Shown here piece after piece: positions 1 through 64,000 of a stretch of 64,000 bases of DNA (position 1 is its first letter; each line of letters begins with the position of its first letter). The DNA lies in contig CALXDJ010000006.1 in the NCBI GenBank assembly GCA_944387035.1, positions 1-64,000 of the forward strand. The letters are read 5' to 3'. Under the pieces are notes generated by a model. The model worked only from the letters and a program-made list of their open reading frames with translations. It made no database searches and was not told the origin of the DNA. The DNA comes from an uncultured Oscillospiraceae bacterium. Its GTDB lineage: Bacteria; Bacillota; Clostridia; Oscillospirales; Oscillospiraceae. The position numbers and the translations under genes were made by a program.

Positions 1-1
1 A

Positions 2-1345
2 TCAGTAGGTGCAGTGGTTGAGCTGTCCCCAGAGGCGCTTGGCACTTTCCAGAATGTGCGCGTTGACAGCTTCCTCGTCAATCTCCGTCAGGACACGGTC
101 CTTCATCAGGATCTTGCCGTTGATCATGGTGGTTTGGCACTGACGGCCGGTCATGCCGAAGAGCATGTGACCGTCAATGTTGGCGTCGGAGAAGGGGGTG
201 AAGGGCTTGTAGTCCATGACGATCACGTCGGCAGCAGCGCCGGGACGGAGTACGCCCAGGGTGGGGAAGCCCGTCCGGGCCGCCATTTTGGCGTTGTTCT
301 TGAAGAGCATGTCCGTCACCTCGCACCAGCCGACGTTGGGCATGCAGGCATTGTGGCGCTGGATGGTGAGGGCCACCTTGATGCTCTCGAGCATGTCGTT
401 GGTGTAGGCGTCCGTGCCAAGTCCCACCAGAATGCCCTTTTTATACAGCTGCAGGATGGGGGAGCAGCCTACGGCATTGCCCATGTTGGACTCGGGATTG
501 TTGACGCACATGGTGTCGGTGGCCTGAATGATGTCCATTTCGGCGGTGTTGACGTGGATGCAGTGGCCCAAAATAGTCTTGGGGCCTAAGATTCCGTGGT
601 CCTGCAGACGCTGCACCGGACGGCGGCCGTAATTCTGGAGGCTGTCGTAGACGTCGTTCATGCCCTCGGAGACGTGGATGTGGTAACCCACCCGGCCGTT
701 GTTGGCCGCAACCATCCGGTCAAAGGTCTTGTCGGAGATGGTGAACAGGGCATGGCCGCCGAACATGGCCTTGAGCATGGGGTCGGGGTTTTTCTCACAG
801 TAGTCGATGAAGTCCTGGTTTTCCTGGACGGACTGGAGGGATTTTTCCTCGCCGTCGCGGTCGCTGACCTCGTAGCAGAGGCAGGCCCGCATGCCGAATT
901 CCTTGGTGACCTCGGCGATTTTCATGAGGGAGCCGGGGATCTCGCAGAAGGAGGCATGGTGGTCAAAGATGGTGGTGACGCCCTGCTTGATGGAGTCAAT
1001 GACCAGCGCCTGGGCGGAGGCCCGGGTAGCCTCTAGATCCAGATGGCGGTCAATGTACCACCACTGGCCGTCCAGCACCTCATAGAAATTGGTGGGGTTG
1101 TAGCCGTTGATGGAAAGACCACGGGCCAGCGCGGAGTAGATATGGGTATGGGCGTTGATCAGGCCCGGCATGATGACGCCGCACCGGGCGTCCACAAATT
1201 CCGCCTGGGGATATTGGGCCTTGAGCTCAGCAGTAGTGCCCACAGCCACAATTTTGCCGCCGTCGGTCACAACGCCGCCGTCAGGGTAATAGCCGGTGCC
1301 GTCAGGGTCCCGGGTGATGAGTTTTCCGTTTGCCAGTAAGATCAT
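2..1345 (-). CDS. ssnA: SsnA-type amidohydrolase / chlorohydrolase
   Basis: A 447-residue metal-dependent hydrolase of the amidohydrolase superfamily, closest to the putative aminohydrolase SsnA. Visible marks are the N-terminal metal motif NAHTHIYS (about residues 64-71), a central HIHVSE, a GHCIHVN segment, and the late metal aspartate in LGTDAYT. The C-terminal PGAAADVIVMDYKPFTP closes the composite beta-sandwich, so the protein is complete; its TGA stop lies at positions 2-4. The ATG is set by an AAGGAGGG site on the minus strand just upstream. In other bacteria ssnA sits among selenium-dependent molybdenum hydroxylase and purine-catabolism genes; the real substrate is unproven. Its leader carries a transcription switch described separately. 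Confidence 0.85.
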   Translation of the reverse strand: MILLANGKLITRDPDGTGYYPDGGVVTDGGKIVAVGTTAELKAQYPQAEFVDARCGVIMPGLINAHTHIYSALARGLSINGYNPTNFYEVLDGQWWYIDRHLDLEATRASAQALVIDSIKQGVTTIFDHHASFCEIPGSLMKIAEVTKEFGMRACLCYEVSDRDGEEKSLQSVQENQDFIDYCEKNPDPMLKAMFGGHALFTISDKTFDRMVAANNGRVGYHIHVSEGMNDVYDSLQNYGRRPVQRLQDHGILGPKTILGHCIHVNTAEMDIIQATDTMCVNNPESNMGNAVGCSPILQLYKKGILVGLGTDAYTNDMLESIKVALTIQRHNACMPNVGWCEVTDMLFKNNAKMAARTGFPTLGVLRPGAAADVIVMDYKPFTPFSDANIDGHMLFGMTGRQCQTTMINGKILMKDRVLTEIDEEAVNAHILESAKRLWGQLNHCTY

Positions 1346-1370
1346 ATAAAACCCTCCTTCGTGTCCTGTT

Positions 1371-1413
1371 AAAAAAGAAAAGGCGCTTCAAACCACCATT
1401 GGTTTGAAACACC
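1371..1413 (-). terminator. Intrinsic terminator inside the ssnA leader
   Basis: On the minus strand a 14-bp stem (arms 1400-1413 and 1382-1395, two G-U pairs, loop 1396-1399) is followed by an 11-nt tract of ten U broken by one C (1371-1381). It lies between the ssnA promoter and the ssnA start codon, so it would stop ssnA transcription early unless an alternative fold prevents it. Confidence 0.85.
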
Positions 1414-1486
1414 CATCAAAAACGGGAATGATAGGTGTCAGCCCGTGCGCGCAGCACTCCGTTGCAGCTATCATTCTTTGCTTGTA
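1371..1486 (-). promoter_or_regulatory. Riboswitch-like leader of ssnA, class unknown
   Basis: Reading the minus strand from the predicted transcription start, a perfect 9-bp stem (1468-1476 with 1426-1434) encloses 33 nt that contain two ACGG words. The 3' arm region 1429-1438 can instead pair over 10 bp (one G-U) with 1409-1418, and that segment overlaps the base of the terminator. The two folds exclude each other: closed stem allows the terminator, the alternative hairpin blocks it. This is the usual layout of a transcription-terminating riboswitch or protein-bound attenuator. I could not match the 33-nt core to a class I know. Confidence 0.6.
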
Positions 1487-1487
1487 C

Positions 1488-1517
1488 TTGTTATTGTATC
1501 GGAAGCCATGCTAAAAT
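1488..1517 (+). promoter_or_regulatory. Promoter of the 1625 lipoprotein gene
   Basis: TTGTTA (1488-1493), 18 bp, TAAAAT (1512-1517) on the plus strand. It overlaps the ssnA promoter on the other strand, so the two could compete. Confidence 0.45.
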
Positions 1518-1521
1518 GCAA
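1493..1521 (-). promoter_or_regulatory. Promoter of ssnA
   Basis: On the minus strand a -35 TTGCAT (1516-1521), a 17-bp spacer and a -10 TACAAT (1493-1498) fit a housekeeping sigma promoter. It would start the ssnA leader near 1486. Confidence 0.6.
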
Positions 1522-1624
1522 GAAGGCAAGCTGAAAAAGTTTTTGCCTGGTTTTGTACAGATTGCCAGGAAACGGCGGAACCTTTTGGGAGATGTTCCGT
1601 CAGAACTGGCAGGAGGTGGGAAAA

Positions 1625-2878
1625 ATGAGACGATTTTTGGTCATAGCGGCGGCGTGTCTGCTGCTGACGGGCTGCGGTCAGAACCAGGTGGACGCGATGA
1701 TCTCCGAGCCGGAGCAAAACGGACTGCTGCTGGAGCAGGCGGAAATTACGGAGAATGCATCGATCAAGCTGGCCACGGAGTGGGACGTATACGACCCTTC
1801 TGTGGAGGAAATCTGGTTTTGGATTGAGAATGACAGCGGAAACGACGTGACGTTTGGCCAGGAGTATACCCTGGAAAAATGGCTGGAGACGGACGGTGGG
1901 GTTCAGGACTGGTACCAGGTGCCGCTCCGGGAGGATGTCGGATGGGAAAGTGTGCTGTATCTGCTTGCCTCCGGCGGAAAACAGGCTGGCTGCTGTCGGC
2001 TGTCCCTATTTGACAACACCTTTTCCGCCGGGGATCGGCTGCGCATTGTAAAGGAAGTGGAAGGACAGACTGTGGCAGCGGAGTTCCGGCTGGAAGAAGG
2101 GACGGCTGTCTCGGTGGAGACTCCCTATGGCTTCGGTGCGCTGGAAGAGCTGCCGGAGCGCTATGGCGCAGCGGAGGCAGCAGGCAGCGGAGCGGTGATC
2201 TATACGTCCCGCGGTGTGGAAAACGGCGAAGCAGTCGGGACGTTTTTGGAAAAGGTGTCCCTGGGGATTCCCTGCCAGCTGCGGACGGTGCAGGATTTCG
2301 GCGAAGGCATGCCCATGGATATCGATGTGATCTATGAGGATGGCGGATTTCTCTGGAAGATGCGCAGCGGCGGCGAGGTGACACAGCGGCGGCTTTCCTT
2401 CCTGGTGACAGATGGAACCGATCTTTTCCTCTCCGATGGAGCCAACTGGGAGTTTGGAGAACGATTCGATGACAAGCGGGTGTTTCTGGTGCCGCCGGAG
2501 ATGGGACATGCGTGGGTAGCCGAAGTGGAGGCCATGACGGAGGCTCGTTTGTTCAACAGTGCCATCCGTTATACGCTCTGGTCGGAGGATGGGAGTCGAA
2601 GTGTCTCCCTGCTGGAGGAAGATGGAGTGGTTTCGGTGTTTCTCCGGCTGCCCGACGGTGGAGAGAAGAGCTGGACTGAGACGCTGCCTGCCGACAGCGG
2701 AGCCATTACGGCCCTTTCCTGGCAGGAGGATGGAACGCTGCGCCTGGAGTGTGAAACGGACGGCGGGGCATCGATTCTGACACTCAATCCGGAAACCGGA
2801 GAATGGACGCAGCTGATGATCTGCGGCTTGCCTCAGGCACAGGTTGCAGGTTGGAACGGCAGAGGAAAAAGCATTTGA
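1625..2878 (+). CDS. Putative lipoprotein of unknown function
   Basis: A 417-residue exported protein. The N-terminus is a lipoprotein signal: MRRF, a hydrophobic run, then the lipobox LLTGC with the modified cysteine at about residue 17. The ATG at 1625 follows AGGAGGTGGG at a good distance; an in-frame extension upstream would place the signal internally and is rejected. The mature part is acidic, rich in Glu, Gly and Trp, with many short beta-like stretches, and no family I recognise. It is transcribed alone, away from ssnA and toward the symporter gene 58 bp downstream, with which it may be co-transcribed. Confidence 0.7.
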   Translation: MRRFLVIAAACLLLTGCGQNQVDAMISEPEQNGLLLEQAEITENASIKLATEWDVYDPSVEEIWFWIENDSGNDVTFGQEYTLEKWLETDGGVQDWYQVPLREDVGWESVLYLLASGGKQAGCCRLSLFDNTFSAGDRLRIVKEVEGQTVAAEFRLEEGTAVSVETPYGFGALEELPERYGAAEAAGSGAVIYTSRGVENGEAVGTFLEKVSLGIPCQLRTVQDFGEGMPMDIDVIYEDGGFLWKMRSGGEVTQRRLSFLVTDGTDLFLSDGANWEFGERFDDKRVFLVPPEMGHAWVAEVEAMTEARLFNSAIRYTLWSEDGSRSVSLLEEDGVVSVFLRLPDGGEKSWTETLPADSGAITALSWQEDGTLRLECETDGGASILTLNPETGEWTQLMICGLPQAQVAGWNGRGKSI

Positions 2879-2936
2879 CAGCGAACGGTGTCATCTGATA
2901 TTCTAAGCAAACCGACCAACGAAAGGAATTGCAATC

Positions 2937-4343
2937 ATGCTGGGACAACTGATTTCAACCCTCAATGACTACCTGTACACGTACATTCTGGTGATCTTGC
3001 TGCTGGCGGCGGGTGTTTACTTTACCATCCGGACAGGCTTTATCCAGTTCTGGATGTTCGGCGAATCCATTCGGGTTGTAGGGGAGAAACCCCACAATGC
3101 GGGCTCCATCTCGTCCTTTCAGGCGCTGATGGTGTCCACGGCATCCCGGGTGGGTACCGGCAACATCATCGGCATCTCTACCGCCATCTGCTGCGGCGGC
3201 TACGGCGCGGTGTTCTGGATGTGGGTGATTGCCATTATCGGAGGCGCTTCCGCGTTTGTGGAATCCACCCTGGCGCAGATCTACAAGCGCCGGGATCCCA
3301 ACACCGGAGAGAGTTACGGCGGCCCCTCCTATTATATTGAAGCCGCCCTTCACAGCCGGCCCCTGGCGGTGCTTTTTGCTGTGACACTGATTCTCACCTA
3401 TGCCGGCGGCTTTAATATGCTGGCAGCCTATAACCTTCAGTCCACTTTCTCCGGCTACGCCTTCTATGATCCGGATACCACACCCTGGGTCATTGGTGTG
3501 ATTCTGGCGGCAGTAGTGGGATACTGCGTCATGGGCGGCGGAAAGCGCATTATCCGCTTCACCTCCACCCTGGTGCCGTTTATGGGCGGGCTCTACGTGC
3601 TGGCGGCCATTGTGATGGTGGTGCTCAACTGGCGGATGGTGCCCCAGGTGTTGGGCAGCATCTTTTCCGGTGCTTTTGATTTCCAGGCGATCTTCGGTGG
3701 TTTTACCGGCTCGGCCATGATGTATGGCATCAAACGGGGCCTCTTTTCCAATGAAGCGGGTGTGGGCTCTGCGCCCAATGCCGCCGCATCTGCCGATGTC
3801 AGCCATCCGGTCAAGCAGGGGCTGGTGCAGATGCTCTCCGTGTTCATTGACACGCTTCTCATCTGCTCGGCCACCGCGTTTATGCTGTTGTGTTCCGGTG
3901 TGGCGCCGGAGGAGGCTCTCATGGGGGCTCCTTATGTGCAGTCTGCCCTGGAGGCGCAGTTCGGTGCTGCCGGTCCTATTTTCATTACTGTGGCCATGGT
4001 GCTCTTTGCCTTTACCACACTCATCGGGAACCTGTACTATGTGGATAACTGCCTGAACTATATTGTGGGAAAGATTCCCGCCAAGGAGTTTATGGTTCTC
4101 TTCCGCATTGATGCTGTGGTATTGATTTTCATCGGTGCGGGCATGGAAATCAACATGGTATGGAATTTGGCGGATGTGCTGATGGGCGTGATGGCCCTGA
4201 TCAATCTGCCGGTAATTGTGATTCTGGCCCGGCCGGCTCTGGCGGCATTGAAAGACTATACCCACCAGCGCAAAGCAGGACACAACCCGGTGTTCCATGC
4301 GGCGGACATCGGCTTGTCGGAAAAAACAGAATTTTGGACATGA
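2937..4343 (+). CDS. Alanine/glycine:cation symporter family protein (AGCS)
   Basis: A 468-residue integral membrane protein with about eleven hydrophobic segments, a sodium- or proton-coupled amino-acid importer of the AGCS/AlsT family. Family marks include RVGTGNIIGISTAI early (about residues 62-75), the GGPSYYIEAAL segment, and the hallmark LFSNEAGVGSAPNAAA around residue 265. The start ATG follows GAAAGGAA. Alanine and glycine are the usual substrates in the family; specificity cannot be read here. I looked for a glycine riboswitch upstream and found none. A strong terminator follows the stop directly. Confidence 0.9.
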   Translation: MLGQLISTLNDYLYTYILVILLLAAGVYFTIRTGFIQFWMFGESIRVVGEKPHNAGSISSFQALMVSTASRVGTGNIIGISTAICCGGYGAVFWMWVIAIIGGASAFVESTLAQIYKRRDPNTGESYGGPSYYIEAALHSRPLAVLFAVTLILTYAGGFNMLAAYNLQSTFSGYAFYDPDTTPWVIGVILAAVVGYCVMGGGKRIIRFTSTLVPFMGGLYVLAAIVMVVLNWRMVPQVLGSIFSGAFDFQAIFGGFTGSAMMYGIKRGLFSNEAGVGSAPNAAASADVSHPVKQGLVQMLSVFIDTLLICSATAFMLLCSGVAPEEALMGAPYVQSALEAQFGAAGPIFITVAMVLFAFTTLIGNLYYVDNCLNYIVGKIPAKEFMVLFRIDAVVLIFIGAGMEINMVWNLADVLMGVMALINLPVIVILARPALAALKDYTHQRKAGHNPVFHAADIGLSEKTEFWT

Positions 4344-4344
4344 C

Positions 4345-4375
4345 AAAAGAGGGCGCATCTGCGCCCTCTTTTTTT
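4345..4375 (+). terminator. Terminator after the AGCS symporter gene
   Basis: GAGGGCGC (4349-4356) pairs with GCGCCCTC (4361-4368) around ATCT, followed by seven T and preceded by four A. Confidence 0.9.
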
Positions 4376-4419
4376 GGTTAACTTTTCTGTTCATGAATCG
4401 TAAAAATTTACAAATGCTA

Positions 4420-4447
4420 CTTGAAAAAGCTATTCACATCGTATAAT
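4420..4447 (+). promoter_or_regulatory. Probable promoter of trhA
   Basis: A consensus TATAAT (4442-4447) lies in an AT-rich gap. The -35 is weak: TTGAAA at 4421-4426 gives only a 15-bp spacer. Confidence 0.4.
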
Positions 4448-4524
4448 ATAGTTTCGAAAACCATATCAGAAAACACTGTGAATGATTGAGGGTTAAAAGA
4501 CCATAATCGAAGGAGACGACATTC

Positions 4525-5184
4525 ATGAATCGATTTTTTGCCTGTGCACAGGACCGGGTCAGCTGCGAGACGCACACCATTGGCGCCGCGGCGGCGTTGG
4601 CCGGTGCGCTTTTGTACCTGATTCGTGCGGTAAAGGTAGAGGCGCCCATGATAGCGCTGGCAGCTGCCCTCTGTTTCTGCTTTTCCATGGTAGCGCTGTA
4701 TTCTGCCAGTGCCATCTATCATTTCTATCCCGGCACCGCATCCAGCGGCGGCATCAAGCGCCGGCTGCGGAAGATGGATCACAGTATGATTTACGTGCTC
4801 ATTGCCGGCAGCTACACACCATTTGCTGTGGTGCTGCTGCCGCAGCCCAAGGGTACCCGCTTCTGCCTGGCCATGTGGGGCGTGGCCCTGGCCGGAACCC
4901 TGGTCAAGATGCTCTGGATCAATGCTCCCCGCATCCTGTCCACTGCCGGTTACCTGATCATGGGATGGGCGGTGCTGTTTGCATGGGAAGACTTCACCGC
5001 ACTGGGACAGCCCTGCCTGACCCTGGTAGCTTTGGGCGGAATCTGTTATTCCGTGGGAGCAGTGCTTTATGCCATCAAGAAGCCCAACCTCTCAGCGGAG
5101 TGGACCTTCCATGAAATCTTCCATGTTCTGATTTTGGCGGGGTCCTTGTTCCACTATCTGGCCGTTTACTTCTACGTGCTTTGA
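4525..5184 (+). CDS. trhA: Hemolysin III / TrhA family membrane protein
   Basis: A 219-residue protein with seven hydrophobic segments, bacterial PAQR superfamily. The three metal-site signatures are present: SASAIYH after the second helix, KMDHSMIYVLIAGSYTP, and near the C-terminus HEIFHVLILAGSLFH. These residues form the zinc-hydrolase-like centre of PAQR proteins. Family members affect membrane energetics and fluidity; the name hemolysin III is historical and toxin activity should not be assumed. The ATG follows GAAGGAG. The gene stands alone and ends at a terminator shared with the convergent upp gene. Confidence 0.9.
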   Translation: MNRFFACAQDRVSCETHTIGAAAALAGALLYLIRAVKVEAPMIALAAALCFCFSMVALYSASAIYHFYPGTASSGGIKRRLRKMDHSMIYVLIAGSYTPFAVVLLPQPKGTRFCLAMWGVALAGTLVKMLWINAPRILSTAGYLIMGWAVLFAWEDFTALGQPCLTLVALGGICYSVGAVLYAIKKPNLSAEWTFHEIFHVLILAGSLFHYLAVYFYVL

Positions 5185-5201
5185 TGCTGAACATGATCAA
5201 A

Positions 5202-5235
5202 AAACCGGCGTCCGGGATTTTCCGGACGCCGGTTT
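5202..5235. terminator. Bidirectional terminator between trhA and upp
   Basis: A 14-bp perfect stem (5202-5215 with 5222-5235), loop GATTTT. A and T runs flank it on both sides, so it can serve the convergent genes on both strands. Confidence 0.8.
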
Positions 5236-5290
5236 GCTTGTTTTGCAATGGGGCAGTTTGCTGCCTGCGGGGAAAATGGCAGTGAGGGGA

Positions 5291-5923
5291 TTACTTCGTG
5301 CCGAAGATCCGGTCGCCGGCATCGCCCAGGCCGGGGACAATATAGCCGTGCTCGTTGAGGTGATCGTCCACAGCGCCGCAGAAGATGTCCACATCGGGGT
5401 GGTTCTTCTGGATGAGTTCAATGCCTTCGGGGGCAGCCAGCAGGACCATGAGCTTGATATTGACGCAGCCCCGCTTTTTCATTTCGGAGATCGCGGCATC
5501 CGCACTGCCGCCGGTGGCCAGCATGGGATCAACGATCATGATATCCCGCTCTTCAATGTCCTTGGGCATCTTGCAGAAGTAGACATGGGGCTCCAGGGTT
5601 TCCTCATCCCGGTACATGCCGATGTGGCCGACCCGGGCGCCGGGGACCATCCGCAGCACGCCGTCCACCAGGCCCAAGCCGGCCCGGAGAATGGGAACCA
5701 CAGCGAATTTTTTGCCCTTGAGCGTGGGGGCCACGGTTTTGCAGATGGGAGTCTCCACTTCCTTGGTGGTCAGGGGAAGATCCCGGGTGGCCTCATAGGT
5801 GATGAGCATGCCGATCTCGGAGACAATCTCCCGGAAGTCCTTGACGCTGGTGTTTTTGTCCCGGAGGATCGTCATTTTGTGGGCAACCAGGGGGTGGTCC
5901 ATGATGTGTACTTTTCCGTTCAT
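5291..5923 (-). CDS. upp: Uracil phosphoribosyltransferase
   Basis: A 210-residue cytosolic enzyme that makes UMP from uracil and PRPP (pyrimidine salvage). The PRPP loop is [13 protein letters not shown] (about residues 131-143) and the C-terminal uracil-binding segment is [13 protein letters not shown]. Length is typical of Upp. The ATG follows AAGGAGAA on the minus strand. It lies 44 bp after tsaB in the same direction and may be the last gene of a tsaE-tsaB-upp transcript. Confidence 0.95.
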
Positions 5924-5967
5924 AATCGGTTCTCCTTTATGTGAAAATGATGAAGTCCAGCATAATA

Positions 5968-6654
5968 TCAGAGCTTCAGGCGCTGAGCCTGTGCGGGACG
6001 CAGATAGACGGGCTGAAGATCCTGCGCGCTGACCAGACCGCCGGCGGCAGCCAGATCTTCGGCTTCCAGGGCCACGGAGGCAGCATTTTGCATGATCAGG
6101 TGCGGCGGAGCCAGACGGCAGGAAAGACCTGCGCCAGAGAGATAATCATAGCACAGACGCGCGCCGTCTCCCACTACCGTCTTGGGACGGGAATCCTCCC
6201 GCAGTTCCTGCGCCAGTTCTTCCAGTGCAATGGCCCGGTCCGGCGTCAGACGGGTGAGGTGTCCGTTTTCTGCCAGAAATACCGCGTTGTAAATTTGACT
6301 GCGGCGGGCATCCATGGCGCACAGCACCAACCCGTCGGCAAAGGCCACATTCCGGGCCATGGCTGCCAAAGTGGAGATCCCCACAGCAGGTTTTTCGGCG
6401 GCGAAGGCCAGTCCCTTAGCTGCGGCCACACCGATTCGGATGCCGGTAAAGGAACCGGGACCGGCGGCCACTGCCACGGCGTCGCAGTCAGCCATGGTCA
6501 ATCCGGTGTTGCGGAACAGATGCTCCACAATGGGCATCAATGTACGGCTGTGGGTCAGGCCGGTATCCTGATAGCCGCTGGCCAAAATGCGTCCGTCCTC
6601 CGACAGTGCGGCGGAAACCGCTTTGGCCGAGGTCTCCAGTGCTAGGATTTTCAT
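5968..6654 (-). CDS. tsaB: tRNA threonylcarbamoyladenosine biosynthesis protein TsaB
   Basis: A 228-residue ASKHA-fold protein that dimerises with TsaD in the complex transferring threonylcarbamoyl to A37 of ANN-decoding tRNAs. It begins [17 protein letters not shown], followed by [14 protein letters not shown] and the glycine-rich [14 protein letters not shown], all diagnostic of TsaB. It lacks the TsaD metal-binding histidines, as expected. Its ATG overlaps the TGA of tsaE by 4 bp, so the two are translationally coupled. TsaD is not in the window. Confidence 0.93.
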
Positions 6655-7082
6655 GGCAGAGTTGCTCCTTCAATGGTGATGGTGCGCCAGGTGTCCGCCT
6701 CCGGACAACGGGCGATGGTGACGCGGATGGCATTGGAGGGCAGGGCGTCTTCCGTCTGTTCGCTCCACTCCACGGCGCACACGCCGCCCCGGTCCAGATA
6801 ATCCTCCCAGCCGATATCAAAGAGAGAGTCGGCATCCTCCAGGCGGTACATATCAAAGTGAAACAGGGGCAGGCGGCCGCCTTCATATTCATTGACGATG
6901 GTAAAGGTCGGGCTGGTTACCCGCCCGGAATACCCCAGACCCCGGGCAAGGCCCCGGGTGAAGGCAGTTTTGCCCATGCCCAGACCACCCCGGTAGGCAA
7001 CCACATCGCCGGGGGAAAGTACGGCGGCCAACCGGGCACCCAGTGCCTCCGTCTCCGCCTCGCTGCGGCAGAGATATTTCAT
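6651..7082 (-). CDS. tsaE: tRNA threonylcarbamoyladenosine biosynthesis ATPase TsaE
   Basis: A 143-residue P-loop ATPase that energises the TsaB-TsaD t6A synthase. Marks in order: Walker A GGLGMGKTAFT, SPTFTIVNEY, HFDMYRLEDADSLFDIGWEDYL and the late AVEWSE. A longer reading frame from a TTG at 7112 exists, but GAAAGGAGG sits about nine bases before the ATG at 7082, which fits the usual TsaE N-terminus. It leads the tsaE-tsaB(-upp) group and is divergent from rodA. Confidence 0.92.
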   Translation of the reverse strand: MKYLCRSEAETEALGARLAAVLSPGDVVAYRGGLGMGKTAFTRGLARGLGYSGRVTSPTFTIVNEYEGGRLPLFHFDMYRLEDADSLFDIGWEDYLDRGGVCAVEWSEQTEDALPSNAIRVTIARCPEADTWRTITIEGATLP

Positions 7083-7126
7083 ACCATGGCGCCTCCTTTC
7101 AGAATCGGTCAAAATTTACCGCAGCT

Positions 7127-7155
7127 AGTATATCACAGTTTGAACAAAGTGTAAA
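7127..7155 (-). promoter_or_regulatory. Promoter of tsaE-tsaB-upp
   Basis: On the minus strand, TTTACA (7150-7155), 17 bp, TATACT (7127-7132). Confidence 0.7.
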
Positions 7156-7167
7156 AACAAATTTGTT
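7156..7167. promoter_or_regulatory. 12-bp palindrome between two divergent promoters
   Basis: AACAAATTTGTT is a perfect palindrome exactly adjoining the -35 of the tsaE promoter and 3 bp from the -35 of the rodA promoter. It could be an operator or simply AT-rich upstream DNA for both promoters. Confidence 0.3.
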
Positions 7168-7170
7168 CCG

Positions 7171-7199
7171 TTTACACCTCTTTTCCTGTGTGGTATACT
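7171..7199 (+). promoter_or_regulatory. Promoter of rodA
   Basis: TTTACA (7171-7176), 17 bp, TATACT (7194-7199); identical hexamers and spacing to the divergent tsaE promoter. Confidence 0.75.
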
Positions 7200-7241
7200 G
7201 TATCTGTTGAATTTTGCCCTTTTGCGAAAGGCGTTTGAAAT

Positions 7242-8408
7242 ATGATAAATCGTTTGAAAGCCATTTTGGCGGACTTTTTTCAGCAAGCGGATTTGATGCT
7301 GTTGGGGCTTTGCTCGTCTGCCACGGTATTTGGGATTTTGCTGATCTTCAGCGCGACTCAGTATAAACGAGACAGCCGCTATGTGATCATTCAGACAGTG
7401 GCGCTGCTGCTGGGAATCTGCGTGTATATCGGGTTTTCCATGGTGGATCTGGAGATCCTGATGAAAAAGTGGAAATGGGTGCTGGCGTTTAATGTGGGCT
7501 TCATTCTGCTGCTGATCACGCCCCTGGGAACATCGGTCGGCGGCAACCGTGCCTGGCTGAAGTTTCCGGGAATCCCCGTCAGCGTGGGACCGGCAGAGGT
7601 GGTGAAGATCACCTTTGTGCTGCTGTTGGCCTGGCAGATTGCCTGGCTGCGGGAAGAGAAGCGGGACTTGCGCTCGTTCCATTCCGCCATGTTCACAGCA
7701 GCCCATGCCTTCGGCCTCTGCGGGCTCTATTTTGTCGTCTCCGGCGATATGGGAAACGGGCTGGTGTTCCTGTTTATTTTCATCTGCATGGCCTTTGTGG
7801 CGGGCTTTGCCCTGCGGTGGTTTGCCCTGCTGCTGGGCGGCGGTGCCGCTGCGGTGATTGCGGCCTGGAATCTGGATCTGATGCCGAGCTATATGAAAGA
7901 CCGTTTCATTGTGCTGTTTGACCACTCTTATGAGCCGCTGGACGCGGGGTGGCAGCAGACCCGCAGCCTGCTGACACTGGGGTCCGGAGGCGTGTTTGGC
8001 CAGGGATACCTCAACGGTACCCAGACCCAGAGCGGCTACGGCACGTCCCTGCCTGCCCGGTGGACGGATTTCATTTTCTCCGTGGCGGGAGAGGAGCTGG
8101 GGATGATCGGCTGTGTGGCCATTTTGCTGCTGCTGACCGCCATTATTGTCCGGGTGCTCCTGGTGGCGAAAAATGCCCAAACCCCGTTCCACTGCTATGT
8201 TTGTGTGGGAATGGCATCCATGCTGCTGTTCCAGACCATGATCAATGTGGGCATGTGCCTGTTTGTGATGCCGGTCATCGGGATTACCCTGCCGTTTTTC
8301 AGCTATGGCGGTTCTTCCCTGGTGACACTGTTTGCTGCCATGGGCGTGGTGTCCGGAATCAAGAAACGTTCGCCCTCCATGCATAGGACGGCTCGTCTGC
8401 TCCGCTGA
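7242..8408 (+). CDS. rodA: RodA-type SEDS peptidoglycan glycosyltransferase
   Basis: A 388-residue polytopic protein (about ten membrane spans) of the SEDS family, which polymerises lipid II during cell elongation with a class B PBP. Family marks are GNRAWLKFPGIPVSVGPAEVVKI, in which a Lys/Glu-rich lipid-binding turn follows, the GDMGNGLVFLFIF span, the extracellular loop with WQQTRSLLTLGSGGVFG, and the C-terminal VIGITLPFFSYGGSSLV. The absence of a long N-terminal extension and the lack of neighbouring division genes favour RodA over FtsW, but the assignment rests on overall similarity. No PBP gene is adjacent. The stop codon falls in the loop of its terminator. Confidence 0.85.
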   Translation: MINRLKAILADFFQQADLMLLGLCSSATVFGILLIFSATQYKRDSRYVIIQTVALLLGICVYIGFSMVDLEILMKKWKWVLAFNVGFILLLITPLGTSVGGNRAWLKFPGIPVSVGPAEVVKITFVLLLAWQIAWLREEKRDLRSFHSAMFTAAHAFGLCGLYFVVSGDMGNGLVFLFIFICMAFVAGFALRWFALLLGGGAAAVIAAWNLDLMPSYMKDRFIVLFDHSYEPLDAGWQQTRSLLTLGSGGVFGQGYLNGTQTQSGYGTSLPARWTDFIFSVAGEELGMIGCVAILLLLTAIIVRVLLVAKNAQTPFHCYVCVGMASMLLFQTMINVGMCLFVMPVIGITLPFFSYGGSSLVTLFAAMGVVSGIKKRSPSMHRTARLLR

Positions 8409-8428
8409 TGCGGAGCAGACCTTTTTTT
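8395..8428 (+). terminator. Terminator overlapping the end of rodA
   Basis: GTCTGCTCCGC (8395-8405) pairs with GCGGAGCAGAC (8410-8420); a T7 tract follows. The TGA stop (8406-8408) lies in the tetraloop, so the last codons of rodA form the 5' arm. Confidence 0.9.
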
Positions 8429-8458
8429 GCATAATTCCACACATCAGGATGAAAACTA

Positions 8459-8482
8459 CTCCTGTACCAAATGATACAGGAG
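8459..8482 (+). promoter_or_regulatory. Hairpin sequestering the ribosome binding site of the SLH gene
   Basis: CTCCTGTA (8459-8466) pairs perfectly with TACAGGAG (8475-8482) across an 8-nt loop. The 3' arm contains nearly all of the AGGAGG site (8478-8483) that serves the GTG start at 8493, so translation could be limited by this fold. Confidence 0.5.
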
Positions 8483-8492
8483 GTTCAAGACC

Positions 8493-9473
8493 GTGAAACA
8501 GGAATCCATCAAGCGTGCCGCCGCACTGGTGCTGGCGGTGGCGGCACTGAGTTCCAGTGCTGCGGCATTGTTCGGAAAGGAGACGGATACCGTGACGGAG
8601 GAGGGAGCGCCGGTGGCCCAGGATCTCCAGATCCGCACGTACCGGGGCATCCCCTATCAGGCGCAGTTCCTGGCCAGCGATGGGGAGGGGGATGACATCA
8701 CCTACGCTGTGGAAGAGGCCCCCGGCAAGGGAACCGTAGAGGTGGACGGGGCCAATTTCACCTATACTCCGGAGGAGGGCGCCACCGGCGGTGACCGCTT
8801 CACCTACACGGCTACGGACAGCGCGGGGCATGTGTCGGTGCCCGCTACGGTGACCGTGACCATTGAAAAGGTCAAGTCCGGCGTCACGTATGCCGATACG
8901 GAGGGCTCCGCTGCTGCGGTAGCGGCACAGGATCTGGCGGAGGCCGGAATTTTCACCGGCGCGCAGATCGGAGGACAGTATTACTTTGAACCGGACCGTA
9001 CCGTTTCCCGGGAAGAGTTTTTGGCAATGGTGCTGGAGACCGCGGGCCGGGAGGCCACAGAGGTTACCATGACCGGATTTTGCGATGATGAAGGCATCCC
9101 GGCCTGGGCCAAGGCATACGCGGCTGCCGGTGTGGCCGACGGCGTGGTGCAGGGCAGCACAACGGAAGAGGGTGCGGCATTCCGCGGAGCGGACGCCATT
9201 ACCTTCAATGAGGCGGCCACCATGCTGGACCGGGTGCTGGACGCCGGAGATGTGGACCTGACGGTATGGTATGCAGACCGACAGGCGGTGCCCACTTGGG
9301 CCGCACAGGCGGTGGGCAATATGGAGGCGCTGAATGTGCTTTCAGCGGGAAGCTTCGGCAGCAGCACCATGAATCAGGCTGTGACCCGGGCTGATGCCGC
9401 CCGGATGCTCTCGGCCGCCAGAACCTTGCTGGAGGGTGAGCCATCCGGCGGATGGTTTGACTGGCTGGGCTGA
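8493..9473 (+). CDS. Secreted SLH-repeat protein with a cadherin/Ig-like domain
   Basis: A 326-residue exported protein. A signal peptide (about residues 1-26, KR then an alanine-rich core) is followed by a beta-sandwich module of the tandem Ig/cadherin-like type (about 38-128, with YTPEEGATGGDRFTYTATD), then three degenerate S-layer homology repeats (about 132-320; for example EPDRTVSREEFLAMVLE and QAVTRADAARML). SLH repeats normally bind pyruvylated secondary wall polymers, so a cell-wall-attached role is inferred. The start is a GTG placed eight to ten bases after AGGAGG, which itself is buried in a hairpin. It is transcribed alone, between two terminators. Confidence 0.8.
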   Translation: MKQESIKRAAALVLAVAALSSSAAALFGKETDTVTEEGAPVAQDLQIRTYRGIPYQAQFLASDGEGDDITYAVEEAPGKGTVEVDGANFTYTPEEGATGGDRFTYTATDSAGHVSVPATVTVTIEKVKSGVTYADTEGSAAAVAAQDLAEAGIFTGAQIGGQYYFEPDRTVSREEFLAMVLETAGREATEVTMTGFCDDEGIPAWAKAYAAAGVADGVVQGSTTEEGAAFRGADAITFNEAATMLDRVLDAGDVDLTVWYADRQAVPTWAAQAVGNMEALNVLSAGSFGSSTMNQAVTRADAARMLSAARTLLEGEPSGGWFDWLG

Positions 9474-9485
9474 TTGGTGGATTTG

Positions 9486-9529
9486 GCCAGTCCTTTGAAA
9501 AAGCGTTTGCGCTTTTTCGGAGGACTGGC
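9486..9529 (+). terminator. Terminator after the SLH protein gene
   Basis: A long stem (9486-9505 with 9510-9529, two internal mismatches) around TTTG, followed by TTTTGCTTTT. Confidence 0.8.
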
Positions 9530-9560
9530 TTTTGCTTTTCCGGTTGTATTCCATGGCAGT

Positions 9561-9587
9561 TTGTGCTAAACTGATTCAGATTATAAT
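9561..9587 (+). promoter_or_regulatory. Probable promoter of ddl-murF
   Basis: Consensus TATAAT at 9582-9587 with TTGTGC at 9561-9566; the 15-bp spacer is short, so the -35 is uncertain. Confidence 0.4.
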
Positions 9588-9643
9588 AGAATCGGTATGC
9601 GCATACACCATGTGCTCATATCGCGGGAAAGGGATCAGAATCC

Positions 9644-10699
9644 ATGAAGATCGTTGTATTGGCAGGCGGACTGTCCACGGAGCGGGCGGTGTCTCTGGTG
9701 ACGGGGACGTCGGTATGCCGTGCTCTGCGGGAAAACGGACACCGGGCTGTGCTGGTGGACTTGTTTTTGGGACTGAAGGATGCCCCGGAGAATTTGGAGA
9801 CGCTGTTTGATGCGCCGGATGGGCTGTGCGCGGATGCCAGCATCGGCGTGGAAGCGCCGGATCTGGAGGCGGTGCGTTCCAGCCGTGAGGATTCCAGCGA
9901 CCGGCTTTTCGGCCCCAATGTGCTGGAGCTGTGCGCCCTGTCGGACATGGTATTCCTGGGACTCCACGGCCAGGACGGCGAGGACGGCCGGGTGCAGGCC
10001 ACCTTTGACCTGCTGGGGATTCGCTATACCGGCAGCGGGTATCTGGCCTCGGGGTTGGCCATGGACAAGGTGATGACCAAGCGGATGATGGACAGCGCCG
10101 GGATTCCGACACCCAAGTGGCAGCTGCTGGAATACGGACCGGAGGATGTGGAGCGCCTGGCACGGGAGCTGCCCATGCCCTGCGTCATTAAGACCGCCAC
10201 GGGCGGATCGTCTCTGGGGGTATTTTTGCCGGAGGACCGGGCGGCGCTGCGCTCTGCTTTGGAGCAGGTGCTGGACTACCACGGAAAAGTGCTCTGGGAA
10301 GAGCGGATCTACGGCCGGGAGCTGACCGTAGGCGTGCTGGGAGAGCGGGCGCTTCCCGCGGTGGAGATTCTGCCTGCGGAAAAGGACTTTGATTACGCCG
10401 CCAAGTATCAGGCCGGCGGCGCCCGGGAGCTGTGCCCGGCGCCCATCACATCGGAGCAGCAGGCGGCCATGGGAGACATTGCCCTGCATCTGCACCATAC
10501 TCTGGGACTGGAAGTCTATTCCCGGACGGACTTTTTGATGGACGCGGATGGGCATTTCTGGTGCTTGGAAGTCAACTCCCTGCCGGGGATGACCTCGGCC
10601 AGCCTGGTGCCCAAGGAGGCCGCCGCTGTGGGGATGAGCTATAACGCGCTGTGTGAGGAGATCGTGCAGCAGTCTTACCGTTTGAAGAGGAGAACGTGA
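9644..10699 (+). CDS. ddl: D-alanine--D-alanine ligase
   Basis: A 351-residue cytosolic ATP-grasp enzyme that joins two D-alanines for peptidoglycan precursors. It starts MKIVVLAGGLSTERAVSL, matching the GGxSxE motif with the catalytic glutamate, continues with LHGQDGEDGRVQ, the ATP-grasp ELTVGVLG, the omega-loop KDFDYAAKYQAGGA, and the metal-binding EVNSLPGMTSASLVP. The omega-loop with AAKY fits D-Ala-D-Ala ligases; it does not look like the VanA/VanB D-lactate type. It is 1 bp from murF, the next enzyme in the same pathway. Confidence 0.93.
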   Translation: MKIVVLAGGLSTERAVSLVTGTSVCRALRENGHRAVLVDLFLGLKDAPENLETLFDAPDGLCADASIGVEAPDLEAVRSSREDSSDRLFGPNVLELCALSDMVFLGLHGQDGEDGRVQATFDLLGIRYTGSGYLASGLAMDKVMTKRMMDSAGIPTPKWQLLEYGPEDVERLARELPMPCVIKTATGGSSLGVFLPEDRAALRSALEQVLDYHGKVLWEERIYGRELTVGVLGERALPAVEILPAEKDFDYAAKYQAGGARELCPAPITSEQQAAMGDIALHLHHTLGLEVYSRTDFLMDADGHFWCLEVNSLPGMTSASLVPKEAAAVGMSYNALCEEIVQQSYRLKRRT

Positions 10700-10700
10700 T

Positions 10701-12077
10701 ATGCAGCCCATGACAGTTCAGGAGATCACCGCCGCCGTGAGCGGAATCTGGTGGAATCCCTCTCCGGATGTACCGGAAGTCACCTGCGTGTGCACTGACA
10801 GCCGCAAGATTACCCCGGGATGTCTGTTTTTGCCCTGGGTAGGGGAGAAGTTTGACGGCCACGACTTCATCGATACCGCTCTGGCGGCCGGAGCGGCCGG
10901 ATGCCTGTGTGCCAAGCTTCCCCGGGACCTGCGCCCGGATAAGTTCTACATTAAGGTGGATGATACCCGCCTGGCGCTGCGGGCTCTGGCTTCTGCCTAC
11001 CGGGATAAATTCCGGATTCCCTTTGTCCAGATTACGGGCAGCGTGGGCAAGACCACCACGAAGGAAATCGTGGCGTCCACTCTGGGAGCAAAGTTCCGGG
11101 TGCTGAAAACGCCGGAGAACTATAATAACGATATCGGCACCCCGCTGACACTGCTGGGCCTGGGGCCGGAGCATCAGGCGGCAGTGATCGAGACCGGTAT
11201 GAACCATTTCGGCGAGATTGAATATCTGGGCGCCATGGTGCGCCCGGATGTGGCGGTGATTTCCAATATCGGTGACGCCCACATTGAGTTTTTGGGCAGC
11301 CGGGAGGGCATTCTCCAGGCCAAGTGCGAAATCTTTCAGCATCTCCGGTCGGGAGGACTGGCCGTTCTCAACGGGGATGACGCCCTGCTCAACACTGTGG
11401 AGGCAGGGGACTTCCGCATCGTGCGGTGCGGCCAGTCGGCCCACTGCGATGTCCGAATCACGGAGATTGCGGACCACGGTGTGGAGGGCATCACCTGCAC
11501 TGTGGTGACGGCGCGGGACAGCTATGCCCTGTCCATCCCCTCTCCTGGAGCCTATATGGCCTATTCCGCTTCCATTGCTGTGGCAGTGGGCGAAGAGCTG
11601 GGACTGAGCCGGGAGGAGATCATTCGGGGCGTGGGCCAGTACGAGCCTGCCGGGTCCCGGATGCGGGTGATCCGGCTGCCCGAGGGCCGGATGATTCTGG
11701 ACGACTGCTACAATGCCAATCCTCAGTCCGTGACGGCTGCACTGGAGGTCCTGGCCAAGACGGACTGCGACCGGAAGGTAGCGGTCCTGGGCGATATGGG
11801 CGAGCTGGGTGATCTGACGGAGCAGGCCCACTATAACATGGGAGCCCTGGCAGCAATGCTGGGCGTGGACTTTGTGGTGGCCATCGGAACCAAGGCCGCC
11901 AAGATTGCCGACGGAACCGCCCAGAGCGGCGGTGAGGTGCTGCATTTTGCAACGAAGGAGGAGGCGCTTTCGGAGCTGCGGGAGCAGCTGGGCCCCAATA
12001 CGGCCATGCTGGTCAAGGCGTCCCATTCCATGCATTTTGGCGCACTGGTGGAAGAGTTGAGAAAGAGCTATGATTGA
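10701..12077 (+). CDS. murF: UDP-N-acetylmuramoyl-tripeptide--D-alanyl-D-alanine ligase
   Basis: A 458-residue Mur ligase that adds the D-Ala-D-Ala made by Ddl to UDP-MurNAc-tripeptide. The P-loop is TGSVGKTTTKEIVA (about residues 112-125), followed by ENYNNDIGTPLTLL, the METGMNHFGEIEYL-type segment (here IETGMNHFGEI), and DDCYNANPQSVTAALE in the C-terminal domain. Length is typical. The start is 1 bp after the ddl stop, so expression is coupled; the end overlaps the next gene by 8 bp. Confidence 0.95.
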   Translation: MQPMTVQEITAAVSGIWWNPSPDVPEVTCVCTDSRKITPGCLFLPWVGEKFDGHDFIDTALAAGAAGCLCAKLPRDLRPDKFYIKVDDTRLALRALASAYRDKFRIPFVQITGSVGKTTTKEIVASTLGAKFRVLKTPENYNNDIGTPLTLLGLGPEHQAAVIETGMNHFGEIEYLGAMVRPDVAVISNIGDAHIEFLGSREGILQAKCEIFQHLRSGGLAVLNGDDALLNTVEAGDFRIVRCGQSAHCDVRITEIADHGVEGITCTVVTARDSYALSIPSPGAYMAYSASIAVAVGEELGLSREEIIRGVGQYEPAGSRMRVIRLPEGRMILDDCYNANPQSVTAALEVLAKTDCDRKVAVLGDMGELGDLTEQAHYNMGALAAMLGVDFVVAIGTKAAKIADGTAQSGGEVLHFATKEEALSELREQLGPNTAMLVKASHSMHFGALVEELRKSYD

Positions 12078-13971
12078 GATACAGGTAGACCGCCTGGTCA
12101 AATCCTTTGAGGTGGGACACAACGTTCTGGATGGACTCACCTTTCAGATTGACCAGGGGGAACGGGTGGGCCTTCTGGGGCGCAATGGCGCCGGAAAGAC
12201 CACGTTGTTCAAAATATTGACCGGTGAGCTGGATTATGACGAGGGCCAGGTCACCGTGGCTCAGGGCCGCCGGGTGGGGCTGATTTCTCAGATCCCGGTC
12301 TATCCCGCAGGGTATACCGTGGAGGACGTGCTGCGTTCCGCTTTCGCCCGGCTTCACGCATTGGCAGAGGAGATGGAGTCTCTGGCTGCCCGGATGGCCG
12401 CAGGAGAGAGCAATGAGCGGATTCTCAAGCGCTACGGTGCCCTGAGTGAGAAGTTCGAGGTCTTCGGCGGATACGATACAGATGTGGCGGTGAACAAGAT
12501 CGCCCGGGGCTTGTCGATTTCGGACGAGATGCGCCGCCAGCTGTTCGACAGCCTTTCCGGCGGAGAAAAGACCCGGGTGAACCTGGGACGGCTCATTCTG
12601 GAGGATACGGATATCCTGCTGCTGGACGAGCCTACCAACCACCTGGACCTCCATGCCACGGAGTGGCTGGAGGAGTATATCCGCTCCTTCCGGGGGACGG
12701 TGGTGACCATCTCCCATGACCGCTATTTCCTGGACCGGATCGTGACCCGGGTCATTGAGATTCAGGACGGCAAGGCGGAGTTTTACAGCGGAAATTACAG
12801 CTTCTATGCCGTGGAAAAGGAACGGCGCTTCCAGGAGCGGATGAAGCAATATGAGAAGGAACAGGCCAAGATTCAGCAGCTGGAAAAGGCTGCCGAACAG
12901 CTGCGGGTGTGGGCGTTCCAGGGTATGGACAAGACCTACCGCCGGGCCATCTCCATGGAAAAGCGCATCGAGCGGATGCGCACGACTTCCAAGCCCACCA
13001 AGGCTCGGAAAATGGACGCCCGGTTCTCTTCCGCGGAGTTTCACGGCGATGAGGTGCTGGGCCTGCGCAGCCTTTCCAAGTCCTATGGAGACAAGCACCT
13101 CTTTGACGGCATCAGCCTGAAGGTGGAAGGCGGCGAGCGCATTGCCCTCATCGGCGACAACGGCACCGGCAAGTCCACCTTGATCAAGATGATCGTGGGG
13201 GAGCTGTATCCCGACGACGGCCGGATCCGGCTGGGGCCCCAGGTGCGCATGGCGTATCTGCCGCAGATCATCCACTTTGACCACCCGGACTGGAACCTGG
13301 TGGAGAACATGATGGCGGCCAAGAAGGGTCTGTCCGCCCAGAGTGCCCGCAACCGTCTGGCGGCGTATGATTTCCGGGGCGAGGATGTCCTCAAGCCAGT
13401 GTCGGTGCTCTCCGGCGGTGAGCAGAGCCGCCTGCGGCTTTGCATGCTGATGGACGATGAGATCAATTTCCTGATCCTGGACGAGCCCACCAACCACCTG
13501 GATATCGATTCCCGGGAGTGGATTGAGGAGGCGGTGGAGGCCTATGACGGCACGCTGCTCTTCGTCTCCCATGACCGGTACTTCATCAACCGCTTTGCGA
13601 CCCGGATTTGGGAGCTGTCCGATCAGACCATTACGGATTATCCCATGGGCTTTGCCCAGTACCGGCAGATGAAGGCCCAGGAAGAGGCGGAAAAGCAGGA
13701 AGCACCAAAGCCTGTTAAGGAAAAACACATGACAGAACGGCCGGCCCGCGGCAACAAGGCCCAACAGGCCGCCCGGCGTCAGCTGACCATCTGTGAGCGG
13801 GAGATTGCCAAGGCGGAAGAGGCCATTGCCGAGCTGGATGTCCAAATGGAGGCTGCTGCCTGCGATTATGAAAAGCTCAATGAGCTGGTGAAGCAGAAAG
13901 AGACCGCCCAGGCGGAGCTGGACGCATTGTATGAAAGGTGGGAGCAGCTCAGTGAGGAGGCAGAGGGCTAA
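12070..13971 (+). CDS. ABC-F family ATP-binding protein
   Basis: A 633-residue soluble protein with two ABC ATPase domains and no membrane span, the ABC-F layout of ribosome-associated ATPases. Domain 1 has GRNGAGKTT (about 37-45), SLSGGEKTRV and LLLDEPTNHLD; domain 2 has GDNGTGKST, LSGGEQSRLRL and LILDEPTNHLD. The charged inter-domain linker (about 230-320) is the arm that reaches the ribosome P/E site in this family, and a C-terminal coiled coil (about 560-630) resembles Uup/YdiF-type members. Housekeeping translation rescue versus antibiotic resistance cannot be decided from sequence. Overlaps murF by 8 bp. Confidence 0.88.
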   Translation: MIEIQVDRLVKSFEVGHNVLDGLTFQIDQGERVGLLGRNGAGKTTLFKILTGELDYDEGQVTVAQGRRVGLISQIPVYPAGYTVEDVLRSAFARLHALAEEMESLAARMAAGESNERILKRYGALSEKFEVFGGYDTDVAVNKIARGLSISDEMRRQLFDSLSGGEKTRVNLGRLILEDTDILLLDEPTNHLDLHATEWLEEYIRSFRGTVVTISHDRYFLDRIVTRVIEIQDGKAEFYSGNYSFYAVEKERRFQERMKQYEKEQAKIQQLEKAAEQLRVWAFQGMDKTYRRAISMEKRIERMRTTSKPTKARKMDARFSSAEFHGDEVLGLRSLSKSYGDKHLFDGISLKVEGGERIALIGDNGTGKSTLIKMIVGELYPDDGRIRLGPQVRMAYLPQIIHFDHPDWNLVENMMAAKKGLSAQSARNRLAAYDFRGEDVLKPVSVLSGGEQSRLRLCMLMDDEINFLILDEPTNHLDIDSREWIEEAVEAYDGTLLFVSHDRYFINRFATRIWELSDQTITDYPMGFAQYRQMKAQEEAEKQEAPKPVKEKHMTERPARGNKAQQAARRQLTICEREIAKAEEAIAELDVQMEAAACDYEKLNELVKQKETAQAELDALYERWEQLSEEAEG

Positions 13972-14773
13972 AGGCCCCTCCGTGCCGGAAGTGTCGTCCT
14001 ATCGGGGCCGCAGGTTGCGGCGGATGGTTCCCTGGCTGGCGGCAGCGGCCGCGCTGCTGGGGTTGGTGTTGGTTTTGATCCGCCCCCTGGGAATGCGCTT
14101 TTCCGGGTTTTTGCTGCTGGGTGCTGCTACGCTGCTGGTGATGGACCTGCTGTTAGGGCAGTGGGCGGCAGTTGCCCGGCGGGGAAGGCTGTGGAGACGG
14201 TTCTTCCGCGGGGCAGTGGCAGCGGTGCTGGTTCCCCTGGCGATCATTGAGTGTTATGTTCTCAACCAGAGCCGGCCCACCATGACGGCTTTGCCTGCCG
14301 ATGCGGTGATTGTGCTGGGGGCCGGAGTCAACGGCACGGAGCCGTCCCTCTCCCTGCGCACCCGGCTGGATTCGGCGCTGGATTACCTGGAGCGCTGGCC
14401 GGAGATTCCGGTGGTTTTGACCGGAGGCCAGGGCTATGGCGAGGAGATTACGGAGGCGGCGTGCATGTATGCGTACCTTACAGAGCATGGGGTGGATCCC
14501 CAGCGACTGATTCTGGAGGAGCATGCCGGCAATACATCGGAAAATTTTTCGTTTTCCTGGGAAAAGCTGGAGCAGGTGGGAATTGATCCCGCCCGGGCCA
14601 CTGTGGCGGTGGTAAGCAATGATTTCCATATCGCCCGGGCGCGGCTGATTGCCCAAAAACAGGGATACGGCCATACGGTGGGCGTTCCGGCCCCGCTGCC
14701 CTGGCTGCATTTGGAGGTCAATTACTTCCTGCGTGAGGCCTTTGCGGTGGTAAAGAGTCTGGTGTTTGACTGA
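13931..14773 (+). CDS. YdcF/ElyC-like DUF218 membrane protein
   Basis: Up to 280 residues: a basic N-terminus, two to three membrane spans (about 32-50, 55-75, 88-108), then a DUF218 domain facing outside. DUF218 marks: DAVIVLGAGV, RLDSALDYL, VVLTGGQGYGEEITEA, HAGNTSENFSFS and VVSNDFHIARA. Relatives (SanA, ElyC, YdcF) affect cell-envelope integrity; the substrate is unknown. The start is uncertain: the ATG at 13931 overlaps the ABC-F gene by 41 bp with a weak site, whereas a GTG at 13952 follows GGTGGGAG at good spacing. It is part of the ddl-murF-abcF run, consistent with an envelope role. Confidence 0.8.
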   Translation: MKGGSSSVRRQRAKGPSVPEVSSYRGRRLRRMVPWLAAAAALLGLVLVLIRPLGMRFSGFLLLGAATLLVMDLLLGQWAAVARRGRLWRRFFRGAVAAVLVPLAIIECYVLNQSRPTMTALPADAVIVLGAGVNGTEPSLSLRTRLDSALDYLERWPEIPVVLTGGQGYGEEITEAACMYAYLTEHGVDPQRLILEEHAGNTSENFSFSWEKLEQVGIDPARATVAVVSNDFHIARARLIAQKQGYGHTVGVPAPLPWLHLEVNYFLREAFAVVKSLVFD

Positions 14774-14787
14774 ATTGGAGGAATCCT

Positions 14788-15276
14788 ATGAGCGATATCT
14801 TATGTATCTATTATTCCCGGACGGGCAATACCAAAAAGGCGGTGGAGAAGATCGCCCGGGAGCTGGACGCTGAAGTGCTGGAACTGCGCGACGGGGTGGA
14901 CCGTTCCGGTTGGCGGGGCTTTTTGCGCAGCGGGTTGGAGGCCATGCGCCGTACCACCCATTCTCTGAAGCCTATCGAGACACAGCGCCCTCTGAAGGAC
15001 TACCGCTTGGTGATTGTGGCGACTCCGGTGTGGGCGGGGCGGTGCAGCAGCGTGGTGCGGGCCTTCTTAAAGGAGTATGGAAACACGCTGCCTGACGCTG
15101 CCTATGTGGTTACCCGGGGCAGTGAGGAAAAGAGCGAGGAAGTTTACGAGCAGATGGACCGCTATGTTCCGGGCGGCCATGTGGCCGCGGCATCTCTGCG
15201 GGTAGGAGCCGTGGGCTATGCGTTCTGGCGGGAGGAGTTTCTCCGCCAGGTACGGGATTTCCTGGAGCAGAAATAG
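14788..15276 (+). CDS. Flavodoxin-like protein
   Basis: A 162-residue protein with the flavodoxin fold. The FMN phosphate loop is YYSRTGNTKKA (about residues 8-18), and the second loop is VATPVWAGRCSSVVRAFL. The middle, RSGLEAMRRTTHSLKPIE, resembles flavodoxin-family proteins of clostridia used in small redox steps. No partner reductase adjoins it. The ATG follows TTGGAGGAA. It lies 14 bp after the YdcF-like gene and 39 bp before prfA, so it probably belongs to the same transcript. Exact function unknown. Confidence 0.75.
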   Translation: MSDILCIYYSRTGNTKKAVEKIARELDAEVLELRDGVDRSGWRGFLRSGLEAMRRTTHSLKPIETQRPLKDYRLVIVATPVWAGRCSSVVRAFLKEYGNTLPDAAYVVTRGSEEKSEEVYEQMDRYVPGGHVAAASLRVGAVGYAFWREEFLRQVRDFLEQK

Positions 15277-15315
15277 TCCCTTTCTCTGTGAAAAAACGGA
15301 GAAAGGAGAACGCGT

Positions 15316-16389
15316 ATGGAAGAAAAACTCAAAGCGCTGGCACTGCGCTATGAAGATCTGGAGGCACAGCTGGCAGATCCGGCGGTGTACACAGATGCCG
15401 AAAAACTCAAACGCGTCAATCAGGAGCTCAAGGAGCTGGCTCCGGTGGCGCAGGCCGCCCAAGCCTGGCAGCGGGTTACCCAAGCCCGGGCGGAAGCGGA
15501 AGCCCTGCTCCATGATCCGGATTTCCGGGAACTGGCCCAGGAGGAGTGGGAGCAGGCCAAGGCGGAACAGGAGCGGCTTCAGGAGCAGATCCGGTTGCTG
15601 CTGCTGCCTAAGGATCCCAACGATAGCCGGGGCGTCATCATGGAGATCCGGGGCGGTGTCGGCGGTGAGGAAGGCGCTTTGTTTGCGGCGTCCTTGCTGC
15701 GGATGTACACGATGTATGCGCAGTCCCGGGGCTGGAAGATGGAAACGGTGTCCATGAATGCCACAGAGCTGGGCGGCGTGAAGGAGTGCAGCGTGCTCGT
15801 CGAAGGAGAGGGCGTCTATTCCCGCCTGAAATTCGAGTCCGGCGTTCACCGGGTCCAACGGGTGCCGGAGACGGAGTCCGGCGGCCGCATCCATACCAGC
15901 GCCGCCACGGTGGCGGTGCTGCCGGAGGCGGAGGAAGTGGAGTGTGAGATTGACCCCAAGGATCTCCAGATCGACACCTACCGGGCCTCCGGAGCCGGCG
16001 GTCAGCATGTCAACAAGACAGAGTCTGCCATCCGCATTACGCACCTGCCCACGGGGCTGGTGGTGGAGTGCCAGGATGAGCGCAGTCAGTACAAGAACAA
16101 GGATAAGGCCATGCGGGTGCTGCGGTCCCGTCTTTACGAGATGGAGCAGGCACGGCAGGCTGCCGCCACCGCTGCGCAGAGAAAAAGCCAGGTGGGCAGC
16201 GGAGACCGCTCCGAGCGGATTCGAACCTACAACTTCCCCCAGGGGCGGGTGACGGATCACCGCATTGGGTTGACGCTCTATAAAATTGATGCCATTATGG
16301 ACGGAGATCTGGATGAGCTCATTGATGCGCTGGTGACGGCGGATCAGGCAGAGAAGCTGCGAAGCGGCGCGGAGGATGCGTCGGAGTAA
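15316..16389 (+). CDS. prfA: Peptide chain release factor 1
   Basis: A 357-residue class I release factor that reads UAA and UAG and triggers peptide release. The [13 protein letters not shown] segment carries the universal GGQ loop (about residue 230). The stop-codon reading site has P-E-T within [15 protein letters not shown], matching the PxT of RF1 and not the SPF of RF2. Length is typical. The ATG follows GAAAGGAGAA. The downstream gene adds t6A-related activity, and an HemK/PrmC methyltransferase, often next to prfA, is absent here. Confidence 0.95.
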
Positions 16390-16431
16390 ACACCGGGTGA
16401 GAACCCGATCAAAAGAGATAGAGGCGAAATT

Positions 16432-18102
16432 ATGCAGACGATCTACTATGACCTGCGGGACACCAAAGGTCAGCAAAAGGAAATTGAAGATAAGATCTCA
16501 GCCGCCGCCAAGATTTTGCGGGAGGGCGGTCTGGTGGCAATCCCCACGGAGACAGTGTATGGCCTGGGTGCCAACGGCCTGGATGCACAGGCCGTCAAGC
16601 GGATTTTTGAAGCCAAGGGGCGCCCGCAGGACAATCCCCTGATCCTCCATGTCACGGGGCCGCAGTGGCTGCCCCGGTACTGCCGGAATATTCCGCCCAT
16701 GGCCTACGTGCTGGCGCGGAAGTTCTGGCCCGGTCCCCTGACCATGATTCTGCAAAGGCAGAGTATTGTGCCGGATGAGACCACCGCAGGACTGGATACG
16801 GTCGCCGTGCGCTGCCCCAACCATCCGGTCACCCTGGCCATTATCCGGGAGGCGGGGGTGCCCATTGCGGCGCCCAGCGCCAACACCTCCGGCCGGCCCA
16901 GCTGTACCTCCGCCCAGGATGTGCTGGAGGATATGGACGGCAAGGTCGAGGGTGTGGTGGACGGCGGTCCCTGTTCCGTGGGTGTGGAATCCACCATTCT
17001 GGATCTGACCTGCCAGCCGCCCCGCCTGCTGCGTCCGGGCGGACTGCCGCTGGAGGATCTGGAGCGCCTCATCGGCCATATTGATGTGGACCATGCGGTG
17101 ACCGCTCCGCTGCAGGAGGGAGAAAAGCCCAAAGCACCGGGAATGAAATACCGCCACTATGCCCCCAAGGCTCCGGTGACGGTGGTCACGGGAGCACCGG
17201 AAGCCTCCGCCCGGGAGATTCAGCGCCGGGCAGGAAAGGGCGCGGGCATCATCTGCTTTGATGAGTATGCGGATTTGTTCCGGGGAATGGAAGTCCATAC
17301 CCTGGGCCCCAGCGGGGACAAATTGGTGCAGGCCCAGCGGGTGTTTGACGCCCTACGGACGTTTGACAACAGTGACGTTACGGAGATTTATACGCAGTGC
17401 CCGGATAACCGGGGACTGGGTCTTGCCATCGGCAACCGGCTGAAAAAGGCCGCCGGCTTCCATGTGGTGGAGGCAGACAGCCAGCGGGTGGTGCTTGGCA
17501 TTACCGGCGGTACGGGTGCAGGAAAGACCAGCGCCCTGCGGGCCGTTGAGGCACTGGGCGGCCAGGTGATTGACTGCGATGCGGCTTACCATGAGATGCT
17601 GGCCGAAAACGAGGAGCTGCGCAACGCCATCAACGAAAAGTTCCCCGGCGTTTTCCGCAGCGACGGCTCCCTGAACCGGCGGAAGCTGGGAGAAGAGGTC
17701 TTTGCCCGGAAGGACCGGATGGAGCAGCTCAATGAGATCGTTTTCCGTTTCCTGGTGCCGGAGATTGAGCGCAGGGTGGAAGCCCTGCCCGACGGGCTGT
17801 ATGCCATTGATGCGGTGAACCTGCTGGAGAGCGGATTGGATCACTTGTGTGACCAGACCATCGCCGTCACGGCACCGCTGGAGCTGCGGGTGCGGCGGAT
17901 CATGGCCCGGGACGGAATTACGGAACAATATGCCCGGCTGCGGATTTCCGCACAGAAAGCCGACGAATACTATCGGAGCAAATGCGACTGTGAATTGACC
18001 AATTCTGCCGACACGGCAGAGGCGTTTCAGGCTGATGCCCAGATGTTCTTCCATCGGATGGTGGAGGCCATTCGGGAGGAAAAGCGCCACGGGACGACCT
18101 GA
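16432..18102 (+). CDS. Fused threonylcarbamoyl-AMP synthase (Sua5) and dephospho-CoA kinase (CoaE)
   Basis: A 556-residue bifunctional protein. Residues about 1-345 are a full Sua5/YrdC-type L-threonylcarbamoyladenylate synthase: PTETVYGLGANGLD, the KGRPQDNPLILHV motif, PGPLTMIL, SANTSGRPS and the C-terminal Sua5 domain after APGMKYRHYAPK. Residues about 355-550 are dephospho-CoA kinase: P-loop GITGGTGAGKTSALRA, VIDCDAAYHEML, DAVNLLESGLD and RRIMARDG. It therefore joins the first step of tRNA t6A formation with the last step of CoA synthesis. One continuous reading frame with no stop or shift at the junction argues for a real fusion. Sits between prfA and an aminopeptidase. Confidence 0.9.
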   Translation: MQTIYYDLRDTKGQQKEIEDKISAAAKILREGGLVAIPTETVYGLGANGLDAQAVKRIFEAKGRPQDNPLILHVTGPQWLPRYCRNIPPMAYVLARKFWPGPLTMILQRQSIVPDETTAGLDTVAVRCPNHPVTLAIIREAGVPIAAPSANTSGRPSCTSAQDVLEDMDGKVEGVVDGGPCSVGVESTILDLTCQPPRLLRPGGLPLEDLERLIGHIDVDHAVTAPLQEGEKPKAPGMKYRHYAPKAPVTVVTGAPEASAREIQRRAGKGAGIICFDEYADLFRGMEVHTLGPSGDKLVQAQRVFDALRTFDNSDVTEIYTQCPDNRGLGLAIGNRLKKAAGFHVVEADSQRVVLGITGGTGAGKTSALRAVEALGGQVIDCDAAYHEMLAENEELRNAINEKFPGVFRSDGSLNRRKLGEEVFARKDRMEQLNEIVFRFLVPEIERRVEALPDGLYAIDAVNLLESGLDHLCDQTIAVTAPLELRVRRIMARDGITEQYARLRISAQKADEYYRSKCDCELTNSADTAEAFQADAQMFFHRMVEAIREEKRHGTT

Positions 18103-18133
18103 AAATTTCCGACGATAGAAGGAGGAACCAACC

Positions 18134-19534
18134 ATGTCTGATGAGATCAAGGATCTGAAAAAGAAGCTGCTTTCCAGCCGGAAAAACGGATATGACCGGC
18201 TGAGCCAGGAACAGCTGGAGGCCATGGAGACCTACTGTGCATCTTACAAGACGTTCCTGGATGCCAGTAAGACCGAGCGGCTGTGCGCCGCGGAGACGGT
18301 GCGTCTGGCAGAGGCGGCGGGCTACCGGCCCTATGTCCGGGGAGAACAGCTCAAAAGCGGCGACAAGGTGTATGTGTGCAACCGGGGTAAGGCGGTGATG
18401 CTGGCCCATATCGGCCGGGAGTCTCTGGAGCATGGCGCGCAGATTACGGCTGCGCACATTGATGCGCCCCGTCTGGATCTCAAGCCCAATCCCCTCTATG
18501 AGGACAGTGAGCTGGCCCTGCTGAAAACCCACTATTACGGCGGCATCCGCAAGTATCACTGGGTGACGATCCCCCTGGAGCTGCGGGGTGTGGTGGCGCT
18601 CAAGAACGGCGAGCAGGTGGCGGTGAACCTGGGCGCGGACCCGGGCGATCCTTTGCTGGTGATTACGGATCTGCTGCCCCATCTGGGCATGGAGCAGAGC
18701 AAAAAGCCCCTGGGTGAGGCAGTGCCCGGCGAGACGCTGAACCTGCTCATCGGCAGCCGTCCCATCGGAGACGAGGAGGACAGCGGCCGGGTGAAGCTGG
18801 CAGTGATGCAGCTGCTGCACGATAAGTACGGCATCACGGAGGATGATTTCACCTCTGCGGAGCTGGAGGCTGTCCCGGCGGTCAAGTCCTGCGACATCGG
18901 TCTGGACCGCAGCATGATCGGTGCCTACGGCCATGATGACCGGGTGTGTGCGTATGCCGCGCTGAAGGCTCTGCTGGATCTGACGGAAACACCCGCTAAG
19001 ACTGCGGTTTGTGTCCTGGCGGATAAGGAGGAGATCGGCTCCGACGGTGTGACAGGTATGCAGTCGGCTGCCTTTGACACCTTCATGGAGGACCTGTGCG
19101 AAAGCCAGGGCGTGGCGGTTCGGGTATGCTTTGCCAACTCGTTCTGCCTCAGCGCCGATGTTACTGCGGCCTATGATCCGGATTATCCCGAGGTTTACGA
19201 AAAGCGCAATGCGGCGTATCTGAACTATGGCGTGGGTCTGTGCAAGTATACCGGCGCCCGGGGCAAATCCGGCGCCTCCGACGCCGACGCGGAGACTGTG
19301 GCTTATGTCCGCCGGATCTTTGACGAGGCCGGTGTGGTTTGGCAGATTGCCGAACTGGGCCGGGTGGATGCCGGCGGCGGCGGGACCGTGGCGGCGTATA
19401 TGGCCAACCGCAACATCACCACCCTGGATGCCGGCGTGCCGGTGCTGAGCATGCACGCCCCCTTTGAAACGGTGGCAAAGCTGGACTGCTACGAGACGTA
19501 CCGCGGTATGAAAGCCGTCTATCAGGCGGAATAA
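18134..19534 (+). CDS. M18 family aminopeptidase
   Basis: A 466-residue cytosolic metallo-aminopeptidase of family M18 that removes N-terminal residues, often Asp/Glu or Leu, from peptides. Zinc ligands and catalytic residues are visible as AAHIDAPRLDLK (about residue 110), GAYGHDDRVCAYAALKAL, the catalytic pair in DKEEIGSDG, and the C-terminal MHAPFETVAKLDCYETY. The ATG follows GAAGGAGGAA. It is 31 bp after the Sua5-CoaE gene and ends at a strong terminator, so it closes the prfA transcript. Confidence 0.9.
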   Translation: MSDEIKDLKKKLLSSRKNGYDRLSQEQLEAMETYCASYKTFLDASKTERLCAAETVRLAEAAGYRPYVRGEQLKSGDKVYVCNRGKAVMLAHIGRESLEHGAQITAAHIDAPRLDLKPNPLYEDSELALLKTHYYGGIRKYHWVTIPLELRGVVALKNGEQVAVNLGADPGDPLLVITDLLPHLGMEQSKKPLGEAVPGETLNLLIGSRPIGDEEDSGRVKLAVMQLLHDKYGITEDDFTSAELEAVPAVKSCDIGLDRSMIGAYGHDDRVCAYAALKALLDLTETPAKTAVCVLADKEEIGSDGVTGMQSAAFDTFMEDLCESQGVAVRVCFANSFCLSADVTAAYDPDYPEVYEKRNAAYLNYGVGLCKYTGARGKSGASDADAETVAYVRRIFDEAGVVWQIAELGRVDAGGGGTVAAYMANRNITTLDAGVPVLSMHAPFETVAKLDCYETYRGMKAVYQAE

Positions 19535-19540
19535 CAAACA

Positions 19541-19568
19541 AAAAGGAGCGCCAAAAGGCGCTCCTTTT
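19541..19568 (+). terminator. Terminator after the M18 aminopeptidase gene
   Basis: Perfect 12-bp stem AAAAGGAGCGCC / GGCGCTCCTTTT around AAAA. Confidence 0.9.
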
Positions 19569-19621
19569 GCGTTTGCCAGCAGATGGAATCTGGCAAAATG
19601 CCCACCACTTGTGGACGGATG

Positions 19622-19674
19622 TGCGCAACTTTCCCTGTTTTCTCCAAAAATTTTTTCCCAAATTTAGTTGCGCA
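19622..19674. repeat. Inverted repeat overlapping the promoter of the ACT-hom-lysC operon
   Basis: TGCGCAACT (19622-19630) recurs inverted as AGTTGCGCA (19666-19674), separated by 35 bp of AT-rich DNA. The right half covers the -35 hexamer, which suggests a two-site operator; it might also fold in an RNA from the other strand. Confidence 0.4.
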
Positions 19675-19696
19675 GATGGGAAAAATATGATACGAT
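19668..19696 (+). promoter_or_regulatory. Promoter of the ACT-hom-lysC genes
   Basis: TTGCGC (19668-19673), 17 bp, TACGAT (19691-19696). Confidence 0.5.
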
Positions 19697-19738
19697 GAGC
19701 GACGTCTAGAGACAAATGACCGTAGGAGGCGGACGAAT

Positions 19739-20179
19739 ATGGCGAAATCCATCAAGTACTACATTGTAGCGGCGGATGCGCTGCCTGAGATTTTTATCAA
19801 GGTAGCAGAGGCCAAGCGCATGATGCAGACGGGGGAAGTGTCCACGGTAGGGGCGGCCACCCGCCTGGCGGGAATCAGCCGCAGCGCATTTTACAAGTAC
19901 AAGGATTCCGTGCAGCCCTTCAACGACATGAAGTCGGAGCATATTATCACATTTTATGCCATGCTGAAGGATACTGCCGGTGTTCTGAGCCGTGTGCTGT
20001 CTGTGTTCGCCACCTCCGGCGCCAATATCCTCACCATCAACCAGAGCATTCCCACCAACGGCTGTGCGGCGGTGACGATTTCTGCCGAGACCAGCGATAT
20101 GGCGGAATCTCTGGAGCAGCTCCTGGCCGATGTGGCGGGGCTGGACGGTGTGGTGAAATTTGAGATTCTGGCAGGCTGA
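19739..20179 (+). CDS. PheB-like ACT domain protein
   Basis: A 146-residue protein of the PheB/UPF0735 type. The N-terminal 65 residues hold a short helix-turn-helix-like stretch (VGAATRLAGISRSAFYKYKD), and residues about 70-145 form an ACT domain, a small-molecule-sensing fold for amino acids: IITFYAMLKDTAGVLSRVL. Such proteins sit beside aspartate-pathway genes and are thought to act as amino-acid-responsive regulators; DNA binding is unproven. The start ATG follows GTAGGAGG. The stop is only 13 bp before hom, so they share a transcript. Confidence 0.85.
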   Translation: MAKSIKYYIVAADALPEIFIKVAEAKRMMQTGEVSTVGAATRLAGISRSAFYKYKDSVQPFNDMKSEHIITFYAMLKDTAGVLSRVLSVFATSGANILTINQSIPTNGCAAVTISAETSDMAESLEQLLADVAGLDGVVKFEILAG

Positions 20180-20192
20180 GAGGAAGAATGAG

Positions 20193-21386
20193 ATGATACA
20201 AATCGCGATTCTGGGCCTTGGCACCGTGGGGACCGGTGTTGCCAAGGTAGTGGCGGAAAACGCCAAACAGATCGAACGGAAACTTGGGGAGCCCCTCCAG
20301 GTCAAGGCCATTTTGGTCCGTCACTTTAAGGATGGACCCTACCGCCAGCTGATGACGGATGACTTCCGGAAAATCGAGGAGGATGAGAGCATCCGGGTGG
20401 TGGTGGAAACCATCGGCGGCGTGGAGGCGGCTTACGAGTATACGAAGCGGGCGCTCCAGGCGGGCAAGCATGTGGTGACCGCCAATAAACAGCTGGTGGC
20501 GGAGCGCGGCTGCGAGCTGCTGGAGCTGGCCCGGAAAAAGAACGTCAGCTATCTCTTTGAGGCCAGCGTGGGCGGCGGCATCCCCGTGCTCCATCCCCTG
20601 ACGCAGTGCATGGCGGCCAACCGCATTGATGAGGTGTACGGCATCCTCAACGGTACCACCAATTACATTTTATCCCGCATGGTCCGCACCGGCGCTTTCT
20701 TCTCCGATGCCCTGCGGGAGGCCCAGGCCAAGGGCTATGCCGAGGCGGATCCCACTGCCGACGTGGAGGGCATCGACGCCGGGCGCAAGATCTGCATCCT
20801 GGCGGATCTGGCCTTTGGCTATCAGGTGGATCCGGCCGTGGTGCCCATGGAGGGAATTTCCCGCCTATCCTTGCGGGATGTGAAAATTGCACAGAGAGCC
20901 GGTTACCGGATCAAGCTCCTGGGCCGGGCTGTGCGAATGCCCGGCGGCGGCCGGACGGCCTATGTGGCGCCCCACTTAATTCCGGAGGATAACCCCATCG
21001 CCAATGTGGAGGATGTGTTCAACGCAGTGATGATCCGGGGAAATGCCACCGGCGATGTGATGTTCTACGGCAAGGGCGCCGGAGAGCTGCCTACCGCTTC
21101 GGCCTGCGTGGCGGATGTGATGGAGTGCCTGCAGGCCAGCCCCCGGCGGGAAGAGATCGGCTGGGCGGCGGATACTACGGGCTTTGTGGATCCGGAACAG
21201 CTGCGCACCCGCTACTATTTCCGCATTGAAGGCAGCCTGACCGATGCCGCCATGGCCTTTGGCCAGGTGGAAGTCCTCAGTGAGGACGGAGAAACCGCGT
21301 TCCTGACCGACGCCATCAGCGGACAGGATGCCGCAGACCAGTCTCAGCGGCTCAATGTACTGGCGTGTATCCGGGTGCTGGCCTGA
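20193..21386 (+). CDS. hom: Homoserine dehydrogenase
   Basis: A 397-residue enzyme that reduces aspartate semialdehyde to homoserine with NAD(P)H, the branch point to threonine and methionine. The Rossmann loop ILGLGTVGTGVAKV opens the protein; VVVETIGGVEAAYEY, TANKQLVAERG, the catalytic-site GILNGTTNYILSRM and EADPTADVEGIDAGRK follow. It is about 30 residues shorter than the common Gram-positive form, and the C-terminal ACT domain lacks the usual DxPG-type turn, so feedback control may differ. The ATG at 20193 follows GAGAGGAAGAA; an upstream frame of 11 codons is not used. Confidence 0.93.
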   Translation: MIQIAILGLGTVGTGVAKVVAENAKQIERKLGEPLQVKAILVRHFKDGPYRQLMTDDFRKIEEDESIRVVVETIGGVEAAYEYTKRALQAGKHVVTANKQLVAERGCELLELARKKNVSYLFEASVGGGIPVLHPLTQCMAANRIDEVYGILNGTTNYILSRMVRTGAFFSDALREAQAKGYAEADPTADVEGIDAGRKICILADLAFGYQVDPAVVPMEGISRLSLRDVKIAQRAGYRIKLLGRAVRMPGGGRTAYVAPHLIPEDNPIANVEDVFNAVMIRGNATGDVMFYGKGAGELPTASACVADVMECLQASPRREEIGWAADTTGFVDPEQLRTRYYFRIEGSLTDAAMAFGQVEVLSEDGETAFLTDAISGQDAADQSQRLNVLACIRVLA

Positions 21387-21452
21387 AACACAAGACAGCC
21401 CCTGCGGCGTATAATGGAGCGGCGCAGAATCTAAAGCAAAGAGGGAAACACT

Positions 21453-22664
21453 ATGAGTTTGATCGTACAGAAATTCGGCGGCAGTTCCGTGCGGGATGCC
21501 CAGCGCATCCGGAACGTGGCGGGCATTATCGCCGAGACTTACCTGGCGGGCAACGACGTGATCGTGGTTTTGTCTGCGCAGGGAGATACCACAGATGATC
21601 TCATCGCGAAGGCGGAGGAGATCAACCGCAATCCGTCCAAACGGGAGATGGACATGCTTCTGGCCACCGGTGAGCAGATTTCCGTGGCGCTGTGCGCCAT
21701 GGCGCTGGAGGCTATGGGCCTGCCTTGCGTGTCTTTGACGGCCTGGCAGGTGGGCATTCAGTCCACTACCGTTCACTCCGATGCCCGGATCAAGAAAATC
21801 GATTCTGAGCGGGTACAGGCGGAGTTGGATCAGCACCGGATCGTGATTGTCACCGGCTTCCAGGGCGTGGACCGGCTGGGCGACATCACCACCCTGGGCC
21901 GCGGCGGATCGGATACCAGTGCTGTGGCGTTGGCTGCGGCTTTCCGGGCGGATCTGTGCCAGATCTACACCGATGTGGACGGTGTGTACACCACCGATCC
22001 CCGCATTGTTCCCAACGCCCGGAAACTGGATGAAATTACGTATGATGAGATGCTGGAGCTGGCCAGCCAGGGCGCCCAGGTGCTCCACAACCGCAGTGTG
22101 GAGCTGGCCAAGAAGTTCAGAGTGAATTTGGAAGTCGTGTCCAGTCTGGAACGCAAGCCCGGCACGAAAGTTAAGGAGGTTACCAAAGTGGAGAAGACCA
22201 ATATCGCCGGCGTCGCCAAGGACACCAGCATTGCCCGTGTGGCCCTGATCGGATTGCAGCACAACCCCGGCGTTGCTTTCCAGGTGTTCGATCTTTTGAG
22301 CAAGCATAACATCAATGTGGATGTGATTTTGCAGTCCATCGGCCGGGAGGAGACTAAGGATATCACCTTTACCGTGCACAAGAAGGATCTGCAGGAGGCG
22401 GAGGATATCCTCAACGAGCACAAGGAGGCCCTGCGCTTCGACCACATTGAGGCCGATGAGAAGATTGGCAAGGTGTCTATCGTGGGCGCTGGCCTCATGA
22501 GCAACTGCGGCGTGGCAGCCCGGATGTTCGAGGCCCTCTATGAGGCGGGGATCAATATTCAGATGATCAATACCTCTGAGATTCGAGTTTCCGTGCTGCT
22601 GGATGAAGAGGATGTGAACCGGGCAGTCAAGGCAGTGCACGCCAAGTTCTTTGACGAACTTTGA
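21453..22664 (+). CDS. lysC: Aspartate kinase
   Basis: A 403-residue enzyme that phosphorylates aspartate, the first step toward lysine, threonine and methionine. The kinase domain begins with IVQKFGGSSV and includes GRGGSDTSAVALAAA and YTDVDGVYTTDPR. Two ACT domains follow (about residues 265-330 and 345-400), the sites of allosteric feedback. Its place behind an ACT regulator and hom makes an aspartate-pathway operon. I looked for a lysine riboswitch in the 66-bp gap before it and none fits. Confidence 0.95.
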   Translation: MSLIVQKFGGSSVRDAQRIRNVAGIIAETYLAGNDVIVVLSAQGDTTDDLIAKAEEINRNPSKREMDMLLATGEQISVALCAMALEAMGLPCVSLTAWQVGIQSTTVHSDARIKKIDSERVQAELDQHRIVIVTGFQGVDRLGDITTLGRGGSDTSAVALAAAFRADLCQIYTDVDGVYTTDPRIVPNARKLDEITYDEMLELASQGAQVLHNRSVELAKKFRVNLEVVSSLERKPGTKVKEVTKVEKTNIAGVAKDTSIARVALIGLQHNPGVAFQVFDLLSKHNINVDVILQSIGREETKDITFTVHKKDLQEAEDILNEHKEALRFDHIEADEKIGKVSIVGAGLMSNCGVAARMFEALYEAGINIQMINTSEIRVSVLLDEEDVNRAVKAVHAKFFDEL

Positions 22665-22712
22665 TTGCCGACCCGGACGCAAGTCCAGCTAAGAAATATG
22701 AATACGACTTCT

Positions 22713-22767
22713 GGCGGCGCTGCCTGCGGGGCAGTGCCGCCGGAGGTTCAGCTGCGGCTATGCCGCA
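22713..22767 (+). other. Two hairpins between lysC and the ACT protein gene
   Basis: A 12-bp stem (22713-22724 with 22730-22741, one G-U) is followed by a 6-bp stem (22753-22758 with 22762-22767) directly before the AAGGAGG site. No U tract follows, so these are more likely RNA stability or processing elements than terminators. Confidence 0.5.
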
Positions 22768-22783
22768 TAAAAGGAGGAACCAT

Positions 22784-23053
22784 ATGAATGCCATTGTTAC
22801 CGTCGTCGGAAAGGATCGGGTGGGCATCATCGCAGCCATCTGCAACAAGCTGGCAGACTATAATGTGAATATTCTGGATATTTCTCAGACCATCCTGCAG
22901 GGCTCTTTCACCATGGTGATGGCTGTGGATGTCTCTGCGGCGACGGCGTCCTTCGGAGATTTGGGCGCTGCCCTGGCGGAGCTGGGCGGAGAGATGGGGC
23001 TTTCCATCCGCATTCAGCGGGAGGAGATCTTCAACGCCATGCACACGATTTGA
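22784..23053 (+). CDS. Small ACT domain protein (UPF0237)
   Basis: An 89-residue stand-alone ACT domain protein, related to glycine-cleavage regulator GcvR in fold. It starts [19 protein letters not shown], the typical ACT turn, and ends near residue 89. The ATG is fixed by AAGGAGGAACC. In Firmicutes this gene commonly precedes the UPF0210/DUF711 gene, as here (13-bp gap), suggesting that the pair works together, but neither has an established reaction. ACT domains bind amino acids, and the neighbours make an aspartate-family ligand plausible. Confidence 0.9.
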
Positions 23054-23066
23054 GGGGGAGGAGAGT

Positions 23067-24425
23067 ATGCTCAATCAACAGGATATTCTCTCCACCATTG
23101 AGATGATCGACCAGCAGCATCTGGATATCCGGACCATCACCATGGGAATTTCTCTGCTTTCCTGCTGTGATCCGGACCCCAAGCGGGCCTGCGACAAGAT
23201 CTACGAGAAGATCACCCGCTATGCTGAAAAGCTGGTCCGCACCGGTGAGGAGATCGAGCAGGAGTTCGGCATTCCCATCGTCAATAAGCGCATTTCTGTC
23301 ACGCCCATGGCCCTGGTGGCCGGTGCCAGCGACACGGAGGATTATGTGCCCTTTGCTCTGGCGCTGGACCGGGCGGCCCGGACCTGCGGCGTCAATTTCA
23401 TCGGCGGATATTCCGCCCTGGTGCAAAAGGGCATGACCATTGCCGATGAGCGGCTGATCCGCTCCATTCCGGAGGCTCTGTCCCGGACGGAGCTGGTGTG
23501 CTCGTCTGTAAATGTGGGCTCTACCAAGGCGGGCATCAACATGGACGCCGTAGCGCTCATGGGCCGGATCATCAAGGATACCGCCGCCGCCACCGCGGAC
23601 CGGGACGGTTTCGGCTGCGCCAAGCTGGTGGTGTTCTGCAACGCTGTGGAGGATAACCCCTTCATGGCCGGCGCCTTCCACGGTGTGGGCGAGGCGGAAA
23701 AGGTCATCAACGTGGGCGTCTCCGGCCCCGGTGTGGTCCATCATGCGCTGCAGGCCGTCAAGGGAGCACCCTTCGACGTGGTGGCTGAGACGGTGAAGAA
23801 GACCGCCTTCCGGGTGACCCGGATGGGTCAGCTGGTGGCCCAGGAGGCCAGCCGCCGTCTGGATACTCCCTTCGGTATCGTGGACTTGTCCCTGGCACCT
23901 ACGCCGGCCATCGGAGACAGCGTGGCCCGCATCCTGGAGGAAATGGGACTGGAGACCTGCGGTACCCACGGCACCACCGCGGCTCTGGCCCTCTTGAACG
24001 ACGCGGTGAAAAAGGGCGGCGTTATGGCCTCTTCCAGCGTGGGAGGCCTGTCCGGCGCTTTCATCCCGGTCAGTGAGGATGAGGGCATGATCGCCGCCGC
24101 CCGGCAGGGCACACTGTGCCTGGACAAGCTGGAGGCTATGACCTGCGTGTGTTCCGTGGGCCTGGATATGATCGCCGTGCCGGGAGACACTCCTGCTGAG
24201 ACGATCTCCGCCATCATCGCCGACGAAGCGGCCATCGGCATGGTCAACTGCAAGACCACTGCCGTGCGGCTGCTGCCCGCACCGGGCAAGACCGTGGGCG
24301 ACACCATTGAGATGGGCGGCCTGCTGGGCAGTGCGCCGGTGATGCCGGTGCATCCGGAGTCCAGCGCGGCATTCATCGCCCGGGGCGGACGGATTCCCGC
24401 CCCCATGCACAGCCTGAAGAACTGA
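23067..24425 (+). CDS. PFL family protein UPF0210 (DUF711)
   Basis: A 452-residue cytosolic protein of the DUF711/UPF0210 family, which has a pyruvate-formate-lyase-like barrel but lacks the glycyl radical site. Typical segments are [51 protein letters not shown] and the C-terminal [21 protein letters not shown]. Function unknown. The start ATG is set by GGGGGAGGAG, and the longer frame that would extend into the upstream ACT gene is not used. It forms a conserved pair with the small ACT protein. Confidence 0.9.
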
Positions 24426-24459
24426 AAAAAGCGGACGGCAATCTGCCGTCCGCTTTTTT
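24425..24459. terminator. Bidirectional terminator between the DUF711 gene and queH
   Basis: GCGGACGGCA (24431-24440) pairs with TGCCGTCCGC (24444-24453), flanked by six A and six T, suitable for both convergent genes. Confidence 0.85.
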
Positions 24460-24502
24460 GATGTGATTTTCGGGAAAAGCAGCCGAAGCTGCCCGGGAAC
24501 GG

Positions 24503-25093
24503 TTATGGATTTTGGGGTGCAATTTCCTCCTGCTGGGCAAACCGTTCCCGGTCCCGGAGAATCTGCTTTTGGTAACGGTCCGCCTCGGAAAAGACGCAGC
24601 CGCAGTACTTCTGCATGTAAAAACCCAGTTCCCGGGCTTTTTGGTTGCCTGCCCGAAAGTTGGGGCGGAAATCCCGGTAGAGAAATTCCACACCGTACTG
24701 CCGGGCGTAGCGTTCCGCCGCCCGGGCAATGTTGTCGTGCTGCTGATAGGTGCTGGCCAGCAGGGTCGTGGTGAAGGCGGAAAACCCATGGGCGGCCGCG
24801 TAGCGGGCGGTGCCCTCCAGGCGGTGCTCATAGCAGTAGGTGCACCGTCCGTCAATGTTGTCCGCCACATGGCAGACAAACTCCCGCAGGCCGTAGTCCT
24901 CCTGTACCCGCACTTCCATGCCGATGGTGGGGGCGTACTCCAGCAGACAGTCCCGCCGGGCCTGATACTCCTTCCAGGGATGAATATTAGGGTTATACCA
25001 GAACGCCACCGGCTCCAGTCCCTCTTCCCGCAGCGGATCGATGCAGCTGAGAGAGCAGGGGGCACAGCAGCAGTGCAGTAAGATCTGATTCAT
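24503..25093 (-). CDS. queH: Epoxyqueuosine reductase QueH
   Basis: A 196-residue iron-sulfur enzyme that reduces epoxyqueuosine to queuosine in tRNA, the anaerobe alternative to QueG. Cysteine clusters are visible as LLHCCCAPC near the N-terminus (about residues 6-13), DGRCTYCYEHRL in the middle, and KYCGC toward the C-terminus; they bind the 4Fe-4S cluster and an additional metal. The size matches QueH (formerly DUF208). No other queuosine gene is present in the window. It is monocistronic and divergent from the activase operon. Confidence 0.92.
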   Translation of the reverse strand: MNQILLHCCCAPCSLSCIDPLREEGLEPVAFWYNPNIHPWKEYQARRDCLLEYAPTIGMEVRVQEDYGLREFVCHVADNIDGRCTYCYEHRLEGTARYAAAHGFSAFTTTLLASTYQQHDNIARAAERYARQYGVEFLYRDFRPNFRAGNQKARELGFYMQKYCGCVFSEADRYQKQILRDRERFAQQEEIAPQNP

Positions 25094-25127
25094 GAAAATC
25101 CCTCACTTTTGATACACTGATTGAGAC

Positions 25128-25156
25128 AGTATACCACATAAATGAGAAAAGTCCAA
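25128..25156 (-). promoter_or_regulatory. Promoter of queH
   Basis: On the minus strand, TTGGAC (25151-25156), 17 bp, TATACT (25128-25133). Confidence 0.65.
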
Positions 25157-25201
25157 GTCAAAACGTCCATGATTCCTTAACGCTTTCTTGATACAGTTGG
25201 C

Positions 25202-25217
25202 GCAATTTGTCAATTGC
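25202..25217. promoter_or_regulatory. Inverted repeat at the activase promoter
   Basis: GCAATT, 4 bp, AATTGC: a perfect 6-bp dyad overlapping the -35 of the activase promoter, a possible operator. Confidence 0.3.
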
Positions 25218-25242
25218 ACATTGGACGGGAAAAGTGTACAAT
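25214..25242 (+). promoter_or_regulatory. Promoter of the activase operon
   Basis: TTGCAC (25214-25219), 17 bp, TACAAT (25237-25242). Confidence 0.6.
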
Positions 25243-25317
25243 GCCAAGTAATGTGGTATCTTGTGGCTACCGGTCGAAATGGGCTGCGTAACCGTTTTCC
25301 CAAAGGAGGCATTTGCA

Positions 25318-28248
25318 TTGAAAGTCGGACTTGATGTCGGTTCCACCACCATCAAATGTGTGGTACTGGACGATACAGACAACATCATTTACAGTACATA
25401 TGAGCGGCATTTCAGTCACATTTTGGAAAAGTCCGAGGAGCTGCTGCGCCGGGTGGCCAAGCAGTATATCCCCGGCGGCAAAGCCGAGCTGGCAATTTCC
25501 GGTTCGGCAGGTATGGGCATGGCCGAGAGCGTGGGTGTGCCCTTTGTTCAGGAGGTGTTCGCCACCCGGGTGGCCGCCGGCCGGTTGGCTCCGGGGACGG
25601 ACGTGATCATTGAGCTGGGCGGCGAGGACGCCAAGATTCTCTTTTTGACCAACGGCATGGAGGTCCGGATGAACGGCTCCTGTGCAGGCGGTACCGGCGC
25701 GTTCATCGATCAGATGGCGACGCTTTTGAAGATGAGTGCCGACGAAATGGACGCCGCCGCGCAGCAGGCGGAGAAGACCTACACCATTGCTTCCCGCTGC
25801 GGTGTGTTTGCCAAGAGCGATATTCAGCCCCTGATCAACCAGGGAGCCAAGGCTGAGGATATTGCTGCCAGCATCTATCAGGCGGTGGTGAATCAGACCA
25901 TCGCAGGCCTGGCCCAGGGCCGGCCCATTACGGGCAACGTCCTCTATCTGGGCGGACCTCTGACCTTCTCCCGGATTCTGCGGGAGAGCTTTGACCGGAC
26001 CTTGGGTGTCCAGGGAACCTGCCCGAAAAACAGCCTGCTGTTTGTGGCTCTGGGTGCGGCCTATTACTCCGACCAAACCTTTGATCTGGAGGCGGTGGCC
26101 AATGCCCTGCAGGAGCGGGGAGCTTCGGAGACGTACCGCAGCCAGCCGCCGCTGTTTTCCAGCAAAGAGGAGTATGAAGCCTTCCGGGCCCGGCACGCCA
26201 AGGCCGCAGTGCCCCGGGTGCCGTTTACGGCGGACTATGCTGCCCCGGTCCATATCGGCATCGACTCCGGTTCCACCACGGTGAAGATCGTGGTGGTGGA
26301 TCAGGACGCCCGGCTGCTCTTTACGGACTACCGGCCCAACCTGGGCAACCCCGTGCCTCTCATTCGGGAAGTGCTGGAAAAGCTGTATGACGAGCACCCG
26401 GCCCTCCACGTGGCGTCGGTCACCACCACCGGCTACGGCGAGGACCTGGCTAAAAGCGCCTTCCATGCCGACTACGGCGTGGTGGAGACCGTGGCGCACT
26501 TTACCGCCGCCCGGCACTTTTTGCCCAATGTGGACTTCATCATCGACATTGGCGGTCAGGACATGAAGTGCTTCAAAATCGAAAACGGCGCCATCAGCAA
26601 CATTTTCCTCAATGAGGCCTGTTCCTCCGGCTGCGGCAGCTTCCTCCAGACCTTTGCCCAGGCTCTAGGCTATGATGTCAAGGAGTTTGCCAAGCTGGGA
26701 TTGTTTGCCGACCGGCCCGTGGATCTGGGCAGCCGCTGCACGGTGTTTATGAACTCCAGTGTCAAGCAGGCCCAGAAGGACGGCGCCACGGTGGAGAATA
26801 TCTCCGCAGGATTGTCTATCTCCGTGGTGAAGAACGCCATTTACAAGGTAATCCGCGCGGCTTCTCCCGAGGAGCTGGGCCGCAACATCGTGGTCCAGGG
26901 CGGCACGTTCTACAATGAAGCGGTGCTGCGGGCCTTTGAAAAGGAGATGGGGGTGGAGGTTATCCGCCCGGACATCGCCGGACTCATGGGTGCCTATGGC
27001 GCGGCGCTGTACGGCCGTGGCAAGGCAGCCGCCGGTCAGACCAGTACTTTGCTGGACCGCAAGGCTCTGGCCGACTTCCGTCAGGAAACCCGCAGCGAGG
27101 TGTGCGGCCGGTGCGGCAACAACTGCCAGCTGACCATCAATACCTTTGCCGACGGCGGTACCCTCATCAGCGGCAACCGCTGCGACCGTCCCATCACCGG
27201 CAAGGCAGACAGCGGAGAGCGCAACCTCTATGCTTACAAGCGCAAGCTGATTCTGGGCTATAAGCCGGTTCCTGGCAGCCGGGGCAAGATCGGTCTGCCC
27301 CTGTGCCTGAACTTCTGGGAGCTGCTGCCCTTCTGGCATACGTTCTTTACCAAGCTGGGCTTTGCCGTCTATCACAGCCCCCTGAGCAGCCGGGATCTGT
27401 ATCTCAAGGGCCAGGGGACCATCCCCAGCGATACGGCCTGTTTCCCGGCCAAGCTGGCCCACGGCCATATTCACTATCTGAGCAAGCTGGGCTTGGATGC
27501 CATTTTCTATCCCTGCATGACGTATAATCTGGATGAAGGCCTGGGCGATAACCACTATAACTGCCCGGTGGTGGCGTACTATCCCGAGGTGCTGGCAGGC
27601 AACTGCCCGGAGCTGCGTGAGACCCGGTTCATCTATGACTACGTGGGCATTCACCGGCCCAAGGACTTTACGAAAAAGGCCTATGTCATGTTGCAAAAGT
27701 ACTTCCCCGGCATCTCCAAGAGCGAGGTGCGGGAGGCGGCGGACGCGGCCTACGCCGAGTACGCCCATCACATGTCCCTGGTGCGCAAGGAAGGCGAGCG
27801 GATCATGGACCAGGCCCGGGCGGAGGGACGGCGCATCATCGTCCTGGCCGGACGGCCCTATCATGTGGACCCGGAGATCAACCACGGCATCGATACCCTC
27901 ATTACCCAGTTCGGTGCGGCGGTGGTGACGGAGGACTCCATCTCCAACCGGGTGGAGAAGTTCCCCACCACGGTGCTCAACCAGTGGACCTATCATGCCC
28001 GGCTGTATGCGGCGGCCAAGTACTGCTGCGAGCACCGGGATATGGACTTGGTGCAGCTGGTGAGCTTTGGCTGCGGCGTGGACGCCATTACGTCTGACGA
28101 GACCCGGGAGATTCTGCTGGCGGGCGGCAAGCTCTATACCCAGCTGAAAATTGACGAGATCACGAATCTGGGTGCGGTGCGGATCCGGCTGCGGAGCCTG
28201 TTTGCCGCCCTGGATGAGCAGGATGAACAAAACAGCAAGGAGGCGTGA
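25318..28248 (+). CDS. 2-hydroxyacyl-CoA dehydratase activase-type protein with two ATPase domains
   Basis: A 976-residue protein with two tandem BadF/BcrA/HgdC-type ASKHA ATPase domains. Domain 1 starts KVGLDVGSTTIKCVVLD with MNGSCAGGTGAF and SRCGVF; domain 2 (about 310-580) has IGIDSGSTTVKIVVVD with NEACSSGCGSF and SRCTVF. These cysteines fit the bridging 4Fe-4S cluster of the activase, which fires electrons at the cost of ATP. A cysteine motif (CGRCGNNC) and a DUF2229-like C-terminal half follow. The start is a TTG eight bases after AAAGGAGG. Which acyl-CoA or other substrate is served is unknown; the family includes many uncharacterised members. Confidence 0.88.
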   Translation: MKVGLDVGSTTIKCVVLDDTDNIIYSTYERHFSHILEKSEELLRRVAKQYIPGGKAELAISGSAGMGMAESVGVPFVQEVFATRVAAGRLAPGTDVIIELGGEDAKILFLTNGMEVRMNGSCAGGTGAFIDQMATLLKMSADEMDAAAQQAEKTYTIASRCGVFAKSDIQPLINQGAKAEDIAASIYQAVVNQTIAGLAQGRPITGNVLYLGGPLTFSRILRESFDRTLGVQGTCPKNSLLFVALGAAYYSDQTFDLEAVANALQERGASETYRSQPPLFSSKEEYEAFRARHAKAAVPRVPFTADYAAPVHIGIDSGSTTVKIVVVDQDARLLFTDYRPNLGNPVPLIREVLEKLYDEHPALHVASVTTTGYGEDLAKSAFHADYGVVETVAHFTAARHFLPNVDFIIDIGGQDMKCFKIENGAISNIFLNEACSSGCGSFLQTFAQALGYDVKEFAKLGLFADRPVDLGSRCTVFMNSSVKQAQKDGATVENISAGLSISVVKNAIYKVIRAASPEELGRNIVVQGGTFYNEAVLRAFEKEMGVEVIRPDIAGLMGAYGAALYGRGKAAAGQTSTLLDRKALADFRQETRSEVCGRCGNNCQLTINTFADGGTLISGNRCDRPITGKADSGERNLYAYKRKLILGYKPVPGSRGKIGLPLCLNFWELLPFWHTFFTKLGFAVYHSPLSSRDLYLKGQGTIPSDTACFPAKLAHGHIHYLSKLGLDAIFYPCMTYNLDEGLGDNHYNCPVVAYYPEVLAGNCPELRETRFIYDYVGIHRPKDFTKKAYVMLQKYFPGISKSEVREAADAAYAEYAHHMSLVRKEGERIMDQARAEGRRIIVLAGRPYHVDPEINHGIDTLITQFGAAVVTEDSISNRVEKFPTTVLNQWTYHARLYAAAKYCCEHRDMDLVQLVSFGCGVDAITSDETREILLAGGKLYTQLKIDEITNLGAVRIRLRSLFAALDEQDEQNSKEA

Positions 28249-28252
28249 GAAA

Positions 28253-29572
28253 ATGGAAGAGCTGTTCATGGATTACCCCAGGTTCACGCCTGAGATGAAA
28301 AAAACCCACAAGATTTTGATTCCCAATATGGCGCCGGTCCAGTTCCGCATTCTCGCCGCCGTGATGCAGGAGGCAGGCTACACCTGCGAGCTGCTGGAAA
28401 ACTGTGGCAGTCAGGTGTGCGAGCTGGGACTCAAGTACGTACACAATGATACCTGCTATCCCGCTCTGCTGGTGATCGGTCAGTTTTTGGATGCCCTGGG
28501 TTCAGGAAAGTACGATCTGGACCACACGGCCCTGATTATCACCCAGACCGGCGGCGGATGCCGGGCTTCCAACTATATCCACTTGCTGCGCAAGGCGCTG
28601 GTCAAGGCCGGATACGGCCAGGTGCCGGTGGTGAGCCTGAACTTCTCCGGTTTGGAAAAGGATTCCGGTTTTCCCATGACGGTGCCTCTGATGCGCAAGC
28701 TGCTGGCGTGCATTTACTACGGTGACCTGCTGGTGACCCTCAAGGCCCAGACGGAGCCCTACGAGCTGGAAAAGGGCGCCGCACAAAAATGCCAGGACCG
28801 CTGGCTGGACACCATCTGCGGCTGGGTGCTGGAGAACAAGGGGTGGTCCGGCCGTGAGATCAAGGCTGCCATGCCCAAGATCGCGGCGGACTTTGCTGCC
28901 ATCCCCGTTCACCGGGTTCCCAAGGTGAAGGTGGGCGTCGTGGGCGAGATCTATGTGAAATACTCTCCTCTGGGCAACAACGATCTGGAGAAGTTCCTGG
29001 CCAGCCAGGACTGCGAAGTGAACCTGCCGGGTCTGATGGGATTTGTGCAGTACTGCGCCTACAACCCCTCGGAGACTGCCCGTCTCTACGGCGGCACGTT
29101 CCTGGAAAAGCACGTTTCCGACCTCATTTTGAAGTATATTGAGGGCATGGAGAAGGTGCTCATCCGGGTCCTCAAGGACAACGGCTACCATGCGCCGCTG
29201 CCGTTCCGGGAGCTGGTCAAACTCACCGACGGCCTCATCAGCACCGGCGACAAGATGGGTGAGGGCTGGCTCCTCACCGCCGAGATGGTGGAGCTGATCC
29301 GGGCGGGCTATGAGAATATCGTCTGCGCCCAGCCCTTTGGCTGTCTGCCCAACCATATCTGCGGCAAGGGTATGATCAACAAGATCCGGGAGCTGTATCC
29401 CCAGGCCAATATTACCCCCATTGACTACGATCCCAGTGCCACCCGGGTCAACCAGGAAAACCGGATCAAGCTGATGCTGGCTGTGGCTAAGGAACGTCTG
29501 GCAAGTCCGGAACAGGAGGCGGCTGCTGCCGCCCATGCAGAGAGCCGGGAGACGGTGGGGACCGCGGGATGA
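28253..29572 (+). CDS. Dehydratase-like partner of the activase (HgdB-related)
   Basis: A 439-residue protein related to the 2-hydroxyacyl-CoA dehydratase subunits and to the C-terminal part of very long activase-like proteins. Conserved pieces: YVHNDTCYPALLVIGQ, TQTGGGCRASNY, VGVVGEIYVKYSPLGNN and CAQPFGCLPNHICGKG, which hold the candidate cluster cysteines. The ATG at 28253 follows CAAGGAGGCG, with the upstream stop only 4 bp before it, so it is tightly coupled to the activase. In many clostridia the two parts form one chain of about 1,400 residues; here they are separate genes. Confidence 0.82.
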   Translation: MEELFMDYPRFTPEMKKTHKILIPNMAPVQFRILAAVMQEAGYTCELLENCGSQVCELGLKYVHNDTCYPALLVIGQFLDALGSGKYDLDHTALIITQTGGGCRASNYIHLLRKALVKAGYGQVPVVSLNFSGLEKDSGFPMTVPLMRKLLACIYYGDLLVTLKAQTEPYELEKGAAQKCQDRWLDTICGWVLENKGWSGREIKAAMPKIAADFAAIPVHRVPKVKVGVVGEIYVKYSPLGNNDLEKFLASQDCEVNLPGLMGFVQYCAYNPSETARLYGGTFLEKHVSDLILKYIEGMEKVLIRVLKDNGYHAPLPFRELVKLTDGLISTGDKMGEGWLLTAEMVELIRAGYENIVCAQPFGCLPNHICGKGMINKIRELYPQANITPIDYDPSATRVNQENRIKLMLAVAKERLASPEQEAAAAAHAESRETVGTAG

Positions 29573-30228
29573 AAGCGCTGGTGCTGCTGGGCAGTCCCCG
29601 GCCCCAGGGCAATACCGCGGCACTGACGGCAATTTTATGCGATCAGCTTCAGCAAGGCGGTGTCCAGACGGAGGTACTTTCTCTTTACGAAAAAGAGATT
29701 TTGCCCTGTGTGGCCTGCCGCGGCTGTCAGCAGGACTGGAGTGCCTTTGCCTGTGTCCGGAAGGACGATGTGGCCTCCATTGCGGAGAAGATTCTGGATT
29801 GTGACCTGATGGTTCTGGCAACCCCCATTTACTCCTGGTACTGTACGCCGCCCATGAAGGCCCTGCTGGACCGGCTGGTGTACGGCATGAACAAGTACTA
29901 TGGGGAACGGCGGGGGCCGTCACTGTGGAAGGGAAAAGCTTTGGCCCTGCTGGAGACCTGCGGGTATCCGCCGGATAAGGGCTGTGATCTTCTGGAGGAG
30001 GGAATCCGGCGCTACTGCCGCCATTCCGGACTGCGGTATCTGGGCAGTCACGCCGAACGGCATGAGAGCTATGCGATTCCGTTTGTGAACGCAGAAAAAG
30101 AGCAGCGGACCCGGGCGTTTGCGCTCCGGCTGCTGGACGCATTGCGAGGATGTGAACCGGCGGCCGCGGATTCTGAGAAGAAATCCGGAAGTGATTGCCC
30201 GCTCCCCAAGGGAAACGACAAAGTTTGA
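29569..30228 (+). CDS. Flavodoxin-like NAD(P)H-dependent FMN reductase family protein
   Basis: A 219-residue protein of the flavodoxin/FMN reductase fold: LLGSPRPQGNTAAL forms the phosphate loop, CVACRGCQ supplies extra cysteines, and ATPIYSWYCTPPMKALLDRL is the family's second loop. It may pass electrons, possibly to the activase upstream, since its ATG overlaps the preceding stop by 4 bp; that link is inference from arrangement only. The C-terminal 20 residues are low-complexity. A terminator follows. Confidence 0.75.
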   Translation: MKALVLLGSPRPQGNTAALTAILCDQLQQGGVQTEVLSLYEKEILPCVACRGCQQDWSAFACVRKDDVASIAEKILDCDLMVLATPIYSWYCTPPMKALLDRLVYGMNKYYGERRGPSLWKGKALALLETCGYPPDKGCDLLEEGIRRYCRHSGLRYLGSHAERHESYAIPFVNAEKEQRTRAFALRLLDALRGCEPAAADSEKKSGSDCPLPKGNDKV

Positions 30229-30230
30229 CA

Positions 30231-30269
30231 CACCGGCAGCAGCCCGAAGGCTGCTGCCGGTGCCTTTTT
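30231..30269 (+). terminator. Terminator after the activase operon
   Basis: Perfect 14-bp stem (30231-30244 with 30249-30262), loop CGAA, then CCTTTTT. Confidence 0.9.
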
Positions 30270-30282
30270 CGGGGAATTTGGA

Positions 30283-30312
30283 TTGACGGGAGAGACTGTT
30301 TCGGTGTAAAAT
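30283..30312 (+). promoter_or_regulatory. Promoter of the methyltransferase gene
   Basis: TTGACG (30283-30288), 18 bp, TAAAAT (30307-30312). Confidence 0.65.
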
Positions 30313-30346
30313 ACTATGTATTTTTATGTGAATCGGAGGAACGGCT

Positions 30347-31210
30347 ATGTGGATTGCGGAGAAGTGGCAGGACTATGAGCTTTTGGACTGCGGTGACGGC
30401 GAAAAGCTGGAGCGGTGGGACAAGCAGCTGCTGGTACGGCCAGACCCTCAGGCCATTTGGGCATCGCCCCGCCGTCACCCGGGCTGGAAACGGGCAAGCG
30501 GACGATATCTTCGCAGCCAGACCGGCGGCGGACACTGGGAGAAGGGTTCCCTGCCGGAGAGCTGGAAGATTCATTATGGAGAGCTGACCTTCCAGGTCAA
30601 GCCCATGAATTTCAAACATACGGGACTGTTTCCCGAGCAGGCGGTCAACTGGGATTTTGCCATGGAGAAGATCCGCAATGCCGGGCGGCCCATCCGGGTA
30701 CTGAATCTGTTTGCTTACACCGGCGGCGCCACGGTGGCCTGCGCCAAGGCAGGTGCCAGCGTGTGCCATGTAGACGCGGCCAAGGGCATGGTGGCCTGGG
30801 CCAAGGAAAATGCCCGGCTCTCCGGATTGGAGGATGCCCCCATCCGCTGGATTGTGGATGACTGCGCCAAGTTTGTGGAGCGGGAGATCCGCCGGGGGAA
30901 AACGTATGATGCCATCATCATGGACCCGCCCAGCTATGGCCGGGGCCCTGGCGGCGAGGTGTGGAAGCTGGAGGAGAATCTCTATTCCTTCGTCAAGCTC
31001 TGCGCCGGAGTGCTGTCGGATAAGCCGCTGTTTGTGCTGATCAACTCTTATACCACGGGACTGGCTCCCTCAGTGCTGGGGTACTTACTGCACCTGCTGG
31101 TGGCGGAGAAGTTCGGCGGCAAGTGCACCTGGGACGAGCTGGGACTTCCGGTGACGGAGACGGGCCTGGCACTGCCCTGCGGCGCCACAGGCCGCTGGTT
31201 CAGCGAATAA
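30347..31210 (+). CDS. SAM-dependent methyltransferase, RlmI/Methyltrans_SAM-like
   Basis: A 287-residue class I methyltransferase of the family that includes 23S rRNA m5C methyltransferases. The SAM-binding motif is VLNLFAYTGGATVACAKAGA (about residues 119-138), the acidic motif II VCHVDAAKGMV, and motif IV IIMDPPSYGRGPGGE. The N-terminal PUA domain of full RlmI is missing, so this is the shorter form often annotated only as SAM-dependent methyltransferase; its RNA target is unproven. The ATG follows CGGAGGAA. It has its own promoter. Confidence 0.82.
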   Translation: MWIAEKWQDYELLDCGDGEKLERWDKQLLVRPDPQAIWASPRRHPGWKRASGRYLRSQTGGGHWEKGSLPESWKIHYGELTFQVKPMNFKHTGLFPEQAVNWDFAMEKIRNAGRPIRVLNLFAYTGGATVACAKAGASVCHVDAAKGMVAWAKENARLSGLEDAPIRWIVDDCAKFVEREIRRGKTYDAIIMDPPSYGRGPGGEVWKLEENLYSFVKLCAGVLSDKPLFVLINSYTTGLAPSVLGYLLHLLVAEKFGGKCTWDELGLPVTETGLALPCGATGRWFSE

Positions 31211-31219
31211 GTCAATACA

Positions 31220-31819
31220 ATGCGCTATGTGTGGATCACCGCGGACTATCTGCGGAAAATGCTGCCGGGCATTCTGGCGGCGCTGGTTGTGTATGGCTGT
31301 CTATATCCCTGGCGGTGCCGGCGGCTGCAAACGGCCGGCCTGGTTAGCCTCCGGCGGCGGGAAATTGCGCTGATGCTTTTCTGGATGTTCTGCGGCGGCA
31401 TGGTTTTGCTGACGCTGACCCCCCGGGAGTTTGACTTGACCGCCGTACTGTGCTGGGGCTGGGCAGGACCCTTTTTCCGGCTGGGCGATGTTAATCTGAT
31501 TCCGTTTCAGACGGTTCGTTTGAATGGGATGCTGCTGTACATCCTGTTGGGAAACATTTTGATGTTTTTACCCTTTGGATTTTTTCCCGCTTTGCTGTGG
31601 CGGGGATCTACCTGGAAGCGCGCCCTGGTGACGGGGCTTTGTGTCACCGGTTTTATCGAGTGCTGGCAGCTGCTGGTGGGACGGGCCTTTGATATCGACG
31701 ATCTGTGGCTCAATACTCTGGGAGCGATGACAGGCTTCTGGCTGCTGCGGCTGTTGGAGCGGTTGGCTCCGGCCCGGGTGGAGACGTTCCGCGTGGGCCC
31801 ATATGATACGAGGAAATGA
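31220..31819 (+). CDS. VanZ family membrane protein
   Basis: A 199-residue protein with four to five membrane spans and the VanZ-like motifs DVNLIPFQTVR, GNILMFLPFGFF, GFIECWQLLVGRAFDIDDLWLN and GAMTGFW. VanZ proteins include a teicoplanin-resistance factor, but most homologues are of unknown function and no van gene cluster lies here. The ribosome site is weak. It starts 10 bp after the methyltransferase stop, and its own stop precedes the ecfA1 start by 8 bp, so it may be part of that transcript. Confidence 0.85.
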   Translation: MRYVWITADYLRKMLPGILAALVVYGCLYPWRCRRLQTAGLVSLRRREIALMLFWMFCGGMVLLTLTPREFDLTAVLCWGWAGPFFRLGDVNLIPFQTVRLNGMLLYILLGNILMFLPFGFFPALLWRGSTWKRALVTGLCVTGFIECWQLLVGRAFDIDDLWLNTLGAMTGFWLLRLLERLAPARVETFRVGPYDTRK

Positions 31820-31827
31820 GGACAACT

Positions 31828-32673
31828 ATGGCGGAGATCATCCGAACGGAAAATTTACGGTATGCCTATCCGGTGGAGGAGGGCGAGACGCCGGTTTACG
31901 CGCTCAGGGGCGTGGACTTAGGCATTGCGCGGGGCAGTTTTGTCGTGGTGCTGGGACATAATGGCTCCGGCAAATCCACCTTGGCCAAGATGCTCAACGC
32001 CGTTCTGGTGCCGACGGAGGGAAGCGTTCTGGTTGAGGGCATGGATACCGCAGATGAACGGCTCCTGCTGGCCATACGCCAGCGGGTGGGCATGGTGTTT
32101 CAGAATCCGGACAACCAGATTGTGGCCAACGTGGTAGAAGAAGATGTGGCCTTTGCGCCGGAGAATCTGGGTGTTCCGCCGGAGGAGATCCGCCGCCGGG
32201 TGGACGAGGCCCTCAAGGCGGTGGGGATGAGCGAGTTTACCACCCATGCGCCCCATCTGCTCTCCGGCGGACAGAAACAGCGCATCGCCATCGCGGGCGT
32301 GCTGGCCATGGAGCCGGAGTGCATCGTGCTGGATGAAGCCACCGCTATGCTGGACCCTGTGGGGCGGCGGGAAGTCCTGGCCACTGTCCACCGGCTCAAC
32401 CGGGAGAAGGGGATGACCGTCGTGCTCATTACCCATCACATGAACGAGGCCGAAGAGGCCGACCGGGTGGTGGTGATGGACGATGGGGCAGTGGTGATGG
32501 ACGGCTCCCCCAAGGAAGTCTTTACCCAGGTGGAGCCTCTGCGTTCCCTGGGGCTGACGGTACCGGATACGGTGGATCTGCTGGACCGGCTGCGCCATCA
32601 TGGCGTGGAGGTTCCGCTGGACGCTTTGCGCGTCGAAGAGTGTGCCGACGCCATTGCGGCGGCTTTGCAATAA
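31828..32673 (+). CDS. ecfA1: Energy-coupling factor transporter ATPase EcfA1
   Basis: A 281-residue ABC ATPase of the ECF vitamin/metal importer. Walker A is GHNGSGKST, Q-loop VFQNPDNQIV, signature LLSGGQKQRIAIAG, Walker B CIVLDEATAMLDP and the switch histidine ITHHMNEAEEADR. An upstream in-frame ATG at 31816 is possible; the ATG at 31828 has ATGAGG placed 6 bases before it. It pairs with EcfA2 and the EcfT scaffold encoded next; substrate-specific S-components are elsewhere, so the substrate cannot be named. Confidence 0.95.
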   Translation: MAEIIRTENLRYAYPVEEGETPVYALRGVDLGIARGSFVVVLGHNGSGKSTLAKMLNAVLVPTEGSVLVEGMDTADERLLLAIRQRVGMVFQNPDNQIVANVVEEDVAFAPENLGVPPEEIRRRVDEALKAVGMSEFTTHAPHLLSGGQKQRIAIAGVLAMEPECIVLDEATAMLDPVGRREVLATVHRLNREKGMTVVLITHHMNEAEEADRVVVMDDGAVVMDGSPKEVFTQVEPLRSLGLTVPDTVDLLDRLRHHGVEVPLDALRVEECADAIAAALQ

Positions 32674-32697
32674 ACAGACGGGAAGGGACGAGAGACG

Positions 32698-33564
32698 TTG
32701 GAACCAATCCTGCAAATCAAACATCTGACCCATACCTACGGCGTGGGTACCCCCTTCCAGCGCAGCGCGGTGGAGGATATGAGCTTTGAGGTCCGGGAGG
32801 GAGAATTCCTGGGGATCATGGGGCATACCGGCTCCGGCAAGTCCACCTTGATCCAGCACCTCAACGGCCTGCTCAAGCCCACCAGCGGACAGGTTCTGCT
32901 GGCAGGAAAGGATATCTGGGCCGAACCCAAGAAGATTCGGGAGGTGCGCTTCCGGGTGGGGCTGGTGTTCCAGTATCCGGAGTATCAGCTCTTTGAAGAG
33001 ACGGTATATAAAGATATTGCCTTCGGCCCCGCCAACATGGGCCGCACCGGCGCGGAGCTGGACCGGTGTGTCCGAGAGGCGGCCCGTTTGGTGGGCATCC
33101 GGGATGAGCAGCTGGATAAGTCCCCCTTTGAGCTCTCCGGAGGCCAAAAGCGCCGGGTGGCCCTGGCTGGGGTACTGGCCATGGAGCCGGATGTCCTGGT
33201 TCTGGACGAGCCCACCGCGGGTCTGGACCCGGCAGGCCGGGAAAATCTCATGGCCAATATCCGGGATTATCACCGCAATAAGCAGAAAACCATTGTGTTG
33301 GTCAGCCACAGCATGGATGAGATCGCGCAGAATGCGGACCGGATTCTGGTTCTCAAGGGCGCCCACATTCTCATGAGCGGCACCCCGGCGGAAGTGTTTG
33401 CCCGGGGGGAGGAGCTGCTCTCCGCGGGATTGGATGTGCCGGAGGTCACCCGGATCGCCATGGCCCTGCGGGACCGGGGGCTTCCCATTGATCCGGCGGT
33501 CTATACCGTGGAAGCCTTGGAGCGGCAGCTGCTGGCGCTGCGGAAAGGCGGTGCGGCATGCTGA
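32698..33564 (+). CDS. ecfA2: Energy-coupling factor transporter ATPase EcfA2
   Basis: A 288-residue ABC ATPase that heterodimerises with EcfA1. Motifs are GHTGSGKST, VFQYPEYQLFEETV (the Q-loop extension typical of EcfA2), FELSGGQKRRVALAG and LVLDEPTAGLDP. The start is a TTG about nine bases after GGAAGGG; no ATG lies near. The 3' end overlaps ecfT by 7 bp. Same operon as EcfA1. Confidence 0.95.
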   Translation: MEPILQIKHLTHTYGVGTPFQRSAVEDMSFEVREGEFLGIMGHTGSGKSTLIQHLNGLLKPTSGQVLLAGKDIWAEPKKIREVRFRVGLVFQYPEYQLFEETVYKDIAFGPANMGRTGAELDRCVREAARLVGIRDEQLDKSPFELSGGQKRRVALAGVLAMEPDVLVLDEPTAGLDPAGRENLMANIRDYHRNKQKTIVLVSHSMDEIAQNADRILVLKGAHILMSGTPAEVFARGEELLSAGLDVPEVTRIAMALRDRGLPIDPAVYTVEALERQLLALRKGGAAC

Positions 33565-34364
33565 AGGATATTACCCTGGGCCAGTATTTCCCGGGAAATA
33601 CCGTTGCCCATCGTCTGGATCCCCGGACAAAGATTTTATTGGTGCTCTTTTACATTGTGGCCCTTTTCTGTGCCCAGGGTGTGGTGACGTATACGCTGTT
33701 GGCGCTGTGTCTTGCCATCTGCGTGCGAATTTCCCATGTGGGAATTCGCCAGCTGGTGCGGGGCCTCAAGCCGGTCCTCTTCATCATGATCTTCACCGGG
33801 GTGCTGAACCTGTTTTTCACCCCCGGCGGGCGGAATCTGGTGGAGTGGGGCGTGATCCGGATTTCCGAGCAGGGCCTGCACAATGCGGTGTTTATGGTTT
33901 TGCGGATCATGCTGCTGATTATGGGCACCTTCCTGATGACGTATACCACCAGCCCCATCAGTTTGACCGACGGACTGGAGCGGCTGCTCAACTGGATGAA
34001 GCGATTCCATGTGCCGGTCCACGAACTGGCCATGATGATGTCCATTGCCCTGCGTTTCATTCCCACCCTCATTGAGGAGACGGATAAAATCATGTCTGCC
34101 CAGAAGGCCCGGGGCGCGGATTTTGAAAGCGGCAGCCTGATCCAGAAGGCCAAAGCGTTGATTCCCATTCTGGTGCCTCTGTTCATCAGTGCCTTCCGCC
34201 GGGCTGACGAACTGGCTACGGCCATGGAGTGCCGCTGCTATCACGGCGGCGAGGGCCGGACCCGGCTCCATGTGCTGCGCTACGAGGGCCGGGACATTAC
34301 GGCATTGTGCCTGGGCGGGGCCATCATGGTGGGTGTCATCGTGATGAGCCGGTTCGGGCTGTAA
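33558..34364 (+). CDS. ecfT: Energy-coupling factor transporter transmembrane protein EcfT
   Basis: A 268-residue scaffold with about six membrane spans; it links the ATPases to interchangeable S-components. N-terminal DPRTKILLVLFYIVALF, and two cytoplasmic coupling helices carry the ARG-like motifs AQKARGADFES and MECRCYHGG. A decayed copy of its last third recurs at 35460-35629, so the 3' end took part in a tandem duplication. Confidence 0.93.
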   Translation: MLKDITLGQYFPGNTVAHRLDPRTKILLVLFYIVALFCAQGVVTYTLLALCLAICVRISHVGIRQLVRGLKPVLFIMIFTGVLNLFFTPGGRNLVEWGVIRISEQGLHNAVFMVLRIMLLIMGTFLMTYTTSPISLTDGLERLLNWMKRFHVPVHELAMMMSIALRFIPTLIEETDKIMSAQKARGADFESGSLIQKAKALIPILVPLFISAFRRADELATAMECRCYHGGEGRTRLHVLRYEGRDITALCLGGAIMVGVIVMSRFGL

Positions 34365-34410
34365 GAATTGCATAGAAAGAAGCGAGGAACCGCCTGGGAA
34401 AGGAGCTCCT

Positions 34411-35304
34411 ATGAAGAAGCAGTGGATGCAGATTACGTCTTTGGTACTCAATTGCGTGCTGATCGTGCTGGTATTCTGGCAGGGGGCCCGGTTGGACGAT
34501 TTGGAGCTGGAGATGCGCAGGGGGCTTAATGGTTTGGAGACTGCCACCCGTTCGGAGACAGCAAGTGTGGCCAGCCGGGTGGAGCGGATCCTGGATGAGC
34601 GGGCGCGGGTCATTGCAGATTACGAGCTGATGCCCACAGGGCTGGATCATGAGACGCAGACGCTCTTGGCAAACTGGCGCGTGACTCTGCGTCAGTGGAG
34701 CGCGGACACGCAGGTGACCGCAGAGATGACCGTATCCGGCAAGAAGCAGTCCCTTTCCCTGGAACATCAGGGCAGCGGCGTGTTCTCCGCGCCGGTATCC
34801 CTGCCGGTGGAGCTGGGGACCGGGATTGACACCGCCGTGGTGACGGTGACCACCGGCGGCATCAGCTCCCGGGAGGAGATCGGGGGCTGGGAGGATATTT
34901 CCATGCTGCTGCCGGTGCAGTACAGCGGCGGAGGAGCCGGCTACAGCGCAGAGCTTCAAAATGGAAACGTGGAGATCGATCGCCGGGAGGTTTCCCTGCG
35001 GAATTGGAATCGGGAGGCGGCTTCCGTGCATGACCCGGTGTTCCGGATGCTGTGCAACGGAACCGTGGTGCAGGAGCGGCCCGGTGTGCGGGCCTACGAT
35101 GAGGAGGACGCGGTAACCTACAGCACCAGCTGGAAACCGCAGCCCTGCAAGGCAGGGGATGAGCTGGCGGAGACCTTTACCTGTACCGATGACTATGGCC
35201 TGACCTATACCTTTGTGCTTGCCCGCTACCGGATTGCGGAGGACGGCACATTGGGAGAGGATTATCAAGATGGCGATCAGTACCCGACTTTGACTTGGGA
35301 GTAA
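34411..35304 (+). CDS. Membrane-anchored protein of unknown function, paralogue A
   Basis: A 297-residue protein with one N-terminal membrane anchor (MKKQWMQITSLVLNC to about residue 25) and a short coiled stretch, then an extracytoplasmic beta-rich domain of about 230 residues. No family recognised. Its start, first ~35 residues and flanks match paralogue B closely, but the rest has drifted strongly. It ends with YPTLTWE, paralleling PTVTWPE in B. The ATG follows GAAAGGAG. Probably co-transcribed with ecfT. Confidence 0.75.
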   Translation: MKKQWMQITSLVLNCVLIVLVFWQGARLDDLELEMRRGLNGLETATRSETASVASRVERILDERARVIADYELMPTGLDHETQTLLANWRVTLRQWSADTQVTAEMTVSGKKQSLSLEHQGSGVFSAPVSLPVELGTGIDTAVVTVTTGGISSREEIGGWEDISMLLPVQYSGGGAGYSAELQNGNVEIDRREVSLRNWNREAASVHDPVFRMLCNGTVVQERPGVRAYDEEDAVTYSTSWKPQPCKAGDELAETFTCTDDYGLTYTFVLARYRIAEDGTLGEDYQDGDQYPTLTWE

Positions 35305-35313
35305 GGAGACGCA

Positions 35314-35453
35314 ATGCGCAAGATTACTGGGAAGCTCCTGTATCACGGCACGGCCTGCCGCGGCTGGCAGGTACAGAGGAATGCCGTGGCTGTCTGCGAA
35401 ACGCCCTGACGAAGATCACCGGCGTTCCGGTGTATCTGACCGGCTGCGGGCGG
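35314..35453 (+). pseudogene. Truncated truA fragment
   Basis: The first 140 bp or so match the 5' end of the intact truA at 36548, including the ATG, the GGCACGGCCT stretch and the GGCTGCGGGCGG end point. About 10 bp are deleted near 35400, shifting the frame, and the catalytic aspartate region is missing. It cannot make a working pseudouridine synthase and is the right-hand remnant of duplication copy 1. Confidence 0.85.
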
Positions 35454-35459
35454 TAACCG

Positions 35460-35629
35460 GATCCAGACGGCCAAAGCGCTGCTTCTGATTCCGGTGTCCC
35501 CGTTCATCAGCGCCTCCCGGCGGGCCGATGAGCTGGCCACAGCCATGGAGCGCCGCCGCTGCCGCGGCGCTGCGCCTGGGCAGCGCCATCATGGTGGGCG
35601 TCAGCGTAATGAGCTGCTTTTGGCTGTAA
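35460..35629 (+). pseudogene. Truncated ecfT fragment
   Basis: It matches the last third of ecfT from the GATCCAG at 34139 onward, down to the TAA at 35627-35629, with an internal deletion of roughly 50 bp that removes the segment after the second coupling helix. No start of its own. It is the left-hand remnant of duplication copy 2. Confidence 0.85.
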
Positions 35630-35676
35630 GAATCGCATAAAGGTACGGGATAAACCGCCTGGGAAAGGAGACTCCC

Positions 35677-36537
35677 ATGAAGAAGCAGTGGATGCAGATG
35701 GCGTCTTTGGTGCTCAATTGCGCGCTGATCCTGCTGGTATTCTGGCAGGGAGCCCGACTGGAGGATCTGGAGCGGCAGACGGATGACGGCCTGGAGGACT
35801 TGGAGCAGCGGCTGGACATGGGGTTGGAGGAAGCAAAGAAACAGGAAGCGGAGAGTGCCCCAACGGTCCGCTTTGCGCAGGTGCGGGTGGATACCGCCAG
35901 CCGGATGCTGACCATGGATGTGACGGTGGAGGGGGCGGAAGGCGCGGAGCTTCCTGCAGACCTGGGTTTTTGCAGTCCGGGTGAGCCATACCGCCTATCC
36001 TGGACCCAGGTGCATTTGGAGCGGCAGGCGGATGGGCGAACCCTTTCCCAGACGGTGACGATTCCGCTGGATCTGGAGGCCGGTCTGGAGCTGCGGCAGC
36101 TGGATGACACGGTGCTCTTGCGCCTCGATTCCATGGTGTCCTTACTGCCGCTGCAGCTGTCCGACGGCGGGGCCTCCTGGCACTACAGCAGCCAGGCAGA
36201 GATGTTCTACCAGTGCGACTGGTACGCCTCGTTCCAGGACCCATCTGGCGAGGAAGCAAAAGCCAGAAACGGTGCATTCCATGTTTACCGAAACGGAAAA
36301 CGAGTGTTCACCGGCCAAGAGACTGAAAAGTGGTATGTGCTGGAAGCAGATGGAGAGCGGGTGGATGCTATGCGTTTTGATTGTGCACCTGGAGACCATA
36401 TGCGCTTGACCTATACCTGCGAGGATGCGTTTGGCCTGCATTATGAATTTCCCATCAGGGAACAGGTGGCCCTTGCCTGGGACGACATGCGCGACTGCCC
36501 CCTGTCCCACATCCCGACTGTTACCTGGCCGGAGTAA
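35677..36537 (+). CDS. Membrane-anchored protein of unknown function, paralogue B
   Basis: A 286-residue paralogue of the protein at 34411. It begins MKKQWMQMASLVLNCALILLV, has the same anchor and an acidic coiled stretch (about residues 30-60), and an extracytoplasmic domain ending in PTVTWPE. Middle regions of A and B are hard to align, unlike their near-identical starts. The stretch 36240-36370 is clearly more A+T-rich than its surroundings, which could reflect recombination. The ATG follows GAAAGGAG; truA starts 10 bp after its stop. Confidence 0.75.
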   Translation: MKKQWMQMASLVLNCALILLVFWQGARLEDLERQTDDGLEDLEQRLDMGLEEAKKQEAESAPTVRFAQVRVDTASRMLTMDVTVEGAEGAELPADLGFCSPGEPYRLSWTQVHLERQADGRTLSQTVTIPLDLEAGLELRQLDDTVLLRLDSMVSLLPLQLSDGGASWHYSSQAEMFYQCDWYASFQDPSGEEAKARNGAFHVYRNGKRVFTGQETEKWYVLEADGERVDAMRFDCAPGDHMRLTYTCEDAFGLHYEFPIREQVALAWDDMRDCPLSHIPTVTWPE

Positions 36538-36547
36538 GGAGAACTGT

Positions 36548-37303
36548 ATGCGCAATATTGCCCTGAAACTCATGTATAACGGCACGGCCTACCACGGCTG
36601 GCAGGTGCAGAGAAATGCCGTGACCGTCTGCGAGACGCTGCAAAACGCCCTGGCGAAGATCACCGGCGCTCCGGTGCATCTGACCGGCTGCGGGCGGACG
36701 GACGCCGGTGTCCACGCGGAGCGGTATGTGGCCAATTTCCACACGGAGAGCCGGATTCCGCTGGACCGGCTGCCCTTTGCCATCAACACCCACACACCGG
36801 AGGACATCGCCGTCAAGGAAGCCCTGGAGGTGGCGGAGGACTTCAACGCCATCGGCTCGTGTATCAAGAAGGAATATACCTACCGGATTTACAATTCCCG
36901 GTTCAAGAATCCGTTTTATGTGAACCGTGCTTATTTTTACCCCAAGCGGCTGGACGAGGACTTCCTCAACCGGGCGGCGCATATGTTCGTGGGGACCCAT
37001 GACTTTGCGGCAGTGCGGTCTGTGGGGACGCCCACCCGGACCACGGTGCGGACGATCTATTACTGTGACGTGACCCGTCAGGGGGATCTGCTGGAGCTCA
37101 AAGTCTGCGCGGATGGATTTTTGTACAATATGGTTCGGGCCATCACGGGAACCGTGCTCTACGCGGCGGAGGGGAAATTTGCCCCGGAGGATATTCCCGC
37201 TATTTTGGAAAGCGGGGACCGCACGGCGGCAGGTCCCACTGTGCCGCCGGGAGGGCTGTACTTAACGAGACTTTGGTACGGGGATGAACGACTCAATGGC
37301 TGA
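36548..37303 (+). CDS. truA: tRNA pseudouridine(38-40) synthase TruA
   Basis: A 251-residue enzyme converting uridine to pseudouridine at tRNA positions 38-40. The catalytic aspartate is in GCGRTDAGVHAERYVANF (about residue 52), and DFNAIGSCIKKEYTYRI, GTHDFAAVRS and VCADGFLYNMVRAI are characteristic. The frame can be read further upstream, but the ATG at 36548 follows TAAGGAGAA. It closes the ECF cluster as in many Firmicutes, and a broken copy of its 5' end lies at 35314. Confidence 0.95.
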   Translation: MRNIALKLMYNGTAYHGWQVQRNAVTVCETLQNALAKITGAPVHLTGCGRTDAGVHAERYVANFHTESRIPLDRLPFAINTHTPEDIAVKEALEVAEDFNAIGSCIKKEYTYRIYNSRFKNPFYVNRAYFYPKRLDEDFLNRAAHMFVGTHDFAAVRSVGTPTRTTVRTIYYCDVTRQGDLLELKVCADGFLYNMVRAITGTVLYAAEGKFAPEDIPAILESGDRTAAGPTVPPGGLYLTRLWYGDERLNG

Positions 37304-38525
37304 TACGACAAAGGATATCTGGAATGACAACGACGGGGAAGAGGAGCAGCCCCGCAAGCCGCGGCATCTGCGGAACTTCCTGATTTTTTTCCTGACGCTG
37401 GCGGTGGTGCTGGGGGTGGTGTTGGTGGCGGCCTATCGGGACGGCACCGGCTTTGATGTGCTGCGGCGCTTTTTCAGCTATGGAACCGTGGAGAAGGCCG
37501 GCGGCGAGACGGTATACCGCTATGATGCTTCACCATCCAACCGGTTTGCGGTGTTGGGGGATCACCTGGTGGTGCTTTCCTCTACAGCGCTGCGGATTCT
37601 GGATGAAAGCGGTGAGGAAGTGTGGTCCACCACAGTGAAAATGGAATCTCCCGCTTTGGCATCCGGCGGCGGCAGGGCAGTGGCCTATGATGTGGGCGGC
37701 ACGGAGCTGTACGTCGTGGATGCGACGGGGCCGCTTTTGACGCTGACGGCCCAGGAGACGGAGCCCTTCATTGCCGCAACCCTGAATTCCAAGGGGTATT
37801 TGGCAGTTACGGCGGAGAAACAGAATTACAAAGGCTGTGTCAGTGTCTATGACAAGGATTTGAGCCGGGTGATCTTTGCGTTCAAGTCCTCCCGCCGCTT
37901 TGTGGTGGACGCCTATGTAACCAATGACGCAGATTCCGTGGCGGCGGTGACCCTGGGCCAGGAGAACAGCGTATTTGTCAGCAACGTGGTGCTCTATGAT
38001 CTTACAGGATCAGCTGCCCGGGAAGATTCCCAGGTTGACGGCGGCGTGGAAGTGGATGCTTCCGCCGACTATGATATCTCCAATGGGTTGGTGGCGGCCA
38101 TCGGTCAGCAGGGCAATCAGCTGGTGACGGTATCGGATACCTGCCTGACGTTTGCCAACCAGAAAGGAGAAGTATCCGCGACATATGCCTATGATGGCTA
38201 CCTGCGGGAATTTGACCTGAGCGGAGACGATTTCACCGTGCTGCTGCTCAACCGCTATCAAACCGGCAGTGTCGGACGCCTGGTCACGGTGGGAACGGAT
38301 GGTCAGGAACTGGGCTCGCTGGATGTCCAGCAGGAGATCTTGGGCGTTTCTGCGGCCGGACGGTACCTGGCGGTACTTTATATGGACAGTTTGGTTATCT
38401 ATAATCAGCAGCTGCAGGAATACGCAACTCTGCGGGGAACTGATTACGCCCGGTCTGTTCTGATGAGGCCGGATGGTTCGGCACTTCTGCTCTCTTCGGA
38501 ATCGGCAATCCTGTTTTTGCCGTGA
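37284..38525 (+). CDS. Membrane-anchored beta-propeller-like protein (DUF5711-like)
   Basis: A 413-residue protein: acidic, charged N-terminus (about 1-28), one membrane span (about 30-50), then a repetitive beta-strand domain outside the membrane with recurrent blocks such as RYDASPSNRFAVLGDHLVVLS. The pattern resembles DUF5711, a clostridial family predicted to form a beta-propeller; function unknown. The ATG at 37284 overlaps truA by 20 bp; the ATG at 37296 is a credible alternative. Downstream cvpA is about 57 bp away. Confidence 0.7.
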   Translation: MNDSMADTTKDIWNDNDGEEEQPRKPRHLRNFLIFFLTLAVVLGVVLVAAYRDGTGFDVLRRFFSYGTVEKAGGETVYRYDASPSNRFAVLGDHLVVLSSTALRILDESGEEVWSTTVKMESPALASGGGRAVAYDVGGTELYVVDATGPLLTLTAQETEPFIAATLNSKGYLAVTAEKQNYKGCVSVYDKDLSRVIFAFKSSRRFVVDAYVTNDADSVAAVTLGQENSVFVSNVVLYDLTGSAAREDSQVDGGVEVDASADYDISNGLVAAIGQQGNQLVTVSDTCLTFANQKGEVSATYAYDGYLREFDLSGDDFTVLLLNRYQTGSVGRLVTVGTDGQELGSLDVQQEILGVSAAGRYLAVLYMDSLVIYNQQLQEYATLRGTDYARSVLMRPDGSALLLSSESAILFLP

Positions 38526-38582
38526 GAGGCAGAAGTTACGGCGCGTGTTCACAAAACATTTGCATTTGAAAGGTAGGCAAAA

Positions 38583-39293
38583 ATGACGACACCTGTTATA
38601 ATAGATGCGATCGTTGTAGTGATTCTGGTAGGCTTTTGCCTGTTTGGAGCCCGCAGGGGTCTGTTCCAGGCATTTGCAGGATTGGTGACAATGATTGTGG
38701 CCTTGGTGGGCGCAGGAATCATTGCGGCTTCTTTTTCCGGCCCGGTGACAGGACTGGTAGCCCCGCTTATCGAAGAACACATCACCCAACAGGTGGACGA
38801 GGCGCTGGGATTGGCGCCTGGAGAGATGCCGGAGGCAGATGTCCAAGAGGATGAAGCCCTGGAGGGATTCGGGATTGAAGATCTGCTGGCGCTTTTGGGC
38901 GTCGATCAGGATGTGCGGGATTCCATTGCCCAGCAGGCACAGGAAACCGTGCGGGATACCGGGGTATCTGTAGCCTCTGCAGTGGTGGAGAGTATTGCCG
39001 GCACCATGATTTATGGCGCACTGTTTCTCATTGCGTTCCTGGTGCTGATGATCCTGCTTCATATTTTGGTCAAGGCCATGGATCTGGTGCTCCAGCTGCC
39101 GGGACTTCATGGGCTCAATGCTCTGGGCGGCGCTTTGATCGGCCTGGCGGAAGGTGCTCTGGCGCTGTTTTTGGCCGTTTGGGTGCTGCGCCGCCTGGGT
39201 GTCTCGTTTGAAAGCGATCCCTTTGTTCAGGCCCATATTCTTCGTATCTTCACGACGAATACGCCGCTGAGCGTATTGTCGTTTCTGCAATGA
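38583..39293 (+). CDS. CvpA family membrane protein
   Basis: A 236-residue protein with about four membrane spans, matching the CvpA family (named for colicin V production). The N-terminus DAIVVVILVGFCLFGARRGLFQAFAGLVTM is typical; an acidic insert of about 40 residues (EEHITQQVDEALGLAPGEMPEADVQEDEAL) separates spans 2 and 3. CvpA proteins are tied to envelope stress in some bacteria but their activity is not known. Start ATG follows GAAAGGTAGG. 35 bp before the ClpE-like gene. Confidence 0.75.
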   Translation: MTTPVIIDAIVVVILVGFCLFGARRGLFQAFAGLVTMIVALVGAGIIAASFSGPVTGLVAPLIEEHITQQVDEALGLAPGEMPEADVQEDEALEGFGIEDLLALLGVDQDVRDSIAQQAQETVRDTGVSVASAVVESIAGTMIYGALFLIAFLVLMILLHILVKAMDLVLQLPGLHGLNALGGALIGLAEGALALFLAVWVLRRLGVSFESDPFVQAHILRIFTTNTPLSVLSFLQ

Positions 39294-39328
39294 CGCAAGG
39301 GCGTCAACTTTCTGGAGGTAGGAAACAC

Positions 39329-41653
39329 ATGCAGCCAACACTTTGTTCAAGATGTAAGAAAAATGTAGCCGTCGTCTTCATTTCCAAGCTGGAGGGAGAC
39401 AAAACCATCAATGAGGGCCTGTGCCTCAAGTGTGCCAAGGAACTGGGACTTCCCCAGGTGGACGATATGATGAAGCGCATGGGAATCTCCGATGAGGATC
39501 TGGAGACCCTCAACAGCGAGATGATGCAGGCATTTAACGGCGTGGAAAATATTGAGGATCTTCCTGGCGGCGATGAGAGCAGCGACGAGGAAGAGGACGG
39601 CAAGACCGCAACCTTCCCGTTCCTCAACCGTCTCTTTTCCGGCAGTGATGCCCCCAAGGCCGCTGACGGCGGGGAGGAGAACACCGGCCGGGAGCGGCGT
39701 AAGGAGGAGCGTAAGGACGGAAAAGCGGCCAAGCGCAAGTATCTGGAGAGTTACTGCATCTGCCTGACCCGCCAGGCCAAGGAGGGCAAGCTGGACCCGG
39801 TGATCGGCCGCGAGGAGGAGATCGAGCGGGTTATCCAGATTCTCAATCGCCGGCAGAAGAACAATCCCTGCCTGATTGGCGAGCCGGGCGTGGGCAAGAC
39901 AGCCATTGCCGAGGGCCTGGCCCAGCGGATTATCAGCGGGGATGTACCCTTTAAGCTGCGGGACAAGGAAGTCTATATCCTGGACCTGACGGCCCTGGTG
40001 GCCGGAACCCAGTTCCGCGGTCAGTTTGAAAGCCGGATGAAGGGCCTCATTGACGAGGTCAAGCGGGTAGGCAACATCATCCTCATGATCGATGAGGTCC
40101 ACAATATTGTCGGCGCCGGGGATGCGGAAGGCAGCATGAATGCCGCCAATATCCTCAAGCCCGCCCTGTCCCGGGGCGAGATTCAGGTGATCGGCGCCAC
40201 GACCTTCAATGAATACCGCAAGTCCATTGAAAAGGACACTGCCCTGGAGCGGCGCTTCCAGCCTGTGACGGTGAACGAGCCCTCCATTGAGGACTCCATC
40301 GCGATTCTCAAAGGTCTGGCACCCCGGTATGAGGCATACCACGGTGTCAAGATCTCCGACGGCATTCTGCGCCAGGCGGTGCTGCTGTCTGAGCGGTATA
40401 TCACGGACCGGTTTTTGCCGGATAAGGCCATCGACCTCATTGATGAGGCCTGTTCCGATCTGAACCTGAAGGATGCGGATATCTCCCGCAGAATGGAAAT
40501 TCAGCGGGAGCTGGATGACTATGAAAAGGAGCGCAACATGCTGGAAGAGCAGTCCGCGCAGGACGGTTCCGACCCGGACTATGAGCGCATGGCGTTCCTC
40601 AAGAGCAAGGAGATGCAGCTGCATACTGAGCTGGATGCCCTGCTGGAGAAGGGAGATCCCCAGCTGTCCATGGAGAATTTGGCCCACGTGATTGAGCTGT
40701 GGACCAAGATTCCCGCCTCCCGGATTCGGGAGCAGGAATTCCAGCGGCTCAGCCAGCTGGAGTCCCGGCTCAAGGAGCATATCATCGGCCAGGACGAGGC
40801 AGTGGCGGCAGTGTCCGCGGCCGTCCGGCGCAACCGGGTGGGCATTTCGCCCAAGCATAAGCCGGTGAGCTTCATTTTTGTGGGTTCCACCGGTGTGGGC
40901 AAGACGGAGCTGGTCAAGCAGCTGGCAACGGACCTCTTTAATACGCCGGATGCCTTGATTCGATTGGATATGTCCGAGTTTATGGAGAAGCATTCCGTCT
41001 CCCGGATTGTGGGCTCTCCCCCGGGCTATGTGGGCTACGATGAAGCGGGCCAGCTGACGGAGAAGATTCGCCGCAAGCCCTATGCTGTGGTTTTGTTTGA
41101 TGAGATCGAAAAGGCCCACCCGGATGTGCTCAACGTACTGCTGCAGATCCTCGACGACGGTGAAATCACCGACGCCCACGGCCGGAAGGTGAACTTTGAA
41201 AACACCATCATCGTCATGACCTCCAATGCCGGCAGTGCCACCAAGGAGGGAGCCGTAGGCTTTGACCGCAGCATGAACCAGCAGGACAGCGACCGGGCCA
41301 TGAAGGCCCTCCAGCAGTTCCTGCGGCCGGAGTTTATCAACCGGGTGGATGCGGTCATTACCTTCAATCGTCTGACGGAGGAGAACTTCCGGGCCATTGC
41401 CAAGATCATGCTGGGTGAGCTGGCTGCGTCTTTGAAGGAGAAGGGGATTACCTTCACCTATGAGGAGAGCCTGGTGGAGCTGCTGACGGAGAAGTCCTAC
41501 TCCCGCACCTACGGCGCCCGGAATCTGCGCCGCACCATTCAAAAGGAGCTGGAGGATCCCATGGCCACCCGCATCATCGACAGCTATGAGCATCCCATTA
41601 CCCAGATCCGGGCTTCCGCAGAGAACGGCCAGATCCGGCTGGATACGCTGTAA
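39329..41653 (+). CDS. clpE: ClpE-like ATP-dependent Clp protease ATPase subunit
   Basis: A 774-residue AAA+ unfoldase that feeds proteins to ClpP. The N-terminus is a zinc finger (C6, C9, C32, C35), not a ClpC-type repeat domain, which is the ClpE layout; an acidic spacer follows to about residue 120. AAA1 has GEPGVGKTA, then the M-domain-like coil (about 400-430), and AAA2 has GSTGVGKTE with [12 protein letters not shown]. The ClpP-binding loop is VGF in GAVGFDRS. The ATG follows CTGGAGGTAGG. I looked for CtsR or CIRCE operators upstream and saw none. Confidence 0.88.
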
Positions 41654-41669
41654 AGGAGTGGAGGGGGAA

Positions 41670-41882
41670 ATGAAGCTGTTTCGAAAGAACATGGACCCCA
41701 GCTGCGCATATTGCACCCATGGACAGCAGGTCAATGAACGGGAAGTGGCCTGCGTGAAACGGGGAATCGTCCCCATTGAGCATCACTGCCGGGCATTTCG
41801 CTATGACCCGCTCAAGCGGGTTCCGCCCCGTCCGGCCGTGCTGGACACAGAAAAACTGAACGAAGCGGACTTTTCGCTGTGA
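41670..41882 (+). CDS. Small cysteine-containing protein
   Basis: A 70-residue protein, MKLFRKNMDPSCAYCTHGQQ at the start, with four cysteines (CAYC, VAC, HHC) that could bind zinc. No recognised function. The ATG sits just after GGAGGGGGAA and 16 bp after the clpE stop, so it is co-transcribed; clostridial genomes often have small proteins of this kind. Confidence 0.65.
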   Translation: MKLFRKNMDPSCAYCTHGQQVNEREVACVKRGIVPIEHHCRAFRYDPLKRVPPRPAVLDTEKLNEADFSL

Positions 41883-41938
41883 TGGATCGGGCACCCGGGA
41901 GTTTCCTGCGGTGCCCGTTTCACAAAGGAGGAAGCGTT

Positions 41939-42760
41939 ATGAAACCTCAACGTGTTTGTGCCTTGTATTATAGTGCGACTGGTACTACAGACCGGGCTGT
42001 CAACACCATTGCCGAGGCTTTGGCCCAGAAACTGGAGCTTCCGCTGGAGCGGTTCGGATTCACGAAACCAGCAGAAAGAGACAAGGAATATTGCTTTACA
42101 GAAAGAGACCTAGTAGTGGTAGGGTCACCGACCTACGCGGGAAAGCTGCCCAATAAGATTCTGCCGGATTTCAAGGCCCGGCTTCACGGCGGCGGTGCCC
42201 TGGCAGTGGCGGTGGTGCTCTTCGGAAATCGCAGCTACGACAACAGTTTGGCGGAGCTGTGCACGGTATTGGAGGGGAGCGGCTTCCATACCATTGCCGG
42301 CGGTGCCTTTGTGGGCCGCCACGCCTTTACCGATGCTCTGGGAGAGGGCCGTCCCGACTGGGACGACAAGCGCGAGATGACCGCCTTTGCACAGAAGATT
42401 GCTGACAAGGCAAATAACTTAACAGATATTCCTGCGCCGATTGTGGTGCCGGGAGATGCTGCAGCACCTTACTACGTGCCCAAGGGGACGGACGGAGAGC
42501 CGGCGAAGTTTCTTAAGGCCAAGCCCCAGACGGATTTGGGAAAGTGCACCTTCTGCGGAGCCTGCGCCCGGTTTTGCCCCATGGGGGCCATTGACCCGAA
42601 GAACCCGGCGCTGGTGCCTGGGACCTGCATCAAATGTCATGCCTGCGTCCGCAAGTGCACGAAGCACGCCAAGTACTTCGACGATCCGGCCTTTTTGTCC
42701 CATGTGGCCATGTTGGAAGCCAACTTTGTGGAGCCTAAGGAGAACGAGGTGTTTTTGTGA
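41939..42760 (+). CDS. Flavodoxin-ferredoxin fusion (EFR1 family)
   Basis: A 273-residue protein with an N-terminal flavodoxin domain (LYYSATGTTDRAV, FMN phosphate loop at about 10-22; VGSPTYAGKLPNK) and a C-terminal 2x4Fe-4S ferredoxin domain: CTFCGACARFCPMGAI and CIKCHACVRKC. It fits the EFR1 family of electron carriers in anaerobes. It reads on without a gap into the lipase gene (4-bp overlap). The start follows CAAAGGAGGAAG. Confidence 0.85.
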   Translation: MKPQRVCALYYSATGTTDRAVNTIAEALAQKLELPLERFGFTKPAERDKEYCFTERDLVVVGSPTYAGKLPNKILPDFKARLHGGGALAVAVVLFGNRSYDNSLAELCTVLEGSGFHTIAGGAFVGRHAFTDALGEGRPDWDDKREMTAFAQKIADKANNLTDIPAPIVVPGDAAAPYYVPKGTDGEPAKFLKAKPQTDLGKCTFCGACARFCPMGAIDPKNPALVPGTCIKCHACVRKCTKHAKYFDDPAFLSHVAMLEANFVEPKENEVFL

Positions 42761-44106
42761 GGGAACGGCGGCAGATAGCGCTGGCTGTGATTGGCTGGCT
42801 GCTCTGGATGAATTTCCCCTTATACCTGGCGCTGATGGAGCTCTGGATGGTTCCGGAAACGGCGCGGGTGGTGATCCATGTGGCTCTGGCCTCTATGGGA
42901 TGCACCCTCATTTCCCGGGGCCGGTGCCCGTATCCCACCCGCCGGCTCAAGCGTCTGGGAGAGGCCAGTCGGAATTTGGCAGTGTTCTTGGCTGCCGCCA
43001 CGGTGCAGCTGGTGTGGTTCCTGACGGCGTGGCTGGTGCTGTGTCCGGCGGTGTTCCCCATCGGGCGAATCGTCTTGACGGCTATTGTATCCGTGATACT
43101 GTTGGCGGGGCTGTTCTGGTGGAATATGATTGCCATCTACCTCACCTCCGTTCAGCTGGGGCTCAAGCACCGGGTACTGGCGGCGCTGTGCGGCTGGATT
43201 CCCGGATTGAACATCTGGTATCTCACCAAGATCATCCGAATCACCGGCCAGGAGGCGGAGTTTGAAACGGAGAAGTGGGAACTGGATACTGCCCGGGCGG
43301 AAAGCGAGATCTGCAAGACCCGATATCCCATTTTGATGGTCCACGGCGTCTTTTTCCGGGATTACCGCTTCCTCAATTATTGGGGCCGCATTCCCCGGGA
43401 ACTGCAGCGCAACGGCGCCACAGTTTACTACGGGCAGCAGCAGTCCGCCGCAGCCGTGGAGGACAGCGGACGGGAGCTGGCGGAGCGGATCCGAAGCATC
43501 GTGGAGGAAACGGGCTGCGGCAAGGTGAACATCATTGCCCACTCCAAGGGTGGATTGGACAGCCGGGCTGCCATTGCCCATTGGGGGATGGCGCCCTATG
43601 TGGCGACCCTTACGACCATCAATACCCCCCACTGGGGTTGTATCTTTGCCGAGTACTTGCTGGGAAAGATTCCGGAGGCCGTGCGGCAGAAGATTGCGCA
43701 TACTTACAATGCCACGCTCCGTCATTTGGGAGATGCTGATCCGGATTTCCTGGCGGCGGTGACGGATTTGACGGCGTCTGCCTGTGAGGCACGCAACGCC
43801 GTGACGCCGGATGCGCCGGAGGTCGTCTATGAGAGTGTGATGTCCTATTGCCGAAAGGCGCAGCATGGGAAATTTCCCCTGAATATGACCCATCCCATCG
43901 TCAAGCATTTTGATGGGAAAAACGACGGGTTGGTGTCTGTGGAGTCTGCCAAATGGGGCAGCCGTTTTACGCTGCTGGAACCCCAGGGGAAACGGGGAAT
44001 TTCCCACGGAGATGTGGTGGATCTGAACCGGGAGAATCTTCCGGGCTTTGATGTGCGGGAATTCTATGTCGGTTTGGTATCGAGTTTAAAAGAGCGTGGT
44101 TTTTGA
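42757..44106 (+). CDS. Membrane-anchored alpha/beta-hydrolase (lipase-like)
   Basis: A 449-residue protein with four N-terminal membrane spans (to about residue 140) and a C-terminal alpha/beta-hydrolase domain. Lipase features: ILMVHGVFFRDYRFLNYWGR (oxyanion region), nucleophile elbow IIAHSKGGLDSR (AHSKG), acid site FDGKNDGLVSVES and histidine GISHGDVVDL. Substrate unknown, probably a lipid or ester at the membrane. The GTG start overlaps the previous stop by 4 bp, so translation is coupled to the EFR1 gene. A terminator ends the unit. Confidence 0.8.
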   Translation: MRERRQIALAVIGWLLWMNFPLYLALMELWMVPETARVVIHVALASMGCTLISRGRCPYPTRRLKRLGEASRNLAVFLAAATVQLVWFLTAWLVLCPAVFPIGRIVLTAIVSVILLAGLFWWNMIAIYLTSVQLGLKHRVLAALCGWIPGLNIWYLTKIIRITGQEAEFETEKWELDTARAESEICKTRYPILMVHGVFFRDYRFLNYWGRIPRELQRNGATVYYGQQQSAAAVEDSGRELAERIRSIVEETGCGKVNIIAHSKGGLDSRAAIAHWGMAPYVATLTTINTPHWGCIFAEYLLGKIPEAVRQKIAHTYNATLRHLGDADPDFLAAVTDLTASACEARNAVTPDAPEVVYESVMSYCRKAQHGKFPLNMTHPIVKHFDGKNDGLVSVESAKWGSRFTLLEPQGKRGISHGDVVDLNRENLPGFDVREFYVGLVSSLKERGF

Positions 44107-44110
44107 GCAG

Positions 44111-44147
44111 AAAAAAAGCCGGGACGGTGCACCGTCCCGGCTTTTTT
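44111..44147. terminator. Bidirectional terminator between the lipase and D,D-carboxypeptidase genes
   Basis: 11-bp stem (44118-44128 with 44131-44141), A7 before and T6 after; functional for both convergent genes. Confidence 0.9.
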
Positions 44148-45246
44148 ATTCATTTTCCGGCTGTTCGCAGTAGGTCTGATAAAGGGCAGTGTGGTCGTAA
44201 ATGGCCTGCCAGGAGCTGGAGGCATCGCCGGTGACACAGAAGTACAGGCTTCCGTCCGGAGCTTCACCGCAGCTGGCGGCGCAGGAGCCAGCCTGCACGA
44301 CGTATCCGGTTTTGCCGCCGACAATTTGAAATTCACCGGTGAAGCGATCTTCAATACGCCGCAGGAACCAGTTGGACAGGACCTGCCCGTCGGGGTGCTC
44401 CGGCGTAGGAGCAGTCTCATACGTCCGGGCATTGAGCACTTCCCGGCACAGCTCATTTTCCATGGCGGCATGGAGAATCAGAGCCATGTCGTAGACCGTG
44501 CAGTAGTGGTTTTCATCGTACAGTCCCACGCAGTTGGTAAAGTGGGCGGTGTCCGACAGGCCCAGCTCTTCCAGCTTTTCGTTCATCAGCTCCACGAATG
44601 CCTCGTGGGAGCCGGCTACGTAGGTGGCAAGGGCCAGGGAAGCATCGGCGCCGGAGGGAAGAATGGTGCCGTAGAGCAGTTCCCGGATCGAAACGGTTTC
44701 GCCGATTTCCAGCCCCACTACGCTGCAGTCGTTCACATAGCAGTAGTCTGTAATATCAATCGTCATGGTGAACGTGTCATCCAGATTGGTGACATGTTCC
44801 GCCGCCACCAGAAGAGTCAGAACTTTGGTCATGGAAGCGGGATTGATCCGGGTATCTGCGGCTTTTTCCGCCAGAATGGTACCGGCGTCTCCGTCGATAA
44901 CCACAGCATAGCTGCTGTCGATTTCATCGCCCAGAGTCACTGTGGAGGCTGTCGCCTCGGCCGTATAGGGAGCGGGTTCCTCAGGCGGGGCTTCATAGCT
45001 CATCTGGGACATGGCCGGTTCAGCCTCGGGAGAAACTTCCTCTTCTGCAGGCAGATCCGAGCCCTGATGCAGGCCCCATGCAGACAACAGCACGACGACC
45101 ACCAATGCCAAAGCGCCTGCGGGAATCAACTGCCGCATTTGCCTGCGGCGCCGCTCCTGCAATTTTTTCTGCCGCTGTGCCGCCCGCTGCGCCCGGCGGG
45201 CCTGACGCTCTTCTTCGCTGATGATAGGGGTATACTGATCGTCCAT
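44146..45246 (-). CDS. D-alanyl-D-alanine carboxypeptidase family S11
   Basis: A 366-residue penicillin-binding protein of the DacA/DacF type that trims the terminal D-alanine from peptidoglycan stem peptides. The basic cytoplasmic N-terminus and a membrane span (about 41-58) anchor it. Active-site motifs: SxxK as SMTK (INPASMTKVLTLL) and KTG as IVGGKTGYV. The SxN motif reads SGA (TILPSGADASLAL), with alanine where Asn is usual; some clostridial homologues share this. The ATG is at 45246. No sporulation gene lies near. Confidence 0.88.
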   Translation of the reverse strand: MDDQYTPIISEEERQARRAQRAAQRQKKLQERRRRQMRQLIPAGALALVVVVLLSAWGLHQGSDLPAEEEVSPEAEPAMSQMSYEAPPEEPAPYTAEATASTVTLGDEIDSSYAVVIDGDAGTILAEKAADTRINPASMTKVLTLLVAAEHVTNLDDTFTMTIDITDYCYVNDCSVVGLEIGETVSIRELLYGTILPSGADASLALATYVAGSHEAFVELMNEKLEELGLSDTAHFTNCVGLYDENHYCTVYDMALILHAAMENELCREVLNARTYETAPTPEHPDGQVLSNWFLRRIEDRFTGEFQIVGGKTGYVVQAGSCAASCGEAPDGSLYFCVTGDASSSWQAIYDHTALYQTYCEQPENE

Positions 45247-45281
45247 GCGCGTGCTCCTGTTCCATGATAATCTTGAAATTC

Positions 45282-45310
45282 ATTATAACAAAGAACGCAG
45301 GAGATTTCAC
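45282..45310 (-). promoter_or_regulatory. Promoter of the D,D-carboxypeptidase gene
   Basis: On the minus strand, consensus TATAAT (45282-45287) with a weaker GTGAAA (45305-45310), 17-bp spacer. Confidence 0.55.
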
Positions 45311-45436
45311 CATAATTTTTCCCGTTTGTCCCAAAAAATTCGATGGAAAAAATTGCTTCAGAGCAAATAAAGCGCTGTCACGGGCAGGGACAGCTGCATA
45401 GCCTGAAAGAGGAAAACAGACGGGGAGGCAAACACA

Positions 45437-46504
45437 ATGGCACAAATCACGCATTTTTTTGCTGGCGCCAACAGCGGCAATGGATTTCAAAACCTGTTTT
45501 CAGAGATGGTAGATCTGGAAGATACGTATGATTTCATGATTCTCAAAGGCGGGCCCGGTGTTGGGAAGAATACTTTTATGCGGGAGATCGGTAAAACCAT
45601 GGAACGGGCGGGTACTCCGGTGGAGTACCTCTGGTGTTCCGGCGATCCGGATTCCCTGGACGGAGTGGTGATGCCGGAGATCCGCTGCGCCGTGGCCGAT
45701 GGGACCAGTCCCCATGTTCTGGAGCCCAAATATCCGGCGGCAGTGGACCGGTATGTGGACCTGGGGCGGTTTTACGATTTGGCTGCGGCCAAGGCATCGG
45801 CCGGCGAGGTCAAGGCGCGCACGCACCAGTATCAGTCTGCCTATGTCCGGGCATACCGCTGCCTGCGGGCGGCCCGGCAGCTGGAACTGGAGACAGCGGA
45901 GGCGGCGCAGCGGTCTTTCGAAGCCCAGCGGGCAGAGCGGCGGGTGAGCGGCGTGATTCGCCGGGAGCTGCGCAAGAGCGCTGGAAAGCCCGGCCGCACC
46001 TGCCGCCGTTTTCTGGGCAGCATCACCCACAAGGGGTATATCTGGCGTTTTGACAGTGTCGAGACGCTATGCCCGCGGGTGTATGAGTTTGCAGACCGGT
46101 GGGGACTGGCGGGACAGTCTTTGGAGCGGCTGCACCAGGCGGCGCAGGATAAAGGATGGGATACCATCGTCTGCGTCTCGCCCGAGGACCCGGCACGGAT
46201 CGAGCATGTGCTGATTCCGGAGCTGGGATTGGCGTTTGTCACGTCACGGCCTGATATGGACTATGGACAAAAGCCTTATCGCCGGATTCGTCTGGATGCC
46301 ATGGTGGACCCAGCCAACCGGGCACGGATGCGTTTCCAGGGGAGAATGACGGGGCTTTTGCGGCAGGAGGCAGTGGAGGCCCTGCGGGATGCCAAGACTG
46401 CCCATGATGCTCTGGAGGCCATCTATAATCCTTATGTGGACTTTGACGGCGTGCGGGCGCAGGCGGCCTTGGAAGCAGGGCGTCTCTTGAGCTATTTGGG
46501 ATAA
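45437..46504 (+). CDS. P-loop protein, PRK06851-like
   Basis: A 355-residue predicted NTPase of the PRK06851-like type. The N-terminal ILKGGPGVGKNTFMREIG (about 35-52) is the Walker A region, but Asn stands where Ser or Thr normally binds magnesium; a threonine follows directly. A long alpha-helical region (about 115-185) and a second half with AFVTSRPDMDYGQKPYRRI follow. Function unknown. The ATG follows CGGGGAGGC. Ends 17 bp before the M-box promoter. Confidence 0.7.
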   Translation: MAQITHFFAGANSGNGFQNLFSEMVDLEDTYDFMILKGGPGVGKNTFMREIGKTMERAGTPVEYLWCSGDPDSLDGVVMPEIRCAVADGTSPHVLEPKYPAAVDRYVDLGRFYDLAAAKASAGEVKARTHQYQSAYVRAYRCLRAARQLELETAEAAQRSFEAQRAERRVSGVIRRELRKSAGKPGRTCRRFLGSITHKGYIWRFDSVETLCPRVYEFADRWGLAGQSLERLHQAAQDKGWDTIVCVSPEDPARIEHVLIPELGLAFVTSRPDMDYGQKPYRRIRLDAMVDPANRARMRFQGRMTGLLRQEAVEALRDAKTAHDALEAIYNPYVDFDGVRAQAALEAGRLLSYLG

Positions 46505-46521
46505 AAATTTTTGCGGAGGGG

Positions 46522-46550
46522 TTGACAGGATTCCACCGCATGGATACAAT
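46522..46550 (+). promoter_or_regulatory. Promoter of the M-box/mgtE transcript
   Basis: TTGACA (46522-46527), 17 bp, TACAAT (46545-46550): almost consensus and the strongest promoter in the window. Confidence 0.85.
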
Positions 46551-46564
46551 TGCATTACAAGAAA

Positions 46565-46735
46565 ATATGCGTCCGGTAAGTAAGGCTACCGCAGGGATAT
46601 GGATCGATGCCGCAAAGTGATGGAGACATCACGCGATGGTTGAACAGGTTTTGTCGAAAGCAAGGCACTACCTAATGCGATTTCACCGCCCTGCGAAGCT
46701 AAAGCTCGAACGGTGGCATGGGTTTTTGATCAAAC
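46565..46735 (+). promoter_or_regulatory. M-box (ykoK) magnesium riboswitch
   Basis: The leader shows the M-box signatures in order: GGTAAGTAAGGCTACC near the 5' end, GATGGTTGAACAGG in the middle, and GCTAAAGCTC near the 3' end (46699-46708 region). The element lies between a consensus promoter and a terminator, ahead of an MgtE magnesium transporter gene, which is the classical setting. High magnesium is known to stabilise the aptamer and favour termination. Confidence 0.85.
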
Positions 46736-46737
46736 AG

Positions 46738-46775
46738 CACGCGTCACCGTTGGGTGGCGCGTGTTTTTTATTTTT
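46738..46775 (+). terminator. Terminator controlled by the M-box
   Basis: CACGCGTCACC (46738-46748) pairs with GGTGGCGCGTG (46753-46763, one G-U), loop GTTG, followed by T6 A T5. Confidence 0.85.
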
Positions 46776-46797
46776 CAGGATAAGCGAGGTGAACGGA

Positions 46798-46881
46798 ATG
46801 GACGCGGGCAGTCAAAGGCCAGACAAGCCAGGAAAACCTGAGTGCGGCGGTCAGGGCAGGCCATGCGTCTGTCCCGGTTAA
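46798..46881 (+). CDS. Short proline-rich leader reading frame upstream of mgtE
   Basis: A 27-codon frame, ATG preceded by GAGGTGAACGG, ending in TAA. It encodes a peptide with five prolines and three cysteines (MDAGSQRPDKPGKPECGGQG, then RPCVCPG). It lies after the M-box terminator and before mgtE. In enteric bacteria, proline-rich leader peptides (MgtL) control mgtA; a similar role here is conjecture. It could equally be noncoding. Confidence 0.3.
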   Translation: MDAGSQRPDKPGKPECGGQGRPCVCPG

Positions 46882-46949
46882 GCACGCATTGTCCGGCCTC
46901 CTGTCAATTTGGAGCTTGCGGCTCCCGAGGAAACAAGGAGGTATTTGAC

Positions 46950-47963
46950 ATGATGAACAATCAGATGCAGTATGAAGTCCGTCCCCTGGTTCGGGCGGAG
47001 GATCTGGTAGCACAGATTATGTGGCGCGATCCGGTGGTGCTGCCCCCCAAGTTCCGGATCAATGAGGCCATTGAGCGGGTGCGGCAGGTGGGGCTGCCCA
47101 ATGAAAACATGAACCACTGCTACGTAGTGGACGAGGACTGCACGCTTTTGGGCCAGCTGAGCCTGCGGGAGCTGCTGCTGACCCGGGGCGGAAAGCGTGT
47201 GGAAGATGTGATGGAGCGGCCGTTTGTCACTCTGCAGCCCAGTGATGATCAGGAGCTGGCCGCGCAGATGATGCAGGAGTATGATCTGCTGGAGCTGCCG
47301 GTGGTAGACGAGCAGAACCGTCTGGTAGGCGTTGTGACGGCAGATGACGCTATGGAGGTACTGCAGGAAGAAGCCACCGAGGATATGGAGCGAATGGCGG
47401 CCATGGTGCCGTCGGAGCGGCCGTATCTGGAGAGCTCGGTGCGGCGCATTTTCCTGGATCGGATTCCCTGGCTGCTGTTGCTGATGCTCTCCGCTGCGTT
47501 TACCGGCGGGATCATCGCCCATTTTGAGGATGCATTGGCCGCGCAGGTGGCGCTGACGGCATTTATTCCCATGCTGATGGATACCGGCGGAAACTGCGGC
47601 AGCCAGTCCTCCGTGACGGTGATTCGGGGGCTGTCCTTGGGGCAGGTGGGCTTCTCCGACTGGCTGCGGGTCCTCTGGAAAGAGACGCGCATCAGCGCGC
47701 TGTGCGCGGCGGCTCTGGCTGCGGTGAACTTTTTGCGGCTGCTGGTGATGAGCCATGTGGGAATGGGAATTGCCTTGACGGTGAGCCTCACTCTGGCTGT
47801 AACGGTGATCACGTCGGACCTCATTGGCAGCGCACTGCCCATCATTGCCAAGCGCCTGGGATTTGACCCCGCGGTGATGGCCAGCCCCCTGATTACCACG
47901 GTGGTGGATGCCACATCTCTGCTGACCTATTTCTGGATGGCCTCCTGGCTGCTGGGACTGTAA
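46950..47963 (+). CDS. mgtE: Magnesium transporter MgtE lacking the N-terminal sensor domain
   Basis: A 337-residue protein: a CBS pair (about 15-150) followed by the MgtE membrane domain with five spans, including the pore segment PMLMDTGGNCGSQSSVTVIRG. Typical MgtE proteins have about 450 residues with an N-terminal magnesium-sensing superhelical domain; that domain is absent here and is not found upstream in any frame. The CBS pair, which also binds magnesium, remains. The ATG follows AACAAGGAGG. Preceded by an M-box riboswitch. Confidence 0.88.
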   Translation: MMNNQMQYEVRPLVRAEDLVAQIMWRDPVVLPPKFRINEAIERVRQVGLPNENMNHCYVVDEDCTLLGQLSLRELLLTRGGKRVEDVMERPFVTLQPSDDQELAAQMMQEYDLLELPVVDEQNRLVGVVTADDAMEVLQEEATEDMERMAAMVPSERPYLESSVRRIFLDRIPWLLLLMLSAAFTGGIIAHFEDALAAQVALTAFIPMLMDTGGNCGSQSSVTVIRGLSLGQVGFSDWLRVLWKETRISALCAAALAAVNFLRLLVMSHVGMGIALTVSLTLAVTVITSDLIGSALPIIAKRLGFDPAVMASPLITTVVDATSLLTYFWMASWLLGL

Positions 47964-48013
47964 ACAAGTCGCTGTCAAGCAAGCGGCGGTCCTAGGCTAT
48001 TTGCTGAGAATAG

Positions 48014-48060
48014 AACAAAACCGCCGCGGCCCGAACATGCGGGCCGCGGCGGTTTTGTTT
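48014..48060. terminator. Bidirectional terminator between mgtE and rpoD
   Basis: 13-bp GC-rich stem (48021-48033 with 48040-48052) with flanking A- and T-rich arms, serving both genes. Confidence 0.85.
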
Positions 48061-48064
48061 ATTA

Positions 48065-49534
48065 TTAGTTCAGAAAGTCCTTGAGCTTCTTGGAGCGGCT
48101 GGGATGACGCAGCTTCCGCAGGGCCTTGGCCTCGATCTGCCGGATGCGTTCACGGGTGACGTTGAACTCCTTGCCCACCTCTTCCAGGGTACGGCTGCGG
48201 CCGTCCTCGATACCGAAGCGCAGCTTGAGCACTTTCTCCTCCCGGGGCGTGAGGGTGGACAGCACGTCCATCAGCTGCTCCTTGAGCAGGGTGAAGGAAG
48301 CGGCTTCGCTGGGTTCGGAAGCACCTTCATCGGGAATGAAGTCGCCCAGATGGCTGTCTTCCTCCTCACCGATAGGCGTCTCCAGGGAGACGGGTTCCTG
48401 GGCAATCTTCAGGATTTCCCGGACCTTCTCCACGGGCATGTTCATCTCGGCGGAAATTTCATTGGGCGTGGGATCGTGGCCCAGCTCCTGCAGGAGCTGA
48501 CGGCTGACCCGGATGACCTTGTTGATGGTCTCCACCATGTGAACCGGAATCCGGATGGTCCGAGCCTGGTCGGCAATGGCGCGGGTGATGGCCTGACGAA
48601 TCCACCAGGTGGCATAGGTGGAGAACTTGTAACCCTTGGTATAGTCGAACTTCTCCACGGCCTTGATCAGGCCCAGATTTCCCTCCTGAATGAGGTCCAG
48701 GAACAGCATGCCGCGGCCCACATACCGCTTGGCGATGGATACGACCAGACGCAGGTTGGCCTCGGCCAGCTTCTGCTTAGCGGCCTCGCCCTTGCGATAA
48801 TCCTTCTTCCAGGCGGCCTCTTCTTCGGCGGTGGCCGTTACAGCCTCACCGGCTTCCCGCTGGGCCTTGAGTTCGGACAGGCGGCGCTCGGCTTCGTTTC
48901 CGGCAGCCATGGCCTTGGCCAGGTTGGTTTCCTCATCGGGGGAGAGCAGAGGTACTTTGCCGATCTCCTTGAGGTACATGCGCACGGGATCATCGATGGA
49001 GAAGTTGTTGACCAGAGTGTTGGGGTCCACCAGCTCCTCTTCTTCCACATCGGCGATCTCATCGGCGGCAGGCTCATCTTCCGGCAGATCATCCGGCAGC
49101 AGATCCTCGCCGGCACTGATATCAATATTCAATGCTTCCAGAGAGTCGTAGAGCTGATCCATCTGGTCGCTTTCCAGATTCAGATCGTCCACAGCGTCCA
49201 TGAGTTCGCCGGAGTCCAGCTTGCCCTTCTTCTTGCCTTTGGCCAGCAGTTCCCGCAGCTTTTCATTGCCGATCAGCCAGCTGGCGGCAGGAAGTGCGGC
49301 CACCTGCTTATCGTCCAGGCGGACGATACCGGCTTTGCGGGCTTCCTCGTCGGTCATGACGACAGCAGCCTGCTGTGCGCTGTCGTCCTTCTTCCGCGTG
49401 CTCTTGCGGGTGGATTTCGCGGCAGGAGCATCCGCTGCCTTTTCTGCGTTGTGCTTCGCCGCGTCAGCAGCCAGAATGGCATCCGCCTGTGCCTTGAGCT
49501 CCGCGGGAGTCATATGTTCCAAATCTTTCGCCAT
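48065..49534 (-). CDS. rpoD: RNA polymerase primary sigma factor RpoD
   Basis: A 489-residue housekeeping sigma factor (SigA). Region 1.1-like N-terminus (charged, to about residue 170) is followed by region 1.2 ([21 protein letters not shown]), region 2 with [39 protein letters not shown], region 3 and region 4 with [30 protein letters not shown]. It is 10 bp after dnaG on the same strand, the common dnaG-rpoD arrangement. The consensus-type promoters listed in this window fit its DNA-binding regions. Confidence 0.97.
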
Positions 49535-49544
49535 GCTGATTTCC

Positions 49545-51305
49545 TCACTTTTTATCTTTATATTTTTCTGTCGCTGCCAGCAGAGGATCCATCTCTCTGC
49601 CGCTTCGTTTTTCAGCTTCCGAACGGATGATGCGTATGTAATCGGAAAGGGCCTGCGAGGCGTTTCGCGCCGATTCCGGATGCTGACATACGGAGGTGAT
49701 GTGATTCATTTCCTCCTGGGTCAGGGAGCCGGCCAATGCCGCCAGGGAGGGAGGCCGTCCATCCTTGCGGGCTTGCCACAGGAGACTGAACACGCGGCCC
49801 AGTAACGGGGAAGAAAACTGTTCCGGAGTCAGGGGCGGGTCCGAAGGGAACAGGCTTTCATCCAGTAAAAACAGCCGGATGATGCCCTCCTCGGCCCGGG
49901 CGGAGCGGAGGTTTTCATACCGCAGGGACCGCTCCTGGGGCTGCAGAGCCGCTGCGGGGTTGAGATCTTTTCGGGTTTGTGCCCGCTTTTCCCGTGCGGC
50001 CTGGCGCCGGAAAGCGCGCTGGACCTCCAGCTTCATCGCTTCAGGGGTAATGCGGGCAACTTCGGCGGCGCGGGTGGTGTAGATTTCCCGCTCCACCGCG
50101 CTGGGCAGGGAGGCCAGAAGCGTGCTGATCTCTTCGCAGTAGGCAACACGGGCTTCATCATTTTGCAGGTCATATTTGCCTGCCACCTGAGCCATTCGGA
50201 ACTCCACACCGTTTTCGCTTCCGGTGAGCAGACGCTCAAAGGCGTCTGGCCCCTGAAATTTGATGAAGTCGTCGGCGTCCTGCTTGACGTAGGTCCCATC
50301 CACCAGCCGCCGGGGCAGCTGCAGGACTTTGACGGTAAATTCCGAGTTGTCCAACAGTTGGAGCGCCCGCTCCGTGGCAACTTTACCGGCATTGTCGTTG
50401 TCGTAGCAAAGCACCAGTTCCCGGGTGAACCGGGAGAGCAGCCGGATCTGCTCCACAGTCAGGGCGGTTCCCATGGAGGCAACGGCATTGTCAAAGCCCG
50501 CCTGGTGGAGTGTGACGATATCCAGGTTGCCCTCACAGAGGATGATGTTGGGGCGCTTGGTTTTCTTGGCCAAGTTCAGACCGTACAGGACCCGGCGTTT
50601 GCTGTACACAGGCGTTTCGGAGGAGTTCATATACTTGGGCTCCGATCCATCCAGGACCCGGCTGCCGAAGGCCACCACATCGCCCCGCGTGTCAATGACC
50701 GGAAGCATGAGGCGGTTGCGGAATTTGTCATAGAGGCCGCCGTTGCGGTTTTGCACCACCAAGCCTGCGTCCAGCAATTCTTTTTTGGTATAGCCCCGGC
50801 GGGTCATAGCGGTCAGCAGAGCATCCCAGGCATTGGGGGAGGCCCCCATCCCGAAGCGCACGGCAGTTTGCCGGGTGATTTTGCGTTTGGCAAGATAGGC
50901 CCGGACAGCATCGCCCTCCGGCTGCTGCAGGAGCTGGTAGTAAAACCGGGCAGCTTCCCGATTGAGTTCCAGCAGCCGCGCCCGGCGGCGCCCAGCCTCC
51001 TGGTCACCGTCCTCCTCGGGAATTTCCATCCCGGCCCGCTTGGCCAGAAACCGGACGGCATCCGGGTAGGTGAGATTTTCCTCCTCCATGATAAAGTTGA
51101 TCACACCGCCGCCGCGCTTGCAGCCGAAGCAGTAGTAGATCTGCTTATCCGGAGAAACGGAGAAGGAGCCGGTTTTCTCACTGTGGAAGGGACAAAGGCC
51201 AAACAGATTGGCCCCTTTGCGGCTGAGCTGCACATAGCTGCTGACAACATCCACAATGTCGTTGCGGGCAATGAGCTCGTCCATAAAATTTTGGGGAAAT
51301 GCCAA
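49545..51305 (-). CDS. dnaG: DNA primase DnaG
   Basis: A 586-residue primase that synthesises RNA primers for DNA replication. The N-terminal CHC2 zinc site is visible: [25 protein letters not shown] (the histidine and three cysteines). TOPRIM domain: [27 protein letters not shown] with catalytic Glu and the [14 protein letters not shown] Asp pair. The C-terminal helicase-binding part is present (about 440-586). The ATG follows GAAAGGAGGG. Co-transcribed with rpoD. Confidence 0.96.
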
Positions 51306-51462
51306 AGCCGAAGTCCCTCCTTTCGGTCAGTTTTGCCACAATTTCCGGCAATCATACTGTAAAAACGATTGCTTTACAGCTTGGCAATCTAATATACCCC
51401 ATAAACTCGGGAATTCCTCTTTTTTTTCGAAAATTTTTTAAAAAAGTTTTTTCCAGGCCGGA

Positions 51463-51492
51463 TTTACAGACCGCTGCATTGTGCCGTACAAT
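51463..51492 (+). promoter_or_regulatory. Promoter of the phosphopantetheinyl transferase gene
   Basis: TTTACA (51463-51468), 18 bp, TACAAT (51487-51492), divergent from dnaG. Confidence 0.6.
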
Positions 51493-51520
51493 AAAAGAAC
51501 ATGCAGGAGGAGGGATGTCT

Positions 51521-52144
51521 ATGGCTGTGGAACTGTGGGCGATGCAGCTGGAGCGGCCGCTGACAGCCGAGGAGACGGAAGTACTGACCGCGCTGCTGCC
51601 CAGCGGGCGGCGGGCGCGGCTGGAACGGATCCGGGACGCGGCCCGGCGGCAGGAGCCGCTTTGCGCCTACTTCATCTTACGCAGGGCGGTGTGGGAACAG
51701 TACCATTGGCAGGAGCTGCCGCCGCTTGCCCTGACCGAGAAGGGGAAACCCTATTTTCCGGATATTCCCGCTGTTCACTTCAGCATCAGCCATACCGACG
51801 GTGCCGTGCTGGCGGCGCTGAGTGCAGCGCCGGTGGGCGTGGATGTGGAGCGGCTGCGCCCGGTAGGAGAGCGCGTCATGCGTCGGCTGGCAAATACGCA
51901 GGACCCGGCCGTGTTTTTTGCCCACTGGGTCCAACGGGAAGCCATGACCAAACAAAATGGCATGGGCGTGGGCGCCTCGCTGCACCGGGAACCGGCAGCG
52001 GAAGCGGGGGTGTGCTGCCAGATGCTGGATCTCTTTCCCGGCTATGCGGCAGCGGTGGCCTCTGAGGAATCGGTGGGCAGCCTTCGCCGCTATACCCTGG
52101 AATCTTTGCTGGAGCCCTGGATGCAGGAGCGCTCCATCACGTAA
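51521..52144 (+). CDS. Sfp-type 4'-phosphopantetheinyl transferase
   Basis: A 207-residue enzyme that transfers 4'-phosphopantetheine from CoA to carrier proteins. Motifs are FSISHTDGAVLAAL, with the histidine of the CoA site, VGVDVERLRPV (magnesium-binding Asp/Glu) and WVQREAMTKQNG matching the W(x)KEAxxK helix with Gln-Arg in place of the common Lys. Start is taken at 51521, 10 bases from AGGAGG; the ATG at 51515 lies directly against the site. No carrier protein or NRPS/PKS gene is nearby, so the target is open. The last 55 bp overlap the convergent acetyltransferase gene. Confidence 0.85.
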   Translation: MAVELWAMQLERPLTAEETEVLTALLPSGRRARLERIRDAARRQEPLCAYFILRRAVWEQYHWQELPPLALTEKGKPYFPDIPAVHFSISHTDGAVLAALSAAPVGVDVERLRPVGERVMRRLANTQDPAVFFAHWVQREAMTKQNGMGVGASLHREPAAEAGVCCQMLDLFPGYAAAVASEESVGSLRRYTLESLLEPWMQERSIT

Positions 52145-52566
52145 TTTGCCAGCAGCACGCCGTGCCGTTCCACCTCCTGACGACGGAGGATCCGGTAGCC
52201 CCGGCGGGCGAAAAAGGGCATAGCGGTGATGGAAGCGTGGGTGGTGACGGTAGAAAAGCCGCACTCCAGCTCCCGGCACAGCGCGGAGGCAATGCCCTGG
52301 TGCTGATAAGCGTGATGGACATAGAGGCGGTCCAGATAGCCGGTTTCATCGATGTCTCCAAACCCAACCAGGATACCGGCCTCTTCTGCTACCAGAGTGC
52401 GGTGGGCACGGAAAGAGCGGTCCCAGGGCGACAGGTCCACTGTGCCGGTGGCCCAGGCATCCAGCTGGCGGGGCGTATAGTCCCGGGCGTTGATGATGTG
52501 GACCGTATTGTAGAATAGCTGTGCCATTTCCGGACAGTCCGGCGGACGGTAAGGGCGAATATCCAT
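52090..52566 (-). CDS. GNAT family N-acetyltransferase
   Basis: A 158-residue acetyltransferase of the GNAT fold. It has the N-terminal DIRPYRPPDCPEMAQLFYNT, then GFGDIDETGYLDRLYVHHAYQHQGIASALC, with the acetyl-CoA-binding Q-x-x-G-I-A segment, and FFARRGYRILRR late. Substrate cannot be predicted. Its 3' end runs through the stop of the phosphopantetheinyl transferase on the other strand (55-bp convergent overlap). Confidence 0.88.
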   Translation of the reverse strand: MDIRPYRPPDCPEMAQLFYNTVHIINARDYTPRQLDAWATGTVDLSPWDRSFRAHRTLVAEEAGILVGFGDIDETGYLDRLYVHHAYQHQGIASALCRELECGFSTVTTHASITAMPFFARRGYRILRRQEVERHGVLLANYVMERSCIQGSSKDSRV

Positions 52567-52662
52567 TGCGAGTCCTCCAATGTATATAGAAATTTGCTTG
52601 GGCTGCTTTTGCGCTCGGAATTGAGAAACAGAACTGCTGAGTACGGTGCTCCAGCGCCGTTA

Positions 52663-52690
52663 TTGACTTTTACGGCATAACCAGTATAAT
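52663..52690 (+). promoter_or_regulatory. Promoter of the phosphoribosyltransferase gene
   Basis: TTGACT (52663-52668), 16 bp, TATAAT (52685-52690). Confidence 0.7.
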
Positions 52691-52742
52691 ATTTTCGGAA
52701 GAAAATTCCCTGTGTGAACAATTTTGAGGGAGGCAAGGAGCT

Positions 52743-53306
52743 ATGCATACCTATCCCATGACGGTGGCGGGAGTCAAACGGGAACTGCCCATCTGCAAAG
52801 TCACCGACGATCTGTATATTGGTGCGTTTATTTGTTTTGGGGATGCGGAACTGACGGTGGCCTGTGCCCGGGAGCTTTTGAAGCTGGTTCCGGCGGAGAG
52901 CTATGACTATCTGTTTACGGCGGAGGCCAAGAGCATTCCCCTGATCCACGAGATGGCCCGCCAGTCCGGGGCATCCAAGTATTTTGTGGCCCGGAAAGGT
53001 CCCAAGGCCTACATGCCGGATCCCATTCATGTGGAGGACCGGTCCATTACCACGGCAGGCGTCCAGGCGCTGTATCTGGGCCGGGATGATGCGGAGCTGA
53101 TCCGCGGCAAGCGGGTACTGCTGATGGACGATGTAATCTCCACCGGCGGATCCCTCAAGTCTATGGAGGAGCTGGTGGAGCTGGCCGGCGGCACAGTGGC
53201 CGGACGCGTGGCGGTGTTGGCGGAGGGCGATGCCCAAAAGCGCACGGATATCCGCTATCTGGCACCTCTGCCGGTGTTCAACGCCGACGGTACGCCCAAA
53301 GAATAA
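52743..53306 (+). CDS. Purine phosphoribosyltransferase-like protein
   Basis: A 187-residue phosphoribosyltransferase. The PRPP-binding motif is VLLMDDVISTGGSL (about residues 124-137), with the acidic pair and the STGGS loop of type I enzymes, and a flexible-hood region of about 35 residues at the N-terminus. It resembles adenine/xanthine PRTases; the base is not evident. ATG follows GAGGGAGGCAAG. The coiled-coil gene follows after 80 bp. Confidence 0.82.
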   Translation: MHTYPMTVAGVKRELPICKVTDDLYIGAFICFGDAELTVACARELLKLVPAESYDYLFTAEAKSIPLIHEMARQSGASKYFVARKGPKAYMPDPIHVEDRSITTAGVQALYLGRDDAELIRGKRVLLMDDVISTGGSLKSMEELVELAGGTVAGRVAVLAEGDAQKRTDIRYLAPLPVFNADGTPKE

Positions 53307-53386
53307 GACGGTGAAACGGCGGTGTGCGGTTACAAACTGGCACGCCGCCATTTCGTTTTTTCAAGAGCGGGAAAGGAGCGTGCGAT

Positions 53387-54331
53387 ATGCGGGACTATCA
53401 GCGGCAGCTGCAAACCCTGCGGGATCAGATTGCCCAGCGGGAGGAAGACTTGGCTGTGCTGGTACAGCTGGAACAGCAGGAGGAAGCCTGCCGCCGGAAG
53501 GTGGAGGAATGCCACACCCGATGGGAGCAGGAACAAAAAGATGTGGACCGGCTGGAGCGGGTGAGCCTTGCTGCGTTGCTTTCGGCGCTGCGAGGGAGCA
53601 AGGACGAGGATATGGACCGGGAGCAGGCGGAAGCCTATGCTGCCCGGATGCGCCTGCAGGAGGCGGAGCGGCAGCTGGCAGGGATTCAGGAAGAGATTCT
53701 GGACCGGCGCCGCCGGATTGAGGAGACAACGGGCTGCCGGAAGGCGTATGAACAGCTCCTGCGGGAGAAAGAGGATGCCATCTGTGCGCAGGACCCTGCC
53801 CTGGCCCGGCAGCTGCAAGCGACCGAAGAACGGATCTTGGAGCTGACGACCCGGATGCGGGAGCTGAACGAGGCAGTTCAGGCAGGACGCCAGGCTTTGT
53901 TTTGCCTCTCGGCGGCCATAGACCGGCTGGAGAGCGCCCGGGGATGGGGAACCTGGGATGTTCTGGGCGGGGGAATGTTCACGGATGTCATGAAGTATTC
54001 CCATATCAATGAGGCCCAGGCTCAGATGGAGCATCTGGGTGACGCGCTGCGGCGGTATCAGGCGGAGCTGGGAGACGTGCCGGACTTGGCCGGGGAGGCG
54101 AATGTGGATCTGCGTCCCGGAGAGTTTACCTGGACCTTGGATCTCTTTCTGGACAACATCTTCACCGACGGGATGGTGCTCCATCAGCTCTCTCAGGCGG
54201 GAGACCGTCTTGGGGCCTTGAAAAGCCGGATTGAAATCCTGCAGGACCGGTTGGAGCGGAACCGGGAGGAAAGCCAGGCGGCTCTGGATCAGGCCTGTGC
54301 CGAGCGGGATCAAATTGTGCTTCAAGCATAA
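53387..54331 (+). CDS. Coiled-coil protein of unknown function
   Basis: A 314-residue soluble protein, largely heptad-rich coiled coil (about 1-175 and 265-310), with a more globular middle including GGGMFTDVMKYSHINEA (about residues 199-215), a segment that reminds me of a conserved motif in unannotated Firmicute proteins. No signal peptide or membrane span. The ATG follows GAAAGGAGCG. The LURP-one-like gene follows within 20 bp, so they likely form one unit. Function unknown. Confidence 0.7.
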   Translation: MRDYQRQLQTLRDQIAQREEDLAVLVQLEQQEEACRRKVEECHTRWEQEQKDVDRLERVSLAALLSALRGSKDEDMDREQAEAYAARMRLQEAERQLAGIQEEILDRRRRIEETTGCRKAYEQLLREKEDAICAQDPALARQLQATEERILELTTRMRELNEAVQAGRQALFCLSAAIDRLESARGWGTWDVLGGGMFTDVMKYSHINEAQAQMEHLGDALRRYQAELGDVPDLAGEANVDLRPGEFTWTLDLFLDNIFTDGMVLHQLSQAGDRLGALKSRIEILQDRLERNREESQAALDQACAERDQIVLQA

Positions 54332-54349
54332 AGAGAGGGGAGAATCCGA

Positions 54350-54820
54350 TTGCGGATGTATTTTCGCCAGAGATTGTTTTCCTGGCTGGATAGTTACGAT
54401 ATTTACAATGAAGCAGGGGAGACCCTCTATACCGTAGAGGGCAAACTGGCCTGGGGCCACTGCCTGCACATCCTGGATTCCACAGGCGAGCATATTGCCA
54501 CCGTTCAGGAAAGGGTGCTGACCATGCTGCCCCGGTTTGAATTGTACATCGGAGAGCGGCGTATTGGCTGTGTGCAGAAGGCCTTTACGTTTTTCCGCCC
54601 CCGCTTTGACATTGACTGCGGCGGCTGGCAGGTAGAGGGAGACTTCATGGAGTGGGAATACCGTGTCACGGAACCCTGCGGGGCCTTGGTAGCCACGATT
54701 TCCAAAGAGGTACTCCACCTGACGGATACCTATGTCATCGATGTGGTGCAGCCATCTGATGCCCTGCAGGTGCTGATGCTGGTGCTGGCCATTGATGCGG
54801 AAAAATGTTCCCGCGGCTGA
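54350..54820 (+). CDS. LURP-one-related family protein
   Basis: A 156-residue protein matching the LURP-one-related (Tubby-like) fold: MYFRQRLFSWLDSYDIYNEAG, EGKLAWGHCLHILDSTGEHIATVQERVLTMLPRFELYI and GDFMEWEYRVTE. Tubby-like proteins bind membrane lipids; bacterial members such as YxjI have unknown roles. The start is a TTG seven bases after AGAGGGGAGA; an ATG six bases further on is possible. Lies directly behind the coiled-coil gene. Confidence 0.75.
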   Translation: MRMYFRQRLFSWLDSYDIYNEAGETLYTVEGKLAWGHCLHILDSTGEHIATVQERVLTMLPRFELYIGERRIGCVQKAFTFFRPRFDIDCGGWQVEGDFMEWEYRVTEPCGALVATISKEVLHLTDTYVIDVVQPSDALQVLMLVLAIDAEKCSRG

Positions 54821-54823
54821 GTA

Positions 54824-54860
54824 CGCCCCGGCCGGTACGAAATCCGTACCGGCCGGGGCG
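54824..54860. terminator. Long hairpin without U tract between the LURP gene and trmD
   Basis: Perfect 16-bp GC-rich stem (54824-54839 with 54845-54860), loop AAATC. No T run follows on either strand, so termination would need Rho or another factor, or the hairpin protects mRNA 3' ends. Confidence 0.55.
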
Positions 54861-54877
54861 CTGCCATATTTGAGAGT

Positions 54878-55648
54878 TTAGGAATCTGCCGGTTCTTCCT
54901 GGGCAAATTCCTCCCGGGCCTGCTGGAGGATTTTCCGCTCGGCCTTGGTGGTCAGCTGACTTTCGTCAAATTTGGCGAAGAGGTCCGGCCGGCGGCGCAT
55001 GGTGCGCTTGTAGCTCTCCTTTTTCCGCCAGGCGGCGACTTTCCCATGATCGCCGGAGAGCAGAACTTCCGGTACCGCCCGGTCATGCCACACGGCGGGG
55101 CGGGAGTACTGGGGGTATTCCAGCAGTCCGTTCCAGTGGGATTCCTCTTCAAAGCATTCTGCGTCCGGCAGAACACCAGGAACCATGCGGCACACGGCAT
55201 CGGTAATGGCCATGGCCGGGATTTCGCCGCCGGTGAGCACAAAGTCTCCCACGCTCAGCTCCTCATCCACGCACTCATCCAGAAATCTCTGGTCCACGCC
55301 CTCATAGTGGCCGCACACCAGAATCAGGTGTTCGTACCGCTCCTTCAGTTCCCGGGCGATCTCCTGATTAAAGGTTCGGCCGCAGGGAGACATGAAGATG
55401 GTCCGGCCGGGGCCGTAGGTTTCCACCACGTGGGCCCAGCAGCGGTAGAGCGGGTCTGCCTGCATGACGGCGCCCCGGCCGCCGCCGTAGGGATAATCAT
55501 CCACCTGCATCTGCTTGTTGGTGGTGTAAGCCCGGATTTGATGGGTGCGGATGGCAATGTGGCCCCGGGCCTGGGCCCGGCCCAGGATGCTCACATTGAG
55601 CATCGCATCCACAGACTCGGGAAAGAGCGTCAGAATATCAATGTTCAT
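54878..55648 (-). CDS. trmD: tRNA (guanine37-N1)-methyltransferase TrmD
   Basis: A 256-residue SPOUT methyltransferase that makes m1G37 in tRNAs. It starts MNIDILTLFPESVDAML; DYPYGGGRGAVMQADPL and FVLTGGEIPAMAITDAV form the SAM-binding knot, and ESHWNGLLEYPQYSRPAVW is typical. The frame can be read 15 codons further upstream, but the ATG at 55648 has GGAGGG before it. It overlaps rimM by 11 bp and ends the ribosome-related operon. Confidence 0.96.
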   Translation of the reverse strand: MNIDILTLFPESVDAMLNVSILGRAQARGHIAIRTHQIRAYTTNKQMQVDDYPYGGGRGAVMQADPLYRCWAHVVETYGPGRTIFMSPCGRTFNQEIARELKERYEHLILVCGHYEGVDQRFLDECVDEELSVGDFVLTGGEIPAMAITDAVCRMVPGVLPDAECFEEESHWNGLLEYPQYSRPAVWHDRAVPEVLLSGDHGKVAAWRKKESYKRTMRRRPDLFAKFDESQLTTKAERKILQQAREEFAQEEPADS

Positions 55649-56144
55649 CACTGCGCATGCCCTCCAGGATCCGGACCTCCATCCGGTTGGCATCCAGGTC
55701 CACAGACCGGATGAATACCTCCGGCACGGCGGGAATCAGGTATTCCTCAGTGCCCCGGACGGTGTAGACCTTATGGGCGGGATAAGCATCCACGCTGACC
55801 AGCTCGCCCAGAAGCGCACCGCTGTCGGCGTCGTATACGGAAAGCCCCAGCAGCTCGTCGTCAAAGTAGACCCCCTGCGGCAGACGCGCGTCCGCCCGGC
55901 GGATATACAGATCCTGCCCCTTGAGAGCCAGGGCGGCGTTCATGTCGTCCACACCGGGTAGTTTCATGAGCACCACGCTCTTATGGACGTGATTGGCGGT
56001 GGGGGTCACGGGCTGGCCGTTGAGGAGGAAGGTCTTGAACTGTGTAAGAAAGGCCGGATCGCCGTCCCGGGGCTGGACCCGGACCTCACCCCGGATGCCG
56101 TGGGCGTTGACGATGCGTCCGACATTGATGGTTTCCAGTTTCAT
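55638..56144 (-). CDS. rimM: 16S rRNA processing protein RimM
   Basis: A 168-residue ribosome maturation factor for the 30S subunit. RimM marks: MKLETINVGRIVNAHGIRGE at the N-terminus and the C-terminal PRC barrel with QGVYFDDELLGLSVYD and VFIRSVDLDANRMEVRILEGM. The ATG follows AAAAAGGAG. It has its own promoter and overlaps trmD. Confidence 0.95.
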   Translation of the reverse strand: MKLETINVGRIVNAHGIRGEVRVQPRDGDPAFLTQFKTFLLNGQPVTPTANHVHKSVVLMKLPGVDDMNAALALKGQDLYIRRADARLPQGVYFDDELLGLSVYDADSGALLGELVSVDAYPAHKVYTVRGTEEYLIPAVPEVFIRSVDLDANRMEVRILEGMRSDEH

Positions 56145-56173
56145 GGAGCAGACTCCTTTTTCTTGATAGAGAC

Positions 56174-56202
56174 AGTATAACCGGTTTTTCCCACGCGGGC
56201 AA
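56174..56202 (-). promoter_or_regulatory. Promoter of rimM-trmD
   Basis: On the minus strand, TTGCCC (56197-56202), 17 bp, TATACT (56174-56179). Confidence 0.65.
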
Positions 56203-56214
56203 GAGGCGGCAAGG

Positions 56215-56243
56215 AAAGGAGCGGTGCACAGCACCGCTCCTTT
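56215..56243 (-). terminator. Hairpin between khpA and rimM
   Basis: Stem of 13 bp (56215-56227 with 56231-56243), loop of 3. On the minus strand a short UUUCCUU tail follows, so termination is likely partial. Confidence 0.55.
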
Positions 56244-56245
56244 TT

Positions 56246-56476
56246 TCAATCAACGATATCCACGGAAACCTTGACGCCGGTGCGCTGCGCATAGGAACGG
56301 ACCACAGTCCGAATTTCCTTGGCAATGCGGCCCTGACGGCCAATGACCTTGCCCATGTCGTCGGGGGCGACACGCAGCTCCAACGTCAGTTCCTGATCGC
56401 CCTGGATCTCCGTAACGGAAACCGCATCGGGATCATCCACGAGGTTTCTGGCGATATAGAGCAGCAAGTCTTTCAT
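56246..56476 (-). CDS. khpA: KH domain RNA-binding protein KhpA
   Basis: A 76-residue RNA-binding protein with a single KH domain (GKVIGRQGRIAKEIRTVVRS is the GxxG loop region). KhpA with KhpB controls elongation and division genes in Gram-positives. Gene order rpsP-khpA-rimM-trmD is conserved. Confidence 0.93.
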   Translation of the reverse strand: MKDLLLYIARNLVDDPDAVSVTEIQGDQELTLELRVAPDDMGKVIGRQGRIAKEIRTVVRSYAQRTGVKVSVDIVD

Positions 56477-56491
56477 GATCCGTCCTCCGGA

Positions 56492-56731
56492 TCAGAGGAC
56501 TTCCACTTTTTTCAGCAGAGCCCGGACGGTGTCGGTGGGCTGAGCGCCGGACTTGATCCAAGCCTGAGCGCGCTCGGTGTCGATCTTGATCTCAGCGGGA
56601 GCAACGCAGGGATTGTAGGTGCCAATCTCCTCGATGAAGCGGCCATCCCGGGGGAAACGGGAGTCGGCGACAACCACGCGATAGAAGGGAGCCTTCTTGG
56701 CGCCCATGCGGCGCAGACGAATCTTAACCAT
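56492..56731 (-). CDS. rpsP: 30S ribosomal protein S16
   Basis: A 79-residue ribosomal protein: [20 protein letters not shown], then [20 protein letters not shown]. The start ATG at 56731 is chosen over an in-frame upstream ATG at 56791, which would add residues unlike S16. 15 bp before khpA. Confidence 0.97.
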
Positions 56732-56802
56732 AATTGTGTACCTCCAAATATTGTAACAAAATTTTATATCTATAAATGCCTGGAAATGCACTTATATCCG
56801 GT

Positions 56803-58152
56803 TCATTTCAGCCGCTTCTTACGGCCGAAGGGAGAGCCTTTCCCCATGCGGGGCAGACGGCCCTTGGTCAGCTGCTTGGTCAGCTGCTGCATCATGTCAA
56901 ACTGCTTGAGAAGACGGTTGACATCCGATACATCCAGACCGCAGCCGGCGGCAATGCGGCGTTTGCGGCTGGCGCCCAGAATCTGGGGATTTTCCCGTTC
57001 CAGGGGGGTCATGGAGAGAATAATGGCCTCGGTGTGGGCCAGTGCTTTGTCGTCGATGGTGGCACCCTGGAGCTGCTTGCCCAGTCCGCCGGGCATCATA
57101 CCCGCCAGCTGGCTCAGATCGCCCATACCGCGGATCTGCTGAAGCTGCTCATAGTAATCCTGCAGGGTGAAGCGGTTTTTCTTGAGCTTTTCCTCCAGCT
57201 TGGCAGCCTGCTTTTCATCGTACGTCGCCTGGGCCTTTTCAATAAAGGAAAGCATATCGCCCATGCCCAGGATCCGGGAAGCCATCCGATCGGGATGGAA
57301 GGGTTCGATCATATCCAGCTTCTCGCCGGTACCCACGAATTTAATGGGCTTGCCGGTGGAGGCCCGGATGGAGAGGGCAGCACCGCCTCGGGCGTCGCCG
57401 TCCAGCTTGGTGAGAATCACGCCGTCAATGCCCAATGCTTCGTCAAAGGCAGCAGCAGCGTTGACTGCGTCCTGACCGGTCATGGCATCCACAACCAGCA
57501 AAATCTCGTTGGGATGGACCGCGGCCTTCATGCGCTTGAGCTCGTCCATCAGCGTCTCGTCCACATGGAGCCGGCCGGCGGTGTCCAGGAAGACCATGTC
57601 GCTGCCGTAATCCCGGGCGTGACGAATGGCGTTTTCCGCGATCTTGACCGGATCGCCCTGACCCTGCTCGAAGACCGGCAGGTCCAGCTGGCCGCCCACC
57701 ACTTTGAGCTGCTCAATGGCAGCGGGGCGGTAGACGTCACAGGCCGCCAACAGAGGACGCTTTTTGAGCTGGCGCCGCAGCAAACCGGCCAACTTGGCGG
57801 TGGTTGTGGTTTTACCGGCACCCTGCAGGCCCACCATCATCACAACGGTGGGACCGTTGTTGGCCATGGAGAGCTTGGAGCTGGAGCCGCCCATGAGATT
57901 CGTCAGCTCTTCGTTGACGATCTTGATGACCTGCTGGGCAGGGGTGAGGCTGTCCAGCACATCCGAGCCCACAGCCCGCTCTGTTACGGTGGCCACAAAG
58001 TCCTTGACGACCTTGTAGCTCACATCCGCCTCCAGCAGGGCCAGACGGACTTCCCGCATGGCCTCCCGGACGTCGTTTTCCGTCAGGCGGCCCTTGCCCC
58101 GCAGACGCTTGAATGTAGCGGTAAGTTTTTCAGTAAGACCTTCAAATGCCAT
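56803..58152 (-). CDS. ffh: Signal recognition particle protein Ffh
   Basis: A 449-residue GTPase that pairs with 4.5S RNA to target membrane proteins. NG domain: MVGLQGAGKTTTTAKLA (P-loop), DTAGRLHVD (G3), and TKLDGDARGG (G4); the C-terminal M domain is rich in methionine. Ends MGKGSPFGRKKRLK. It is 3 bp after ylxM, its usual partner. Confidence 0.97.
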   Translation of the reverse strand: MAFEGLTEKLTATFKRLRGKGRLTENDVREAMREVRLALLEADVSYKVVKDFVATVTERAVGSDVLDSLTPAQQVIKIVNEELTNLMGGSSSKLSMANNGPTVVMMVGLQGAGKTTTTAKLAGLLRRQLKKRPLLAACDVYRPAAIEQLKVVGGQLDLPVFEQGQGDPVKIAENAIRHARDYGSDMVFLDTAGRLHVDETLMDELKRMKAAVHPNEILLVVDAMTGQDAVNAAAAFDEALGIDGVILTKLDGDARGGAALSIRASTGKPIKFVGTGEKLDMIEPFHPDRMASRILGMGDMLSFIEKAQATYDEKQAAKLEEKLKKNRFTLQDYYEQLQQIRGMGDLSQLAGMMPGGLGKQLQGATIDDKALAHTEAIILSMTPLERENPQILGASRKRRIAAGCGLDVSDVNRLLKQFDMMQQLTKQLTKGRLPRMGKGSPFGRKKRLK

Positions 58153-58155
58153 GTC

Positions 58156-58521
58156 TTATTCCTTCAAAGCGGAGATTTCCCCGGCGATGATGTCCGCCAG
58201 CTCCGTCAGCCGGGGATCCTCATAGCGCCGGAAGTTGATGGTTTTCATTTCGGCAGCGGCGGACTCAATGGCGTCCAGATGAGGCCGCTGGGCCTCAAAG
58301 CGCCGGATGATGCCGGTCTTATCCTCGACCTCCTGCATGGTGGCCTCTGCCCGGACGATCACATCCCGGACGCCCTGCCGGGAAATGCCTGCGTTTTCCG
58401 CAATCTCGGCCAGGGAGAGGTCCTCATTATAATAGAGATCGAAAAATTCTTTCTGCCGGTCCGTCAGGAGTTCGCCGTAAAAATCGAAGAGCATCGTCAT
58501 GCGGTAAGTCTGATTTTTCAA
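58156..58521 (-). CDS. ylxM: YlxM/UPF0122 DNA-binding-like protein
   Basis: A 121-residue protein that in Firmicutes precedes ffh and associates with the SRP pathway. It has a sigma-region-4-like helix-turn-helix (AEIAENAGISRQGVRDVIVRAE). The start is a TTG (LKNQTYRMTMLFDFYGELLT) six bases after AAGGAGG, matching the length of other YlxM proteins; the ATG at 58500 is too far from the site. Confidence 0.9.
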   Translation of the reverse strand: MKNQTYRMTMLFDFYGELLTDRQKEFFDLYYNEDLSLAEIAENAGISRQGVRDVIVRAEATMQEVEDKTGIIRRFEAQRPHLDAIESAAAEMKTINFRRYEDPRLTELADIIAGEISALKE

Positions 58522-58567
58522 GGGAATCCTCCTTACTGTAAAGTTCTGGACCTTTACAACACGAAAT

Positions 58568-58596
58568 AGTTTACAGGAATTCTTCCAAAAAGTCAA
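58568..58596 (-). promoter_or_regulatory. Promoter of the ylxM-ffh-rpsP-khpA operon
   Basis: On the minus strand, TTGACT (58591-58596), 17 bp, TAAACT (58568-58573). A 7-bp hairpin (58537-58543 with 58552-58558) lies just before the ribosome site. Confidence 0.6.
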
Positions 58597-58720
58597 GGGG
58601 AAAAGTGGTCAAAATCCCGGAAAATCTAAAAAAATCTATGGTTTGGGATGCGCGGCAACGGAGAAACCGGGAAAAAGATGCGCAAAACCATCCGGATGGT
58701 GCCGGATTCCGCGGGCAGAC

Positions 58721-58749
58721 TTGCGCCAGTTGGGAAAAGCCGTTATACT
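58721..58749 (+). promoter_or_regulatory. Promoter of the DUF819 gene
   Basis: TTGCGC (58721-58726), 17 bp, TATACT (58744-58749). Confidence 0.65.
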
Positions 58750-58811
58750 GGAAGAAAACACCCGCAGGGGCAACAGACCGCAGGCGGGAGGGAATTTTGG
58801 GAGGGACGCGC

Positions 58812-60053
58812 ATGTTTGCCGCCTATTTTATGGACACATTGGGGCGGGAGAGCCTCATTGCCGCCGATGATACCTGGGCGCTGTTGGCGCTGCTGGTGGT
58901 GTCGGTGGCTCTGGCCATCTGGCTGGAGCAGAAGTATATTTGGGCCTCGAAGATCTCCGGGGCCATCATTGCCTTGCTGATCGCCTTGGCAGCATCCAAT
59001 CTGAGTATCATTCCCACCAGCTGCCCCCTGTACGATGAGGTGATCTGGGGCTATGCGGTGCCGCTGGGCATTCCCCTGCTGCTTCTGGAGTGCAACATGA
59101 AGAAGATCTGGCGGGAGACCGGGCGGATGATGGTAATTTTCCTCATCGGTGCGGCGGGGACCGTGGCGGGAGCCTTTGTGGCCTATGCGCTGCTGCATCC
59201 CTTCATTCCGCAGCTGGAGGCGGTGGCCGCCATGATGACGGGCTCTTACATCGGCGGTGGTGTGAACTTCGCTGCCCTGGCCACGGAGTTTGACGCCGGA
59301 GAGATTGCGGGGTCCGCTACAGTGGCAGACAACCTGCTGATGGCCCTGTACTTCTTTGCCCTGCTGCTCTTTGCGGGGATGAAGTTCTTCCGCCGCCACT
59401 ATACCCATCCCCATATCGATGCGGTTGCCAAAAGCGGGGACCTCAAAGGGGCCCAGACCCAGGCGGCTGCCTACTGGAGCCGGAAGGATATTTCCCTGAA
59501 GGATATTGCCATGAATGTGGCGTACTCCACGGCGGTGGTCTTTGCGGCCAAGCTTATCTCCGCCGGCATCAGCGCCCTGATTCCGGATACCGGCGTGGTG
59601 CTGCACATGCTGCATACCTTCTTTGGAAGTGAATATGTATGGATTACCACGGTGGCCATGGCCTGTGCCACCTGGGGAGAGAAGCAGACGGCGAAGCTGG
59701 CCGGATCGCAGGAGATCGGCACATATTTTATCTACCTCTTCCTGTTTGTCATCGGCGTGCCCGCCTCCATATCCAAGATTTTGACGGAGACGCCGCTGCT
59801 GCTGGCGTTCACGGCCATCATGGTGGTGGTGAACATGCTGTTTTGCTTTGTGGGCGGCAAGCTGCTGCACTTCGACCTGGAGGACATCATTCTGGCCTCC
59901 AATGCCAATATCGGCGGACCCACCACCGCCGCGGGCATGGCGATTTCCCAGGGCTGGAGCGCCCTGGTGGGGCCGGTCATGCTGGTGGGTACTTTTGGCT
60001 ATGTGATTGGTACCTACCTGGGCATTCTGGTAGGCGGTATTTTGGGAGCGTAA
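58812..60053 (+). CDS. DUF819 family membrane protein
   Basis: A 413-residue protein with about eleven membrane spans, matching DUF819 (YjcL-like), an integral-membrane family of unproven function with transporter-like architecture. Diagnostic segments are GSYIGGGVNFAALATEFD, ADNLLMALYF and ILASNANIGGPTTAAGMAIS, the last resembling carrier re-entrant loops. ATG follows GGGAGGGACG. The dipeptidase gene starts 10 bp after its stop, so a role in peptide or amino-acid uptake is possible. Confidence 0.85.
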   Translation: MFAAYFMDTLGRESLIAADDTWALLALLVVSVALAIWLEQKYIWASKISGAIIALLIALAASNLSIIPTSCPLYDEVIWGYAVPLGIPLLLLECNMKKIWRETGRMMVIFLIGAAGTVAGAFVAYALLHPFIPQLEAVAAMMTGSYIGGGVNFAALATEFDAGEIAGSATVADNLLMALYFFALLLFAGMKFFRRHYTHPHIDAVAKSGDLKGAQTQAAAYWSRKDISLKDIAMNVAYSTAVVFAAKLISAGISALIPDTGVVLHMLHTFFGSEYVWITTVAMACATWGEKQTAKLAGSQEIGTYFIYLFLFVIGVPASISKILTETPLLLAFTAIMVVVNMLFCFVGGKLLHFDLEDIILASNANIGGPTTAAGMAISQGWSALVGPVMLVGTFGYVIGTYLGILVGGILGA

Positions 60054-60063
60054 AGGAGCGCAC

Positions 60064-61023
60064 ATGATTTTTGACGGACATTCCGATCTTCTCTATGATG
60101 TAACCCGTCGGCGTCTGGCAGGGGAGCGCCGGGTGCTGGAACAGCATCATCTGGACCGCCTGCGCCGGGGGAACATCGAGGGACTGGTTTTGGCGGTGTG
60201 GACCTCCGCCGCGCCGGAGACGTTTTGGAAGGAGATCCCCGGTGCGGATACCGCGGCGGCCCGGACGGAGCGGATGCTCCGGGAGGCCGCGGCGGAATGG
60301 GCGGAATGCCCCTGGCTGCGCATGGTTCGTACCAGCAGCGAAGCGGAAGAGGCCCGGGCGGCCGGGCAGATGTATGCCTTTTTGGGCATTGAGGGGATGG
60401 AAGCCATTGGGGACGATCCCGCGGGGATTGACCGCTATGCATCTCTGGGCGCCCGCCTGGGTACACTGACATGGAATGAGGAGAACCAGCTGGCCTCCGG
60501 CGTCCGGGGAGATCCGGACCGGGGACTGACCCCGGCGGGGCGGCAGGTCATCCGGCGGATGGAAGAGCGGAGGATGCTCTTGGATGTCTCCCACCTCAAC
60601 GACGCGGGGTTCCGGAATGTGATCTCCATGGCCCACGGACCGGTGATTGCGTCCCATTCCAATTGCCGCGCCTTGTGTGCCGTGCCCCGCAATTTGACGG
60701 ACGATCAGCTCCGGGCCATCCGGGATACCGGGGGCATTGTGGGACTCAATGTCCATCATGCCTTTGTCCATGAAGATCCCGCTCAGCAGACGGCGCAGAT
60801 GCTGGCCCGTCACGCCGTCCATATGGCGGAGGTCATGGGGGTGGAGCATGTGGCCTGCGGGTTTGATTTCTGCGAGTTTTTCGGGCCGGGAAACGACGGC
60901 GCCCAGGGACTGGAGGATTGCTCCGGCACCGGGAACCTCTTTTTCTGGCTGGAAAGGCTGGGGATGTCCGCTCGGGAGCGGGAGATGATCGCCCGGGAAA
61001 ATTTCCTGCGGGTTTTGCAGTAA
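60064..61023 (+). CDS. Membrane dipeptidase (peptidase M19)
   Basis: A 319-residue zinc dipeptidase of the renal dipeptidase family, hydrolysing D/L dipeptides. MIFDGHSDLLYDV holds the first metal ligands (His and Asp), FLGIEGMEAI the bridging Glu, and LLDVSHLNDAG and VIASHSNCRA the later His ligands, with CGFDFCEFF the final Asp. Length normal; no signal peptide, so cytoplasmic despite the name. Paired with the DUF819 gene. Confidence 0.9.
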   Translation: MIFDGHSDLLYDVTRRRLAGERRVLEQHHLDRLRRGNIEGLVLAVWTSAAPETFWKEIPGADTAAARTERMLREAAAEWAECPWLRMVRTSSEAEEARAAGQMYAFLGIEGMEAIGDDPAGIDRYASLGARLGTLTWNEENQLASGVRGDPDRGLTPAGRQVIRRMEERRMLLDVSHLNDAGFRNVISMAHGPVIASHSNCRALCAVPRNLTDDQLRAIRDTGGIVGLNVHHAFVHEDPAQQTAQMLARHAVHMAEVMGVEHVACGFDFCEFFGPGNDGAQGLEDCSGTGNLFFWLERLGMSAREREMIARENFLRVLQ

Positions 61024-61030
61024 ACACAGT

Positions 61031-61061
61031 GCCGGATGCCGTTTGGCATCCGGCTTTTTTT
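61031..61061 (+). terminator. Terminator after the M19 dipeptidase gene
   Basis: GCCGGATGCC / GGCATCCGGC stem around GTTT, then T7. Confidence 0.9.
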
Positions 61062-61099
61062 GCTCCAGGCACAGAAAATGGCGGAAGGTGCGAAAATGT

Positions 61100-61128
61100 T
61101 TGAAATACATGGGGAACTATACTATAAT
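61100..61128 (+). promoter_or_regulatory. Promoter of the yfmF-yfmH genes
   Basis: TTGAAA (61100-61105), 17 bp, TATAAT (61123-61128). It implies an untranslated leader of about 140 nt, in which I see no recognisable riboswitch. Confidence 0.7.
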
Positions 61129-61273
61129 ACAAAAGAATGCTCGCATCCTGCCCAATTGGAATTTGGAGCTGCAGGAGTCTGACAGCCTGTGGACGAAGGA
61201 TGTGGAAATTGCAGGAGACCCGCTGCCCGGAGGGAGCTTTGGGCCGTGCGGGATTCCAAAAGGAGCTGAAATT

Positions 61274-62542
61274 TTGGAAGTGACCAGAATTCAATTGGCC
61301 GACGGTGTATATTTGACGTATCTGCCGGCGCGTAAATTCAAGACCAGTCTGCTCTCGGCCCAGTTTGTCACGCCTTTGCAGGAGGAGACGGCCAGCGCCT
61401 GGGCGCTGCTGCCTGCTGTGCTGCGGCGGGGCACGGTCAGCGCTCCGGACATGGGGCAGCTTTCTGCCCGGTTGGATCGGCTGTATGGTGCCCGGATCGA
61501 CTATACAGTGCGTAAAAAAGGCGAAAATCAGTGCGTGGGTTTTGTGGCCAGCCTGATTGATGACAGCTTTGCCCCGGGCGGAGAGCATCTGCTGGAGCCT
61601 GTCACGGAGCTGCTGGGTGAGCTGATCTGCGATCCGGTAACGGAGCGGGGACGGTTTGTACCGGCTTATTTTGATTCGGAGAAGACCAATCTTCTGGATG
61701 CCATCCGCAGCCTCATCAATGACAAGCGGGATTATGCCGACAGCCGGCTTCTGCAGGAAATGTGCGCAGGGGAGCCGTACGGCATCAGCCGTCTGGGCAG
61801 CGAGGCCACGGCGGAAAAGCTGCAGCTGCATAAGCTTTACGCACTTTACGGTCAGCTGATTGCCTCCGCCCGGTTGGAGCTGTTTTACAGCGGCAGTGCT
61901 GAGCTGGAGCGGGTGGAGCAGGCCATGCGCTCCGCCTTTGCTACGCTGCCCCGGGAAAATGTGGGGGAAATTATCCTGGCAAAGCCGCATCCCGCCCGGG
62001 AGGAAGTCCATCGGGTGGAGGAGAGCATGGATGTGACCCAGGGAAAGCTTGGCATGGGATTTTCCTGCGGCAGCGACGATACCGCCGCACTGCTCATGGG
62101 CAATACGCTTTTCGGCGGCAGCAGCAACTCCCGCTTGTTCCTGAATGTGCGGGAAAAGCTCTCCTTGTGTTACTATGCCTCTTCCGTCTATCACCGGCAG
62201 AAGGGAATCATCACCATGTCCTCCGGCATTGAGTTCGACAACTTCCAGAAGGCCTATGATGAAATCCTGACCCAGCTGGGTGAGGTCCAGGCCGGTGCCC
62301 TGGAGGACTGGGAGCTGGAGGGCGCCCGCAGTACGCTGCTCAACGCCTATGCCGCCATGGGAGACTCCCAGGGCAAGCTGGAGAACTTCTTCCTGGGTCA
62401 GGCGGCCACCGGCCAGGTGGAGACGCCGGCCGTGCTGGCGCAGCAGGTGCGGGAAGTCACACCGGCCCGGATCTTTGAGGCCATGAAGACCGTGTCCTTG
62501 GATACGGTGTACTTCCTGCGGGGAAAGGAGGCGGCACAATGA
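61274..62542 (+). CDS. yfmF: M16 peptidase-like protein YfmF (inactive partner)
   Basis: A 422-residue member of the M16 family. It lacks the HxxEH zinc motif, so it is the non-catalytic half of an M16 pair with the next gene. It has the conserved domain arrangement: RLYGARIDYTVRKKGENQCVGF near the N-terminus, and GGSSNSRLFLNVREKLSLCYYASS, the R/Y substrate-binding strand. The start is a TTG eight bases after AAAAGGAG. YfmF/YfmH are associated with 5-aminopentanol modification of EF-P in Bacillus; EF-P itself is not in the window. Overlaps yfmH by 4 bp. Confidence 0.85.
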   Translation: MEVTRIQLADGVYLTYLPARKFKTSLLSAQFVTPLQEETASAWALLPAVLRRGTVSAPDMGQLSARLDRLYGARIDYTVRKKGENQCVGFVASLIDDSFAPGGEHLLEPVTELLGELICDPVTERGRFVPAYFDSEKTNLLDAIRSLINDKRDYADSRLLQEMCAGEPYGISRLGSEATAEKLQLHKLYALYGQLIASARLELFYSGSAELERVEQAMRSAFATLPRENVGEIILAKPHPAREEVHRVEESMDVTQGKLGMGFSCGSDDTAALLMGNTLFGGSSNSRLFLNVREKLSLCYYASSVYHRQKGIITMSSGIEFDNFQKAYDEILTQLGEVQAGALEDWELEGARSTLLNAYAAMGDSQGKLENFFLGQAATGQVETPAVLAQQVREVTPARIFEAMKTVSLDTVYFLRGKEAAQ

Positions 62543-63810
62543 AGCCTACGTTTTATGAGCGCATCGGGGAATCCGTCCATCGGGAGGTGCTGCCCAACGG
62601 GCTGCAGGTGTGCGTGGTCCCCAAGCCCGGCTATGCCAAGCAGTACGCCTTTTTTGCCACACGCTACGGCGGTATGGATACCCGGTTTTGTCTGGATGGC
62701 CGCTGGCTGGATACACCTGCCGGCATCGCCCACTATCTCGAACACAAGATGTTCGATACCAAGGAAGGCAACGCCCTGCAGGAACTGGCTAAAAACGGCG
62801 CGGAGCCCAATGCCTTTACCTCCAACGCCATGACGGGCTACTACTTCGATTCCACGGCGCACTTTGCCGAGAATCTGGAGATCCTGCTCTCCTTCGTCTC
62901 CATTCCGTATTTTACCGAGGAGAGCGTGGCCAAGGAGCAGGGCATCATCGGCCAGGAGATCCGGATGATTGAGGATAACCCTGACTGGCAGATCTACACC
63001 CGGATGATGCAGTCCCTCTACGGCGTCAGCACGGCCCGGACTCCCATTGCCGGTACGGTGGAAAGCATCTCCCATATCACGGCTCAGACGCTTTACGACT
63101 GCCACAAGGCTTTTTACACGCCTTCCAACATGATTTTGACGGTGGTTGGCGATGTGGAGCCGGAGCGCATCGTGGAGCTGGCCCGCCGGGTGCTGCCCCG
63201 GGAGGCCGGCCCGGTGATTCCCCGGGATTACGGCACGGAGCCGGAGGCCGTGGCCCAGCAGGAGAGCTGCCTGACCATGGAAGTTTCTACGCCGCAGTTT
63301 TTGACCGGATTCAAGTGCCGTCCGGCCGCCGACGGGGAGGACTATCTGCGTATGGCGGTGCTGGGCGATATGGCCTGCGACCTGCTGCTGGGGGATTCCA
63401 GCCCCCTGTATCTGCGTCTTTATGATCAGGGCCTCATCAATACCAGCTTCGGCGGCGCCTTTGAGATGATGCCGGGGGTGGCATATCTCTATGCCGGCGG
63501 CGACAGCCGGGACGGCCGGGCCGTGGCGGAGGAAATTCAGAAGGAGGCCCGCCGCCTGGCAGATGAGGGCTTTGACGAGGATTTCTACCAGCAGGTGCGC
63601 CGGGCAGCCTTCGGCAGCAATCTGCGGGGACTCAATTCCTTTGAAAACATTGCCGTGTCTCTGACGGAAGGATATTTCCACGGTTACGATCCCTTCCGTT
63701 TCCCGCAGGTATTTGACTCCATCACTCAGGAGGATGTACGGGCGTTCCTGCGGGAAAACATCACGCCGGAGCGCGCAGTCCTCTCCCGGATTGAGCCCAA
63801 AGAAGCGTGA
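62539..63810 (+). CDS. yfmH: M16 peptidase YfmH
   Basis: A 423-residue zinc metallopeptidase. Active-site motif HYLEH at residues 65-69 (AHYLEHKMFD) with the third ligand glutamate about 75 residues later (EQGIIGQEIRM). The C-terminal half holds the substrate-binding copy. Works with YfmF as a heterodimer by analogy with other M16 pairs. Its ATG overlaps yfmF. Confidence 0.9.
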   Translation: MKPTFYERIGESVHREVLPNGLQVCVVPKPGYAKQYAFFATRYGGMDTRFCLDGRWLDTPAGIAHYLEHKMFDTKEGNALQELAKNGAEPNAFTSNAMTGYYFDSTAHFAENLEILLSFVSIPYFTEESVAKEQGIIGQEIRMIEDNPDWQIYTRMMQSLYGVSTARTPIAGTVESISHITAQTLYDCHKAFYTPSNMILTVVGDVEPERIVELARRVLPREAGPVIPRDYGTEPEAVAQQESCLTMEVSTPQFLTGFKCRPAADGEDYLRMAVLGDMACDLLLGDSSPLYLRLYDQGLINTSFGGAFEMMPGVAYLYAGGDSRDGRAVAEEIQKEARRLADEGFDEDFYQQVRRAAFGSNLRGLNSFENIAVSLTEGYFHGYDPFRFPQVFDSITQEDVRAFLRENITPERAVLSRIEPKEA

Positions 63811-63851
63811 GTAGATAGCAAGCTGATAGAGAAAGAAAGGAAGAACCTGTT

Positions 63852-64000
63852 TTGACTGCATTGAAGGACATGCCCATTAGTTTTCCCGGCCTTTTCGGAG
63901 ACTGGGAGTTTAATCCCGACCCGGTGGCCATTCACATTGGGCACGGCATTTACTGGTACGGAATCATCCTGGCGGTGGCCATGCTGGCAGGGTTGCTGCT
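63852..64000 (+). CDS. lgt: Prolipoprotein diacylglyceryl transferase, 5' end only
   Basis: Partial: the window ends inside the gene. The visible 49 residues include MPISFPGLFGDWEFNPDPVA and the next span starting YWYGIILAVAMLAGLL, the usual Lgt N-terminus. Lgt attaches diacylglycerol to the lipobox cysteine of preprolipoproteins such as the one at 1625. The start is a TTG eight bases after AAAGGAAG; ATG at 63870 is in frame. Confidence 0.85.
   Translation, partial: MTALKDMPISFPGLFGDWEFNPDPVAIHIGHGIYWYGIILAVAMLAGLL

Follow-up and report, generated by a model that had tools for sequence, protein, structure and literature searches.

The window, by which we mean the whole stretch of 64,000 nucleotides analysed here, opens with the gene ssnA on its minus strand, and SsnA begins 84 nt 3' of a conserved RNA motif in a structured leader. 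The features are given below in the direction of transcription, with the evidence for each in brackets.

1516..1521, minus strand: -35-like hexamer TTGCAT, followed by a 17-nt spacer (sequence)
1493..1498, minus strand: -10-like hexamer TACAAT (promoter-like pair comparison across leaders)
1430..1477, minus strand: ssnA RNA, RF03031, model positions 1-48 (64.0 bits against a cut-off of 37.3)
1468..1476, minus strand: P0 5' strand GAAUGAUAG, formerly described as a closing stem and here a proposed anti-aptamer (pairing conservation, energies)
1466..1469, minus strand: P1 5' strand AGCU, partner GGCU at 1443-1440 (paired in 130-131 of 131 leaders)
1458..1465, minus strand: internal loop G-y-A-A-C-G-n-A (motif positions 13-20) opposite G34 (1444), a candidate ligand site (conserved)
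1454..1457, minus strand: P2 5' strand GUGC, partner GCAC at 1448-1445 (C-G to U-A in 12 leaders)
1445..1448, minus strand: P2 3' strand GCAC (leader comparison)
1440..1443, minus strand: P1 3' strand GGCU (leader comparison)
1429..1438, minus strand: antiterminator 5' strand ACACCUAUCA (sequence, leader comparison)
1426..1434, minus strand: P0 3' strand CUAUCAUUC (C43 kept in 76 of 76 leaders behind a variable linker)
1409..1418, minus strand: antiterminator 3' strand UGAUGGGUGU, overlapping the terminator 5' arm (sequence, leader comparison)
1381..1414, minus strand: intrinsic terminator hairpin, 15 bp with a 4-nt loop (terminator scan; covariation)
1371..1380, minus strand: U-tract UUUCUUUUUU (terminator scan)
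2..1345, minus strand: ssnA, 447 aa, aminohydrolase of reductive uric-acid degradation (NF005540 at 615.8 bits and TIGR03314 at 543.7 bits, both above cut-off)

The best promoter-like pair lies at the same offset from the motif, about 20 nt 5' of it, in about half of 132 leaders. In the window, the TTGCAT-17-TACAAT pair (1521-1493) is too weak for the automated promoter scan and stayed below its detection; the transcript should begin at about 1486, immediately 5' of the motif.

A preliminary description of this leader had reported a 9-bp closing stem around a 33-nt core and an alternative 10-bp hairpin that overlaps both this stem and the base of a terminator, and all of these are present in the sequence. 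The stem GAAUGAUAG (1476-1468)/CUAUCAUUC (1434-1426) encloses exactly 33 nt. The hairpin ACACCUAUCA (1438-1429)/UGAUGGGUGU (1418-1409), which includes one G-U pair, overlaps the 3' strand of the stem by 6 nt, and the last 6 nt of its own 3' strand fall in the 5' arm of the terminator. The terminator (1414-1381, followed by UUUCUUUUUU) was also found where it had been described, with 15 bp by scan instead of 14. The leader folds at -40.9 kcal/mol, compared with -29.1 +/- 3.3 kcal/mol for 200 dinucleotide shuffles (z = -3.6), none of which is as stable. Its lowest-energy fold contains the 9-bp stem, which is called P0 hereafter, and its most stable element by far is the terminator.

In a scan of the whole window with Rfam 15, the family RF03031 ("ssnA RNA") was matched at 1477-1430, over all 48 positions of the model and above the curated cut-off. 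With the P1/P2 core, its G-y-AACG-n-A loop and the site upstream of ssnA, the RNA is certainly a member of RF03031, an orphan cis-regulatory family already catalogued and reportedly due to Weinberg et al. 2017. The preliminary description had proposed a new riboswitch or attenuator, and had suggested an Rfam search in which a known class would count against novelty. The search returned a known class over its full length, so that a new riboswitch class is rejected; what is new is the functional hypothesis. The family model and the window RNA agree in the core, the downstream gene and the full-length match, whereas the 48-position model stops inside the P0 3' strand and pairs no P0, antiterminator or terminator. 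Apart from the original description, which lay outside the search, no paper discussing ssnA RNA or assigning it a ligand was found in the literature search.

The RNA is present as a single copy in the genome of the window. It was found in 110 of 400 genomes of the same family (103 above cut-off), while 16 of 394 genomes in the order sample and 2 of 398 in the phylum sample carry it above cut-off, and the named carriers include Oscillibacter, Flavonifractor and Evtepia. The exact pattern gave no match in viral contigs and none in a phage collection, and a viral or phage origin of the motif was rejected on these grounds. The sole other Rfam match above cut-off in the window is an M-box (magnesium) riboswitch (RF00380, 99 bits) at 46565-46725 on the plus strand.

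The core was compared among 131 distinct leaders, with the weak matches L083, L164, L069 and L070 excluded; here and below, leader counts refer to distinct sequences, not to independent events. The core is formed by P1 (positions 9-12 with 35-38) and P2 (21-24 with 30-33), which flank an 8x1 internal loop. It is nearly invariant (GCUG-n-AA[C/G]G-n-AGUG...CACGGGCU), with zero variation at G13, A15, A16, G18, A20 and G34, and P1 can form in every leader, bar one 9-38 mismatch. Pair 9-38 is exchanged among A-U, G-U and G-C, single compensatory or wobble changes are found at 10-37 and 11-36, and P2 shows a compensatory change from C-G to U-A in 12 leaders. With so little variation in the core, few sequences bear on the covariation of P1, and its support in this alignment is thin in number. 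The internal loop G-y-A-A-C-G-n-A opposite G34 is likely to be the ligand site. The switch structure is conserved across relatives, and the comparison finds in the 5' leader the conserved aptamer-like domain that a riboswitch should have.

Three further observations concern the core. In 18 of 131 leaders (L002-L006, L011, L068 and others) AAGG replaces AACG in the internal loop, possibly as a specificity variant. The 3' side of the P2 loop (1450-1449 in the window, minus strand) ends in C in 131 of 131 leaders and in GC in 130, despite differences in the length and sequence of the loop; this is a hint of a long-range contact, possibly with the internal loop. In L080 (about 1331-1600, plus strand), two complete modules of ssnA RNA and terminator stand in series before one ssnA; P1 of the first module is rewired (ACU/GGUU for GCU/GGCU), which gives independent support for P1.

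The core is followed by one of three expression platforms, whose counts were taken from an energy-based terminator search. Platform A comprises the window and 75 others (76 window-like leaders). P0 pairs 10-43, 8-45, 7-46 and 6-47 are kept in 76 of 76 of them and 9-44 (A9-U44) in 75 of 76, with exchanges among A-U, G-U and G-C at 7-46 and between A-U and G-C at 4-49, a pair that is open in most of the remaining window-like leaders. For 72 of these leaders, 90% of the cells of the 9-bp stem are paired, whereas slid registers reach 55% at most. The terminator pairs in 91.5% of cells, and in 12 of its 13 pairs both sides have changed. Although the linker between the core and position 43 differs from leader to leader in both length and sequence, C43 itself is constant and U44 nearly so; the simplest reason is that they pair with G10 and A9.

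An antiterminator of 5-10 bp is found in 74 of 75 leaders, overlapping the P0 3' strand by 3-8 nt, and in 72 leaders it is joined to a terminator that overlaps its 3' strand by 5-8 nt, while a helix of antiterminator strength arises in 16% of shuffles. The sequences differ (CACCUAUCA/UGAUGGGUG in window-like leaders, CACUC/GAGUG in most others) and the topology is the same. The overlapping helices are kept across leaders, in agreement with the mutually exclusive folds and the attenuation switch predicted in the preliminary description, and by sequence and energy the expression platform excludes another fold, as is expected of a riboswitch. Transcription attenuation is very likely.

G10 and A9 are also bases of P1, so complete P0 and complete P1 are mutually exclusive, and P0 in full costs P1 two of its four pairs. 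In energies that omit tertiary contacts and ligand, P1 with the antiterminator lies 2.1 +/- 1.7 kcal/mol above P0 before the terminator is made. A shortened P0 coexisting with P1 was rejected, being 6.4 kcal/mol worse than P1 with the antiterminator. P0 is absent in 55 of 131 leaders. It is unlikely to close the aptamer, as the term "closing stem" had implied, given the many relatives without it and the competition with P1 for G10 and A9, and is better read as a ligand-free, P1-breaking anti-aptamer.

A switching scheme can be proposed from these folds. Without ligand, the leader 5' end GAAUGAUAG would pair with CUAUCAUUC to form P0, which would break P1, capture the antiterminator 5' strand and leave the terminator free, and transcription would stop. 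A ligand on the P1/P2 core would keep G10 and A9 in P1, and P0 would yield; the antiterminator CACCUAUCA/UGAUGGGUG could then form, the terminator would lose the base of its 5' arm and polymerase would read into ssnA. Since P1 with the antiterminator is only about 2 kcal/mol from P0, a ligand that holds P1 could tip the leader from OFF (P0 and terminator) to ON. The ON direction is likely, and the kinetics of switching are inferred.

Among the 55 leaders without P0, 24 (about 20 without the borderline ones) belong to platform C, in which the 5' arm of the minimum-energy terminator lies inside the core. For example, the terminator is AGUGCUUCG.../CGAGGCGCU in L078 and GCGCACGGGCC.../GGCCCGUGCGC in L155, and in L144, L157 and L161 the terminator GCUGUAAC/GGUUACGGC uses the other side of the core. 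Core and terminator cannot coexist in platform C, so that stabilisation of the core should turn the gene ON. In platform B (30 leaders), the antiterminator begins right after P1 and the terminator lies further 3', with no overlap with the core; this arrangement is compatible with an ON switch through stacking of P1 on the antiterminator, and is no proof of it. All three platforms fit the single logic of an ON switch.

An ordinary terminator or attenuator, with helices that are alternatives only on paper, would agree with the dominance of the terminator in stability. Such a leader hardly needs an invariant core in 131 sequences, a correctly placed antiterminator in nearly all leaders against the 16% of shuffles, or rewired platforms that share one logic, and we regard this explanation as very improbable. 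The opposite direction of control deserves more weight, though we think it unlikely. In an OFF switch, P0 would close the ligand-bound aptamer and be stabilised by the ligand, an end product, so that the antiterminator is lost and transcription stops. In its favour, the window leader folds into P0 at its energy minimum, 76 leaders conserve P0, and xanthine-I (NMT1), a validated riboswitch, works as an OFF switch (PMC7373994). However, an OFF switch built on P0 is at odds with the leaders that lack this stem and with its cost to P1, the exclusion between core and terminator in about 20 leaders fits only ON, and ssnA is reported among uric-acid-induced genes (PMC12990295).

Of the 126 leaders with sufficient sequence, 120 have SsnA as their first gene, and YgfK comes next in 72 of 74; ssnA-ygfK is the commonest unit downstream of the RNA. 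In the family sample, 105 of 130 SsnA-bearing genomes have the RNA (overlap counted by hand). At the thresholds used, the other 25 lack it, so the pathway can do without ssnA RNA. Five genomes have the RNA and no full SsnA match: in three the contigs end inside or near the gene, and in two the matches are very weak. One genome (G352) contains three copies, of which the first precedes ssnA-ygfK-DUF6198-Se-XDH-ygeX-ygeY-ygeW-arcC, the second nfnAB and the third a dihydropyrimidinase (HyuA). The genome of the window encodes SsnA, YgfK, Se-XDH, HyuA, YgeX and YgeY. Its ssnA extends as far as base 2 of the contig that holds the window, where it ends, and its YgfK starts some 100 nt away from the end of contig C48 (9,232 bases; L172); an assembly gap has therefore probably divided the usual ssnA-ygfK operon.

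Two side observations were made in these operons. A DUF6198/YczE-like membrane protein, possibly a purine transporter, is encoded between ygfK and XDH in 7 of the 56 leaders whose downstream sequence is long (L122 at 5518-6174, plus strand, and similar loci). In G324, a one-contig genome, the Se-dependent XDH at C1:2881327-2883866 is divided into two consecutive frames (profile positions 2-532 and 529-848), through a frameshift or a sequencing error.

These targets belong to one pathway. XdhD reduces uric acid to yanthine, which YgfK and SsnA then jointly turn into ureidomethyl-hydantoin (UMH), and HyuA, whose substrate is UMH, completes the reductive route with YgeW, YgeY and YgeX (Li et al. 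2025, PMC12507026); the same paper names the regulation of these genes as poorly understood. According to a commentary, ssnA, ygfK, ygeW, ygeX and ygeY are induced by uric acid in distant gut bacteria (PMC12990295). The regulon suggests an oxidised purine of this pathway as the ligand, and the purine-related metabolite of the preliminary description is a plausible candidate. On balance, we favour as the more probable reading that this member of RF03031 senses a metabolite and switches transcription of the ssnA-ygfK uric-acid operon ON, with an oxidised purine as its most likely ligand. The identity of the ligand is an informed guess from the regulon: urate or yanthine (2,8-dioxopurine) would come first, followed by xanthine or a ring-opened product.

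An ON riboswitch for a ligand without a purine ring is rather unlikely; such a ligand could be a signal connected with molybdenum, selenium or redox, or one of the late intermediates (UMH, DUPA, albizziin). The selenium-dependent molybdenum hydroxylase in the operons, NfnAB as a target in one genus and the RNA before hyuA, with UMH as substrate of its product, would suit such a signal. On the other side, the uric-acid route is the common denominator of SsnA, YgfK, XDH, HyuA, YgeX, YgeY and YgeW, and the commonest unit, ssnA-ygfK, handles yanthine directly.

The ssnA RNA was catalogued while the reaction of SsnA was unknown, and the work of 2025 on reductive uric-acid degradation supplies the chemistry. 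The orphan RNA thereby gains a short list of candidate ligands, namely urate, yanthine, xanthine and UMH. If an oxidised purine binds, this would explain how gut Oscillospiraceae switch on urate consumption, which bears on host uric acid, and a small sensor of natural origin for urate or yanthine would become available. More tentatively, ssnA RNA might form a class of riboswitches that respond to uric acid or yanthine, a dedicated sensor that induces uric-acid breakdown in gut anaerobes; if this is true, one genome drives the whole reductive pathway with three copies.

No purine-family Rfam match was found at the locus, either in the whole-window scan or at 1250-1700 up to E = 10. The NMT1 model, which we take to be among the Rfam models scanned, gave no match up to E = 10 at 1250-1700 either. 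Purine-sensing RNAs with such targets have precedents, and the ssnA RNA locus matches neither xanthine-I nor xanthine-II. The xanthine-I (NMT1) riboswitch, which senses xanthine and uric acid, is likewise a small aptamer in which two stems meet at a conserved, asymmetric junction (PMC7373994, PMC8266621), and the residues G-n-A-G-C-G that follow P1 in its structure paper may be compared, as a lead only, with G-y-A-A-C-G in ssnA RNA. In contrast to the switch proposed here, it is a translational OFF switch in Proteobacteria, and its class has no Rfam match at this locus.

The core could also be the site of an RNA-binding antitermination protein, as in the RAT hairpins of LicT/SacY or in ANTAR sites. 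A hairpin of about 30 nt with an asymmetric internal loop, mutually exclusive with an overlapping terminator, is the RAT design too (compare PMC3369936). However, RAT needs a protein with the CAT RNA-binding domain, and PF03123 was found neither in the genome of the window nor in 13 of 14 other RNA-bearing genomes, that is, it is missing from 14 of 15, while control genomes were positive; nor does any recurring regulator gene adjoin the motif among the loci examined. A LicT/SacY-type antiterminator is thus largely excluded, and a protein-binding antiterminator in general is quite improbable. The proposed metabolite-sensing ON switch may also be compared with the xanthine-II riboswitch, a variant of the guanine riboswitch (PMC9295807). 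Its aptamer is a three-stem junction, whereas the ssnA RNA core has two stems, unlike the three-way junction of guanine and xanthine-II riboswitches, and lacks a purine-family match; in both, the terminator can overlap the aptamer, the predicted direction is ON, and the genes that follow serve purine degradation, such as allB downstream of xanthine-II.
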